The notes under the pieces were generated by a model, which had not been told where the DNA came from, ran no database searches, and saw nothing but the letters and a program-made list of their open reading frames with translations. This document shows, one piece after another, positions 1 to 64,000 of a stretch of DNA of 64,000 nt. The translations under genes were made by a program, and so were the position numbers. The stretch covers positions 17,102,283 through 17,166,282 of the forward strand of contig JAJEKV010000026.1 in assembly GCA_021234155.1 (NCBI GenBank). The letters run 5' to 3'. The stretch is from Isoetes taiwanensis (Eukaryota; Streptophyta; Lycopodiopsida; Isoetales; Isoetaceae). How positions within the stretch are numbered: the first letter of the stretch is position 1; every line of letters begins with the position of its first letter.

Positions 1-760
1 GTAATCCAAAAGTCTCCTTTCCATGTTTATAACAATTCCTTCACCACATTGATCGCCACATTGTCTATTTTCAGAAGATGGTCAACATGAACGATGCTTG
101 TCTCCCAAAACTAGCTTATATCATGGCAATGGGGCCACAACGCCTCAAGGCCTGCTGGAGGGAAAAGAGAGCTCAATGGATGGCTAGATGGAATGTGCAG
201 GAGCACAGGTGCACACATGTGCAAACAGAGGCAGATCGCCATAGCTTGAGGCAATATCTTGACGCTTGCTTCATCAGCAAGCTTTGGGATGCCAGCCCCT
301 TGAACAGGTCAAGACAAAGACACTACCGCCACCACATAAATCCCACATTGGAACGAGGCCCACAATGCTACTGCGCACCCACTTGCCCATGAAAAGACGC
401 GGACTCATTGCCTCCATTCGCGAGGGGCACATCATCTTCGGTTGAGGCAGGCCCGGATGGATTGGTGAGCCACGTCGGGGCGGGGCTCATCAATGCTTTG
501 CCAAATGGGAGTCATTGAGGATGAATCTCATACCCTTCAAAGTTGCCCGGCATATGATCAAATCCGAATGCGCTATCTTTGAGTTGGTCGGCCTGACCAG
601 CCGCTACATGTGACATTGAGCACGGCATCCGTACGGATGCTAGGATCATACCTTCAGGAGGTCATGGACATGCGAGATCAGCTATGTCCTCGGGCACGCA
701 CTTGACATGTACATACACATTTATTTCCGATGATGTATACTTGTACAGTTTGACAGCATT
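1..760. other. no supported gene
   Basis: An open stretch of about 104 codons at 78-392 (+) shows no motif I recognise and is not convincing as a gene. The stretch is probably the body of the non-LTR-like element whose tail lies at 761-910, but I see no reverse transcriptase motif in it. Confidence 0.3.
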
Positions 761-910
761 CTTATTACTGCCACGGTTTTTCCCTCGAAAACCCTTCGGG
801 GCGGGGGTTTTTTAACCCGGACAGTAATAAGTTTGTTGCGCTCCTTCTGGGTCCCATAGGCCGATTGGTCTCAGTGGACGATAAAAAAACTATTCTATTC
901 TATTCTATTC
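761..910 (+). mobile_element. 3' tail of a non-LTR retrotransposon (LINE or SINE) with (TATTC)n end
   Basis: The segment ends in an A-run followed by about four TATTC units, which abut the broken Copia gag. Just upstream an inverted repeat, CTTATTACTG (761-770) and CAGTAATAAG (822-831), encloses a C- and G-rich loop. Simple-repeat tails after an A-run are typical of plant non-LTR elements; the assignment rests on that tail and on the way it interrupts the gag frame. No ORF2 motif is visible. Confidence 0.45.
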
Positions 911-1450
911 AAAGAATTGTGGCAGGCTATTCAGAAGCATGCACACTTTCTCATCTTCTGTTACATCCATGCCCGTGGATTGCAACTCATCAAGCAGATC
1001 CTTCATTTGGCAAGTATGTTCCATGAAATCATTCCCTTCCTGCAACTGTAAGTTATACAATTTCTTACGCAGTGCAAGCCGATTCCCTGCCAAGTTTGAA
1101 GCATAATGACTCAGTAAGATCGTCCAAATCTCACATGCAGTGTTTGCATTCTTCACAAGCCGTGCTGGAACATCTTCCAGACTGGAGCAAATGATTAGTC
1201 TCGCCTTCCGATCTCTCTCAAGGATTTCTTTGATGGAGTGATCAAGTACCACTTCAACAGTGGCATTTTTAGGGACAGTGAGTGATACGGACACTGGTTC
1301 ACTCGACATTTCCAGAGCAAGATTGGGATTCTTCACAACTTCCCAAAGGTCTTTATCTTCAAGAATCATCTATATGCGCCACTTCCAGCTTTGGAAGTCC
1401 CTCCCGTTAAACCTTGGAATCATCCTCCATTCAAATGAACTCAAGGTCAT
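905..1450 (-). pseudogene. Ty1/Copia retrotransposon gag fragment (broken)
   Basis: Reading leftward from an ATG at 1450-1448, the frame gives a Copia gag N-terminus with F-N-G-R-D-F-Q-S-W, then D-L-W-E-V-V, and a UBN2-like stretch ending in L-N-S-L-P-Q-F-F-E. Gag packages the element's RNA in cytoplasmic particles. An in-frame TAG at 1372-1370 sits where CAG (Gln) would be expected, and the frame stops at 905 where a TATTC-repeat tail begins, so the rest of the polyprotein (protease, integrase, RT, RNase H) is absent. This is a dead fragment interrupted by a non-LTR insertion. The family call is firm. Confidence 0.8.
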
Positions 1451-2094
1451 GGATGCAGATAGATAAATGACAAAGGACATATAAAGGACAAGTAATAACT
1501 GAGTGTAAAGGCAATTAATGGCAAAAGCGACTGATGCGTACAAATATTAAGTTTGACGGAGTGGGCTCATAACCTATCGAACAATTGAACAAGAAATGAA
1601 CAAAGAACAATAGGAAATCAGAGAGATCAGATAACTCAGATGCTTGATTATTAGAAAAACTCAGTGGTTTTGCCTCAGAAGGCTACAACCATAAATATAT
1701 ATCGTTATCTGAATCTAATGCATGAATTGCTCCAAAGATTATAATTTAAGGAACTACTAAAAACTAATGGCATGATTCTCGCTTTAACTTGAATCATGTT
1801 TTTGACCATTCGATGATCAAAACAGTTAAAAAAAAATTTGAAGCATAGGACTCTTGGACCATATACAACTTTAACAAATATCCATATCTACTTACTTAAA
1901 ATGTTTTTAAGGGGTGGGTGTCCTCTTTTTTCTAATCGCCTGTAGACATTAGAATCTGGCAAAAATGAGAAAATTTTGTGATCAGAAAATCAAAATCCAG
2001 CATAAAAAATCTGGAAATGCAAAAATTTATGACGTTGATTTTTCCCCTTTTTACTATATTTTTCGCCTAGGGTTTGAGCCATTTCTGGATAAGG
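1451..2094. other. AT-rich spacer, no gene seen
   Basis: This could include leader or LTR remains of the Copia fragment on its left, but no paired LTR is visible. Two overlapping open stretches at 1965-2202 are short, oppositely oriented and featureless. Confidence 0.4.
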
Positions 2095-2095
2095 A

Positions 2096-2147
2096 AAAGC
2101 CTCGTTACACGACTTTCCGTGTTGGAAAGTGGGCCGAACGAGGCTTT
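2096..2147. repeat. two-stem hairpin resembling a tyrosine-recombinase crossover site
   Basis: The outer arms AAAGCCTCGTT (2096-2106) and AACGAGGCTTT (2137-2147) pair perfectly. The inner arms ACTTTCC (2112-2118) and GGAAAGT (2124-2130) also pair and flank a 5-nt GTGTT spacer. Two inverted arms around a short asymmetric spacer is the plan of Flp- and Cre-type sites. The left arm and spacer recur at 5016-5044. Confidence 0.6.
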
Positions 2148-2179
2148 GCCCTAATGTAAAGGGATGTTGGCTCGCATTC

Positions 2180-2216
2180 TGCCACGTCAGCCGATATGTC
2201 ATCTGCCACGTCAGCC
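2180..2216 (+). promoter_or_regulatory. twin bZIP-type (TGACGTGGCA) motifs upstream of the recombinase gene
   Basis: The 13-mer TGCCACGTCAGCC occurs at 2180-2192 and again at 2204-2216. Its reverse complement holds TGACGTGGCA, a hybrid G/C-box core bound by plant bZIP factors. The exact duplication about 600 bp upstream of the coding start suggests a real promoter element. Confidence 0.5.
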
Positions 2217-2845
2217 AAAAACCTTTACGAAGTTCTTGCGAATCATTTTTTCCTTCCTTTCTTTTTGCTTCTGGCTATAGCGATCGTTGCAGCGCTCGCA
2301 TGTTTCTTGAGCTTTTAGGCTCTACATGCTGCTGCATGCCATTCAGAAACACTTTTTCCTTGCAGCGCCTTCATTTTTCCTTGCAGCACCTTAATTTTCT
2401 TCATTTTCTGAAGTTTTGAAGCGGTGCCTTTATTTTTGGTAGCAGCACCTTAGTTTTATGGTGTCATGACGATTAGCGCCTTGATTCTCAGTGCTCTTGA
2501 TGGCAGTGTTCTTGATTCCCAGTGTTCTAGGTAGTTTTCATGAGTTTTAGGTTGATTTTCTTAGTATTCTCTAATTCTTACGTTGATTTTCTGGGAGTAA
2601 CATGCAGAAGGTTATGAGTCGCTTTAGGCTCTGTTATGGCTTTTATGAATATTAAGCTGTATTCTTGTATTTTTTGAGGCTTCTACCTTGGTTTCTGAAG
2701 TTCTAAAGGCAGATTCGTTCTATATTTTAGGATAAGGTAAATTAAATCGTCCAAGTTTTCTCTTTTTATAAAATATTACAGATCTAACTTGTTTACCTGT
2801 CTTTTTCAGGTTTTTGACGCTTCTTCAGTAACTTTGAAGGTTGTA

Positions 2846-4991
2846 ATGGCGTCAAATCGAGCCTTGTTGTGCTATTTAGTGTATGTACTCATTTTGTTTG
2901 AAGGTTTTGTGGTTTCTCAGTCTACTATGGCTGAGATAGATGCACCTGGCTTTATCTTGAACATCACTCAAGAGATTGGAGGTGCAGATCATTGTATTTT
3001 CTTGGATAATTCAGAATGTGAGGTTGATTTTGAGACAGAGCTTCTGAAAGAGTTTGGGGATGCCGAGATTGACGAGTACTTATGTGATGTTGAAAAGATG
3101 CCAGGGTTTTTTGGAACTGAGTCTAACAAAGAAAATGTTTCTAGTGTTGTTTCTGAAAATGTTATTGGTAATGGATCTGGAAAAGAAGTGCCTTTCCTAG
3201 AGCTTGATGATGAGTTAGTAAGGGAAGTTAATTCTGTTGGCACAAAGATAGATAAAATAGAATGGGCTCGATCCAGATTTGATCACTGGAGAGTGAAGAA
3301 AGGATTGTCAATTGAGAAAAGAATTGAGGAATTGGGTTTGATGGAGTTTGCTCGAATGTTGGAGCAGTTTATGCTTCAAGTTTGCAAGCTTAGTGGATAT
3401 CTTTACCCTACTGAAACGTAAGCACAGATTTAGTTTAGTTTTTTATTTTAGTATTTTATGTAAATACTAACTGGTTGCTACTTGTTGCAGGCTGCAAGAT
3501 ATCTAGAGAAAATTCGGAGTTATTATCAGAGGAGCACAGGAAATGAGAATAGGGCGTACTGGTATTGAGGAGATACCATTTGAGATCAAGAAGAGTCCAA
3601 TATTTGCTAATGCCAGAAAGGCATGTGTTGCTAGTATGAGAAGATCTAGATTGACTCTTGGTATTTGTGGCAAGCGTAAGAAAGTTGATGGGATACGTTA
3701 CAGCACAGAACAGGCACTTTTGTCTGATATGGACCATTCTATTTTTAGTAACAGGGGTCTTCAGAGAAGGTTTATGTACTACTATGTCTCAAGGTTTGCT
3801 ATTAGAGAGAGAGATGAGTTATGTTGTGACTGATTTTGTAGTTTTGGTAGTTGATGCTAAGGAGAGAGAATGAGCAAAAATCATCGTGTCACAATGGAGA
3901 AGTATTAGTAAGAGTCATTCAGGCAACCTGTTCGATGTTTTGAAGATGATGTTGTGCTGACATTGAAATGTCTTGTTCGACATTTACCTAAACCTGAAGA
4001 TGAAAATGCACCATGGTTCATATTCATGCAGTGCATCAATTCACCAAAATCACATGTAAGTTTATTCTGCTTTTACTTTTTGTTTTTTTTTATATTTAAT
4101 TTGCAATACTTAAACTTATCTGTTGCAGGTCTTGTACAACAAAAAGCATAGAGTGAGCGCAAAAGTGTTAGGATCTTGGATGAAATATATGTTGAAGACA
4201 ATAGGCGTTGAAGGTAAATTTTCGGGTAAATTTGGAAGAACATCAGTTGTTAGTAGGCTAGCAAGGGCGAATGTTCTCGTGGAAGTTGGAATGGATGTGA
4301 CTGGGCACAGGACTACTGGAGCATACAAGCGGTAAGTGTAGCCTTCCTTTTGGTAGCTTTAATTATTCTAGGGTTTATTCTTATATATTTGCTTTCAATT
4401 AGGTACGATAAGACTAAAGATTTGAAGTGTAAGGCTGCAATGTCGATAATTGAAAAGCCTTTCAATGACGATGGCATACACAAGATGTTTGATGAGGTAT
4501 ATGAGAGTGAGTTAAGGTCCTATGATCAACCGCAGAATACAGGTACTTTTTCTATAATGGAGGCGCCTCAGAATGTCGATTCTTCAGCAGGTTAGTAATT
4601 ATATTTTAGTGGTTATTAGATAGAAATTAGTGATAGTAATTGAATAGATCATTGTACTTGTGCAGGTAGTATGAAATTGGTTGGTAATGTTGCAATTGAA
4701 GATTCTGCTGCTGTTGAGAGTCAACCACCTGGAGCTGCTGCTGTGAATCCTATTATTCCGATACCTGTGTCTGATTTAGATGATCCTTTCTTCGACAATT
4801 TTTCCCTTGAAGAAATTGCAGGAAAAGATGTGAGATTGAGGAAGGCCTTCAACTTATCAGTGGAAGTTGGTAATACTAGCTTTTCAGGAGGAACATTTCA
4901 TAACTGTATCATTGTACCTGGAGGAAGCAACATTGATCTGTCCGAGTTTGTGAAGAATATTGTAGCTAGATCAAGTGTGAAGGAGATTTGA
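2846..4991 (+). pseudogene. Crypton/DUF3504-like tyrosine recombinase, five exon blocks, probably damaged
   Basis: Exon blocks are 2846-3417, 3491-4055, 4129-4331, 4403-4590 and 4666-4991, joined by four GT-AG introns whose phases fit. Block 1 has an acidic N-terminus and a core-binding-like helix run ending G-Y-L-Y-P-T-E-T. Block 2 carries F-A-I-R-E-R-D-E-L with the likely catalytic Arg I at 3804-3806, then a V-V-L-T-L-K-C-L-V-R-H-L-P segment. Block 3 has K-F-G-R-T-S (the His/Lys-xx-Arg box) and T-G-H-R-T-T-G-A-Y-K-R-Y, which supplies His III and the candidate Tyr. The tail is acidic and Pro-rich. Lesions: an in-frame TAG at 3504-3506, and a region at about 3830-3930 where all three frames are interrupted. 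An ATG further upstream (2789) lies in a likely 5' UTR intron end. Family call good; integrity doubtful. Confidence 0.65.
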
Positions 4992-5015
4992 AGTATTTGC
5001 AGTTTTACTTAAGGC

Positions 5016-5044
5016 AAAGGCCTCTTACACGATTTTCCATGTTG
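5016..5044 (+). repeat. right-end direct repeat of the recombinase element
   Basis: This copy matches 2095-2124 at about 24 of 29 positions, covering the left arm and the spacer but not the right arm. That half-site arrangement is expected after recombination between a circular element and a non-identical target. Confidence 0.55.
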
Positions 5045-5245
5045 TTTTTACTTTTTCAATGTAACCGAGTTGAGAACTATATGAATGGCAATCTTGAACT
5101 GATATTTTGAACTGTGATTTTACTGTGTCATTCTTGAATTTTTACTAACCTTTCAATTTTTTTTACTAACCATTCTGCAAATTTTACTCTTCATTTTCAA
5201 AACTTTTACTAGCCAATTCTCTTACCTTTAGTATACTTTCAGGAT

Positions 5246-5465
5246 AAGGTTCTAAAAAGAATAATAACTTCCAAAAAAAAAAAAAAGTTTAATGTAATTC
5301 TCAATAAAAGGTTAGAATATATCCGCCACGCATTATCATAAGAAGATTAGCCTACTTTTATTTTGGACTTTTGCGTTTTAATGAAAATAAAATGAGCCAA
5401 CATTCCTTTTGCGAAAAAGTAGTAACATGCTTTTACAAAGGTTCTAAAAAATAATAATAACTTCC
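5246..5465 (+). repeat. two direct copies of a ~27-bp AT-rich motif
   Basis: AAGGTTCTAAAAA followed by AATAATAACTTCC occurs at 5246-5272 and again at 5438-5465, each followed by a related ATTATCATA segment. It looks like a diverged local duplication with no coding content. Confidence 0.5.
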
Positions 5466-5818
5466 TCATTATCATAGCGTTAGAATAATTCATTTTTATG
5501 GAAAAACATTCCTTTACTAAAAAAGTAGGAGGCTAGATTTGATACATGGTAATTCATTTTATGGAAAACGACGATTTTAGGTCGCTGCACCGGAGAAGTA
5601 AAAGGCATGGATCCGTTTTAGAAACAATCGGAGGAGGTGCCAGCACATGATTAATCTATTTTGCAAAGGCTGTGCAGGCGCCAAAGCATCGGACATAGAC
5701 CGAATTTGAAGGAAAACAGGAATTGATTTTTGCATTGAATCTGGTTATTGAAAGCTTCTTTCATCGAATTCTTGCAACTAAGCTTTATCTTAAAGATTCA
5801 AAGGGCTGAAGTTAAAAG

Positions 5819-6068
5819 ATGGGACGGCTTCTTCTTCATCCAAAGTAAGTCTTTATTCCTTTCTATTTCTTTGCATGTTATTTTCCATTCTCTATTTTGA
5901 TAGGCTGTAAACTTCTTAGTTGTGAAGGGTTTTTTGTGCTAGATACATCTAAGTTTTGTATTATATTCTTTGCTCAGATTCGAAACCAATTTAGATGATG
6001 AAGAAGCCATCTATCAGATGACGAAGAAACAAGATCGCGCAATTGTTATGGATCAAGAAATAGCTTGA
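5819..6068 (+). CDS. possible small two-exon gene (38 aa), unrecognised
   Basis: An ATG at 5819 opens a 26-nt exon ending at GT (5845). After a pyrimidine-rich intron ending in TGCTCAG, a second exon (5978-6068) continues in phase to TGA. The product begins M-G-R-L-L-L-H-P-K and is acidic then basic (E-T-N-L-D-D-E-E, then T-K-K-Q-D-R). I do not recognise it. It may be the first exons of a lost gene rather than a complete micropeptide. Splice sites and phase fit, but a 38-codon frame can arise by chance. Confidence 0.3.
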
Positions 6069-8460
6069 GCATAAAAAGGTACATAAAATGTCATATTATC
6101 ATTTTGATATGCTAAAGCATCCAATGATTGAAAATTCTAGATTATCATCATTTGGGAAACTATTATTGTAGCAAATTCTTTGTTTTTTACGAAGTCCATA
6201 AGCATTAAAGTTTTTCCTAGGGTTCAGAGTTCAATTTCCTCATGTGGCTTTTTCTAGAGAACCACCAATGGTCTAGAAAATTGGACCCCTAACTGGCTAC
6301 AGGAGAGCAATATTTCTGGTTGCACTATCTGCACTATAACTGTAGGAAGTTTGACCAGTGCCAATTTGTTAATTGGAGGGCATAGAGAAGCCAAGTTTTG
6401 TTATAATCCAGTTATGGCACAGTCTGAGTAAATCAAGTCTGGCTATGACAATTTGAGAGTTCTTAATGCATCTCAACTAAGAGCTCAATCTTGCTTTCAT
6501 TGATTGTCCATATCCAGATTTCCATATGTAGTGGTGCATTTGTAATTGACAAGAGAGACTTTGGCAGCTGTTATGTAATACAAGTTCTTATATCCTGAAT
6601 TTGGATGAAAAGATGTCTGGTTGTTGGGTAAATACTATTTCATTACAGTTCCATGTTTTTGCATGTTTTACTACATTGATTGATATATATATGAATAAGA
6701 CGACATTTTAATATTATGATAATAATTATGATGGCATTCAATTTGATTGTACTCTTGATAACAGAGAACATGGGCATAACACTAGCAACGTTATAAATTG
6801 TCTTTTGTTTGATTTTGTCAAAATCCATCCAAGTTACAGTTAACAAATTCCATCCCTTATCAAGTACTTTGTGAAATTCTTGCTGGATACATTCTCGGAG
6901 TGCATGCATAAGGTTGGCAAATTATCTCTCACTATGATTTTATTAATGATTTGGTAGAAAATAGGGGTTAGGGTTTTGGTAAAAAAAAATTGGACCTTGG
7001 CTAACTGCAAAGACTGAGTTGATGTCAACTTCAGCTACATGAGCAGTGGCGCTATACATCGCCTGATTAATGAAGTGGCCATAATGCTGATGTAAATGGG
7101 TTTAACAAACAGATGTGCAAACACCTCTATGATTAGGAAAATTGTCTTGGAGTGAAGAGTGAAACTGTAGGTTGCAATTGGGAGTTATGTGTGTATTTAT
7201 AGGAAGAACCCAATTTTTTTTGAATTTTTTAGGTTTTGGAAGTGTCTATCATTTTGAGATCTAACTAGATATTGGGGTGAAAGCATGTTGTAGTGGAACA
7301 CCCTGGGTGTCACCCCTGTCCTCCTAAAAATGTGGTGGGAGATATCAAATTTGTGGTGCGATTTTAAATGTTTGTTTGGCGCCTAGTGATGTAATTTGCC
7401 TTGATTCAATCATTTCCTCAACCGCAACAACCCGATTCCCTACGCCACCCGCCCCATTCCAATTTCCCGCCACCCGTCCCATTCCAATCTCCACCGAACC
7501 GATTTCTAAACCCACGACCCACCCACCCGCCTTTCCTGAAGCACACGGCTATGGTGCTTAATCCGGTTGGGATCAATCCGTTCATACCTTCAATCATTTA
7601 ATTTGGAAGCAAATCTGCCACGAGATAAGAGAAAGAGAACTCCGTAACAAGAACGGGATCATAAAAGACGCCAAAGGAAAAGACAAAGGGAAGCTAAAGA
7701 AGAATTAGCAAAAATTGCAACAAAATAGAGGGAGGATCCACTGAACGGCCTCTACCAGCGCCGGATGGTATTAAAATTGTTATCTTCATTTCATAGCACC
7801 ACTAAAGGCTTGTCTAACAAATGATAAGAAAGAGGTTTTACTAGATTATCTCGGCAGGATGACACAATGGACAAATGCATTTTGGCGAAAGAGTCAAAGA
7901 TTTGCAAGCCAAGAGCATTGTGGTCGTCCAACCCCCTCGTGGCTTCCATTCAACTTGTGAAGAAGTCTAAGAGCAATGACAGCTTTAGCGCCAAAGAGTA
8001 GTTGCCTTGCTATGGCCGTAAGAGGAAGCATTAATACCGAAAGTGCTAATCCCCGGTGCTGCTCGGGGTTTTGGTAAACCGGGGGTGTTCATCCTAGGAA
8101 TCTTACCAAAGCAAAATTGAAGAGGGAAGAGATAGATTGCAAAGGGGGAAATGGGTTTTGTACAAAAGAGTTAGAAGAGCGGTGTCATAGAACTTGTGCA
8201 AAGAATTTTGGACCGAAAAAAAGAGGGTCTCTCCAAATGCAAAGGATGTTAAGTTCGTAAGATTGGAACGAAATGTAAGAGAGGATCATGCCACTCACTA
8301 TCCGGAAGAATCACGGTGTTATTTCATTTCTTCATCTTCACCACATTTTTATTGTTAATGTGGTATGTGGTTAGTGATTGCTTGTGATATGTGGTTGCTT
8401 TGGGTTAGTGATTGCTTGTGGTGTGTGGTGCCTATTAATCTTTGTGATATATGATATGTG
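6069..8460. other. no supported gene; AT-rich with a Pro-rich open stretch
   Basis: Two overlapping frames at 7376-7601 are rich in Pro and Thr because of a C-rich patch; neither shows a domain. A purine-rich tract follows to about 8000. Nothing here supports a gene. Confidence 0.4.
7275..7362 (+). repeat. dispersed repeat, inverted partner near 19.9-20.04 kb
   Basis: GGGTGAAAGCATGTTGTAGT at 7275-7294, plus a following TGTGGTGGGA segment, reappears as the reverse complement at about 19928-20040 with the order of sub-blocks preserved. The intervening 12.7 kb holds the TGTGGTG/CACCACA-type arrays. Confidence 0.5.
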
Positions 8461-8890
8461 TTTGCCTAGTGTGGTGAGGCACGTGGTGTGAAATAAATGC
8501 CGTCAATATATGCTTTGTGGTGCCTAGTGTGGTGAATAACATGGTGTAAAATACATCTTTAATATATGCTATGTGGTGCCTAGTGTGGTGAAAAAATATG
8601 GTGTAAAATAAATGCTCTAAATATACGCTTTGTGGTGCCTAGTGTGGTGAATAACATGGTGTAAAATAAATGTTTGTAATATATGCTATGTGGTCCCTAG
8701 TGTGGTGAATAACATGGTGTGGTGTCTAGTGTGGTGTCTAGTGTGGTGCCGTGGTGGTGCCTAGTGTGGTGCCTAGTGTGGTTAAAAAACATGGTGTAAA
8801 ATAAATGTTTGAATATATTCTATGTGGTGCCTAGTGTGGTGAATAACGAGGTGTAAGATGAATGTCCAGTAATATATGCTATGTTTAATA
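8461..8890 (+). repeat. ~60-bp minisatellite, about seven diverged units
   Basis: Units contain TGCCTAGTGTGGTGAATAAC, then ATGGTGTAAAATAAATG, then AATATATGCTATG. A shorter expansion of the GTGTCTAGTGTGGTG part lies at about 8720-8785. The array is non-coding. Confidence 0.85.
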
Positions 8891-8973
8891 GAAATCTCAA
8901 TCGCTTAATTGACAGGGTGAAAGTGACACACGAAAAATTACATTAAGGATGGACGTAATGGGACAGAGAATCA

Positions 8974-9228
8974 TTGGAAATCACACATCAAATGCAAGGT
9001 CAATCATTCAAAAGTCGGTCCGCGGCAGAAGCATTGGGGAAAACCATAAATCTAGTTTTGCATGCGCACATTGGCTTATCACAATCCAAATATATGGCGG
9101 AAGAAAACGTAGGAGAACACGAAAGCACAAACAATTTCACCGGCTCAAATGCAAAAGATCCGGTAGGACCTATACTAGAGCAAATAAACCAGAACAGAGG
9201 CGATATTAGAGGAGCGGAGGACCCATGA
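8974..9228 (+). other. unrecognised open frame of 84 codons
   Basis: The translation is mildly acidic with no hydrophobic segment (it includes H-I-G-L-S-Q-S-K-Y-M-A-E-E). A second open frame overlaps it, which argues that neither is strongly constrained. It may be a remnant of a transposon gene. I do not recognise it. Confidence 0.15.
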
Positions 9229-9340
9229 ATTCCGAGGTATTCTAGGCTTAAAACATAGGTTAATTCCCCGATGGGCTTAAAGAATTAGAAGCCAAGGCGT
9301 TGATAGGCGCTGCCATTATAAACTATTTTCTCGATTAAAC

Positions 9341-9615
9341 AAAAGGCACAAGGCCTGATTACATCCACACAAGGCCATCATATGTTAAAACAAGATACCG
9401 TAATACTTCTAATTAGAAATTTACACAAGGTTCAAAAGGCACAAGGCCATCATATATTCAAAAAGGCACTAAGGCCATCATATATTACAAAGAGGCACTA
9501 AGGCCCTCAGATCACAAGGGGTGAGTTCATTAAGGGGTGAGATCAAATGAAGGCACTAAGGCCTATATACCATCTGTTTTCAAAAATACAAAGGCACAAA
9601 AGGCCTGTAGACTAA
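9341..9615 (+). repeat. dispersed AAGGCACTAAGGCC motif, about seven copies
   Basis: AAGGCAC, an optional T, AAGGCC and often ATCATAT recur at irregular 25-60 bp spacing. It is an interspersed short repeat rather than a strict tandem array. Confidence 0.7.
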
Positions 9616-9903
9616 CTTGATCAAAAAAAAAAAAAAGGTGGCACAAATTGGGACTTCAAGCTTCATCCAGAAGAAAAAAGTGAAGAAAATTAGTTTAGAA
9701 TACATAAAAGAAAGCAAAAATTTAATGCATGCATGCTACTTACTCAGAGAAAATTTTGGAGTTCCAAAAACTTCATGTTCTTCTTTCGCCTTCTACCTCT
9801 TCTTCTTCTTCTTTGGTCTGGTCTTCGCCGATTCGTTATCGTAATCTTGAGAATCAAATTGATCATCGAAGAAGCTTCATCGAGGAATCGAAATTAGAGG
9901 AGG

Positions 9904-9957
9904 ATTCCACCTCTTCCGAAGCTCCAAAGATCTTCGAGCTTTGAGAAGAGGTGGAAT
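9904..9957. repeat. near-perfect hairpin
   Basis: The arms ATTCCACCTCTTC (9904-9916) and GAAGAGGTGGAAT (9945-9957) pair perfectly and continue inward with CGAAGCTC against GAGCTTTG. The total stem is about 21 bp with a loop near 10 nt. It could fold as RNA or be a tiny foldback element. Confidence 0.6.
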
Positions 9958-10371
9958 GAGACTCGAGAGCTCTCGTGCTCGTGGCTCTCTGCACCGGGCT
10001 CTCGTGTTCTGCCCAAAGAAATGGTAATTTGGCCAAGATCCTATTTCATAACCGCCATCACCTGTGCAAAGGAATTGAAAGCGCTTCCTTTAGGGAGGGA
10101 GAGAGCCAAAGGGAGAGGGAGAGGCGTGAGCCGGAGGGAGAGCGGGCAAAAGCCAGCCGACATTCTCGCTGGAAGGAATTGGACGATGCTTCTCCTTCAC
10201 GACCATAGCCTATAAAGGCTGGCATGAAATTAATTTCGTAGGCTACGATTTTAGGATTTCGTACCATTAGCATCTTTATTCCTAAAGATTTAGTAGGCAA
10301 CTAATAATAACCTCGAAAGGACCATTATTTTATTTTCTAAAAAACATAAAAAATATATATATATATCTATC

Positions 10372-11205
10372 TTGAATTGGCCATTCATGAATAGCTCCAA
10401 CATGCCACCTACGATGCACCACATGATTCACCAAGGTCATGTAAAGGCTCAAGCATGCCAAGGTAGCTCAAATATGCCACCTAGGCTCCAACATGCCAAG
10501 GTGGCTCAAACATGCCACGTAAGCTCCAACATGCCACCTACGATGCACCACATGATTCACCACATGATTCACCAAATGCACCTCATGATTCACCACATGC
10601 ACCATTTGCATCACCAAACATGTTGGTCAATGAAAGTCAAACATGTAACAAAGGTCATGTAAAGGCTCAAGCATGCCAAGGTGGCTCAAATATGCCACCT
10701 AGGCTCCAACATGCCAAGGTGGCTCAAACATGCCACGTGAAGCTCCAACATGCCACCCACGATGCACCACATGATTCACCACATGATTCACCAAATGCAC
10801 CTCATGATTCACCACATGCACCATTTGCATCACCAAACATGTTGGTCAATGAAAGTCAAACATGTAACAAAGGTCATGTAAAGGCTCAAGCATGCCAAGG
10901 TGGCTCAAATATGCCACCTAGGGCTCCAACATGCCAAGGTGGCTCAAACATGCCACATAAGCTCCAACATGCCACCTACGATGCACCACATGATTCACCA
11001 CATGATTCACCAAATACACCTCATGATTCACCACATGCACCATTTGCATCACCAAACATGTTGGTCAATGAAAGTCAAACATGCCACGTAAGCTCCAACA
11101 TGCCACCTACGATTCACCACATGATTCACCACATGGTTCACCAAATGCACCACATGATTCACCACATGCACCATTTGCATCACCACATCTATCACGACAT
11201 GTAAC
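10372..11205 (+). repeat. ~219-bp satellite array, about 3.5 units
   Basis: The unit start CATGCCACGT or a close variant falls at 10511, 10729 and 10949 (periods 218 and 220), with a truncated unit from 11080. Each unit is built from the shorter words CACATGATTCACCA, CCAACATGCCA and CATGTTGGTCAATG. All forward frames lack stops across the array, so the 230-codon open frame at 10512-11204 is a by-product of repetition. Confidence 0.9.
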
Positions 11206-13379
11206 ACCACATTGTCATGAATCTTTGAATACATCAATTTCTTCCGAGATTTGAACTCCACCGTAGTGTTGCTCGTCACCCGAAAAGTCTATTGTATACA
11301 ATAGTATACAACAATGTACATTAGAGTGTCAATGAAAGAATAGGTTACAAGAATAACCTCTTTGGTTACAATAATACAAACATGTGATTACAAGTAAAGA
11401 TCTATTGATCTGTCAACCTCAGCTTCATTACTACAAAGAATCGTGGCTTCACAACATCAATCATCATTCTCGGCGTGTCCAACAAAAGAACTAGAAATTG
11501 GTACACCCCGCAACAAACATATCATGCCTCACATTGGATGAGTAATACCTTCAAATTCTACGAACTCACCTTGCATTGGGATAGTATGTCCAAGTCTCGC
11601 ATATCGCAGCCCACAACTTTCTTTACTAAGACACATATAGCAGACCACACGACCAAAGAATCGACCGAGTGGGGAACTTGTAATTTTCTTGTGGCGCAGC
11701 TTTATGGTGCTTGGGAATTTTGTGTTTGCATCCTCAACAAAACTCCGCACAGTGCTCTGAGCCCTTTGTGCATTTCTAGGTCACAAAATGGTACACACCG
11801 GGCCGACATTTAACCGGCCGACCTCCAAGACCTACAATGACATACACCGGCCCGCCTTCCGATAACATGCCGGTAATGGTACATTCCGAAATTGCAAGTT
11901 GAGGGTGCAAATGCTTGTCCTTTGAAGCAAGCTCGCTCGATAGTAATGTGTAAATGAGCGGATCCATGAAATGGAACCTCTGTTCCATGTCATGCTTGAT
12001 GCGAATTGGTGCATACACCGCCAAAGTCCAAGGTCCGTAAAACAAGATGATTTAAGAAACAAATGTAAGACTTCAAATCTGAGTTGTTTATATTAAATTA
12101 CTAACCTCATGAAGAAATGGACTATCCCGTCACTGAACCAATCCCTACTTTTCTCCAATATTCTGATTGCCTCTTGATCAAGCACAAGAGGCTCCTCGCT
12201 GTCCTTTAAAACACTTCAAGTGGCAAGTGTTCTGGCCTCGATGTGCCTAACACCGGAGACCTCGTACGGTGGTGTAAATTCACATTCAAAGAAATGGAAG
12301 ATCATTGAAAACCTTGAGGAACATTGAAATAGCCAAGAAATGAACAATTGAAGTAAAACTTTGTTTATATTAAAAAGTCAAGAGAGGTTACATCATATAC
12401 ACAATAATACTATTTCTAGGCTTTAGTTCTATGTTTTTCATCATATTAATACAAATTTGACTCTCGTCAAAAACATATTCAAAGATTTTGTTGCTTTCGA
12501 CATAACTTTGCACATTCCCCGCCTTCAAAGAACCCCCCTCAAGCCAAACCTTTAGATCATTCATGAGGAAATTGCCATCTACTCGTCCGGGCTCCACCGT
12601 TGTTTGACAGATCATGGTGTTTGGCGATTGAGGTACCCTTTGTATCTATGTCATCAATGAGAAGCACGTTCTCTTTGTGAAACCTGAAATTGGTCAGACC
12701 TTTTTCGTGTGCTTCAAAAAATTGGCTTTTTACCGTTAAATAAATTTGTGTTGGTACAAAGGATCCCGACTCCATATGAACTTGAATTTGTCCTTGTGTT
12801 TCATCAATGCTCCCTTAACTATGACTCTCAAGTTTTGAGCCCCAGTTGGACCAAAGTGCTATATGAAAATTCTCGACCGCACCAATCTATGAACTCGCCC
12901 CAGCCTGGTCTAGTTACTACCCACTTGGTTCCGTTAAGTGTGATCAACTTAACATCATCTTCTTTGGCGTAGGGTATGGACTCACTCTTGTCATAGCTTC
13001 TACCCGAACTCCATTGTAGTAAAAACAAGCGTGATTGGGCTTAACCTTGTAGTCTTCTCATGGACAGAGTTGGTGCGTGGTCGGAAACTTCGCTTCAAAG
13101 ATTTCTTGGTGCATGGCTGGAAACTTCGCCCAAAGATCTATTCGCGGCAGGATGGAAAATTCGCTTGAATGTCTTGGAGGTGTCTTTTGCTTGGAATTCT
13201 CGCTTTGCTTTTTCTCCCGAGACACTTCCACCGCAAAAATTTAACAGATTCGGTAACTATATGGGTCAAATTAAAAGAAGACGGCACAAAAGGTTGGAAG
13301 TTACCTTGTGACTTACATTCACTAAAACGATTTGTTCGGATCATAACCCGATGCATCTCAGCCGATTTGCGATTGGTGT

Positions 13380-13612
13380 GGAGCATGACTTAATGCATCC
13401 GTTGATCTCGGCAGATTCTTGTCCGTTGGAGCACCCTCTTTTGGAGCTTGACTTGATGCACCTACCGATTTGTTGACATCTACCGATTTGTCCGACTTCC
13501 CGTAACCCGATGCATCTACCGATTTGTCCGACCATCGATTTGTCCGGACTTCCCCAGAACCTGATTTGTTGACATCTACCGATTTGTCCGACTTTCTATC
13601 TCGTGTCTAATG
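13380..13612. repeat. short irregular CTACCGATTTGTCCGAC repeats
   Basis: The word CTACCGATTTGT with CCGAC or TGACAT recurs about five times, interspersed with CCCGATGCATC. This is a minisatellite-like patch within the broken coding region. Confidence 0.6.
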
Positions 13613-13939
13613 CTTTCAAGGGGTGCGAGTGTCTTGTCCCCCTAACTGACCACATTGTACATCTATATCTACAAAGTAGGGATGAAGAAGTAAGCTACAT
13701 ATCCCAATTGCATCAAACAAGACTTGGTTACCTTTGAGGGTAGAAAATAATTCCCTTTTGGTGTGCTAGATGGACTCACATAGTCATTGCCACCAAGATG
13801 AACAAGCTTAGACCCCGAATTAGTAAACGGCACCATGCTCGCAAAACCCGAATTGAATCACAATTGATTGTAACTATGCTTTGGTTTTTTAACTAAGTTC
13901 CGGACTTTTTACTCTCTTTTCGATGTTCCTGTTTTTATA

Positions 13940-14140
13940 TATCTAAAGTGTCCCCTAAAATGAGCGAAATGATCTCATCCCGGGGGCACTTTAGATACAC
14001 AAAACAGGAGAGAAGCAAAAGAGACTAAGCCAGCCAGGATCTTGTTTTATGTCGGCCTTACTCCCCTTTCGAAGCTCTGCTTGAGGTATCTAATTCGCCA
14101 CCGAGTGAGCTGATGTCATCCTAGGGGGCAAATTAGATAC
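13940..14140. repeat. two homologous hairpins with compensatory arm changes
   Basis: Hairpin 1 pairs TATCTAAAGTGTCCCC (13940-13955) with GGGGGCACTTTAGATA (13982-13997). Hairpin 2 pairs GTATCTAATTCGCC (14086-14099) with GGCAAATTAGATAC (14127-14140). Both are preceded by a CTTTTCGA- or CCTTTCGA-type word and followed by a GGAG..AGACTAAGCC-type word, so they are duplicates. Changes in one arm are mostly matched in the other. Confidence 0.65.
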
Positions 14141-14989
14141 GATAAACAAAAACGAAGGAGACTAAGCCGGGCTTACTCTCTTTTCGAAGCTACCTATAAG
14201 TGCTCACCGTAAGTGCCTCAAGAGCTTGAAGTTGCTTTTGATCCTCCCTACCACACACCTAAGGCTTGTACCCATGCCGTAGAAAATTCATGACAGCAAT
14301 TCTCAATGCAACAAAGGATTACAAATCCTCGCAAAGTGAACGCAAATTTGTCAATGAGAATACAATTATACTAAGCACTTCAGAATTTTGTTATGAAGTA
14401 CCTCAAGAGGTCGAAAGCGCACATGGAAGATGGTATTGGTGACCGCATTCAAAGAATCAAAGTTGGTAGTGGTTTCCCCATCCACCGGAGGATCTTGCCA
14501 CAGAATGTAATGGACAGCCACTACCATAATCTTCAAATTTTATCAAGGTCCGAAGTAGTGGATCCAAGACAAATAAAGGAAGATGGTCCTTGCAAGACGT
14601 AAACCTCTAACCTTGGTTCCAAAGACTTTCAATGTCAAGCTGGTTCCGCTTCCCCGGCCGACAGCCAGATTAAGCTCCCTCGATTTTTGTCCGCTCAAGT
14701 TACGGTAATAGTTCCTTCACCAAAGCCCTCAGATCTTGGCATATAGCCCTATCATACCGCCCCGCACGACTTGGGTTTATCCTTAATCATTCCTTCCCAT
14801 TTTTTAAATCTTTATTCATCTTCTGGCCTGAACTCAAGTTGTCGAACCTTCATTTGTAGCACCTGCGGGCTTTGATCACAAGTTTGCAACCTTGCCTTAC
14901 ACCAATCACTTCACGATCTTGTAGAGTTGATCCATTCTCCCAAAGGTCCTGTTGAATTCATCGGAAAGTAATCCAAGGTTAGTACCACA

Positions 14990-15490
14990 TGACACAACAG
15001 GCACCACTTTACACACCACAAATTCCATCATGACAAACTTTGCACCACAAATGGCGTCATATTCACCACATGTGGTGTGTCATGTGGCACCAAACCGGTG
15101 CCACATGCCACACCACATATGGCATCACAATGCACCCAAGGCACCACATATGGCAATCCATTACTTCGCACCACAAATGGCGTCAAAGACACCACATATG
15201 GTGCAAAATGTGGATCCATAGTGGTGCCACATTAGACACCACATGTGGCACCACAATGCACAGAAGGCACCACATCCGGCATGCATCCACCACCCCATAT
15301 GTGGCAGATAGCATGGTGCAATATTTAGCGCAGCAGTTGGCACCACATATGGCAGACAATCCACCATTCACAAGTATCACCATATCTAACATCACATATG
15401 ACACTAAGTATAGAAACATATGGAAGCCAATTCACTATTCAGATAAGGTACCACGTTTGGTACTATATGTGACACTACATATGCTACAAA
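14990..15490. repeat. CACCACATATGGC array with palindromes
   Basis: CACCACA(T/G)(A/G)TGGC words recur on both strands every 20-40 bp. They include a perfect 14-bp palindrome CACCACATGTGGTG (15064-15077) and an 11-bp stem, CATGTGGCACC (15081-15091) with GGTGCCACATG (15097-15107), around a 5-nt loop. Open frames here (15028-15510) are repeat artefacts. Confidence 0.8.
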
Positions 15491-15506
15491 CTACATTATT
15501 AACATA

Positions 15507-15534
15507 CTAGTAATGGTGCCCAGCGTTGCTGGGC
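15507..15534 (-). mobile_element. Helitron 3' terminus (element extends rightward)
   Basis: Read on the minus strand, a perfect 7-bp hairpin, GCCCAGC and GCTGGGC around a 3-nt loop (15518-15534), is followed 7 nt later by CTAG and then a T. Helitrons end in a short GC-rich hairpin plus CTRR and insert between A and T. Similar ends occur at 30.66, 30.77 and 46.17 kb. The 5' end was not located. Confidence 0.65.
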
Positions 15535-17050
15535 AATTGTTTGAAACGTGTAAGGTTGTTTATAGTGACCCTCACTTGAGAACCTATAAGTTCGGATTAT
15601 GCTTCACATTTGCTTTCAATTGTGTGGTAGCCCTCCCTTTTAATGCATGAGCAAGAGCTTGAGGCTAGAGTTGTTTTTTCCCCTTAAGGTGTTGAAGATA
15701 TAAACACTCACTGGCATGTAAAGCTATACAACCCAAAAAGACTAAATTAAGTCAAGAAAATTGAAAATCCAAACCTAAAATGGCCAATGCAAAATCACAT
15801 CAATGCTAAGGAAAACAGTGCGGATTTTCTAATGGTAAATTAGACCTCTTGGTATGGTAGAATTAAAAACAAATGGTAAGGTAGAACTATTAGTATGGTA
15901 GAATTAGAAGCAATGCAATGTCCATAAAGAGCAATTTGTGTGATTGTTAAGTTGTTTACAATGTAATGCTTTAGCCAGGCTTGCTCAATTAGTATTGTTT
16001 ATAATGTAATGCTTTAGCCAGGCATTATTTTAGCCACTCAACTTTAAATATTTTTTTGCTTTATGCCACATATTGTCCAATTTTTGATAATTGCATCAGT
16101 TTGTGGCTCTATTTCTGGGGCATTAAGCAAGGGCATGTACTATATAGCATATAAAGGCAACAAGCATTCCGTTTCAAGCTAGTTCTTTTACCACATTAAA
16201 GTTTAGGTGTAACCAACAAAAAACATCCGTGACAGATGTGCATGCCCTATAAAGCATGTACAACACATGTTCATGTTCGGTTTGAGGCTAGTCCTTTTAC
16301 TACTTTGAAATTTAGGTACATCCAACTAAAAACATTCAGTGATGTGATAGTTCGTCATGAGTTTGCACATATATGAGCAACATAAGAATGAAATAGTGCA
16401 ATCCGTGTTACCTGTAAGTAAGTTGTGTTTTTTTTTAATGAAAAGAGTCTGATATATTGCCCGGATGGTAGCAATGCCTAGAGGGTTTAAAATTCATTTT
16501 CATGCTACACAATGCATGTAATATATTTGGTAAAAGAACTCCCAAGAATACCATTGCCGTATGATTGATTTGAGCTGGAGAGAACTTGCATCAGCAAGCA
16601 ACGCAGACCAAACTAAAGACATAGAATATGTCTGGCAAAAAACCTCCTAAGAATGCCAATCAACAAACAATTATTGATGGAAAGGCATGGTAGATGTGGC
16701 CCCATCCACAACATGATAAGCTTTGCCATATTTAGAACCACCAACTCTCAAAATTCACGATAGCCAATTAAATTCTCCTCTACGTTTATATTATGCAGCA
16801 TTTCACCTTACCAAACAGGAATCACTTTGTATAGATTATTTTTATTTATAGGGGACAATACCCCGGATTGAGTACAACAGAATAGTAATCCATTTCGAAA
16901 CAGCTCATCTGTATATTTCCTACATCCACAGTTCTTTGTTTCACTTGTACGGCCATTTAAACTTCAATAAAAACAGGCTAGATTTGTCACATTTGTGCTT
17001 ACAAATGGGACTTAGATCATACTTCCAGCAGTTCTAATGTCCAAAATTAG
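15535..17050. other. no gene seen; possible Helitron interior
   Basis: AT-rich DNA with locally repeated phrases (AATGCTTTAGCCAGGC at about 15966 and 16008; ACATCC..GTGAC phrases near 16220 and 16335). It would be the interior of the Helitron ending at 15507 if that call is right. No Rep/helicase motif is visible. Confidence 0.35.
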
Positions 17051-17053
17051 ATA

Positions 17054-18170
17054 TTAAAGTTCTAATCTTGCGCCTTCTTTAAATAGAACTTGACTGGAAG
17101 GCATGAGATCAAGCCAATTCAGCATTCCATATTGTGATGCCGCTTGTAATTGTTGTCCATCTACAGTATTATTTCTGTTATGACACATACCTATTGGGCA
17201 GATGCAACTAACTGCAGCATCCGATATAGTTGTAGCAACTGCAAAAATTGGCATCGCGGCAGATGCATTCAAGATGGGGCATAATATCATATGGGCATCT
17301 TGCATTGAAAGTAGGGCAAAACCTGTTCGAATATATGCAATCACTTTGTTCCTACAGAAAGCAACCATTCTTTTCCCATAAAGATCTACTCGTTGCATCC
17401 TCCGCATGGGTGGACAATATGGCTAAAGAATTTAATATTAACAGATTCTCTTCAAGACGATGCGAAGACATGCTAACAAACCATAGCACAACAATGACTG
17501 CAGGCAAAATCTGCAAGCCATGACAAACATATAGATTGCAAATACTGCATAATTTTACCTCCTTAAAGAGAGCCATAAAATCAAGCCAAATCGCATGCTC
17601 CCTTTTGTATAAATTAATCACATGTCCAAGTAGCAATGATGAGTCTAATAGATGTAGAGATGCCCAAACCTTCTTTGGAAGATGAATCAGCAAAGTCTTG
17701 AATAATTGAAAGAGTTTTTGTAAGGCGTTTTGTTTGTATGATCCGCACTTGCCCCATAACACATAATCTGAAACTTGCATGCAGCCTCTTCTGCTTTCTT
17801 AATGTAGACATGAGTTATACTTTGCTCCTTTTCCACCCTTTGCAAAATACCCCGGTTGCCACGCATACCTCAATTCCAAAGTATCCACCAAACTCGCCCA
17901 TGTGCTAACTTTAGCATTACGTTTACTGAGAAGGCTCTTTTAGTCCGTTTTACGCACAAGAAAACATGAGTTAAAATTATGAGAGAGGTGGCTTAAATGA
18001 ACACTACAGAGTACAGACAAAGAAAAAAATTATGCAACAGACATTGAATGTACTAAGAAAATACGGTCATTTGGGTTCATGAAGCAAATGAAGTCTCACC
18101 AGATCTGCTCCATCTGTGATGGCAAATGCCGCCATTGCTTCAAGCTCCAGCCTAGATTATGCCGAAGTCA
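17054..18170 (-). pseudogene. unrecognised minus-strand gene remnant with exon-like pieces
   Basis: Pieces with coding character run leftward. One is around 18160-18100 (E-L-E-A-M-A-A-F-A-I-T-D-G-A-D-L before a GT). Another is around 17870-17770 (M-R-G-N-R-G-I-L-Q-R-V-E-K-E-Q, then Y-I-K-K-A-E-E-A-A-C-K-F-Q). Then come 17780-17352 with a hydrophobic run I-L-P-A-V-I-V-V-L-W-F-V, and 17407-17054. They change frame without clean splice sites, so I treat the locus as decayed. A membrane-associated product is possible. The family is not recognised. Confidence 0.3.
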
Positions 18171-18557
18171 TGCCCAAGTGGCCCTTTTAGATGCACTCAG
18201 TCTAAGGACCTGCATGTAATAATAATTAGCTGCGATGCAACACACCTGCATCAGAGATGTAAAAAAATGCTGGCTACGGCTACCTGAAGTGACATGCAAA
18301 CAACTTACATGTCAAAGAAAATCCGCATTCTCGAATCAAAACCCTTTTCTCGCTTCAAAGATGAACCCCTTTTCGCATGCAAGGGCATCAAATAGCTCCC
18401 CGAGCAAACTCGTACTACCATCCATGCCCGAACATAAACCGACCGTAAGTTTCAAGAATCTAATACAAAATTCTGATTGCTACTTTAAATCTTCATTGAA
18501 CCACCTATGCAAACGCCAAAATCATCCTTAGAAAGTAGGCTCTCCTTGTTTGTGAGC

Positions 18558-18770
18558 TTATAAAAACGACTTTGCACAGAGGCCCATTGTGTCACGGATC
18601 GAAAAACCATTTAGAGAAACCAAGTCGGCGCTCAAACTAACTGGGCTTTGGATGGAACTGATGTACTTGGAACTGATGTTCGGCCAGCAAACAGGAGGAG
18701 CAAGATCTGACTCTGCAAGAATAGGGCAAATCGATGCCCTCTGATAGAGCTCGGAAAAATTGAACTCCAC
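18558..18770 (-). other. open frame of 70 codons, unrecognised
   Basis: The frame starts M-E-F-N-F-S-E-L-Y-Q-R-A and is Ser-rich. It lies upstream of the remnant at 17.05-18.17 kb in the same orientation and could be its first exon, but I found no splice path that joins them. Confidence 0.2.
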
Positions 18771-19103
18771 CTTTTTGGATGACGGGAAAGCAAGGCCCTG
18801 TTTTTTTTTAACACGACCGTAGGATTTGCAGCTCTAGATCTAAGCCGTTGGATCTAGGGCTGGGTCCAACACTTACTGAATAACATTATAATATAGGATA
18901 ATTGGCACCATATGACTGTCCTGTAACACATTTGGAGCTACATACCACTGTGAACTGAAATTATCCACCACAACTCGAAACTAGCAGCACAAATTTCCTA
19001 CACATAACTTACAACACACCCAAATGAAGAAGTAAGTGGTGTACCTGATTATTCAAGCTTGCTAGACCTTGCTGGAAAATAACAGTTCCAATATTAAATT
19101 GCA

Positions 19104-19704
19104 TCATATGGTGGTTTCAGAAGAAGAGGGTTGAAAAGTACCTATTTTTTCAGTGATTTTCCCCGAGATTCTTCTTACAGCTTGAGGAGGCTTGAATTGT
19201 GGCCTAGTCATTTCAAGAGAGGAAGCATCATCTGTGGCAGGTTGCTCTGCTTCCTCACTATTTGAAATGATTGCATGCTTCCTCTTACGTTGGGACGGAG
19301 AGGCTTCAGACCCTTTTTCTCTTAACTGTTGCCAGAAACTCAACCAATTTATTTCTTTTCCTTTTGTGTGAAGGTAATACGCAACAGCCATAGTCTGTGA
19401 GGCCATGCCTCCCCAGGCACACTTCCTGCCTGTGATTTTTTTGTAAAGGCACATATATTCATTATACCTCTCCTTGCTCATATTCTTCAACCTGCATGAT
19501 GAAACAAAACAATATTCTAAACAACAGAGAATCATGGGCATCCCCGAATCTAGAATGCAACCCACACCAAGTGGATTTTCCTAATACTTTCGGTCCCCAA
19601 AACGGACTCGATTTCTTCTTGTGTGGCGTAATGCTTTTCTTGCCCGTACATTTCCTTGTAGGTGTATCCCGTGGCATTCAAGTCCCAGATGATCGAGCCA
19701 TTTC
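19104..19704 (-). pseudogene. unrecognised two-part coding remnant with basic C-terminus
   Basis: One frame (about 19690-19556) reads I-W-D-L-N-A-T-G-Y-T-Y-K-E-M-Y-G then E-E-I-E-S-V-L-G. After a possible intron, a second frame (19500-19104) reads M-S-K-E-R-Y-N-E-Y-M-C-L-Y-K-K-I-T-G-R-K, W-L-S-F-W-Q-Q-L-R-E-K and a nuclear-localisation-like Q-R-K-R-K-H. The AG at 19497 could be the acceptor. It is probably a repeat-borne gene or a gag-like protein. I do not know the family. Confidence 0.3.
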
Positions 19705-19727
19705 CTGATCGATCTTCTTGCCAGAAA

Positions 19728-19861
19728 TCAGAAATGGTCTTGCCGGATTAAGGGAGCGTGATCAGAGTTTTTGAGGGAAAATGAAAATTCAAAATCAGAA
19801 ATGGTCTTGCCGGATTAAGGGAGCGTGATCAGAGTTTTTGAGGGAAAATGATCGTGTACGT
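19728..19861 (+). repeat. 67-bp tandem duplication
   Basis: About 57 nt starting TCAGAAATGGTCTTGCCGGA is repeated without change at a 67-bp period, which implies a recent event. Confidence 0.9.
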
Positions 19862-20149
19862 TGCTGAATAAGCCTGAATAAGACTGAAAGGACAAAATTT
19901 TGAATAAGTAATCATGTGTATTTTTGAAAAAATAACTCCCTCTCCCACTACAAATTCGGTAGTTCCCACCACACTTAGCACCCAAAAATGTGGTGCTAAA
20001 ATGCACGTTTTTGTTCCACTACAACATGCTTTCACCCATTGACTAAGGTTGTGAGCATAAAGAAGACTTTCTAATGATCCTATTGCAACAAATTTCATTT
20101 ATGTTTTAGGTGTTTTGGGTAAGTTATGGTTGTTTAAAATCTGACCACT

Positions 20150-20430
20150 CACACAGTGCGCGAGAGGCTCGAGCTAAATTTTAGCTAAGAACCTGGGCGC
20201 ACTTTGTGAATGGTGGGTTCCTGTTTGGGGTCCTAGATGACTCCAAAAGTTTGGTATGAAGATAGAATCTTGCTTATCTCATGGAAACAAGCTAGGATAT
20301 GCCCTTAATTTCTTGTTTTGGACCTGTCTAGGTATGGATCTGTGGTCAAACACTCACACAGTGTGCGAGAGGGCTGATCTAAATTTTAGGTAAGGCCTTT
20401 GACACACTCTGTGAGTGGTGGGGCTCTATT
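20150..20430 (+). repeat. two direct copies of a ~75-bp segment
   Basis: Both copies contain CACTCACACAGTG, GCGAGAG, CTAAATTTTAG and then a TGTGA(A/G)TGGTGGG end. They are roughly 190 bp apart and diverged. Each copy also holds an inverted CACACAGTG against CACT(T/C)TGTGA. Confidence 0.65.
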
Positions 20431-20585
20431 TGGTCACTTTTTGTCCAAATCAATCAAAACTAATTACATATGCCATTATTATGACTACATCAAGGACATT
20501 ATTACAGCTCACAGCTTAAATCAAACAACTTCTATATTACAAAAAAAAACTTTATTTACATGATTTAGCAGTCTTCTTTCTTGAT

Positions 20586-21138
20586 GGTTAGGTTCCTTCA
20601 TTAGGGCTTGTGATCTCAGAATCTATAAGGCCTCTAAGGCTAATCTAACATACTAATCCAGCTTATTGCCGGACTGGAAGTCGGCATTGCACAACATAAT
20701 AGCCATTCACCTGATCCTTGGCTTGCTCCAGCTCCTCGAAAAGCGTCCATGCTCCTGTTCGGGCTAAAGACGACTGAATCCGGAAGGTCTGTTGTGCAAA
20801 ACCGGTTTGGCGGCGTCTGGCAATGCGGAATGGCTCTAGCACTTGGCCAGAATGGCTCTTGGAAGCTGGAATGCAAAAAGGAAAAAGGTTAGGGTTTCCC
20901 TTTGTCTCCTTTTACATGAACTTTTGAGGGTTAATTAGGGCCAAAAGGTCATGTAGGGCTTTGCCACGTGGCAAAAAGGGGTTATATGCACATGTTAGAG
21001 ACATGTACAATATAAGAAGTTGGCCCCAAGGGTGCAACCCTTTACGGTCTCCCAGTACATGTCGTCAAGGCGACATGTATGAGTGATGTGGCAGTATGAT
21101 ATACATATTCATACCGCTTATTATGCTGGAACGTTACA
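20586..21138 (-). mobile_element. truncated Gypsy-type LTR (5' part)
   Basis: This matches 51622-52153 along its length (shared words include ATCTCAGAATCTATAAGGCC, CTTGCTCCAGCTCCTCG and GTGCAACCCTTTACG). It ends on the right at TGTAACG, read on the minus strand, corresponding to the TGTGACG end of the better LTR. The remaining ~900 bp of the LTR is missing on the left. Confidence 0.75.
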
Positions 21139-23044
21139 AAAACATTCTATAGAAATAGTCATGCATGTGGTCAGCTGATATAACAAGCAAATATGCATCA
21201 CTTATTCCTATTCATTGAGAAGGTGATGTTTGCATTGCAAATCTTTATTTATGCGCCTCAGCTCTGAGATATAGTTTTCTAGCTGGTACGTACTCTGGAT
21301 TTAAGAAACAATGTACATGAATTGATGCCAGTTACTAATCTCAAGATATGATGGCTCTCCCTTTTGGAACTTTTGAACATAGAGCCTTTTCTAGCTGCTC
21401 CGCTATGCCTTTACCCTGAACCTCGTTATCTGCCACCAGTATTCAACTACTGGCTAAAGACAGGCTCTTAGGTATTAGGGAACCACTTGAGGAATATTAT
21501 ACCTACTACAAGTAGACATAAATTAGAAGCTGAATGATGGATATAATAGCTCAAATAGCATATTCTTTATGCCTCACAACTTCCTGACACATAAGCAGAA
21601 TATTCATTTTCTTATCTAAAGACTTCCATTAACCCTTTTAGCCTTTCTCTTGCCTCTCCATGAGTTTATAATATTCCAGAATTTTGATGCACATAAACTC
21701 TCAGAAACAAGTTATAACAATACTAGATCTCTTCCACAGAGTATAGCCCTTTTACCTTGTGCTAGATACGAACTTTTTTGGGGTTCTGGATGGAGACATA
21801 AAGTACTTATCCCTAGAAGTTTCTAGGATTCCAACCACCATAGATTTGGTGAATCCTGCAAACAGAAACAAGGTGCCGCGCACGAGGGGTTGCCTTCTGG
21901 TGGCCTGAAAATATGTTTTCATGGTTTCTGTAGAGAGTATGTTAGGTTTCATCATTCCATGGTTTTCTTGTTTTGTGTTGTAGAACTTAGTAGATAGTGT
22001 ACTTTGCATTGGTTGTATGGTGCTGTGAAGAAGCATGTTGTGTGCGTGTCATCTTTGGAGATATCGCACATGAGGGGTAGGAGTGCTTAGAATGAGGAAA
22101 TTATTAATGCATTTGAGAAAAGAATTCAGTTAGCTAGGATTAACAAGGTGCTGCGCACAGAGGGTTGCCCTCTGGTGGCCTGAGTGTGTGTTTGCTTGTT
22201 TTTCTTTTTTTGTTGTTGTTTTTATCTTCTAAAACATCCACAACAGTTTTAAGACTTAGATATGGCAGCTTTAGGAATCATAGCCATATATGAGCATTGA
22301 TGCAGGGGGTGCGGTGCAGTTTCTATATTTTAAGTTTGGACTGATGGATAGCCAAGACCAAGACTGCTAATCTAGAATTTCATTAATATGGTGTAAGAAT
22401 GGTATCAATATGATATGATGTAAGAGTGCTTGAGCCATAACTTATTGTCCAGATGTGTTGTTGGATTCCTATAGCTTAAGTTTGAGATGTAATCACTTGC
22501 ACAATCTCTAGCCTATAATTAGAGGGAATGATGCAATACCCTTGCAAATAAAATTTCTAAGCATGTTGAAATAGAACATGGCCACCTTACTTAGTGACTA
22601 TATATGGAGATTTTTACCGTGATATATAAAAGGTTGTGCATGGGGAGTTCGTTAATGGGTCTATATATAATGTTCATAATCAATCTTATAAGCTTAAATG
22701 AACATAGAGTATGTATAAGAGCTATAGTACAATATGGATGTTCAACCAAACTAGGATCGTAACATCTGATTTTGGAGAGAGGACGTGGAAAAAGAATCAT
22801 GACACTATAGACACCAAATTCATGAATCGAACGTCGTGTAATCGCGCCTCTAACATTGACAAGGCATATAAGACTGTTGACATAAAGCTTGGATTACTAA
22901 AAGTTTGTTCTAATTCTTGTAACAATCACATTCCATATGAAAGAGCCGTTTGATTCTTAGGGGAAAAAACAAAAAAAACACCAGTAGAGCAGGCACCAAG
23001 AATACTAAAAAAAGTCAAGTTATCTAGTTGCACACCATCTACCT
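21139..23044. other. no gene seen; one dispersed GC-rich repeat pair
   Basis: A ~45-bp word containing AAGGTGC, GCGCAC, GGGTTGCC and CTCTGGTGGCCTGA occurs at about 21868-21906 and 22147-22184. An open frame at 21752-22036 (-) spans the first copy and lacks any recognisable domain. Confidence 0.4.
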
Positions 23045-23640
23045 GCATTTTCCATTAACAATTGGAAAACATCGATTGCCTCCCTATCATGCCTTTGCTG
23101 CACACATGCTGCAATAATTGCATTCTAAGATATCACATCCGGCTGGTGCATGTTGGCAAAGGCCACTCGTGCATCTTCTAGAATTCCACAACTGCCATAC
23201 ATGCTCACAAGAGAGTTACCAATAATGAGATCTGGCTCTGATCTTTTTGAAATAACACATGAATGAATCAATTTTCCGTGTGTTAAAGTCGTAAAGCTCG
23301 TGCATGCCTCAAGGATGCCGATAAAGGTTATACTGTCAAACTTCACACTTTCACATTCCATCCGCCTAAATAATGCAAGTGCATCCTTGATATAACCATG
23401 CTGGGCAAATGCTGCAAATATAGCATTCCATGCAACTACATTTGGTTGAGAATTTCTTTCAAAGACGACTTCTGCATTCTCTATGTTCCTACATTTACCA
23501 TAGAGATTTACAAGGGCAGTACCCACCATGACATCTGACTCAAGCCCACTGACCATGCTATGAGCATGGACCAATTTGCCTTCATGTATAGCCAAAAGCT
23601 TTACACATGCACCCAGAATGCATTTTGTACTAGTTTAAGG
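23045..23640 (-). pseudogene. PLS-type pentatricopeptide repeat protein fragment
   Basis: The minus-strand frame gives consecutive PPR motifs: G-K-L-V-H-A-H-S, D-V-M-V-G-T-A-L-V-N-L-Y-G-K-C, N-V-V-A-W-N-A-I-F-A-A-F-A-Q-H-G, and P-D-L-I-I-G-N-S-L-V-S-M-Y-G-S-C. These are typical of the PLS class that binds organellar RNA for editing. It carries about four motifs, against 10 or more in a full protein. The expected D-V-I-S-W-N reads D-V-I-S-stop-N because TGG is TAG at 23127-23125; the frame then continues (N-A-I-I-A-A-C-V-Q-Q). An in-frame stop also lies just upstream at about 23635. No E or DYW tail is present. Confidence 0.85.
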
Positions 23641-26388
23641 AAATCTAATGCATTGTCGTCATGGACACATGTCTAATTTCAAGACATCATGAGGAGACCC
23701 CATTGTTCATCACATCATGAGCTGCAAGATCAGGAAGAATATCAAAGCTGCCAAATCTAAAACCATCACCTTCGTTAAGATCTTGCCATGCAGCATAATA
23801 TCCACCTCATATATACCAATCATGAAACAACATATTATACACGTTAGCATCAAACTACCTTCTCCATCGTCTCCTCATACTGCATCGGACTTTACAATAA
23901 AACACAAACTAAAATCTTATGTGTATAACTATTGGATTCGATCTTATTTAAACTCGTAGCTCTTCTCAATTCTTAAAATGAGAGCATGCAATTATAAGCA
24001 AACACGGTTAAACTTGAATTGTCACCTGAAAAATTCTCAACAACTTTCACTGTTAGATATTCCTTTCTTCATCCAACTTAAAGCCTTATTCAGTGGCATG
24101 TATTGGAGCTAGAGGAATGTGTTTTTGCAAGCTGTAGAAGTGAAAATTTTGAAAGGCTAAGAGCTTAAATTGAATAGAAATGGCAGGGAAGGAGTTCAAA
24201 ACAGTCTATGAGATGGATGGTACTTAGTTAACCATTCGTTCATAAAAGTGGCCACTTAATCCTAAATTATTGAGTGCCAAATATAAAATAACCTACAATA
24301 TGGAACATGTGTCATTGAGGTCAAATCCAAATGAGTGCCAAAAATAAAATGTCTATAGGCATAGAACAGATCTACCTTTGCCTTGTACATGTCCATTACT
24401 ACATTGCAGGAGACACTATTGTCATTCCTCGCCTCATTCCTAGACTGGGAATGCAAATAAGAATGTCTCCATGGTCTTTATGTCCAAGGTAGTGTGCCGC
24501 CCTTCCTAAAAAAAGTGGTGATAGTTTTGATGATGCCACATAGTTTAGCATGATCAATTTAATCCAATGTTTTTGTAGCTTGTTTGCAGGATGACAGACA
24601 ATAATTTGAGGATTCCTCTTCAAGAGCAAGAAAAATGTAAAAAGCTTGCCTAGTCAAAACCTATTGAATCAACCTGTTGTAGCAGATAGGTCGAGAATTG
24701 AGTCCATTCTATCAGGTTTTTCAATAGTCTTATTCAATTCATCTTTAAAAATTACTGTTCTTTACAATGCTACAATTACAAGTAAATGAAACATGATTAA
24801 ATTTAGATCCTGGAAACTACGCAATCATTGTTCAAAGCCTTCAGTACCTGGACAACAACTTTCTCGATTATTATCTTCCTTCTTTTCATCGTAGCATAAA
24901 TTTAGAACCTTGTCCAATGGCACTCTTTGCAAGCATTTTGAATGCTTTCTCAGCAACCTGACATTTATCCAAATGGTTATGTATCCACTCCAAATGAAAA
25001 GCCTCATTTGACAATTCATCCTCTCCCATAACCCAAATACTCTAAATCCCCCCCCAGTACATCCACACTCCTTTGCAACGCTTCCAGCACGATAACATCA
25101 TTCAATGTTCCAAATGTCAGGAAAACAATGGGCTTAACATTGTCTTTCATTAGTTTATCAGCAACATCCTTAGGCCCATACAAAACCAAACTAACAATAA
25201 TATCCATCATCATATCGACAGGCTTATCAGGTATAGAGTGTGTTTTCATGATAGAGTGTGTTTTCATGTTTCTTGTTGTCGTTTTGTTTTCATGGTTTTT
25301 CTTGGGCCATTTGATGTGTCGGGGGTTATTAATGCTCAAGAAAAAGCAAGAGGAGGCCAAAGACCTATTTGTAAAGGCATTGTCAGTAAAATACGCTGCT
25401 GATGTTAAACAATCCAATGGAAGAAGATAAGATATCCTTAAATGCTTGCTGCTGATTTATTCCATTTACTGCTGTGAGTTTTTCAGATGTACTAGAATTC
25501 TTAACAATATGCACATCCAGAGCTTGAAATTGTGAATACAAAATATTATTGACAAGTACTACATAACGATGGAGGAGTAAATTACATGGCATCGTGCCTT
25601 AACTTTAAAGGGAGCTGTACATTCCACTCAGCCATAAGATAAAAACCACCACGATTGAGTTTTACATTTCTGTATGAGATATGCAAATTTTCTCCATTCC
25701 ACAAGATGTACATTTTTGCAAATTGAGGCATAAATATCTGTCTCATAATTTTAAAACATATTATCTCTAAACTAGTGGTATCAAATCCATGAAGAAGAAA
25801 ATGATCACCTTCAACCAAAGCATGTGGACAAGATTCTATTCTACACATAACTGTGTCATTATTAATATTCATAAGCGACAACTATTTGCTTCTAAGACTT
25901 CCTTATAATGGATATTCAAGAGGACAGCATTGGCTGAAGAAAAAGCACCATGAAAACTTTCTTTAAATGAAAAGTTCTCCAAATCTTCTATCATTCTCAT
26001 TAGAATATCAGCAACATCAACTTGTTTTTCGACCAGACATCAGTAATACACATCTGCGCATCTCCTGATGATTTCCTCATTGGCTGGCTCTGGAAAGTAC
26101 TATTGTCTAGTCAATCATGCAAAGCTTCTCTTAACCATTCGGCTTCCTAAATTTAAGGCCACATTTGGACAAAGCAAATAAGTTAAGAGACAAGGCCAAG
26201 TAACAATGCAATACTTTTACAAAAAAAACGACGTGTGGGCACAAATATTCCAATCCCAAGACACATGCATAAGGGATGTTTTATATCTAAGTGTTGCATT
26301 CTTATAACATGAAGTACTTACATTCCAGGAATCTATACTCACAGGGAAAACTTTAATAGCTAATCGTCTCAAGCGACAAAGAAATGGA
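23641..26388. other. scattered unrecognised minus-strand frames, no supported gene
   Basis: A coding-like run on the minus strand around 25230-24880 reads L-V-L-Y-G-P-K-D-V-A-D-K-L-M, V-F-L-T-F-G-T-L-N-D-V-I-V-L-E-A-L-Q-R, then a frame change and N-E-A-F-H-L-E-W-I-H-N-H-L-D-K. It looks like a decayed gene of unknown family. Frames at 25383-25881 (-) are shorter and featureless. Confidence 0.3.
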
Positions 26389-26390
26389 CA

Positions 26391-26516
26391 ATTGTATAGG
26401 GGAACTGCAGTTGGGATGGCATTCCGGCACTTAGGGAGGGGCCCCGCGACCGGCGGTAGCCGGGAGCGGGTCTCCCGTGTGCCGGAATGCCAGACCAACT
26501 GCAGTTCCCCTACAAT
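26391..26516. repeat. ~45-bp-arm GC-rich hairpin
   Basis: The left arm (26391-26438) and right arm (26472-26516) pair almost throughout, including GGGGAACTGCAGTTGG and TGGCATTCCGGCAC. They enclose a very GC-rich 33-nt centre. The hairpin lies within AT-rich DNA and abuts the element at 26512-26849. Confidence 0.85.
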
Positions 26517-26849
26517 ATAGAAGTTGGGGATTGATTTTGCTACAAGAACTCTGCTACAAGAAAAATTGAAGAAGTCGAACTTTGCAGCACTGCCGGAGTT
26601 GCATTTACCTGTACTTTGAAGCACTGCCCGATTTGCATTTGCCACGGATCTGCCCGGTTTTGCTTGCGGCGGTCGAAACCCTAACACAAGCCAGCCGGTC
26701 AGAACCCTAAAATGAAACACTGAAGAAAACCGGCAGAGCAGGTAACGCGGAATCAGGGGACCCGAATGGCATTCCACGATATTGGCGTCGCCACGTGTTG
26801 TCGCCAAAATGCACCGTTGAGCAAAATTAAGACCCAACTTCTATATTGT
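26512..26849. mobile_element. 338-bp MITE with ~30-bp terminal inverted repeats
   Basis: ACAATATAGAAGTTGGG (26512-26528) faces CCCAACTTCTATATTGT (26833-26849), and pairing continues inward to ATTTTGCT / AGCAAAAT. The interior is GC-richer than its surroundings and has two related GCACTGCC..TTGCATTT blocks. No clear target-site duplication, so the superfamily is undecided. The 206-codon open frame at 26217-26837 (-) crosses this element and the adjacent hairpin and is spurious. Confidence 0.75.
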
Positions 26850-27268
26850 TAACTTCCCTCATTCCAATATTTTGCAGTGACCTACATATTTGATAACAAT
26901 ATGTACATAGTGACATCATCTGGCTCTATTTGCAACAAACACTCTGCAATGTGTCTTCCTCATCGAACGTCTAAGTGGATTTGCATGATGCAAGCAAGGT
27001 TGCCAACAATGTAAAATCACATTGAATTGGCATGTTAGTGATAATATCCTCTGCTTCATCAAGCCATCCTAACTGGCCAAGCAGATCATCACAGGCACAT
27101 TTAAAAGGATATCTTACCCACATTCTAAGCATGTTATGAGGAACAAAAACGAGGGCAGGTTAAAGAATCCCGAGTCCTCTCGATTATTAGTTCTATGTAC
27201 ATGTCACCCTGTGACTAAATATAGAATGCTCAAAATAGAATCATGATATGCTAAGTACAGAATATGAA

Positions 27269-27946
27269 TCAGCTATTGCGGCTGGCGATTGCATATGCAG
27301 CTTGACCTGGGCCACCCAAACTAAGCATCATTCCAGGCTGAAGGTCTGCAGTAGATTCAACACCATTCGGAGATCCTAAATCATTACTAGATCCCCCACC
27401 ACCGCTACGTGTAGATGGTTCATCCCTTGAGTGGTTTGCAGAAAAGGCAAAACCTTGAAATGCAGGCATTGCTAAAACCACATTTTCTGCGCTGTGAGGT
27501 GATGCGTATTGGCAATTCCATGTTGATGAAGTTGAAGCACTTGTAGATGTAGGTTGCCAAACCCATCTGCCTTCCCGGCCAGAAATCCCTGCAGGACATT
27601 CTGCCACTTCAAATTGGGGGCGCACAAAGGTGCTACTCATATGCAAAGGGACAGACTGTGTGCCATCTACCACGCGGGTAGGTGAACATTTTGGCATCCC
27701 ATTACTTTGAGATTCATAACCAGCATTTATTTGCTTGTCTGAGCTGCTAATGTTTCCAGCATCTATTCTTGAAATAGTAAGAGGTTCGCCATGAGCATAT
27801 GAGAAAGTATTCCCCATGTGAACATTAGGGAAGACTGGATAACCAACCATTGTGGTATTAGAAGTTGTTGAACCACCAGGAAGCAAGATAGGCATTGGCC
27901 TTGCCATGGTTGGTCCATTGGAACTTGTTTTGAACTTGCGTTCCAT
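27269..27946 (-). CDS. Ser/Gly-rich protein C-terminal exon, unrecognised
   Basis: A 225-codon frame, long for this AT-rich region, encodes a low-complexity polar protein. It has M-A-R-P-M-P-I-L-L-P-G-G near the N-terminus, W-V-W-Q-P-T-S-T-S-A-S-T-S-S-T-W-N in the middle, a G-G-G-G-S-S run and a C-terminal M-M-L-S-L-G-G-P-G-Q. There is no catalytic motif, signal peptide or membrane segment. It resembles the disordered C-terminal part of a plant regulatory protein. A real start may lie further right through an intron, since DNA beyond 27950 has no open continuation. It is probably a genuine exon because it is intact. Confidence 0.45.
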   Translation of the reverse strand: MERKFKTSSNGPTMARPMPILLPGGSTTSNTTMVGYPVFPNVHMGNTFSYAHGEPLTISRIDAGNISSSDKQINAGYESQSNGMPKCSPTRVVDGTQSVPLHMSSTFVRPQFEVAECPAGISGREGRWVWQPTSTSASTSSTWNCQYASPHSAENVVLAMPAFQGFAFSANHSRDEPSTRSGGGGSSNDLGSPNGVESTADLQPGMMLSLGGPGQAAYAIASRNS

Positions 27947-28029
27947 ATTATAGATAGAACCTTGAAATAAAGAAAGTAAATGTAAGAAGGACTGAATATA
28001 AATTGTAGAAACGTTCTAAAAATGCAAAC

Positions 28030-28260
28030 TTACAGGACTGAATAAAATGCAGACCCAACATCACCGCACATCGCATAGCTGAGCTTTTCCTTCTTTTCCA
28101 TCGATTTCCATGCTCTAATATTACCCCAAAAAACTAACTGATCTGCAAACAAGCATTTACAAAGCCCTGGTATGAATAGTTGTAGATCGTCCTGCCAAGG
28201 ATCACCAGGCAAAGCATGAATGCAAAAGAAAAGCTTAAGTGTAAACAACCGCCGAACCTC
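28030..28260. repeat. ~230-bp segmental duplicate, partner at 29605-29830
   Basis: The two copies are direct, about 1.57 kb apart and clearly over 85% alike by eye (shared words include ACATCACCGCACATCGCATA and ATCGTCCTGCCAAGGATCAC). A 549-bp foldback element and a WAK-like exon lie between them. Confidence 0.85.
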
Positions 28261-28748
28261 TGCTTCAACACATCCCGCTTAACGTCATCTGCCTGCAGGC
28301 CCAACATCGCCGATGCCTTACTCCAAATGCTACATCTAGGGACATGGCATCAAATGCTCATTTGCGTATAAGGCACAAGACAAGAGAGAACATACCACCG
28401 AATGTAAATAAGGATGTGTGTTTTCGCTTCCTGCAGCCTGATGTATGTGTTGCATTGCATTCCACTATTTGCAGAAAGACAACAGGTTAGATCTGATTCT
28501 AAATATTTGTATGCATTAGGTTCATAGCATCATGTGAGAAGGTCAATTTCACGCAACTGCAGAATGTAGACTTGTTCGTTTACTAACATGTTAAGAGCTG
28601 AACTTCATTGCAAGTTGTTTTGGAACACCTATTTAAGGGAGTCAATAATTTTCTCACCATATCTAGATCATTCAAAACAAGCAACAGAATAAGCAAGAAG
28701 TCCCATGTTTGCACCACTAAGCTAAAATGCATAAACATGGAGGGTAAG

Positions 28749-29297
28749 CATTAGGGATTTTTTGAGATCATAAAAGGGCCTTCTAAGAACTACTGACTAA
28801 GCTATATGAACTACCAATCAGAAAACAGAACTGGTAATCCAGTCAGCAAAACAGTTATAACTAACTCACTGGATCACATTTTCTAGCATAAGTGTTGATA
28901 GAAAAGTCTAAATGAGCTCTTGTTTAGTGCAATAGATAGATCTCATTGAGATCTTTCCAACCTTGGGTGGTTTGCATATCTTTTAGCCCCGTAGGATAGT
29001 AAAAAATGGTAAAAACCATATTTTTTGTAGTTTTGACAATCATAAGTGGTTAAAATATGTGCAAAGCACCTAAGGTTGGAAAGATCTCAACGAGATCTAT
29101 CTATTGCACTAAACGAGAGCTCATTTGGACTTTTCTATCAATAGTTATGCTAGAAAATGTGATCCAGTGAGTTAGTTATAATTCTTTTGGCCGAATCGGA
29201 CCATCGACTCGATTTACGATTGGTAGTTCATTTATCTTCATTTGGCTTAGTTGGCATGTTTTGAAGGCCCTTTTGTAATCTCAAAAAAACCCTAATG
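28749..29297. mobile_element. 549-bp foldback element, arms of ~250 bp
   Basis: CATTAGGG (28749-28756) faces CCCTAATG (29290-29297). Pairing continues patchily through AAGGGCC / GGCCCTT, and then strongly from GTTATAACTAACTCAC through CTGGATCACATTTTCTAGCA and GCAATAGATAGATCTC to about 28970 / 29065. The centre (about 28970-29060) is unpaired and AT-rich. There is no coding capacity, so it is a non-autonomous element. No convincing flanking duplication was found. Confidence 0.85.
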
Positions 29298-29350
29298 TTT
29301 GTTCTAAGTTGATGTCATGGAATATAAAAAATGGGAAGAAATAAGGTACC

Positions 29351-29536
29351 TTGTGAGCATCCTCCTAGATAAGGATCACCATCATATCCTTCCTTACACT
29401 TGCAAACATGACCAGACAAAAATTGTGGATCATCTCAGCAATCACTATTTGCTTTGCAACTACAACATGAACAATTGCCAGGAAGATACCACATAAGCTC
29501 CAATCTATATTGAGCTTCAACAGTCATAACAGAGTC
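29351..29536 (-). pseudogene. WAK-like receptor extracellular exon (GUB_WAK/EGF-like)
   Basis: The minus-strand frame reads Y-R-L-E-L-M-W-Y-L-P-G-N-C-S-C, then C-K-A-N-S-D-C-stop-D-D-P, then C-K-C-K-E-G-Y-D-G-D-P-Y-L-G-G-C-S-Q, and ends at a GT donor (29350-29349). C-x-C-x-x-G-Y-x-G-(N/D)-P-Y-L-x-x-G-C is the EGF-like signature of wall-associated kinases, which bind pectin at the cell surface. A TGA interrupts S-D-C-x-D-D. No kinase domain is seen nearby, so this is an isolated decayed exon. Confidence 0.65.
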
Positions 29537-29604
29537 AGAATTCGTCTATGTGGACAAGGAAGTAATCCAGCTGGTAAAAACGCTACAATTAGTCACAGAA
29601 AGAG

Positions 29605-29830
29605 CCTGCAGACTCAACATCACCGCACATCGCATAACTGAGCTTTTCCTTCTTTTCCATCGATTTTCATGTTCTAATATTACCCCAAAAAACTAACTGA
29701 TCTGCAAACAAGCATTTACAGAGCTCTGGTTACGAATAGCTTTAGATCGTCCTGCCAAGGATCACCAGGCAAAACATGAATGCAAAAGAAAACCTTAAAT
29801 GTAAACAACTACCGAACCTCTGCCTCAACA
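29605..29830. repeat. second copy of the 28030-28260 duplicate
   Basis: Same orientation as the first copy with scattered substitutions. Its right end runs into unrelated sequence (CCCAGAGCCAGAATG against CCCGCTTAACG). Confidence 0.85.
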
Positions 29831-29989
29831 CATCCCAGAGCCAGAATGTCCTAGTTCTGGATCAGAAGCCCTCGCTTTCTAACACAACCCATCAAAAACT
29901 GCAAATGCAGAGCTGCAGCGGTGGGATGCATGTTCGTTTGCATGTTCTAAACGAGGGCGGGTGGGTCGATACACAGGCAACCATGGCAC

Positions 29990-30195
29990 TGCCGGTTAGG
30001 CAGTTTCCACACCGGCCGCCCGGCAACACTGGCGACCGCCAATTTACAGCCAACAGTAAGTTTGGAGCAGTTTCTGGCATGTACTAGGTATATTCTAGCA
30101 TATACTTAGAATATGCTAGAAACCCATATAAACAAGGGTTTGCCCCCCTAGGGGCAACCCAAAGAACCCCTGTCTAGAAAGTTTTTCAAGGGAAA
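29990..30195 (+). repeat. dispersed ~200-bp repeat, partner at 37893-38075
   Basis: Both copies start near CCGGTTAGGCAGTT and share the words TATTCTAG, GAATATG and AAACCCATA, then a palindromic TTGCCCCCCTAGGGGCAA followed by CCC. They are probably ends of one repeat family. A related GCCCC..GTGCAACCC word occurs in the LTRs at 21.03 and 52.05 kb. Confidence 0.65.
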
Positions 30196-30660
30196 AACCT
30201 TTGTAGTAATGATGATACTAGACAAGCAAGAAGAAAATATAAGTAAGCAATGATAACTATTAAGGGCTTAATAATTGAAGAAGTCATGCACAGATGGGGC
30301 TCTGAGAAGTTGTGGAAGCGTGGAATGGAATGCTAAAGTCAAATAACGATTCCTGACCATCTCAAAAGCATAGAGTATTGCTTTCATCTTCAATAACCTG
30401 TAGCTGGAAATATCCACATAATCTCGCTTCTCGTAGCAATTGCCGCCATCTACTTGTCTCAATCCGTAGCTTACGGGACCTTTTTTTTTTTTCAAGAAAT
30501 GTTGGATGGTACGTGTCTTCACGAAAGTGATCCGATGGTCGAAATTTGATGCCACTGGACGACCAAGTTTCCATGCTAGGTTTAAGGTTTAGATTCGCTG
30601 CAATTTTAGGTGTGTGTGGTGTGGAGGTAGGTGCATGCATGCATTTCATCTATATGTTTT

Positions 30661-30772
30661 CAAGTAAAGCCCAACAATGTTGGGCATTGTTATTGCTACA
30701 CGTTGTTCTCATTGCGCCAAAACATTTACAGGCTTCCAACTTATGTTCAGCAATGCTGGGCATCGTTACTAG
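30661..30772. mobile_element. two opposed Helitron-type 3' ends
   Basis: On the plus strand, CAGCAATGCTG (30748-30758) is followed by CATCGTTA-type spacing and CTAG at 30769-30772, then T; it is closely similar to the 15.5-kb terminus. On the minus strand, a perfect hairpin, GCCCAAC and GTTGGGC around AAT (30669-30685), is followed by a degenerate CTTG (30664-30661). Two elements therefore end, or one is nested, within 112 bp. Confidence 0.5.
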
Positions 30773-30841
30773 TTTGTAATAAATGTAGTTGGAAGTTTGG
30801 CTAATATGTACATTTTCATATAATTGCATATACACCTAGCA

Positions 30842-30880
30842 TATCATTTTATTAATTATTATTATTATTATTATTTTTTT
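30842..30880 (+). repeat. (ATT)n microsatellite
   Basis: About six ATT units are followed by a T run. Confidence 0.85.
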
Positions 30881-33800
30881 GAAGAAAAGGAAGTGCCACT
30901 TTTTAATTTTTGTAATAAAAGTACATGCAACAACACAGAAGGAGATTACTACAGGAGCTCCCACCTCAACTTCTTCATCTCCCCCTGGCGTGCTTATTCA
31001 GTCTCCTAATGAGACAAATAGAAAGTTTACATACCAGATTACTCCTGTAACATGTAACAACACATGATGAAGTAGGAAAAATAAACAAGTATGTGATCTT
31101 TGTCTTGAGAACCTGCTTTTGAAGTAACCTGTATGCAATCCTTAATGATGACAGAAGGCATGTTGTCCAAAACAACAGCCACTCAAGCATATTAGTACTT
31201 GAGTTTTACTTAAGCATCAGCACTTAAGTATTTAATACGTTCAAGCTTATTAGTACTTGAACATCAATTGGCCTTTCAGTACCTGAAAATGCTCTAGTTA
31301 GAACATTTTAAATCTCTAGCTGTGCATAATGTCACATTGTGGGGTTACACGACTGGCTGCCCCCCAACAGAGAAGTGGACCCTAGTAACAGAAATGCTGC
31401 ATTGTGGGGATTATCTCCTCATGTATTCTGATACATCATTCTCATGCACTACAAGAAGCCTCCAGATGAACTCGCCATCAACACAAAAATTCATTATACC
31501 TGTCTCTCAACCATACTTTACCAGATGAGTTGTCTCTTCCCGCTAGCAAGGAAACAGGAGTGCAAAAGGAAGGGAATAACCATCTGAAAACAAAACCTTG
31601 AAATAATAGAAAACTGCTAAATCTTTCAAGAACCTGAAACTGCTTCTCTCAGCAGGTTCTACAACTTTTGTTCCACCTTATAAGCGGCTGTGCTTTTTCG
31701 GTGTGCTCATCCACAAACAAAGAAGGAACAACAAGCTGTCCTGCAGCTTCTTAGGCCGGCTCAGTGCTAACTAACATGTATCTTCTGAGAAAGGGCCCAG
31801 ATGCCTATTCCATTTGTGAAGTACAAAGAAGCTAATACTGCTAAAAAACTGCAGAAACCTTACTTGTAATTCTCCAATATGCTTGTAGAAGATCATCATG
31901 CTTAGTGGTTTTATCTTGTGAGAACCAGGGAGTCCGCCTTGAAGCAGCCAAGAACCAAGAAATCAGCAGCCTCTGGTGAAGAAACAGATTTTTGTGTCCA
32001 AGAAAGCAGACCCTGGCTAGCACCAGATAGTAGAGATTCGATTATGGATCATGCAGCAGTGCCGGAATAGAGGAAAAAGAGGGGCGGCCCTCTCTCTTCT
32101 TGCCGCCCTAGCCGCACAGGTTGCCGCCTTCCATCTTCCCCATCTCGTGATCATTTTATTAATTATTCAATGGCTGTCTTAGGCACAATTTGCCTAATTT
32201 CTCAAAAAATCCATTTAATTGATTGGACTTTGACTTTGTGCATCACTTACTTGATCAAAAACTTGAATCAATGGACTACATGTTGGCTTTGACCCTGCTA
32301 AACTGCGTAAGTTGTGTTGTTAAACCTTGTCCTATGTGATCTAGCTTCATAAAAATTAAAGAAAAAAAATCTATACTCCCTTATTTTGAGCTAAGCCTAC
32401 ACTTGTTCTTATAGAAAACACTTTAGTACCCTATGAGGGATACGAAGATATGGTTATCTTAGCATCTAAGTTATCAAAATTATTTACTGTACTAAGGTTT
32501 TGCTATTTTGATAATGAGTCACCTTCAATACATGGACATGATAACGTATTCTTGTACATTAACTAAACTTTACGTGATAATGCACATGGCCATATCATCC
32601 TCCTTATTAAAAACAAATGCACCATGTTTTATTATTCAAATATAGGAAGTTTATAATAATCTTGACGTAAGTGAATTGTCATGGATTAGAGACTTCGTTT
32701 TTTTTTTGTCCCATGAAAACAAGGCATAGATACCACTCTAAGTATAAGAAATGATCTATATGCCAAACATGTTACAATGATTTGATTATAAACCCCATTT
32801 TTATTGTTGTTAGGCTTGTCCTTGGTATTTTCAAACAAATACGAGGGAGATGCTACTTTTAAGGGAATGCTAATGATCATTTCAAACGCATTTGAGGACC
32901 ATGCCTTGTTCTATGGCTTTTAAATAAGCACATGCTTTCATAAATTGCTGAGGAAGTAACTTTCATTTTCATTTTTCTGTCTGCATTCTTTCGAAGCTCT
33001 TCAAGCAAGGTCCATAACAATGTCAAATTGAAGTCCAACCTCATTAATCTATTCATGGACACCTCTATCTTGATGTATGGCACCTAGATTTATACATTTC
33101 AAGATGCGAAAGAAAGTAAAATTTTTAGGATGCCGTTGGTGTTCAGTAAGTTTAATACCTTATCTGACCATTTCAATGGCCTGTTACATTTCTTAAGGTG
33201 ATAGCATGGCAATTTGCTTAAAACTCACCAATACCTGTTCTAGCCACTCCAGCAGTCCAACTTGTATTATAACAGGAAGTTCATATTCAATACATCCACC
33301 CAATAGTCAATTGACTTTAACAAAACTACGTATAAAAAGATTCAAGGAAAAATATATCTACTATAGACATAATGATTACAAATTGAAACAAGATAATATT
33401 AAGATTAATATACCACGTCTTTCAGTAACGGAATCCATAAACACAGTGGTGTGGTCCCAGATGCAAAGACTGCACTGATCAAAATGTCATCTATTGCATG
33501 AGAGTTGTGCTTGAAATAACAAAATAATAGGGGCATTGATAGATGCAATCATGCACTCTGCAGACCCATCTTAGAGGTTATATAGGATGCCTACAAGCTA
33601 GCTCAAAGTTATCCTTCATGAATAGATGCCTACAAAGATAAGACGCAGTATATTGGTTTCCCATGTTAAACTATACAATGACTTTGTTCAGGCTGTATTA
33701 AGCACTTCATTCTGTTTCACATAAATTACACATAATATCCTCCAATAATTTGAACCAACCTGCAACAAACATTCTAAAGAAGTAACATTTTGCAAATGCG

Positions 33801-34799
33801 ATTCCTTCCCGTGATCTTCATGTATGCTCTGCTACATCATATAATCATATTAGATTCTGTGAACAATATATCTCATACATTACTGGATAACTATTCCAAT
33901 TACTGGATAACTATCCTACTGGAGACACCTACATGATGTTCTGCCCTAAGGTTATATATGTACCTTACTCTTCTCCTATAACAATAAGAATGTGAAATAA
34001 TCTATTACCCCTGTAGAAAGGTGAGGCCACCTAAAAGAGTATTTTCAGGCAAAGCACAATGTCTTGAGTTCCTGTCATACTTGCCACAATTACATGTCTT
34101 GAGTACCTATCATGTTTGCAACAGTTCTTCTATCTGGCAGCCTCAAGAATCTGTATAGTTTTGCATTGTAGATGATGTATTGGGATAGATTTCCCTTTTG
34201 AAGTTTCATGTGTTCATATAACAACTATATGTTAAAGAGAGAGATTTGTCCAGTAGCACTTTTAAAGATAACTCAGCTAGAATGGTAGAGGATATGCCAT
34301 TAATCGTGGATAAGCAATTGACAACCCAGTTTCGAGCTTTTGTAGACCACGGCCATCAACAATATCAATTATAAAAAATTCATGCGTAAACAGCAGCACC
34401 TTTGCTTTCAAGAAGCTGAACAATCATGCATTACAAGCCACGAAGGGTAATTTGCCAACTTTGAGGAATTTAGAGATGTATGCCATATAACAAGTTGATG
34501 TCATGTTTTATTTTTCAGGTCACCAACTCCAAGTAAGAGGCAAAGGAAACAATTCCATTGCAGTGCTGATAGGCCCCTTCGGCCTCTTTATCACAATGTT
34601 CCTGGACATCAGGAGGCAACACCACAGAGTAGAAATTCATATATTCAAGGTCCAAAATGATCTTGTTTCATTGCAAGATCTACATAATATTGCCATTAAA
34701 ATAGGCAATAGCAGGCGTGATCAGTCTCCTTTAAAATAAAGAATATTCTAAAGTCTGACATGCAATGAGTTCAATGAAATGCAATAAATCATACTATAG
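30881..34799. other. no supported gene
   Basis: AT-rich sequence with only short open frames on both strands. Near 33.88 kb a TTACTGGATAACTAT word is repeated in tandem. I see no domain motif and no terminal repeats in this stretch. Confidence 0.4.
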
Positions 34800-35760
34800 G
34801 CTGGATTTTTCTCTCTTGATTGCTAAAAGAACATCAGCTGCAATCCATGGAAAGCTGTATAAAATTGGCAAATGAACATACACTTTCACATGGCTATATT
34901 TTTGAAGCCAGTACTCATGGTATGTCACATGGTACCAGGCAGATGCTTTTGCCTTCCGTATTTTCAGCCTCGGAAGATGCTAGTCAAAGATGTTTTTTCT
35001 AATATGAAGGTTATGCATCCTTAACTCTTCTTTAAGATTCTCTTTATCTGGATTCTTGCCCTACGCAGTGATCTCCAAATTCTTTCCATATCCTCAAAGA
35101 TACTACGGAAATCACCTCGTAACAAGGCATAGCTATATTGCACATGATCCCATATGCCATTCTGCTTTCTGCTGTTCTGTGTTTCTGCCTAGACTTATGT
35201 ATCCTGATGCAAGCTCTCCTTGAGTATCAATCCCAAAGAGACCCATGATGTTTCGAAGCTTTGTCTCATATGAACACTTAATTTGCCATGCTTGATCTAA
35301 ATACCTCTCAAACCCTGGTACTTCTAAACGAGGATCAAAACATTCTCCAGCAAATGTTGGTCTGAGCAGTTGAAACTCATCATACCTGACTTCCTTAGCT
35401 TCACGAAATAAAATGCCTACGATTGTCTCTGAACGATAAGTTTCTCGTTCATCCTTTTCCATGAAGCCTGGATATCTACAAGGCCTGAGATCATAAGGCA
35501 TAACGACATGCTCACAAGTCTTGGAAGCATCTACAGCCATGACAGCAAGTTCTGCAAAATGTTCGCATTTCCCATCAAATGCAAACATCAACAGCTTCTA
35601 ATACCTTGACATCTCCCGGATGCAGACAAGGATTCTTTGCCATCACAACTTTACCAGTAATAGGGCGTAGGGATACATCACTTGTATGGATGTCAGGGCG
35701 AGATACCCACATAAAACATTGGCCATAAGCAAGAAGTGATGCCTCATCTAAACATCGCAA
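34800..35760 (-). pseudogene. RNA-dependent RNA polymerase (RDR, gamma-like) remnant lacking the catalytic segment
   Basis: Running leftward, the frame at 35760-35575 contains I-T-G-K-V-V-M-A-K-N-P-C-L-H-P-G-D-V-K-V-L-E-A-V-D, a hallmark of eukaryotic RDRs, which make dsRNA for silencing. The next block (about 35590-35133) reads H-F-A-E-L-A-V-M-A-V-D-A-S-K-T and R-Y-P-G-F-M-E-K-D-E-R-E-T-Y-R-S-E, found downstream of the catalytic core. The roughly 110 residues expected between them, including D-L-D-G-D, are absent at the DNA level and the junction shifts frame. Further left come Y-S-Y-A-L-L-R-G-D-F and, near 34940-34800, A-S-A-W-Y-H-V-T-Y-H and S-F-P-W-I-A-A-D-V-L-L, matching the RDR C-terminus, with more shifts and stops. 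It cannot encode an active polymerase. No N-terminal exons were identified. Confidence 0.8.
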
Positions 35761-37238
35761 TAAACACCTGCCTGATGGTTAACTTGGGACTTGTAAATGA
35801 ATTTGTTGAATTTGTTTTTTGCAAGTTGCTATAGAATGTATTTCTTGACATGTAGAACGTATTTTTTGAGTGCTGACCATAGGAAGGTTTAACATGTAAG
35901 ATAAAGTTTGTTTTGGAAAATGCATCTTTTTGTGAACATGACAAAATATAGTTTATGTAAATTGGCGAATGCATGCTCAGTCAATACCCTATTATAAAAC
36001 TTAGCTTTTTCAATCAATACAGTATTACAAACCTACACATTGAATGGGAAGTTAATTGATGGCACTTGTAAGTGTTAGAGGCACTTGTGTGTTTAGCAAA
36101 GGAGTTAATGTTCCCTAATTAAAAGCCTCCGAGCACTCATGTTCGTAGTGTTAGAAGGCACATGTTCGTAGTGTTAGAAGGCACTTAGTGTTCATTGTCC
36201 CCTAATCAAAAGCCTATGCATTGCTCCCTAATCAAAGCCTCTGCATTTTGCCATCAAGCCCTAACAATACTATCTCATTGTTTTCGTGCCAAAATCTAGG
36301 TAGGTTATAACCAGGACAATAGAGGACAAACGATGCCATGATATAAAAATGTTTCTACTCCAAAAACCAAGGGAAAAAATGTAATTTTGAATAAGATTTA
36401 AGAAATGTGACAGCTATACCACCTGTAAAATCTTGATGTGATTTTATATTACAATACAAAAAGAAAAACGATTTTGTAAGCTATCTGAGTAGTTCTAAAA
36501 CATTCTGGAAGATTTTTAATGTAGCTCTTAGATAGTTTGTACAACAACTGATATGGAGTTCAAGAAATGCCTTCTACAATATTAGACTCTTTTGAAAAAA
36601 ATAAATTTGAAAACCATGCTACACTTTAATAAAAGGCTATGCAGCTTGAGTTCCAAATAAAAAGAGCTTCGCAAATGCTAGCCATAATCATCCCAAGGCT
36701 TGGAACAATTTTGATGCAGCATGAGTTGATGGATAACGTGATGAGCAATATCCCTTAATTATTATGTACGGAGATGAGATGAAAATGCCACCATGTATTT
36801 CCATGCAATAATGGTGCTTCTCCAGCTGAAGCATTATAATCTATAAAAATTAAAATGTTGCTTCTACTTGACAAATTTGAAAAACTTTTAGATTCAGGAT
36901 GTAGAAGTATAAAAATTACAATGTCACCCCTACTACAAATTTGAAAACTTCTAAATTTAAAGTATGCCTGCAAACAAATATGTTGCACATCCTCTACAAA
37001 ATAATGGCCTTCAATATTCATGCGAGGAAACTCGGATGGTTGCATGGAGTATCCATGCAAGGAAAAACTAAACTGTAAATAAATAAGCAGATTTGATAAA
37101 TAAATAGTTCAAAAGACGATCAAATGGATCCTAACAGTGGATGGAAAAAAACACAACTCCAAATAACACTTTAACTTCGTATGAAACATGGGTGGATTTA
37201 CAAAAGAAAGCGAGGCATACAAAACTTTGACACATCCA
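35761..37238. other. no supported gene
   Basis: AT-rich. A short duplication around 36140-36185 repeats a CATGTTCGTAGTGTTAGAAG word. If the RDR had upstream exons, they should lie here or further right, but I could not identify any. Confidence 0.4.
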
Positions 37239-37915
37239 CTAGCTTAGAACAAAGATTTGAAGACATACCTGCAACCAAAATTGTATCCTCCTAATTGATG
37301 GAGAATTCTTGAACTGAACTCTATAAAAAGTTTCATTGGCATAGAGGAGTAGAGTTTCATCCATTCCAACATCATTACCAAGTTCATCTGCTTTACTGAC
37401 CAAACGTGACTCTGTTCTACAACACAACAATCAAATAGGCAGAGCACATATCCAATGTATCCAAATAGGCAGAGCACATATCAAAATAGGATGTCAGCTT
37501 TAAGAATACAAACCTCGTGGAATCATGGTCATAACCAAGGAAGCAAAACAAATGGAAAGACATCAACATTGGTCTCTACACGAAGCCAGTCCACAACACT
37601 TTCAATAAGATGCTCTGCCCTGGAAGCAGAGCTTCCATACTCATGCACGGCAATAACCAGATGGAGAAGGAACAAAGATGAAGTGCACCACTTGGAAAAA
37701 CAAATAGCACTCCATAAATTAAGGATTGTGTTTGCTGGAAATACCACAAAGAGAATTAAGGAGGATCTGAATACCATTTTGCAGAGCTCCAACAGGATCA
37801 ATACTTCCCTGATCCTTCTTTTTGAGAAAACCATGTGCGATTCATCCTCAGCAGCTTGGCGAGCCAAAAACAAGACACTGGCGAAAACACACATCCGGTT
37901 AGGCAGTTCGAACAT
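37239..37915 (-). other. unrecognised minus-strand frames
   Basis: A 128-codon frame at 37915-37529 and a 63-codon frame at 37430-37239 have protein-like stretches (S-R-A-E-H-L-I-E-S-V-V-D-W-L-R; then A-D-E-L-G-N-D-V-G-M-D-E-T-L-L-L-Y-A-N-E). They could be exons of one gene in the RDR orientation, but I recognise neither. The plus-strand 163-codon frame over 37455-37946 is likely a shadow. Confidence 0.25.
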
Positions 37916-38075
37916 CGCCCCCTCCCCAGAATGGGATGACCGCTAGTTTATTGCCAGTAACAAGTTTGTAGTAGTTTTTTGCATATTCTAGGAATATACT
38001 GGCATGTACCAAGAATATGTTGAAAACCCATACAAGCAAGGGATTGCCCCCCTAGGGGCAACCCAAAAACTTTCT
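37893..38075 (+). repeat. second copy of the 29990-30195 repeat
   Basis: It shares the GGTTAGGCAGTT start and the CCCCCTAGGGGCAACCC end with the first copy; the middle is diverged. Confidence 0.65.
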
Positions 38076-38717
38076 AGTGGAATTTATGCAATTGCTGGAA
38101 TGGCGTAGTGGTGGATATTGGCATAATTCCGAGGTTGCATTTACAGGTACTGCAGAACAATTGGTCCTACTTATATTGACGAATTAACATGTTTTTGAAG
38201 ATAGAAAATGATTGCCTAATGCTAAGAACCTACTACCTAATGTGCTGTTTGCATGTCCTTTAGGCTTGTTTAGAATATGGTTGTTGATCTTTAACAAACA
38301 AAACCGTAGATATATTCCAAGAATCATTCTTAAGAGATAGCAATAGACTAATACCTGGTGGAAAATTTTGTTTGAAACCACTCTTCTCTGCCTTGGATCT
38401 GTTAAGTATGTCGCCATGAGAAATAACAAATAATAGTACCTCAAAATAGAAATTACTTTGAAATACAACATATGTTTGAAATTCATCAAACCCGAGGAGA
38501 GGGCTTGTTGGAGAGCAGGGAATACCAGATTGAGATGCCAAAGTAACTATTTACAGAAGAGCCCAGACCCAGAAGCAGATTCATGTGTCCATTTTCAGTG
38601 CAGGCACTAATGATGGCCTTCCAAGAAAATAATGACATTTGTCTTCCAAAGATATAACAGCAAAGAAAATAAAAAAAGCGCAAGGAATGAAGTAGGAGGA
38701 AAAGAGACTGAAGGGCA
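38076..38717. other. no supported gene
   Basis: Short overlapping minus-strand frames (38184-38541) without motifs. These may be intron or 3' sequence of the frame at 38718-38924. Confidence 0.3.
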
Positions 38718-38924
38718 TCACTGAAGGGCCGTCGGATCAAATTTCTCATCCAAGGAATTCTCTGACCCGGTGTTCGGTGCGTCTGAGTTTGCTTTCACGC
38801 TCAATCTTCGAGTTACCTGAAATAGCATAAGAAATAGCACAACTGAACCACAAAGACACAGTCCAACAAGAGAGGCACTTATCCTAACTTCGCTCAGACG
38901 AAGAACTGTGAAGGAAAAGCTCAA
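38718..38924 (-). CDS. possible first exon of a single-pass membrane protein
   Basis: A 68-codon frame starts M-S-F-S-F-T-V-L-R-L and contains one strong hydrophobic segment (residues about 16-37, including L-V-G-L-C-L-C-G-S-V-V-L-F-L-M-L-F) followed by R-R, then a polar, acidic tail. That is type II signal-anchor topology. It diverges from SEC24 across about 1.07 kb, which fits a 5' exon with a promoter to its right. No downstream exon could be assigned and the family is unknown. Confidence 0.35.
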   Translation of the reverse strand: MSFSFTVLRLSEVRISASLVGLCLCGSVVLFLMLFQVTRRLSVKANSDAPNTGSENSLDEKFDPTALQ

Positions 38925-39997
38925 GGAAGGGAGGCGGATGTGGCTGACATGCTATGCTGATGTGGGTGATCATCTGGACACCTTAGGGCCAGATTCGACT
39001 TGCGGCAGTGGCACTTCTTAAAAAAATTTCAATTTCCGCCTCCTTTTTTAAGAGCGACGATTTGTGTGATTCCATTTGTGGCAGTAGGTAGTTTCAAATA
39101 GATGTTCAAGATTGCTCTCTCACTTAATCTACGGCAAGATTCGTCTGTCACTTAACTCAAATTCTAAAGGACAGGGGATCACCCGTGCCAATTAATCCAG
39201 TGTTTTGGAGTTAAGCAGGAGTGTTTTTGGTTGACGGCAAGCGTCAGTTATGCCGTGTCACTACAGAATTGGTTGAGGCTTAAATGCCACTCGTCTATCT
39301 TTCAAAGTCGAATCCGGCCGTTAGAATTGCACGAAATTGTGTATCTCGAGTTAGGCAAACCCTGCTAAAAACTTTGGAAAAACCATTTGCCACCGTAACG
39401 TAATGGCACGAAATACAGATGTTTTTGCCAAGGCTTTTGGATGATGACGTATACCCTAAATAGATCGCCAGTACACCCCAATATTTCAGTGCAAATCGGC
39501 CGGCAGGTCCCTTTGTATTTTTGAGCTATGTCCGACACAGCAGATCTCACAACTTAGCCTAAGCAGCGGGGGCTCGCGTAGCTATCGTCGGTCGCTTCTA
39601 ATCATCGTCTTATATCTCTTTTACAGAATTTGGTTAAGAGGAAGAGATCAGGTGTGAAGTGACCAGTTTCATTTCTAGTCTTCGCTTTTGATAATGCTGT
39701 TGATCTAGATTGTATCGATAATTTTGTGGGCGTCAAACCGAAATGATGAGATCCGCAAGTTATGTATCTTGAGATGATGGTAGTAGTTTTAGCATCTAGG
39801 GTTGCAGGTTATACTGTTAAATTCATTGTTAAACTTTGATACATATACTGGTGAACGTAAAGATCAGGCAGGTTGCCAACGGAAGCCGCAATTATAGTGG
39901 ATTTGCAGTGAATTTCTTATTTTCTTGTCAACGGAATTGAAGCAGATCAATGTGAACTATAATTGGGTGCAAATCAGAGGAAAACACATCAACAACA
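38925..39997. promoter_or_regulatory. SEC24 upstream region and 5' UTR
   Basis: This is the intergenic interval between a leftward frame and the SEC24 start. The last ~350 bp before the ATG is probably transcribed leader; an AG/GTGTGA-type donor near 39650 and an AG acceptor near 39947 would permit a 5' UTR intron, as is common for plant housekeeping genes. No canonical TATA box stands out. Confidence 0.35.
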
Positions 39998-42900
39998 ATG
40001 AGTACACCTAGTCCAGGAAGACAGGATGGCCAAACTGGAGCATTTCAATCCCCACAACCTTTTAGTGGTTTTAATCCGACCCGCCCTGCACCGGGTCGTC
40101 CCTATAATCCTACTGTAGGTGGGTCTTATCAACCTCCCGCTCCACATCAAGTACCTCGTCCTTCATTTCCAGGTGAAGCTCAACCTCCGCCACCTCCAAT
40201 GCCAGGCTATGCACAACTTGCTGCCTCTCAACACTTTCAGCAGCCTACAATGAGAACCCCTATACCATATGTCCCTGCCAGTCAGCCTCCCAAGGCTTTT
40301 GGAGGTCCATATGCATCACAGCCTTCTACTGGGGCACAACCAAGACGTCCACAAATGCCTCCTCCAGTATCTTATATGGGGAATCAACCTCCTTCAGCTG
40401 GAAACGCACCACCACCTTATGCTGGAGTGCAACCAACAACACCTGCAGTGCAGGCACCTGCTGCTGGAATGCAAGCCACCTTACCTCCTACGGCCTCAAC
40501 AGCTCCTACTTTCAGACCTGTGCAATATGGATATGGAGGAGGGCCTCCCCAGGGTCAAATTCCACCTCCCACTGTACCCTCTCAACCCCTACCTAGTTAC
40601 GGGTCCGTGCCACCCCAAGCTCCACCTAGTAGGCTGGTATCAACACAACTCCCGGCACCAGCACCAGCCCCTGGTCATCTATCAGCACCAAGTGCCAGTT
40701 ATGGGCCATCGAATCCTTCTGTTCAGCCTGCTTCATACATTGGGCCGCAGGCTCCAGGGTTCTATCCAGCATCAACTCATCCAACAGCAGCACCGCCATC
40801 CATTGGAGGTTATGGAGCTGCAACAAATTTGGTTGAAGAATTTGAATCTTTATCACTTATGTCTGCACCTGGATCTCTGGAGGCAAGGATAAATCCAGTC
40901 TCTCTCCCTCGGCCTACAGATGAGGAACCTACCATCCCTTTCTCAGCAAATTGTCACCCAAGGTACTTCCGTCTCACATGTAATGCTGTACCTAATGCAC
41001 ATTCCTTAGCTGCAAGATGGCATCTGCCTTTAGGCGCTGTTGTTGATCCACTTGCAGAGGCTCCAGAAGGGGTAAGAAGCCTAATTATGAGATAAAAAGT
41101 GATTGAAGTGTTACTGATGTCTCGTCTTTATTTTCTAGGAAGAAGTTCCAGTTGTCAACTTTGGGACCTCTGGAATAGTCAGATGCCGAAGGTGTAGGAC
41201 TTACATTAATCCATATGCAATGTTTACTGATAATGGAAGGCATTGGCGATGTAATGTATGCCAGCTATTAAATGAAGGTGAGCAGTCTCTTTTGTAGCAG
41301 AGAATGGATTTATTTGTCAATCTGACGCTTACCATGTAAATATTTTCGTGGTGGTATCCAGTCATTTTACACTTCTTGTATTTTACTTGCATGTAGTTCC
41401 TATGGACTATTTCTGTGCCCTGGATGCAAATGGGAAGCGAAGAGATGTCGATGAACGCCCTGAACTTTCCCAAGGTAGCGTGGAATTTGTGGCACCTGCT
41501 GAATATATGGTGCGGCCGCCAATGCCACCGGTGTATTTTTTTCTCATCGATGTTTCAGTTGCTTCAGTCAAATCTGGTATGCTACAGGTATTATCTCAGG
41601 TGCCACAGGTTCTTTGTATTTGTTATTACATTAGGTTGTGAGTTCCTTATCTCATATTTGATGGTCGAGCATGGACTGGATCATTTTATAATTAATATGA
41701 TTGGACCTAAAGCCGCAGTAAAAATGAGTTGGCAAACACATGCAAAGAATATTAGAAGCATATAGAACTTGAACATCCAATTAAACATGTTGTAAATATT
41801 GTTTTGAACACGGGGAATTGGGTCATGTTTTATGGAATATATTAGGTTACTATTTACAAATGGCCATTCTTTTAGAAGCATGTTAGCACCACTGTTATTG
41901 GCTTCAACAACAATAAGCTTTCTTGTATGGGTTGTTTAAGCTTAGTTTTCACCTATGATGGCCATGTGATGCCCATGTATAAATTCCCTTGGATACCAAA
42001 ATCCATTTCCCTTGAATCACAAAGAAATTATATTATTCCAACTCAAAATAGTGCTGATTTTGTTGAGGTTATTTGATGGTCACATTATTTATAACTTCAG
42101 GTTGCAGTGGATACAATAAAATCATGCTTGGATGATTTACCAGGATCGCCAAGAACACAAGTAGGATTTTTGACATTTGACAGTACTTTACATTTTTACA
42201 ATCTCAAGGTACACTCTTGTGGTCCTTTAAACCCTTATATAATGCTGCAGTACTTTGTCTTAAAGCTGATATGTTGTCTGGAATAATTTTTATGCAGTCA
42301 TCATTGACGCAGCCGCAAATGGTGGTCATGGCGCAATTAGATGATCTATTTTTGCCTATGCCCGATGATTTGTTGGTCCATCTTACAGAGTCACGAACGG
42401 TTGTAGAAGCTCTTTTGGACAACCTTCCATCTACTTTTGCAGATAACACAAATATTGAATCAGCATTAGGTCCTGCCTTGCAAGCGGTGGCAATGCTCAT
42501 GGTTCGTATATTTGAGATCGGAAATGTCCAACTTTGTCTTTAATAGACTGGAATTTCATATAGTTGGTATCTTCCATCTGCAGGGTCAACTAGGAGGGAA
42601 ACTACTCATATTCCAGAGCACTCTACCATCCCTAGGTGTGGGAAGGCTCAAATTACGGGGAGAGGATCCCCGAATTTATGGTACGGATAAGGAGCATACC
42701 ATACGCGTTGCAGACGAGCAGTTTTATAAACAAATGGCAGCTGACTTTTCAAAATATCAGATTGGCGTGAATATTTATGCATTTTCTGAAAAGTATACTG
42801 ACTTGGCATCATTGGGTAAGATGCTTTAGTTAGACATCTGGTTCTTATTTGTCACATGACTGTCTATATGTTGTGATTACAGGAACCCTTTCGAAGTACA

Positions 42901-44825
42901 CTGGTGGTCAGGTATTCTATTATCCAGGATTTCAGGAAGCTTCTGATGGAGAGAAATTCAGATATGAGCTTGCCAGGGATTTAAAGAGGGAAACAGCTTG
43001 GGAGGCTGTTATGCGTATTCGTTGTGGGAAAGGTATCACAGATCATTGAACACAGATTCTCTCATGTCTTCCTTACACATTGTTTTTTTAAGTCAAATGT
43101 TGCTTATGTGTCTGTCCTCTAAAACAGGGATCAAGTATTCTAGTTTCCATGGTCATTTCATGCTCAGGAGCTCAGATCTATTATCCCTTCCAGCGGTGGA
43201 TTGTGATAAGACATTTGCAGTCCAGTTTGCATTAGAAGATACATTGTTGACAAGTCAAACTGTCTATTTCCAAGTTGCTTTGTTGTATCCTTCAATTCAA
43301 GTTATCATTATTTGGGTAACTGCTTCCTATTGGCACTATTCCTTTATTATATAAGGCATGTTTATGTTTATGTGTATTCCTTCATGTATGGTGGCATAGA
43401 TATACATCTTCTGTGGGTGAGAGACGCATCAGAGTTCATACCCTAGCTGCTCCAGTGGTCAGCGATCTGAGTGAAATGTATCGGGCTGCTGATGCAGGTG
43501 CAATTGTTGGCGTTCTGAGCAGGCTTGGTAAAGTTTTTACTCTATTGATAATTGTAACAGGTTCTCAGCTCTTGACATGTCTTATCGATTATTGTATTGT
43601 TGGCAATTTATACCTTAAATTAGAAAATTGAGATGAGATGTTAATCTGTAAACTGAGATGCATGTTTGATATGAACAGCAATTGACAAATCACTGAATAC
43701 AAAGTTGGAGGATGCTCGTCAGAGTCTACAGACGCGTTTGGTTAATGCACTACGGGAATACCGTAATCTATATGCTGTGAAACATCAGTTAATGGGACGT
43801 TTAGTATACCCAGAATCGTTGAAACTACTTCCACTTTACATACTGTGCCTCTGCAAGAGCTTGGCATTGCGAGGAGGCTTCATGGATGCTCACCCAGATG
43901 AACGTTCTGTGGCTGGCTATGAAATTATGACAATGTCCTGTTCTCGACTTCTAAAGCTCATCTATCCATCATTGTTTCGGGTTGATGAATTCTTGTTGCA
44001 GGTACGTGCTTCTGGAAGACTCTTCCATTTATCAGTATACTGTGCTTCTTTTAATACTGACATTTGGTTGGGCAGGGCGATAAATCAGAACCTGGGGATC
44101 TTATTTATCCTCAACGACATCCATTGTCCATGGAAGTCCTTGATCCACGTGGCGCGTTCCTGTTCTATGATGGCTTCAGATTTGTTCTGTGGCTTGGGAA
44201 TCTTTTGCAAACAGATTTTGTTATACAGCTACTAGGACAAGAGGTTGCTAGCAGTGCTGATTTGAGAAAGGTTAGTCATTACTAAACATTTTGTTGGTTT
44301 TGTCCCCATTATTTATTGAATCATCTTGCGACATGATCTTAACTGGACCTTAACTGTAGGGCTATTTTGGCATAATAATTAAACTACATGAAGGGCTAGG
44401 TTTGCGCCATCTCTGCATAGGACATGGAGCACTTTTTGTTGCCTGCTTATGATGTCAAGTGGTTCACAGTAAAGCAGCATGTTGTTTAAATCTTCTGCCT
44501 GCTTACTTGCATATGACATTGAGGAACTTATACCAAAGCATGGTGTTTTCCTAAGCCTAAAAGGGTTATAACCTGGGCATTTTTCCTGCAGGTCGTAGTG
44601 GTAGAGCAGAATACTGAACCATCACGGCGCTTTCATCGTCTTTTGGACAAGCTGCGGAAGGGCATTCCTGCGTGTTATCAGCAACTCTTTGTTGTACGCC
44701 GAGGAGAACAACCCCGAGAAAATAACTTGTTACTTGCAAATCTTTCCGAGGATCGAAATGGTGGTCTCCTTGGATATGCAGATTGGATGGTTCACCTCTA
44801 TAGACAAGTTCAGCAGAAGATTTAG
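39998..44825 (+). CDS. SEC24: SEC24 COPII coat cargo adaptor, complete, 12 coding exons
   Basis: SEC24 pairs with SEC23 on SAR1-GTP at ER exit sites and selects cargo for ER-to-Golgi vesicles. Exons: 39998-41071, 41139-41277, 41397-41587, 42101-42208, 42298-42501, 42584-42815, 42883-43032, 43128-43284, 43400-43527, 43679-44001, 44076-44270 and 44592-44825. All introns are GT-AG and all phases fit; the sum is 3135 nt, 1044 aa, the usual plant length. Residues 1 to about 300 are a Pro/Gln-rich disordered arm. The zinc finger uses Cys 374, 377, 396 and 399. Then come the vWA-like trunk ([11 protein letters not shown]), beta-sandwich, helical domain and C-terminal gelsolin fold ([16 protein letters not shown]). 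No stop or frameshift, so this is the one clearly functional gene here. The start is the only ATG that opens the whole arm, in an ACAACAATG context. Confidence 0.97.
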
Positions 44826-46169
44826 AATGTACTTTATTCATTTGATTTCTCATTTTAATTTTGCCGTCCTATGAAGTTTGTACAGATTCTGTCCCCACTT
44901 TGGTTCCTAACAATTGTTGGGTATAACTAGAAAAGCTTGGACTATACACTCATTAATTTGTTATACCATCTCCCACCCTTGAGCTGGACGTCATAGGGGA
45001 GATGCCGATTGTGCACAATTGTTTAACTATTTTTGGCCTTCGTTGTCAATCAGATATCCATGAATCAAGGGATGGTGTAGTGTTAGGTGAGCTAAAGATT
45101 GTGCACATTTGTTTAACTAGTTTTGGCCTTCATTAGTAGCATGCAGCGGTGTTAGGTGAGCTAAAAGAAAGAACATGTAAATAGTAATCAATCCAGACGA
45201 GGATTGAAGGGTTATTGTTATGTATGTGACTGGGTATGTATGGTGAACGGGCGAGTGATGTTTTAGACCTTAAGGCGACGTTCCCATGAGCCTGACCTGA
45301 CCGCAAAAGAGTGAGGTCGAGGTTGAAGTGCGAAGAAGATTGTTACCATGCGACCGCAATATTCTTTTACTCAGAAACCAGAAACCGGCTAGATCTTCAC
45401 TGGCTTTGAAATTCACCGGCTGCTTCATCGGTTGCTTGCTTCTTCGTCACCTGTTGATTCGTTAAAAGGCAACAACCCGACCTTTTAGAAATGGTCTTTC
45501 ATTTTGGAAAAATCCGAGTTTTCTTTAAAGGCAACCTTAACTCTGCTGCATGGGAACTGGAAAAAACAGAGTCCGGTCGGTTCCATGGGAACGTTCCCTA
45601 AGAACAGACGAAAACCAGGTGGCAACCTACTTTGCATGATGGCAAAGTTAAATCAATTGGGCAAGCAACATAGAAGTGTTCATCTTTGTTGAAGACCTGC
45701 CCATCCATTGTGCACCCTGTTGAAAAAACACTTCTCAAGGTGCATTAGGAGCACGATTCAAGAGCAAGCGACGGTAGAACATGTGAGCAAGCTTTGTGGA
45801 AAATGGGCGAGCCGTCGTGTAGGGCAAGTTTAAAATCTCTTTCAAGAGGATATGATAAGAAAATATGAATACACAATTGAAAATGCCGAAAGAACCATTC
45901 ATCTGTTACAAGAAATTTATGGGAGACCACCGCGAACATTTCTTTTGCCGACCCACTTAGACAGTTTGAATTGTGTTTATTAAAAATGGAGTGATGTTGG
46001 GTTTGGTATCAGTTGAAGGATCTAGGTATTGCGGGGTCTAGGTATATGGTCCAAGAGTTCTACACTACAAAAATTTCTTTGAGTTATATATGGGATCGAG
46101 TATTGCGAAGATCTATGTATATGGTCTTGGAGTTCTATGCTATAGATATTTGTTTGAGTTTAAGTTGTA
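44826..46169. other. SEC24 3' region and intergenic DNA, no gene seen
   Basis: The first few hundred bases are probably 3' UTR. A GTTTAACTA(T/G)TTTTGGCCTTC word repeats at about 45020 and 45111, and GGTGTTAGGTGAGCTAAA-type words at 45080 and 45150. A 62-codon frame at 45504-45692 has no recognisable content. Confidence 0.45.
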
Positions 46170-46199
46170 CTAGTAAACGTGTGCCAGGCGTTGCCGCGC
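46170..46199 (-). mobile_element. Helitron-type 3' terminus, decayed stem (extends rightward)
   Basis: Read on the minus strand, GCAACGCCTGGCAC, a 9-nt spacer and TTACTAG then T align with the 15.5-kb terminus. The stem GCCAGGC / GCCGCGC has two mismatches, so the copy is old. Confidence 0.5.
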
Positions 46200-48640
46200 T
46201 AAATATCCCGGCTTGTGTTTTTACTTGGCATTTAATGTCCATATATGCGCAACTTTCAACAGCACTATAGGTTGATGCTTGCATTATTTTTGTAACTGTT
46301 TCTGTTGTTGAGATTGTCAGATGTATCATCAATGTATTAACTTTGCGTTTATAAGATGGATAGATTTTTTAACGTCCACGAAAACCAGAAGGTCATCGAA
46401 AAACAATGCTTTATAAGTTGAGTGGAGGGGCAAGTAAACAAAGTGGAAATTTTGGGAAGACAGTGCAAAAGTTATGCTCAAAATGTCACTTCATTCAAGA
46501 AGTCATCGATCATAGAAAGCTAGACCTCTTCCCATAGTTGTAGTGGATTCGATGGTTCACAATGTAAAATGATCATGGAGAACATGTGCCACATTTGTGG
46601 TGGCATGCCCCATGCTGCTGTTGTTGCATCCTGAAGAGATTCGAGCCATTTTGTGGCATCTCAAAATAACCCACGAAGACAACAAGGTTCTATATATTTG
46701 CAAATACCTCCCCGAAAAGAGCATAAATCTTGAAAACTAATTGCACTTGTTACACGGGTCTATAGCGGCCGTAGATAATATCGCTCTCCTTCTGAAGGAT
46801 TAACAAAGTACATGCATCCGAAATAAAAGAATATGAGACATCTCCAAAACATGCATGGTTTCATACGTGAAAATGCCAGCTTAGAAGTAGTAAGTACATA
46901 AACAAAAGATTTTCTTTCTCTAAATATTCTAAATATGAGTTTCTTAGCAAAATCCTTTATCTACTTATAATCATGTTTGTGGAAAATAAATATCACTATA
47001 GGAAGAAACATTTTTATAGTCGAGCATTGCCACATGCTACACATCTAGATCATTTTGTACCATTACATACAAAATATGTTATATAACACTTGTGAACCTT
47101 TGAACTCACACGTATATGGGATTTACAATATGTACTATCAAGGGACTAATGAAATTATCAAAGTTTACTTCGATCTTAGATGTTTTCGGCTGTGCAAACC
47201 CAAACGATTCCCGAACAGACCATTCACCAAATGATCTCATGTAGGAAGGAAAGTGGAAGATTAAATAATAGTTTCAAGCATCACCCCAATACTGCCCATG
47301 CAATAATATGGGTCTAAAGGAAAATGCCTTCCATTAGGGATTGAGAATGCAATGGTGTGTAAATACATCATTGATAGATAATCACACCATGCAAGAGAGG
47401 TATATGCCGCTTTGGAAGTAATGGCTTCCAACTTCAAAATGTAGATACTGTAAATGGATGCCCAACATTATTGCGATATGTAAGGGTGCAACTCATAAAA
47501 GACATGCACATATGGATTTATCTTCTATAGCTAAAAGTCTTAAATTTTCTTATAAGCATGGCCACCATAAGATATGGATGTGTTATATAGCCCACATAAG
47601 GTCTTTCTCATATTAAGTGTATTCATAACAATGAAACAACCATATAAGCCTTTTGAGCTAAGCAAATTGTATAACATTTGGAAGATTGAAAAATTGGTTA
47701 GTATGATGATCAGATACAACTCACTTATCGTTGTTCAATATAGCATGGAATGATAATAGTCGTTTGTCAGTGGAAATATGCTATGCATGGAGTGTGTTTA
47801 TCTCCAATGTGTCATGGATTGTGTTTATCTCCAATGTGTAGGCAAATATGCTATGCATGGAGTGTGTTTATCTCCAATGTGTCATGGATTGTGTTTACCT
47901 CCAATGTGTATGATACACCTGAAGGCAGTTGAACATGCTATAGACGTAGTATAAGTGCCACCTTATTTTGCACTATCCTTATTGTTTTTTTTGGATCATT
48001 GGATCCAGGCATAGTTCCATGAATATGCCAAATGAAGGGGCGTGAAATTTACATCAGCCCACATATAAGTTTGCGCACCCCATACGTCTAAATATGTATA
48101 TACATACATGGTATACTTGAATCCATACACATGAGAAATGAATATAATACCATTGTGCATTCACAAAACACAGATAAGAACAAATGAGAGTGAAGAACAG
48201 ATAAGAAGAAATGAGAGTGAAGACGTGGCATTTACTAAAAACATGGCATAGCTCAAACATAACTGCATTTTCATCAGAAGTTAGAGTCTTCTTCTGAACC
48301 TCCGCGGAAAAAAAATTGAGCTTCATACAGAGAAAATGAGGAAGTTTTGAAGCACATTTGAAAAAAATGGTCAGAATCATTAAACCCAAAGCAAAAGTGA
48401 TCGCCCAAAAGATTATTGCAAAGAGATAGAGCTCCTAGAAAAAGCTCGAGTGAAAATGGCTATGGCGGCATGAGCCGATTCACACGAATCCAGAGGAGCA
48501 CGACCCAACAGCTCAGAACCAAAACCCTTTGTCTGCATCTGCCCTGCTCTGATAAGGCAGGAACAAGCTGCCACAAAGGCAGAAGCCTGTAATTTCAGAA
48601 TTTACTGAGCTTGGCAGGTGCCCTTCTCAGCTTAATTCCT
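46200..48640. other. no gene seen; possible Helitron interior
   Basis: AT-rich, lacking helicase or Rep motifs. A 27-bp tandem duplication (AACAGATAAGAA, AAATGAGAGTGAAGA) lies at about 48167-48223. Confidence 0.35.
47774..47915 (+). repeat. 70-bp tandem duplication
   Basis: AAATATGCTATGCATGGAGT begins both units at 47774 and 47844; inside each unit GTGTTTATCTCCAATGTGT occurs twice. The units are almost identical, so this is recent. Confidence 0.9.
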
Positions 48641-48659
48641 AGTTGTTCCTATATAGCTG

Positions 48660-49442
48660 TTGTTTCCCCTGCCTCCCCAAGCGCCGCAAGAAGGTATACC
48701 AGGAGTACCTCTATCGCTGGAAGAGGTACAATGACTGGCATTGCCAGCAGAACACCCGCTCGCCCACCTTTTGCTTCTTGACTACCTTCGGTGGCTTGGG
48801 CCACTTCGGGTAGGGTGGACAGGCATTGGGGTCGGATGGACCCCTAGCGTCGCCTTCGGGCTCATCTGACTGCCCGCTTCCTCCTCTTCGACTTCCTCCT
48901 CTTCAACTTCCTCGTGCCGCTCCTTCAACTCCTCGTGTGGGCGAGGTTCTTCAAATATGGACCGTCCCCCTTGGACGATCCCTCCGCGACCGCTTCCTCC
49001 GCCCTCTTTCTTCTTCCTCCCGCTCCCTCTTCTTTCGAGCGACCTTCTCTTCCGGCCACTCCATCACCTTCTCCTTCCCCTTCTTCTTGCTTGAAGAAGG
49101 GGCTGACTAATGCTGGGGCTGCTGCTGCTGCCGTTGCTGATCCTGCTGCTGCTGCTTCTGATCCTGCTGCTGCTCCTCCCGGTGCTCCTCCTGGTCCTCC
49201 TCCTGTCCAGGCAGAGTGCCGACGTGCATGGTCTCATATGTCTGCTGCGCCTCTACCGAAGAAGAGCTGCCCTGGGCCTCCTGTGATGCGTGGAAAGTTT
49301 CGTCCGTTGAGCTGGAGGATTCTTCGTTCTGCCCTGGTCGGAGGTGCTCGGGGATCTGCTTCCCATGGCCTCCAGTTGCTGCTGCCATCGAAGGGGTCCG
49401 CCTTGGGCTATACTTCCTCATGGTGCATTTGGTCCTTGCCAT
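48660..49442 (-). pseudogene. Gypsy-type gag-like N-terminus, Gln-rich, broken
   Basis: A frame from ATG at 49442 starts M-A-R-T-K-C-T-M-R-K-Y-S-P-R-R, then becomes Glu/Gln-rich with a (Q)n run, and stops at TAG (49109-49107). The same frame reopens as S-A-P-S-S-S-K-K-K-G-K-E-K-V and runs to about 48955. Another shift leads to P-P-Y-P-K-W-P-K-P-P-K-V and a possible C-W-Q-C near 48750. It lies about 570 bp downstream of a primer-binding-site-like motif and LTR in the same orientation, which is the gag position of a Gypsy element. The 201-codon plus-strand frame (48914-49519) is its antisense. Confidence 0.45.
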
Positions 49443-49998
49443 TTCTTACGGTTAAAGAAACTGATTACGTTAAGCTGACCAAGAGAGAGAAGGATTTAGG
49501 CAAGGTTGGGGGGAAATGAGGTGGCAATAAGATATTTAAAAAAAAGGAAGATGCTCTAGGGAATATTCTCGTACCATTAATAGGTCTACTAATTAGCCCC
49601 CCTTATTAAATACTCTAATATATCTAATTATTAATATATACTTAATACTGTATTATACTATAATTTCGAATTTTTCCTAATGGTTTGAAGTGTTAATTAT
49701 GAATTTGCACCATTTTTCACCCAGGTCTCGGATTGGCATGATTCTTCGACCCATTTTAGGTGAAACCTGATGCTGATGCATAATTTTCACTCCAATTTTA
49801 CTAGAATGTTAATTTGACTCATTCTTTTTCCTCGTCTAACAACTTAGCCTATTCTTACAGACCCACTACCTAGGAGAAAAATTTTTCCCCTATTTTCGAG
49901 GTTCCATGGTGGAAATTTTTCATTTCACACTCTATTAGGCCTGTTAGACTACTTTCAGGGACATGGTCAGTGCTAGTTCCTGGTCAACCAAGAACATC
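49443..49998 (-). other. untranslated leader of the Gypsy remnant (inferred)
   Basis: AT-rich and without open frames. It lies between the LTR/PBS junction and the gag-like frame. Confidence 0.35.
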
Positions 49999-50010
49999 GC
50001 TTTGATACCA
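49999..50010 (-). other. primer-binding-site-like motif (initiator tRNA-Met)
   Basis: On the minus strand, TGGTATCAAAGC follows the LTR end after one nucleotide and differs at one position from the common plant tRNA-iMet PBS. A second copy, TGGTATCACAGC, lies at 50675-50686 next to the second LTR. Confidence 0.65.
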
Positions 50011-50011
50011 T

Positions 50012-50665
50012 TGTGACACTCCCTACTAAATATACGGTGCCCGGCCGTACACTCCGTAGGAAATCCCCCATCCGGTCCTTCAACCGCATGGGCCCTCCGT
50101 CTATCCCTCACTCTGGGATGACCTTAGTGCGGGAAGGGGACACGAAGGTGTCTTGCGCGCCCTTCCCCTATGGGCTCCTATCACAGCGGAAGCATAAACA
50201 ACATCAGAACTAGCAATACAACACATCATACTACCTCGAAGGGTAGCTCATCCACGTATCCGTAACTACAAAAAAGATAAACATATGCCATAAAACATGA
50301 GAGCTCCTACCCATGGCTCCGACTCATAAGGAGGATGACTGACTGGCTAGGCCTCAAGATAGAGCAGACCGAGTCATAACAATGGCGGGGCTAGCTATAG
50401 ACAATGGCTAGGGTTGACCACTCCATCCGCCCCTCTTGTGCATACTTTGCAGAATGAGCTAGATCGGGCTCTGACATGACTCTAGCCTTCCGGATATGCA
50501 ATCCCATGGTATCATCCATTGGGACTACTCCAGGTTGCATCTCCCCGGTCCGTCGAGGCAGGAAGGGTTGCATCTCCCCTTCCCGGGGTCTAGAGGTTCC
50601 ACGGGCAGCCAGAGAATCGTGGCGACACACGATTCGTACACGACTTAACCCCACAAAACAGGTGC
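50012..50665 (-). mobile_element. Gypsy LTR (truncated), diverged relative of the next LTR
   Basis: It starts on the left at TGTGACACTCCC and shares ordered words with 50688-51290 (CACTCCATCCGCCCCTC, ACTTTGCAGA, GGGTTGCATCT). It breaks off at about 50665, where the PBS region of the second LTR begins. Confidence 0.7.
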
Positions 50666-50687
50666 CAAGATCATGCTGTGATACCAC

Positions 50688-52153
50688 TGTGACGCCCCCT
50701 ACTTCCTCTACGATGCTCCCATCGTATTAGAAGGCGGAGTTCATCCCCCTGGCAGCCAAACTGGCAGGGGCCATCCACCTGGCGCCGCCCCGTCTTCCTT
50801 CGGGCTCGACCTAGCTGTGGAAGCACGAATAAACATGAGCACATAACATCAATATATCGAGGGGTGATCACGTCATAATATAACGTATACAACAACATCA
50901 ATAACATCAACATAGGGGGAATCCTACCCAAGGCTCAGACTCATGGGGGAACGACTGACGGCTTGGGTCTCCAGAAGTCAATGCATCAGACTGAATTCAT
51001 GGCAATTGGATTGGGCTGGCATAAGAACATGGCTGTTGGGTAGTCCACTCCATCCGCCCCTCCCGTGCACACTTTGCAGAGTAGGTTGAAAAGTATTGGG
51101 ACCGGACCGTAGCCTGCCGGGTGCATAGCCAAGAGGGCTACTACTGGGTTGCATCTTCCCAGTCCCGATGAGGCAGGAGGAGAGTCACCTCCCCTCTAGA
51201 GGCATGCATGCCCATCACAGGCGGCTAGAGGGCCACTGCCCGTATTCGACTTGAACCTCATTGAAGGTGACACATTACCCAAGAGGTGTCGAGCTCATGC
51301 CTTGCCCACACGCAGTGGCAAACCATTAAGCCTAGCCCACTAAGATCCCTGGTAGGCTTTACACACCAGATGGATCAATCTGTAATAGAACAAGTCCTCC
51401 TTATTCCACCGGTCTAGCCCCGCCACCCACAACCAGGCGGGCTCTTGTGCACAGACCGCATTAATTGGGAATTAATGAGGTTATCTAGATTTATCAACTA
51501 TTGAGGCTTTCAGGGTCTCTACCCCCCTTCCCAATACACAGAAGAGTATCTATCAAAGAGCATCATCATCATCAAGACTGAAATATAAAATAACATCTAA
51601 TCTATCTACCTAAACATCCATAGTTAGGTTCCTTTGTTAGGGCTTATGATCTCAGAATCTATAAGGCCTCTAAGGCTGAACTAACATGCTAAACCAACTC
51701 ATTGCCGGGCTAAAAGGTGGCTTTGCACAACAAACTAACCATTTACCTGATCCCTGACTTGCTCCAGCTCCTCGGAATGCGTCCATGGCTTCGATCTTGC
51801 TGAAGACTACCGCTGCAAAACTGGCTCAACGACGCTTGGCAATGCGAACTAGGGTCTTGGCTTGGCCGGAATGGCTCAGGGAAACCCTAATTTTGAAAGA
51901 AGAAAGGTTTAGGGTTTAAGGAAAAACCCTTATATGGGAACTTTTAGGGTTAGGTTGAGAATTGGCCAAATGGGGTTTTGCCACTTGGCACGGGGTTTAT
52001 AATTGTATATGTTTATTAAACATGCACAACATACGAGTTTGCCCCCTAGGTGCAACCCTTTACGTCCTTCCAGTACTTGTCATGCTGACATGTATGTGTG
52101 ACGTGGCAGTATAATATACGTATTCGGATCGTATGTTATACTGGAACGTCACA
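50688..52153 (-). mobile_element. 1466-bp Gypsy-type LTR
   Basis: Its ends are TGTGACG and CGTCACA, the TG..CA form with a 6-7 bp inverted end. A PBS-like motif abuts its left edge (50675-50686), so on the minus strand it was a 5' LTR, yet only about 20 bp of interior remains before the neighbouring truncated LTR. The right third matches 20586-21138. Confidence 0.75.
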
Positions 52154-52187
52154 GCTTCAAAATTGAAGGTAATATTGGCAGAGCATG

Positions 52188-52286
52188 TTCAACATGTCAA
52201 ATTCACAACCTGCATATAACTTACATTTTTAAGATCTTATTCAACGTGTCAAATTCACAACCTGCATATAACTTACATTTTTAAGT
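52188..52286 (+). repeat. 52-bp tandem duplication
   Basis: TTCAAC(A/G)TGTCAAATTCACAAC begins each unit at 52188 and 52240; the units differ at about one base. Confidence 0.9.
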
Positions 52287-53335
52287 TACAACCAAAGTTC
52301 TTTTCATTAAAAAGAAGTAAATACATTCAGTCCTAGAGCATTCCCATTGAACACACATTGCATCAGAAGTTGTGATTACAGCGGTAGTGTATAGCAAATT
52401 TGGATCATAAATCATAAGTTTTTCATCACAACACTTCCTCGTGAACTTGCAATTCTTAAACAAAACACTTAGAGAGAAATCACAGAAAGTAGTACTGATA
52501 TACATACAACAACTCATTCAAAAGGGCCAACAAGCTGCTTGTTTTAGAACAAAACCGTCCTTTCCAGTTACCAAAAGCTCTAAAGGACACATTCTAGCAT
52601 AGAAGCTCAAACCTTTTTACCTTTGATCAACTGCTTGAACCGATGCTGAAAGAAGTAACATCAAATTAAAAAGAGCCTGATTCCATGATAAAAATCTTGG
52701 AAGCTGAAGATGGAACAGTCGGTGGTATACCCCCCTCCCAAATGCTCTTCTTGCAAGAATATTGTGTGGTATACCCTCCTCCTGAATGCTATTCCTGCGA
52801 GTTTAGAATGGTATGAACATTTAATGTATGCTCGCCAAAGTTGAATTAAAGTTTTGAAGCCTTGTAGTCAAAGATAACATTGTAAGCAATATTTCCTATT
52901 AGAATGACTGGATGAACCTTGAAACGTTGGTGCTAAAGCTTGGGGCTTAACCTTCACCATAACATACTACAACTATTGAGCTTGTTAATCTAATGTGTTG
53001 GTTCTATTCAATTCTATTCGAGAGTAGATTCAAAATTTAATGCCACACTTCTACTTAATGGATATTAAAGGGAACTATAAGTCACCATATTGAGGTAATT
53101 GAATTAATGAGGATTCCCTTCTCGAACTGGACCTTTTTTGACAGATGATAAGTCTAGGGCTTGCCTATCTATAGAGGAGTCACAAAGAAAGAGATCAGTA
53201 GCTTTTTTCTGCACTTCCGACAGTGCAAGTGCTACTTGCTGCTCACAGTCTGTGACATCCTGTAATTAACAATATTTTTAGCATATTAAATATATCAAAC
53301 AAAATTATCTAATGCCTTGTGGCACTCTTGGAGCT
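52287..53335. other. no gene seen
   Basis: AT-rich with one local repeat near 52740 and 52780 (TGGTATACCCxCCTCC, AATGCT). The minus frame at 52281-52517 has no recognisable content. Confidence 0.4.
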
Positions 53336-53343
53336 CTCCTTGA

Positions 53344-54065
53344 CTATTTTGTTGGAGGTGGATCAAACAATCCTTTGTAGAGTTCTTTTTGCTTTTCATA
53401 TAGCTGTTTATCTTGTTGAGCCATAACATGCAATTCATGAATTAATGCCTTATCATCAGGTGCCAGTTGCTTTACTTTTTTAAAATCATTTCTTGCTTCA
53501 TCTATTCTGCCAAGAGCAGCTTGTGCCTTACCACATCGATAGAGAGCTTTAACATTATCTGGTTTCTCTGATACCGCCTGCAAGAAGGTACTGTAATCTA
53601 TCATAATCCACAAAGGCATTACCCTTATCAAGCTAAAAATGTTTCATTCAACTTATAATTTACCATGTTGCATTGTCCAATTTCTTCCTCATATTTTTCA
53701 AGCTTCAGATAGCAAGGCCGCCATGTTCAAATGACATGGTAACTTCACAGCATTCGCCATGTCCTTATACTTTCCAAATAACTGAACATAAAGTCATCTT
53801 CCATGTAGGCTAGCGCCTGCAAAAAATAAGCATAATTTTGAGACTTGCAGATAAAAAACTAGAGGTCAGTAGCCCTGGACCCTTAAAAAGCAATGAAGAG
53901 TTGTGCTCATAACGAAGCTATCATGTGCAAAACACCATATTGCAATATAGATATAGAATAACTATCAGGAATCCCTGAAAATTACCAAATCATATTGTTG
54001 CATGGCTTCTTCAATACTTTTTGAATTAAAAGCTTCATTTCCATCAACCCTTGGCAATGCACCTA
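53344..54065 (-). pseudogene. FKBP42/TWISTED DWARF1-like immunophilin TPR remnant
   Basis: Running leftward: G-N-E-A-F-N-S-K-S-I-E-E-A-M-Q-Q-Y-D-L (about 54050-53985); after an intron, A-L-A-Y-M-E-D-D-F-M-F then K-D-M-A-N-A-V-K with two frame changes and C-H-L-N-M-A-A (about 53815-53690); then an intact exon, 53603-53344, with K-A-L-Y-R-C-G-K-A-Q-A-A-L-G, L-A-P-D-D-K and Y-E-K-Q-K-E-L-Y-K-G-L-F. This is the three-TPR domain of plant FKBP42, an ER/plasma-membrane co-chaperone that binds HSP90 and ABCB auxin transporters. The peptidyl-prolyl isomerase domain and C-terminal anchor are missing, so the locus is dead. Confidence 0.75.
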
Positions 54066-54644
54066 GTCTGTAAAGCAATGAGCTTTACAGATTCTTTATG
54101 CCCTAGAGTTGCGTTTATGCTTGTCAAGATCTGCTTGAAGTTGTTGATCTGTTGAGACATGGATATTCTTGCCAGCTGCATCAACGAAAGGCATGGTCGA
54201 AACTTCAAGATCTGCCCCTTACAAACGGGCACATCTATGGCGCCTCAGATCTTCAGGAGGAATGCCTAACGTATGATACAGGCATCCTCCTTCCCGCCTA
54301 TCTTCCTTTTCTCGACCACCTACGGCAAAATGGTGGTCGAGACGTATTTCTCTTCGACCGTATATGGACGCCTAATTTCAAAAATAACCCCTAAAACCAT
54401 CATTCATTTAAATTGGATTTATGTTTGTTCCAAAAGCACGCCACTTTTGCATACCCTTTTCTCAATATAGTGTTTTGTTGTGTGGCATGCTGTATTGCAA
54501 ATTTTTGCATTGTAGTAGTGGGTGGTTTAACATTTTCTTGTTTTAGTGAGAAGAATGTGGTGTTTCAATAGCATTTGTAGATAACAACACATCAATATAC
54601 AGAGAACACTTTTTACATTGTATTCACTTGATATGAAGATTACA
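54066..54644. other. no gene seen
   Basis: Contains GTGGTCGAGA and TCTCGACCACC-type words (about 54314 and 54332) that form a small hairpin. No coding evidence. Confidence 0.4.
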
Positions 54645-55905
54645 TCATGGAGGGACTAGTCCTTTCTTTGTCAAATAACTCTCAAGATAGGGATCCATCT
54701 CCTTAGTCCAATCTAGTTCTGGATGCGTTTTGACAACATCTGATATTGTTTTACCAGAAGCCAAGCCACTCATGATGGACATGAATAGTGCTAGAAACTC
54801 ATCTGTTGAGTAATCTTGTGGAGTATAAGTTGGTGGATTTAGAGCCTGACCTTGATTATAAAAGCACTTAAGAGCATCATCATCTACTATTATGATGTCC
54901 TCTTTCTTTTGAATGCCAAGCTGATCCATCATAGTACCAAGATGTTTCACGAAGACCGGTTTGCCATCCGGATCTCTTGGATGTGGAAACTTTATACACT
55001 TACTTTGGTCCCAAATCGTCACAAAGTCTCGATTCATGCCTGGTAACACCCTAAGTACTTCATCAACATTTCTGCGTTCCATTGAGGACCAGATGTCAAC
55101 TTGAAACAATCTGAACGCCTCATTCATCATATCTTCTAAGTGTGGACGAGGATAGATCCACTTAGTATTCGATTCTAGAGGGACTTGCTCGAAGTCATCA
55201 CTGTTAATAAGCTTCTTAGGAAACGTTTTACACAGGACATCATTCAGATCGAAGACAATGATTTCGTCACAAGCAGGTGGAGCCCTGAACCATGGAAAAC
55301 AAAGAGTTAGCCATGCAAAAGTGTTCTGCAATACACGCCAAGTGCATTTTATCCTTCATAAATAAGCTACATATCGCGCATGGCGTGAATTACCTTTCAT
55401 CGTCGCCGTCATCCGCAGCAGTCGTAGCGTCTACTTCACTCCCCGGATGCTTACTGTCAGAAGTATGAACGCCACCGTTAAGTTCGGACACATTCTCTTC
55501 TATGAAAGCTACCACAGGGGTTTGATTCCTAACCTCAGTGGTTGCATCTGAGCTTGCATGACCATCCTGGCTGCTATCAGCAACTGCCGCAGTCGTACCC
55601 CCAAGCTGGATATTACCAGTTGGAATGTTATCAAGCATGGACGCCAAATTTTTCTCCATGGTCTCACGTTCCCGCTCTAGCATTTCGGCCTTCTCCTCGG
55701 GGGTTGCATTGCTTTTTGAACATTCTGGAGTTGCACTCGTAGGCTTTTATGAACTAGTATTCTACTTCTGCCCTTTGTAAGGTACCAAAGCCAACGGGTT
55801 TTTATCTTTGACAGGACCCCAATCAGCCGTGGCTAGTACCTTTTCGAAAGACACTTCAAGAAAATCCCTGGACTGGTCATCGTTGACGAAACTTAAACAT
55901 CTTCT
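54645..55905 (-). pseudogene. FCP1-like HAD phosphatase domain, C-terminal module of a larger minus-strand locus
   Basis: Exon 55284-54645 joins exon 55751-55394 through a GT-AG intron in phase. The domain has I-I-V-F-D-L-N-D-V-L-C (motif I, normally DxDx(T/V)), P-R-P-H-L-E-D, I-W-S-S-M (motif II region), W-D-Q-S-K-C, K-P-V-F-V-K-H-L and I-I-V-D-D-D (motif III/IV). FCP1/SCP enzymes dephosphorylate Ser/Thr, including the RNA polymerase II CTD. Here the second motif-I Asp is Asn, which predicts weak or no activity. Upstream in the same frame, beyond TAA (55749-55747) and TAG (55764-55762), coding continues (W-G-P-V-K-D-K-N-P-L-A-L-V-P-Y-K-G). The domain therefore seems once fused to the preceding module. 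The phosphatase part itself is uninterrupted and might be expressed alone. Confidence 0.7.
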
Positions 55906-57370
55906 TGATGTCTTCAGGGCCTCTCTACCACACAGCAAGTGGTATCAAGTGGTGCAAATGCCTCAACAAGATAGCTTGCCAGATTGATTGCAAACCCATG
56001 TTTATTCAAGGGTCCCTTTTCTTTTGTCAGCAATTCCAGAGTGATGTCTTTCCGGTAGAGGTTAGGAACATCAAATTCCTCGCCTTCATTTGCTTCATCC
56101 TCATCATCTGCTTTGTAGAAGATATTTTTCAAGTTGGGTTCATCCAAAAGAAAACACTGCCATGTTATCCGATGCCCCTTTGCTCTTATCTACCCCATAG
56201 TCGTCATCTGGCACAAGGGATATCATTACGAAGATTATACAAGCGCTTTTATACTGCATTCTCAAATCAGTATCCTTTGTCTCAAAGAGAAGAGAGCCCA
56301 ACGACCTTTAGGCATTCCAAGTCGTATGAAGCCACCAAAGCATGCATATGAGGCTCTTCTGGGGGGCATATGATGACAATAGTAAAGAGCTTCTGAGTTG
56401 TTAAGCCTATGCAGCTACTAAAAAACTGCCAGTACTCTGTTGAGTCATCTCCTTCTCTCCTTTTGCAATCCCGCGCTATCCAATACAAACAGAGAAATAT
56501 TACGAGGGCCTATTGTTGTATCGGGTAGGAGACCTTTATAGCCGCGAGAGACCAGGTATTGGAGTGCGGGTAAGTCACCACCAACATCTTCGGGATCGAC
56601 AACCTTTCTTCTCATTTCAGCCATCACCTTATCGGATAGCTTTATTGATTGTCTTTGTTGGTTCTTTGATTTCTGTTTTTGCAGAAATTCCTTCACCAAA
56701 AGACGTATTTCTTGATGTCATCAGCCAGACACGCCATACTTGTCTAGCGGGCCGACTTCGCACAATGTTACATCACCGGATAGCTTCAAGTTCTTCACCA
56801 ACCGCTACCTTTCATAACTTGCATGTTCTTTATATGAGTGCAACAATCAATGAAGGACATTTTGTCCTTAACTGAAGAAGCCTTCTTGTACAGAACTTCT
56901 TTGTTTATGCATTGATTTAACAACCAAATGATTTCATCATCTTGAAGGCCATGTACTTTCCTCATCTCGGTAGTCTTGAGATCAAATATTGAAGTATCTT
57001 GAGGAGGCACTCGTCCCATTGGGTCCGTAGTCGCTTACGAGCATAAGCATCCCGTAACTTCGTTCCACTTCACCCAGACTTCGTCCTTAGCGAAGACGAT
57101 CTTGTAGGCATCTGTAGGACCTCTGGAAGCTGCTTCAGACGTCTCGCCTGCTTCCTCCCCAGTTTTTTTTCCTGTTTTTTTGGCTCTTGGTTTCCTATCT
57201 TGGATGATAGTCTGAGCCAAGGTCTTTTCCAATGCCTTAAACTCCTCAGACTTCGTTCCTCCCTGTTTTGTTTGCAGGGGTCTTCCATATTCTATCCATT
57301 GCTGGGTTGTTTCACGTAAGGGCTGCACGTGTAAGGAAAGCATGTCAGCCAATATGAGCAGGGCATACAA
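55906..57370 (-). pseudogene. middle module, possibly a permuted DNA methyltransferase-like region
   Basis: Coding runs leftward in alternating frames. 57370-57035 is Lys-rich and ends V-W-V-K-W-N-E-V. 57019-56795 and 56699-56445 include P-A-L-Q-Y-L-V-S-R-G-Y-K-G-L-L-P and S-L-F-V-L-D-S-A-G-L. 56488-56282 includes F-T-I-V-I-I-C-P-P-E-E-P-H. 56147-55914 ends L-V-E-A-F-A-P-L-D-T-T. A hydrophobic strand then xPPx (motif IV-like) before a late E-x-F-A-P-x-D-T-T (motif I-like) is the order in beta-class N4/N6 DNA methylases. Both motifs are degenerate, so this is a hypothesis. There are at least four frameshifts. Confidence 0.3.
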
Positions 57371-57435
57371 AAATTAACCGCTTTTTAGATCAAGCAAAAA
57401 GGATAATCAGGAAACGTCAAAGGCAGCCGTGCCAA

Positions 57436-57760
57436 TTCACGCCTGGCGTGAATTCATGCTGCCAATTCGCGTGTGGCGTGAATTCATGCTGACAATTCGC
57501 GGACGAATACACGCCAGGCGCGAATTGGCAGCATGAATACACGCCAGGGCGCGAATTCGCGCCTGGCGTGTATTCGTCCGTGAATTGGCAGCATGAATAC
57601 ACGCCACGCGCGAATTGACAACGTACTGCATTCGCGCCTGGCGTGTATTCATCCGCATTCGTTGTCAATTCGCGCCTGGCGTGTATTCATGCTGCCAATT
57701 CGCGGACGAATACACACCAGGCGCGAATTGGTAGCATGAATACACGCCACGCGCGAATTG
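57436..57760. repeat. array of about ten 17-bp palindromes (TTCRCGCCTGGCGYGAA)
   Basis: Perfect or near-perfect copies start at 57436, 57466, and near 57508, 57538, 57555, 57598, 57631, 57669, 57711 and 57741, in alternating flanks (CATGCTGCCAA, GAATAC, GGACGAA). Two halves of 8 bp surround a central T or A. The array interrupts the minus-strand gene between its ParB-like and middle modules. The same palindrome clusters at 60938-61312. Confidence 0.9.
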
Positions 57761-57788
57761 GCACGCCTTGACACACGCTGGACCTAGT

Positions 57789-59025
57789 CTAACTCTGTTC
57801 CACCAAATATACTAATCTTTTATAAAGAAAGACTTCGCCCATTTCGTTCAATGTTGCACTAATCTCTGCCAGGTCCTCTGCAGGGGTATGGGGGCTTAGA
57901 AACCGACACCTCCTGTGGTTGTAATGTAGCATATACATTGTTTGTTCGGTTTGCTTAGCCTGGTTGGATAGGGATCGTTGTGCCTCAATAGAATGCTGTC
58001 CGTCAATAATAAGGAAGCATACATTAGGGTTCTCCACTGTTACCTCTTCTAGTGTTGTCCACTGGAGTGGAGCATCCTTTTTCTTATCCCAAGGAAGCAC
58101 GTCAGCTGGCATAGGAACTTGGCCTGGATTCCTCACCATCGCCCCCAATATTTCTCTTGCATGCTCAGGGTCATACCTCCTGCTAACAAGACTTGACTTA
58201 TGTGATCTCACCAGACGGTCAACATGGATGGGATGTGTAAAAGATTGGCCAAGTGGGTAGTTGTCTGTATACTTGACTAGCCTACTCATTGCCTCCAGCT
58301 GCAATTTCTTTTCGGAGTCATTTTCTGCCAAAATGCCATCAATCACTGCGGCGGGGATGTCCTTTCCTAAGTCCAAAGAATCTTCGTACATCCCTGATAT
58401 CATTTTGATGCTTCATCTCCTCCAGGTAGTAACTTGGAGAAGGTCCTCGCAAAGCTCTCCTCACTGCAGACACCTCTTCACTAATAGAAACTGGAGTGAG
58501 GACAGTATTTTGAGGCCATCCGTACTTGAAACATGACTCAGCACAACATCCTTCTTCATCAGACCATCTTTGAAAGCAGTTGCCCTGGCATGTGTAAATC
58601 TGACGAGATCTTTTTTGTGGTTCTTCACAACCTCCATTAGGAGTTGACAACATATGTCATCCTGCTCCTCACAAGTGATAAGAATACCTTGTTTCTTCAT
58701 AAGATCGGTCTCTTTCTTTCTGGAGTGTAACACAAGATCCACCTTACCATTTGTTTTGCCTACATCAACATACCACTCCCCGCGACCATCCATCCATCTT
58801 CTCCTCGGGGCATGGAGGATCCGCGGTTCCCCTTCCGATAATGGATCCGCTATCATCCATCGACAATGCATAGATATCTGGCCCTCATTGGGCTTTCCCT
58901 TCTTACGTGAGCTGGGAGTCACTGGAGTATCTTCCGAGCCTCTTGCTTTTTTAGGAGGAGGTGTAGGAGCTACCATTCGGTTTTGTCTCTTCTTCCCTGC
59001 AAACGAGGGTGCAATACACGCTTAG
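57789..59025 (-). pseudogene. ParB-like (IIDGQH) N-terminal module of the minus-strand locus, frameshifted
   Basis: The frame at 58976-58461 begins M-V-A-P-T-P-P-P-K-K-A-R with a basic, NLS-like start and contains G-E-W-Y-V-D-V-G. Coding then shifts to 58653-58339 (Y-G-W-P-Q-N-T-V-L-T-P-V-S-I) and again to 58403-57789. The last block has R-S-H-K-S-S-L-V-S-R-R, P-E-H-A-R-E-I-L-G-A-M-V and F-L-I-I-D-G-Q-H-S-I-E-A-Q near its residue 134. (I/V)xDGQHR in this setting marks the ParB N-terminal/DGQHR nuclease-like fold. An acceptor, TTTGCAG, precedes the first block at about 59000, so a 5' exon should lie in 59.0-59.6 kb (M-P-P-K-G-R-L-C-F-K-L is a candidate near 59540). Fold call moderate. Confidence 0.45.
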
Positions 59026-59690
59026 TGCGATTTCGAGTGGTCATCAATTCCGGCCAGGCTAAATTACAGAATGGCATACAGTCCCCAATTACATACATGC
59101 ACTCATAAGGCGTGCCAATTACAAAGATGCCCTAACGCACACACTTTCGGCAGGCCAACTAAAACACGCATACTACTTTACACACTGTGTGGACAAATTA
59201 TAGACGTAAACGCTTAATCATGAGCGAGAACAATTTAACACGGAAAGACATTTATTATGCGGATGCAAATACAAGTCACCGCGGAAATGAGCAGCTAAAG
59301 AAATGATAGACGAGGAGTGTGAGCGACTATAGAAATTTAAGTCAACGCTACGTAAATAATAGACAGGAGTATAGGCGTAAGATACTGAGCAAATACGATG
59401 CATACTGAGCAAACATTGCACACTAATCAGAGCAATGAACAATGAATGAATAACACCGCACGAATGATGACAATACCGACCTTGAGCATCTTCTCTCGCG
59501 GCCCGAGTTTGAAGCAAAGACGACCTTTGGGCGGCATCTTCGCGATGATCTTGAGCGCCTCGAGTTCTTGAGTTCTTGAGCCTCTGGAAGTTCTTGAGAG
59601 CCTCTGAGCAAGTCGACAATCAAAAGCAAGAAATGGAATTCAAAAACTTATATAGATTTCCATAAAAGCATTAGGTCGGCTTTCGATCGA
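59026..59690 (-). other. 5' leader or first exon/intron of the minus-strand locus
   Basis: Minus frames at 59629-59423 and 59619-59218 overlap and neither joins cleanly to the next exon. The region is probably first exon plus intron. No other gene is evident. Confidence 0.3.
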
Positions 59691-59703
59691 CGAGGTTTCA
59701 TTC

Positions 59704-59832
59704 GGATCGACTTTTGATCGACGGTCCGATAGAAGCGGCGGTTATTAAAATTTCACCGGATCGACTTTTAATCGATGGTCCGGATAGAAGGAGCGGATAT
59801 TTAAATTTCGCGGATCGACTTTTAATCGACGG
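59704..59832. promoter_or_regulatory. three 54-bp direct repeats between divergent genes
   Basis: GGATCGACTTTT(G/A)ATCGA starts at 59704, 59758 and 59812, an exact 54-bp period. Each core is itself an inverted repeat (TCGA, CTTTTRA, TCGA). Their position between the two divergent genes suggests a shared regulatory or transposase-binding region. Confidence 0.6.
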
Positions 59833-60091
59833 TTAGCAATCTTACGATTGGGCCTAATGGGCGGACGCCGATCGCGTCGTCGAGCAATAAATGGCTCTAC
59901 GACCGCCCGTATTGTCAAATCCCATAATTAGATTTCACTCGGCGGCTAGAAAAAGCGGTACAATTAATCGGATAATTTGAAACTACCACCTAATCTTGCC
60001 GCCAGCCTTTCTTGTCATTCGAACTTCGAAAAGAACTTGGAAGAACTTCGAAAAGAACTTCTAAGAACTGGGAAGAAGCCGGGCGCTGGCG

Positions 60092-60474
60092 ATGTCGAAG
60101 CCTCATGTAAGTTCATCTACTCTTCCGTAACCCAAGCTCCAAATTAATCCCATGATCTTGTGACATTGAACAGCGTTGGAGAAGAATGCTACATGCTGAG
60201 GACGAATTTGAAGAGGGGGGTGGGAAATTGCAAGATAGAATCAGTCGATCCAGAAGCAATCTGCCATGGAGTTCCTCTTGGAAACGATCATGTGAAGATT
60301 CTAGTAACCAGTTGCCATTTCAACGACGAAGCATTACCCAGAAGGCATCCTGATGGAGACACAGTGGGTGAAAACATCGGAACCTTTGTTGCATGGCCAG
60401 TAATTCGCTTAAAGAAGGTGAGTTTCATTTTCTTGGAAGACATAGAGGAAGATAGATCAGAAAAAGTAGATTGA
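60092..60474 (+). CDS. plant-transposon DUF8039-like protein (partial)
   Basis: A start, M-S-K-P-H, at 60092 precedes a GT donor. After the acceptor at 60173 the frame encodes C-Y-M-L-R-T-N, I-C-H-G-V-P-L-G-N-D-H-V-K-I-L-V, E-A-L-P-R-R-H-P-D-G-D-T-V-G and G-T-F-V-A-W-P-V-I-R-L, ending at TGA 60472-60474. Histidine-Gly-x-Pro-Leu-Gly-x-x-x-Val-Lys followed by a late G-x-F-V-x-W-P is the pattern of the DUF8039 domain in plant CACTA/En-Spm-associated proteins. The 5' exon phase does not fit this frame, so the true first exon or a one-base lesion is unresolved. It diverges from the minus-strand locus. Confidence 0.5.
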
Positions 60475-60675
60475 GTGCTTATACTAAGATGCACAAGCTG
60501 ATTCTGTCATATGTATGAAATTAAAACGCTTGCATGCCAGACCATTCATTCAATATTTCAAAACTATAAGGCCTGCAGACCAGAGCATTCAGGAATTTAA
60601 AAAACACTGTATTCTTTAAAAAACCTACATTCTTTACATTGTTTTAATTATATCTGTGTGTTATTCATCTATGTG

Positions 60676-60870
60676 TTATTCATCTGTGTGTTGTTCCTCA
60701 GTAGTCTCAAATGCTGGTACAATAGTCTCAAATGCTGTTGAAAAAAGATAAACTGGCATACAAGATTCTGGCAAATAAGATGGTGCAGCTATTGGGATAT
60801 TACCCAAAATGGCTTCGAGGTCTGCAACTCTAATTATCAGCTTAGCATTCTCCATTTCAAGCCCCTCCAT
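60676..60870 (-). other. short coiled-coil-like frame, unrecognised
   Basis: M-E-G-L-E-M-E-N-A-K-L-I-I-R-V-A-D-L-E-A-I-L has leucine-spaced heptads. It could be a remnant of a second transposon protein. It is short and weak. Confidence 0.2.
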
Positions 60871-60937
60871 AGCACGACACTACTCATTGAATAAGCTTAT
60901 GCTTGTAGCCTATGCTGGCACAGGAGGAACTTCAGTT

Positions 60938-61340
60938 GAATACGCATCAGGCGTATGTTCAGTTGAATACGCGCCAGGCGCGAATTCATAAATCTGTAAG
61001 TTAGAGAGAGAAACAAATTAGTGATTTCGCGCCATGAGCTAATACCATTCACTTGTAATTTAAATGCCATGCGTGTATCCTGTATTGTACTTTAAAGCAG
61101 TACTGTAATTTTTAAATTTGAGAGAGTTGAAGTGAAATCACGCCAGGCGCGAAATATGTTTGTGTGCAAAATGGTTTACATTGTACAGGTCCAATACACG
61201 CCTGGCGTGAACTGCATAAAGCTAATTACTGTATGCAATTCACGCCAGGCGTGTATTGGACTACTTGACAATTTAAACATTTTGCACACAAACATATTTC
61301 GCGTCTGGCGTGATCTCACTTCAGCTCTCTCAAAATTAAG
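60938..61340. mobile_element. foldback element built on the 17-bp palindrome
   Basis: Left arm about 61113-61215 and right arm about 61232-61338 pair along their length (AAATTTGAGAGAG / CTCTCTCAAAATT; AATATGTTTGTGTGCAAAAT / ATTTTGCACACAAACATATT; CCAATACACGCCTGGCGTGA / CACGCCAGGCGTGTATTGG), with about 16 nt between. Four palindrome copies sit symmetrically at about 61137, 61196, 61240 and 61299. Two more, with one degenerate, lie outside at 60938 and 60968. Confidence 0.85.
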
Positions 61341-61355
61341 AATGAAAGAGCGAGA

Positions 61356-61621
61356 TTCAAAAGCGACTTAAAGAAATTACAATTATGCTTTCAAGTTAGA
61401 GTTGACAATAAAGAAACATATTGCGGTCATTAAATCCTTGTATTGCCATTGAAAATTTTTTACATAAGGCCTTTTATTAGAGTTGCGAATTCAAAAGCGA
61501 CCTTCCGCAGAAATTACGATTCTCGCTTTCAAGTTAGAGTAGAAACTAAAGAAACATATTACAACAAGAAATCCTTGTATTGCCATTGAAAAATTTTACA
61601 TAAGGCCTTTTATTAGAGTTG
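61356..61621 (+). repeat. tandem duplication of a ~133-bp segment
   Basis: Units are 61356-61489 and 61490-61621, each starting TTCAAAAGCGAC and ending GGCCTTTTATTAGAGTTG. About ten differences are visible. Confidence 0.85.
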
Positions 61622-61769
61622 CCCAGCTCGTGTTTACAAAATTACAAAAAAGTTCTCGGCGGTTTAAGGAGATGCCTAGCTCCATTCATAATCCCTCATT
61701 TGAGGCCTTTTTGGAGATGCCCACTTTCGCTCTTACGAACCAAAAACTAAATAACAAAAACAAAAAAAT

Positions 61770-62314
61770 TCAGCCCTCTACCTCCTTCTCTTCTTCCTCC
61801 TCCTCTTCTTCCGAGCTTTCATCACGCCATCTTAAGTCGGGATGTCTTGGCATCATCTTAGCGTCTTCTGAGGAGGAGAGGGCGTCCATAATCAGTTTTT
61901 TTTTCTTAGCCTAATTCTTCCCCGCCATTCTTCATCTGCTTCCTCCATTTCTTCTTCTTTTTCAAGCTCGTTCTCCATCTCCTCATCTGAATCAAGGGGA
62001 GTATGGGGGGACTCAGGGCTGCTGGTGCTGGTGCTCAAATAATCTTTTCCCGGGCGAAGCTTGCCCTGAAGAAATAACTCCTCGCAATTATCCGGACTGT
62101 GGTGCGGAAGGCAGACACAAATGACATCTGGGAGGGGGGGAATGGATTTCTTTATCAATTTCTTGATTCCTCTTAAGCCTCTCGAGGCGAGTCCCACGGA
62201 TGGAGAAGGATCGAGGTAGGGCAAAGATGGCTCACCATGGTAGAAGGCGCTAGAAATCAATGAAAGCGCTAGAAGGAAGAAAGGATTGGCGGTTGAAAGA
62301 ATGGAGGGTTTCAT
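61770..62314 (-). CDS. small secreted-type acidic protein, unrecognised, with homopolymer frameshift
   Basis: ATG at 62314 opens a frame with a good signal peptide (residues 1 to about 24: S-T-A-N-P-F-F-L-L-A-L-S-L-I-S-S-A), a central K-K-L-I-K-K-S-I-P-P-L-P-D and two-Cys segment C-V-C-L-P-H, and an acidic C-terminal tail. It stops at TGA just after a 9-A run (+ strand T9 near 61896-61904). One extra A would continue the frame with L-I-M-D-A-L-S-S-S-E-D and another acidic E-run to TGA at 61772-61770. Similar acidic composition on both sides suggests one gene with a one-base slip or programmed slippage. Signal peptide plus an acidic tail is unusual. Family unknown. Confidence 0.45.
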
Positions 62315-62783
62315 GCAAGATATAGAGTAGTTGCATGCAAGGTTTCTTATAGGCGCGGTTGTAATTATGATTCCATCACATCATACAAGATTTATATCAT
62401 ATACGAATTAGCTATCATTACTTCTATTGAATTAATTACGCCCTAGGTTATCATTAATTCTCTATAGAATTACCCACATGTCAGCTATACTTAAAACCTA
62501 TGTTTTCATTAATTTTGTATAATTACCTAGACCTCAGCTATACTTACAACCAACTTTGGCCTATCTAGATTTACGACCTATACTTACCTCATTACTACTA
62601 CTAGCATACACCCTATGTTACCTACACCTAAGCTACACTTACAACCTATTTTTGGCTGCATTTACAACATATATTTGTCCATTTAATGGTTTTTTTGGTA
62701 TTTCTTAAAGTTCCCTTTAATCGGTTCTCAAAATTACTTTGTCCTTTTTTCGAACTAATATTAAGACATTTCACTTTATATAG
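62315..62783. other. AT-rich spacer, no gene seen
   Basis: The phrase ACCTATGTT with CTATACTTA(A/C)AACC recurs three to four times at 62490-62650. No coding evidence. Confidence 0.4.
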
Positions 62784-63083
62784 GTGAAGCGTGTGGATCC
62801 TAAAAAGGGTAAAAATGTAATACCTATCCCCCCAACATGTTTCAACATTGTTACCACATGTTCTTATCACATTGTTACCCCATTGTAAACATTGTTCTTG
62901 TAGGTCAATGCTGTGGACCACCCAAAGGGTGTTGAGGCTACTAAGCAAATTATCCTCTACAATAGGTTGGATTGGAAGAATAAGAAGGTGAAAGTGAAGC
63001 ACCAATGCAATAAGGAGCTAGTAGGTGAAGGAACTATCATATTAGCTGATCCTATCCAGGCTGTCAATCACTACAAGGGATAG
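62784..63083 (+). CDS. two exon pieces of a plant-transposon-like protein
   Basis: Exon 62784-62816 (V-K-R-V-D-P-K-K-G-K-N) joins exon 62904-63083 through a GT-AG intron in phase 0. The second exon has V-N-A-V-D-H-P-K-G, N-K-E-L-V-G-E-G-T-I-I-L-A-D-P-I-Q-A-V-N and ends at TAG. V-x-E-G-T-I-x-x-x-D-P resembles the start of the DUF8039 domain, so the downstream domain may have been lost at the 63.09-kb palindromes. The exons repeat VxxVDxPKG, which could be a small internal duplication. Confidence 0.35.
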
Positions 63084-63090
63084 TCGACCT

Positions 63091-63178
63091 TCAACGACGT
63101 CTAGAGGTCGTTGAACGACGTCAAATGGGCAAAAGTATGCTGGTGGGTATCAAAAGCATGCGTCCGGACGCATGCTTT
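63091..63178. repeat. palindromes: 8-bp-arm stem and a perfect 26-bp palindrome
   Basis: TCAACGAC (63091-63098) pairs with GTCGTTGA (63107-63114). A perfect 26-bp palindrome with half-site AAAGCATGCGTCC occupies 63153-63178, and looser pairing extends outward (TATGCTGGTGGG against CACCCATGCTT). It looks like the centre of a foldback insertion next to the truncated gene above. Confidence 0.8.
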
Positions 63179-63429
63179 CAGCACCCATGCTTCGTGCTTT
63201 TTTTTGGGTGATGGTGGGTGCTGGTGGGTTCATTTTTTTACACCCTTGATTTGTTAAGAGGATTCTTCGGCCAAGAATCATTCCACAATGCTCGAATTTT
63301 CCATCAGATTAGCATCGATTTCATTAGATTGGAGTCTGATTAGTGCGCAGATTGACCTAAACTCCAAATTGGCATGTGAATCTCCAATTAGTTGCCCAAT
63401 CCATCATATCTTTTCATAAAACTTATCCA

Positions 63430-63960
63430 CCAAGGTAGGATTGTCATTTCGACCATATTCAGCCTAAAAGCCCCATCTAATTTTGCTTAAATTGGGCTGA
63501 CTTAAGAGATTTCTCCTTGTTTTTACAAAAACCCAAGCAAGAATGGTTTTTCTTTAATTTCTCACTCAATATCCCAAATTAGGTTCTGAAATTTTGCAAG
63601 TATGATATAATTGCATGGCCGATTATGAAAATCAAAAGCCCCAAACCGATTTAGCTTAATTTGGGCTGAATTAAAAATTCTTCACTGTACCAAAACCGCC
63701 GCTGCGAAATGGTTTTCTCTAATTGCTCACACAATATCCCAAATTAGGTTCTCGAAATTTTGCACGTGGGATATGGGTGCATGGCCCCATCCGATTTAGC
63801 TTAATTTGGGCTGAATTAAGAAATTTTGTTTCGTTTTACCAAAATTGCTTTGCGAAAATGGTTTTTCTTTAATTTCTCACTCAATATCCCAAATTAGGCC
63901 CTGAAATTTTGCATGTATGATCGAATTGCATGGCCGATTATGAAAAACAAAAACAAAAGT
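63430..63960 (+). repeat. ~155-bp tandem repeat, about three units
   Basis: ATATCCCAAATTAGG occurs at about 63571, 63733 and 63886 (spacing near 162 and 153), each after TTTCTC(A)CTCA or TGCTCACACA and before GAAATTTTGCA. TTTAGCTTAATTTGGGCTGA marks the other half of the unit. Likely an LTR leader or a young satellite. Confidence 0.85.
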
Positions 63961-64000
63961 CTTTGGAAAGTCTTTGGAAAGTCTTTGGGTCTTTGGGTCT
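63955..64000 (+). repeat. AAGTCTTTGG/GTCTTTGG short tandem repeat at the window edge
   Basis: Units of 8-11 bp run off the end of the window, so the array length is unknown. Confidence 0.8.

What the first reader, a model, noticed from the sequence alone, without database searches (positions are those of the whole stretch)
2095..5044. Crypton-like tyrosine recombinase element in a plant nuclear genome
Seen: a single multi-exon gene with F-A-I-R-E-R, K-F-G-R-T-S and T-G-H-R..Y-K-R-Y boxes, enclosed by ~29-bp direct repeats. Known: Cryptons are intron-bearing YR DNA transposons best described in fungi, oomycetes and animals, and DUF3504 is their domesticated domain; I know of no well-characterised land-plant family. 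Inference: this is a plant Crypton lineage, or a horizontally acquired one. The His of HxxR is Lys, which the YR family tolerates.
Basis: partly seen in the sequence, partly recalled or inferred. Interest (0 to 1): 0.85.

Follow-up and report, generated by a model that had tools for sequence, protein, structure and literature searches.

The report
Plant recombinase transposon with hairpin end
A land-plant genome, apparently a quillwort, carries a multi-copy jumping gene that seems to move with a tyrosine recombinase, joins its target at a single base, and has a long DNA hairpin at one end, so that copies can line up head to tail rather like bacterial integron cassettes.

Summary
The window holds one decayed copy (2087-5412) of a repeated family in a 1.66-Gb plant genome whose size and sequence count fit Isoetes taiwanensis. 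Sister copy L005 has an open five-exon, 621-aa frame for a likely tyrosine recombinase (R, K, KxxR, GH, Y in order; Pfam scores below cut-off). The second "direct repeat" is an internal half-arm behind the stop codon, not an end. Fuller copies begin with GGATAAGGG and a ~45-bp-arm imperfect palindrome and end with CCAACATTCCTTTACG. Paralogous empty sites show insertion after TTHY with one shared G and no target-site duplication. Palindrome arms co-vary between copies while an unpaired G and a GA/GA mismatch stay. Some copies and short non-autonomous relatives sit head to tail, a left end starting exactly at the previous right end. It works like a Crypton but fails two stated Crypton features (no inverted repeats; 4-6-bp direct repeats), so I file it as a new variant. 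Most novel reading not excluded: recombination through a folded hairpin, as at integron attC sites. Horizontal transfer has no support here.

The parts
2087..5412 (+). Whole element (decayed copy). 2087 is the G shared with the target; the same G can be counted at 5413
   Evidence: Left and right ends aligned with other copies; empty relative L073 joins the flanks here
2087..2153 (+). Remnant of the left terminal palindrome: outer arm 2087-2136, remnant of inner arm 2137-2153; most of the inner arm and part of the tip are deleted in this copy
   Evidence: Alignment A1 with 31 other left ends
2154..2184 (+). Inner inverted repeat (TAAAGGGATGTTGGCTCGC...), complementary to the right end
   Evidence: Sequence; inverted match to right ends of L014, L015, L016, L020; window pattern hit 2155-2170 on the minus strand
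2846..3417 (+). Coding exon 1 (putative start ATG 2846)
   Evidence: ORF 2741-3421; splice site; same structure in L005
3491..4055 (+). Coding exon 2 with the RFAIRERDEL box; stop at 3504-3506 and a frame break before 3912 in this copy
4129..4331 (+). Coding exon 3: KxxR (KFGRTS) and TGHR
   Evidence: catalytic mapping
4403..4590 (+). Coding exon 4; its first full codon (4404-4406, TAC) is the putative nucleophile Tyr (Y236 of alignment A2)
4666..4991 (+). Coding exon 5, ends with TGA
5010..5044 (+).
5394..5412 (+). Right end (GAGCCAACATTCCTTTTGC here; CCAACATTCCTTTACG in most other copies)
   Evidence: right-flank order agrees with empty relative L073

Best explanation
It is a decayed autonomous copy of a DNA transposon family that moves with its own tyrosine recombinase (YR). 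Shown by sequence: one five-exon gene whose product carries the YR residues (R in IRGRDEL, K in SKN, KxxR, GH, Y); unit-length copies with fixed ends; insertion after TTHY with one shared G and no target-site duplication; a long imperfect palindrome at the left end; short non-autonomous relatives with the same kind of ends; head-to-tail placement of some copies exactly at the right end of others. Inferred: the element leaves as a circle (or is copied out) whose junction is ...CCTTTAC-G-GATAAGGG...; in that junction the right end and the inner repeat lengthen the palindrome into one stem of about 70 bp with unpaired bases next to the crossover; the recombinase joins this site to TTHYG in the target at the G. 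Because the right end keeps TTTACG, it is itself a good target, which would explain the arrays. Whether the site is used as duplex or as folded single strand is open.
For: Repeated family: 84 matching stretches, a lower bound. Open 621-aa gene in L005, the one copy I spliced in full. YR assignment: Pfam DUF3504 E 6.6e-4 and Phage_integrase E 0.0089 on the catalytic region, and Phage_integrase E 0.0023 on a piece of the divergent second family; profile A2 finds only two PDB sequences at E up to 10, both tyrosine recombinases (3nkh, E 8.2e-4; IntI4, 2a3v, E 0.81), aligned over KxxR/HxxR, GH and Y. Empty sites: L007 against L061-L063, L004 against L064, L042 against L072 (one extra G, both 60-base flanks aligned); weaker, L021 against L074 and the window against L073; L005 against its own tandem flank, by eye. 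Target bias: T 26 of 32 at -4, T 25 of 32 at -3, Y 30 of 32 at -1. Palindrome: 131 cells changed on both sides against a shuffled mean of 42.2, slid versions 7-34; unpaired G in 30 of 32 rows, GA/GA in 27 of 32. Joined ends fold into one stem in 6 of 6 copies tried. Head-to-tail units: L087, L006-L084, L090.
Against: Both Pfam scores are under their curated cut-offs (20.2 of 29.7 and 16.2 of 27.1 bits), so the YR assignment rests on position and residues as much as on score. Circles, transcripts and activity could not be looked for. Of 16 flank pairs searched, seven gave nothing spanning the join, two (L022, L030) cross it by only a few bases and one (L054) is ambiguous; but at most 40 of up to 1590 candidates were scored per search. 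Two of the five co-variation measures do not exceed the shuffles (pairs with a double change 17 against 15.4, 124 of 500 shuffles as high; further pair types 46 against 46.4, 335 of 500). The pattern count for right-left joins (23) is not far above its reversed-pattern control (15). Palindrome arms can be kept alike by arm-to-arm copying: units 590 and 2369 of L087 have an outer arm of the inner type, so co-variation need not mean selection for pairing.
Confidence: 0.8

Rival explanations
1. Within the YR reading, the ordinary Crypton mechanism: a double-stranded circle recombines with a short matching core (TTHYG with TTTACG) by two staggered strand exchanges; the palindrome is only a protein-binding or regulatory feature.
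For: TTHYG on the left and TTTACG on the right are imperfect terminal direct repeats of about 5 bp; Cryptons have short direct repeats (passages of PMC3212892). By eye the joined end CATTCCTT-TACGGAT-AAGGGAA looks like two inverted arms around 7 bp.
Against: A staggered exchange over a 5-7-bp core should mix target and element letters on both sides over time. Instead right ends keep TTTACG (23 of 32 kept rows read CCTTTACG exactly, the other nine differ by one or a few letters) while left flanks vary, as if the crossover were at one base.
Confidence: 0.45
2. The hairpin elements are moved by a DDE or rolling-circle enzyme supplied in trans, and the YR gene is a passenger.
For: Inverted repeats and many short non-autonomous copies are usual for DDE transposons; insertion next to a fixed base with no duplication recalls Helitrons and IS91-like elements (recalled).
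Against: No duplication beyond one base in the empty sites aligned. Pfam returned only DUF3504 and Phage_integrase for the L005 protein. Two divergent YR families (L006 and L084) have, by eye, the same layout of hairpin, gene and inverted right part, though the last bases of L084 are lost. Ends are not TC...CTRR.
Confidence: 0.08
3. A domesticated YR-derived gene family spread by segmental duplication.
For: Some copies share flanks (L021 and L025, L015 and L016, L014 and L058).
Against: Of the 21 flank pairs listed only L021 and L025 look alike; ends are sharp and empty sites exist; many copies have broken frames.
Confidence: 0.03
4. The copies are contamination or recent foreign DNA.
For: YR elements are best known outside plants (section of PMC3212892).
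Against: Copies lie on many contigs, several of tens of megabases, have short GT-AG introns and several sit inside repeats of the same genome. No relative in GTDB genomes or IMG/VR (close relatives only).
Confidence: 0.04

Closest known systems
Crypton DNA transposons (CryptonA, F, I, S, V)
   Same: YR-only DNA transposon; DUF3504-like catalytic region (weak match); no target-site duplication beyond a shared core; imperfect ~5-bp direct repeats TTHYG/TTTACG
   Different: Long terminal palindrome and inverted right end; only 1 exact shared base; many short non-autonomous relatives; head-to-tail units; land-plant host
Bacterial integrons (IntI with attC sites and cassette arrays)
   Same: YR; site is an imperfect palindrome whose arms vary between units while imperfections stay (unpaired bases at the predicted crossover, an extra unpaired base, variable tip); head-to-tail units; apparent single-base crossover
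   Different: The element carries its own recombinase gene inside the mobile unit; many scattered TTHYG targets; eukaryotic gene with introns; strand use unknown; the very weak match to IntI4 (E 0.81) is no evidence of kinship
DUF3504 genes (ZMYM2-4, QRICH1, KIAA1958, KCTD1)
   Same: Same catalytic-domain family by weak profile match
   Different: Those are domesticated and lack most catalytic residues (abstract of PMC3212892); here the residues are present
Other DUF3504-type YR genes in the same genome (L081, L082)
   Same: L082 shares R, KN, WY, KxxR, TGH, YD with L005; DNA-level DUF3504 hits of both loci are over the cut-off, with stops inside
   Different: L082 pieces are 26% identical to L005 over the catalytic region and score just below both Pfam cut-offs when typed as joined pieces (26.9 of 27.1 and 24.9 of 29.7); their ends were not studied

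Membership tests
Crypton | A tyrosine recombinase is the element's only enzyme | tested here: met
   L005 621 aa: Pfam lists only DUF3504 and Phage_integrase, both under cut-off; residues R, K, KxxR, GH, Y invariant in A2 (3 sequences); the two PDB profile hits are YRs
Crypton | Falls in a Crypton clade of the YR tree | not tested
   No Crypton protein sequences were at hand; DUF3504 match E 6.6e-4, 20.2 bits, cut-off 29.7
Crypton | 4-6-bp terminal direct repeats | tested here: not met
   Empty sites show one shared G; the left TTHYG only resembles the right TTTACG
Crypton | No terminal inverted repeats | tested here: not met
   Right end is complementary to the repeat inside the left palindrome
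Crypton | Excised circle intermediate | not testable with these tools
   No reads; junction only modelled
Integron attC system | Sites are imperfect palindromes with conserved imperfections and variable sequence | tested here: met
   attC features read in passages of PMC8946536
Integron attC system | Head-to-tail arrays of units | tested here: met
   L087 array, L006-L084, L090; few cases, most copies read here are single
Integron attC system | One folded strand is recombined and resolved by replication | not testable with these tools
   Only indirect: fixed single-base crossover
Integron attC system | Integrase gene outside the cassettes at a fixed attI platform (recalled in this form) | tested here: not met
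   The YR gene lies between the ends of the mobile unit; targets are scattered
DIRS/Ngaro retrotransposons | Reverse transcriptase | tested here: not met
   No such domain in the L005 protein or the window exons
TIR (DDE) transposon | Target-site duplication of 2 bp or more (recalled) | tested here: not met
Helitron | 5' TC ... CTRR 3' ends and insertion into AT | tested here: not met
   Ends GGATAAGGG ... CCTTTACG, target TTHY-G; end rules read in passages of PMC7385966

The most novel reading that the evidence does not exclude
A eukaryotic YR transposon that recombines through a folded single-stranded hairpin site, as integron attC sites do: one strand is exchanged at a single base, replication resolves the product, the fixed unpaired G and mismatches choose the strand, and non-autonomous units pile up as cassette-like arrays. 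This would be an integron-like mechanism in a plant nucleus, reached either by convergence or from a shared YR ability.
Probability: 0.3. Interest if true: 0.92.

Novelty: new variant of a known kind. Interest (0 to 1): 0.74.

Why it matters
YR-only transposons are listed from fungi, animals and stramenopiles (PMC3212892). A repeated set with at least two YR families in a land plant, with near-exact empty sites, lets their ends, target and crossover be read directly, which has been hard because Crypton boundaries are difficult to characterise (PMC3212892). The palindromic site with fixed imperfections and the head-to-tail units make a testable link between eukaryotic YR transposition and integron-type hairpin recombination, and suggest that short hairpin repeats in quillwort genomes may be YR-moved.

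Tried and rejected

Counting right-left joins by pattern alone: 23 hits against 15 for the reversed pattern; not used as evidence. Only loci read with an element on both sides of the join were counted. L083/L055, L088, L089, L091 and L092 look like further cases, but an upstream element with both ends was not verified in them.

Concerted change of the internal half-arm with the left arm: not general. Of 11 copies with both, the internal copy is closest to the copy's own arm in one (L003); outside L003, L005 and L007 it is much the same sequence whatever the arm. Five of the 20 rows printed (L008, L009, L011, L024, L025) are left arms, not internal copies.

right-end table: of 35 rows, WIN is a wrong position (a later small insertion), L055 is the end of an upstream unit, and L017 is unverified; leaving these out, T at +1 is 23 of 32 (one search tested 23 of 35). 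In the same call I left out before counting copies with shared flanks (L025, L052, L053 on the left; L025, L058, L016 on the right) and right ends cut off by the fetched piece.

Arm comparison used 29 of 32 rows (arms of at least 24 letters); own right arm was the best or tied match in 17 of 29.

First exon-level Pfam scan of the window copy found nothing relevant. In one search the exon-2 piece of the second family matched no YR model. PDB search with the single sequence found no YR.

Relatives in IMG/VR and GTDB genomes: none. Papers: the rows listed by searches (in most only part of the hits) show no land-plant Crypton study and no YR transposon with a hairpin site; open-licence papers only.
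Full report
What is in the window. The gene and its four GT-AG introns are there, but this copy is broken: exon 2 has a stop at 3504-3506 and a frame break before 3912. A genome search with the stretch returned 84 matching stretches, several per copy, among them 13 others of 1.8-2.8 kb at 81-92% identity. The genome is 1,658,258,908 bases in 1110 contigs; the Isoetes taiwanensis paper gives 1658.30 Mb in 204 scaffolds and 909 contigs (PMC8566536, passages), so the host is very likely that quillwort. This is inference; the tool names no organism.

Ends. Twenty loci with copies were fetched first. Several match the window beyond 5044, to about 5300, and outer ends line up to the base. The left end is GGATAAGGG and the right end is CCAACATTCCTTTACG. 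In the window these are 2087 and 5412, a unit of 3.3 kb.

Empty sites. I searched the genome with the joined flanks of 16 insertions (at most 40 candidates scored per search) and aligned what spanned the join. L007: CAGTTT-G-ATATAAG in L061, L062 and L063, identical to the 120 joined flank bases except for one G. L004: one extra G in L064. L042, a short copy: one extra G in L072, 98% over 121 columns. L021: an extra G in L074 but A in L075, with only 10-11 bases past the join. L020: L065 has GA and L066 G, at lower identity. The window: L073 joins at 2086/5413, and blocks of the right flank follow in the same order. L005, not among the 16, carries by eye a tandem duplicate of its target in its left flank, which again gives one shared G. 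L054 is ambiguous; L022 and L030 cross the join by only a few bases; L003, L018, L023, L024, L026, L029 and L039 gave nothing spanning the join. So, where it can be read, insertion is precise, without target-site duplication, and one G is shared. Left flanks are biased: T 26 of 32 at -4, T 25 of 32 at -3, pyrimidine 30 of 32 at -1, no G at -2 or -1 in 32 of 32. The target is TTHY-G, which resembles the element's own right end TTTAC-G. Of 35 right-end rows I keep 32 (three are misplaced or unverified); 23 of these read CCTTTACG exactly.

Gene and protein. L005 splices to an open frame of 621 aa; it is the only copy I spliced in full. The whole protein matches DUF3504 at E 0.0039 and Phage_integrase at E 0.042; the catalytic region alone matches DUF3504 (E 6.6e-4, 20.2 bits, cut-off 29.7) and Phage_integrase (E 0.0089, 16.2 bits, cut-off 27.1), all below the curated cut-offs. 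A second, divergent family in L084 (69% identical in the catalytic region) matches Phage_integrase at E 0.0023 in one piece and no YR model in another. Two further loci, L081 and L082, have DUF3504 matches over the cut-off when searched as DNA, with stops inside; typed as joined pieces L082 scores just under both cut-offs. Aligned, L005, L084 and L082 share R76, K108, K201..R204, H227 and Y236. A profile of the three finds two PDB sequences at E up to 10, both tyrosine recombinases, with K201 opposite the His of HxxR. Unlike the domesticated DUF3504 genes (abstract of PMC3212892), the catalytic residues are kept.

The palindrome. Fuller copies begin with a palindrome of about 45-bp arms; several have lost part of the tip. 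In an alignment of 32 left ends, 92.3% of cells pair, against 83.0% after shuffling and 34-50% when slid; 131 cells changed on both sides, against 42.2. Two other measures do not exceed the shuffles: pairs with a double change (17 against 15.4) and further pair types (46 against 46.4). Against this change two imperfections stay: an unpaired G in 30 of 32 rows and GA opposite GA in 27 of 32. The inner side of the palindrome is followed by the complement of the right end. If the two ends are joined, as in a circle, the stem runs on through the right end in 6 of 6 copies tried, with unpaired bases next to the shared G: four against two in L018, L005, L022 and L021, fewer or split in L006 and L042. 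Arms can also be rewritten from each other: two related units of the L087 array have both arms of the inner type, and L015/L016 carry, by eye, the tip inverted. Co-variation alone is therefore not proof of selection for pairing; the persistence of the imperfections is the better argument.

Short relatives and arrays. Units of about 345 bp with the same kind of ends are common (189 first-look candidates, 40 scored). On contig C908 units stand head to tail, right end directly followed by left end, with at least four different joins and a fifth whose left end is doubtful; a block of about 1.5 kb is present three times at 91-95% identity. In L006-L084 a family-1 element with its right end is followed at once by a family-2 YR element, whose own last bases at the right are lost. 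In L090 one 335-bp unit is followed at once by another left end. This is what one expects if TTTACG at a right end is itself a good target. A pattern search for such joins gave 23 hits against 15 for the reversed pattern, so counts of the pattern alone prove nothing.

Mechanism. The YR would join the element's CCTTTAC-G-GATAAGGG junction to TTHY-G in the target. The ordinary scheme, two staggered exchanges over a 5-7-bp core, should let target letters leak into the ends. They hardly do: right ends keep TTTACG and left ends keep GATAAG while flanks vary. Either resolution is strongly biased, or only one strand is exchanged at one base. The second is how integron cassettes enter (passages of PMC8946536), and the site has the same kind of parts: imperfect palindrome, unpaired bases at the crossover, an extra unpaired base, variable tip. 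This is an analogy of form, not proof; strand use was not tested.

Compared with the known. It works like a Crypton, but has inverted termini and lacks exact 4-6-bp direct repeats, two features given for Cryptons in PMC3212892 (passages). I therefore do not file it as a member, but as a new variant of the YR-only transposons. The Crypton table of that paper names no land plant (section read). A review of Arabidopsis elements says Cryptons are not described there (passage), and a review of land-plant elements does not contain the word in its main text (term count). PMC4438587 lists Crypton among superfamilies in all groups studied, including land plants, without detail in the passages I read, and one tree genome table has 66 bp labelled Crypton-V (passage). 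So I claim the structure as new, not the first use of the word for a plant.

Noticed in passing
window 905-1369 (-): Fragment of a copia-type gag gene (Pfam Retrotran_gag_2, E 1.8e-26) next to the element.
   Followed up: partly
window 8442-8782 and 10433-11083: Satellite-like tandem repeats (58/115-bp and 12-bp units; 219-bp units).
   Followed up: no
window about 750-880: Stretch that by eye matches the left flank of L044 in reverse, probably a dispersed short repeat; not tested.
   Followed up: no
window about 5489-5530: Small extra insertion in the right flank, by eye absent from the empty relative L073, that contains AACATTCCTTTACT, like a right end.
   Followed up: partly
L087 (C908:3744600-3753900): Head-to-tail array of hairpin units whose ~1.5-kb block is present three times at 91-95% identity.
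   Followed up: partly
L081 and L082 (C31, C606): A second group of DUF3504-type recombinase genes in the same genome, apparently with introns and decayed, over the Pfam cut-off; ends not studied.
   Followed up: partly
L015, L016: By eye the tip of the palindrome is inverted in this shared insertion, a flip of the hairpin.
   Followed up: no
L092: Two left-end hairpins 114 bp apart, with the flank before them duplicated as well; origin unclear.
   Followed up: no
L018, L020: Internal-deletion derivatives of about 1.4 kb that keep both ends and the internal half-arm.
   Followed up: no
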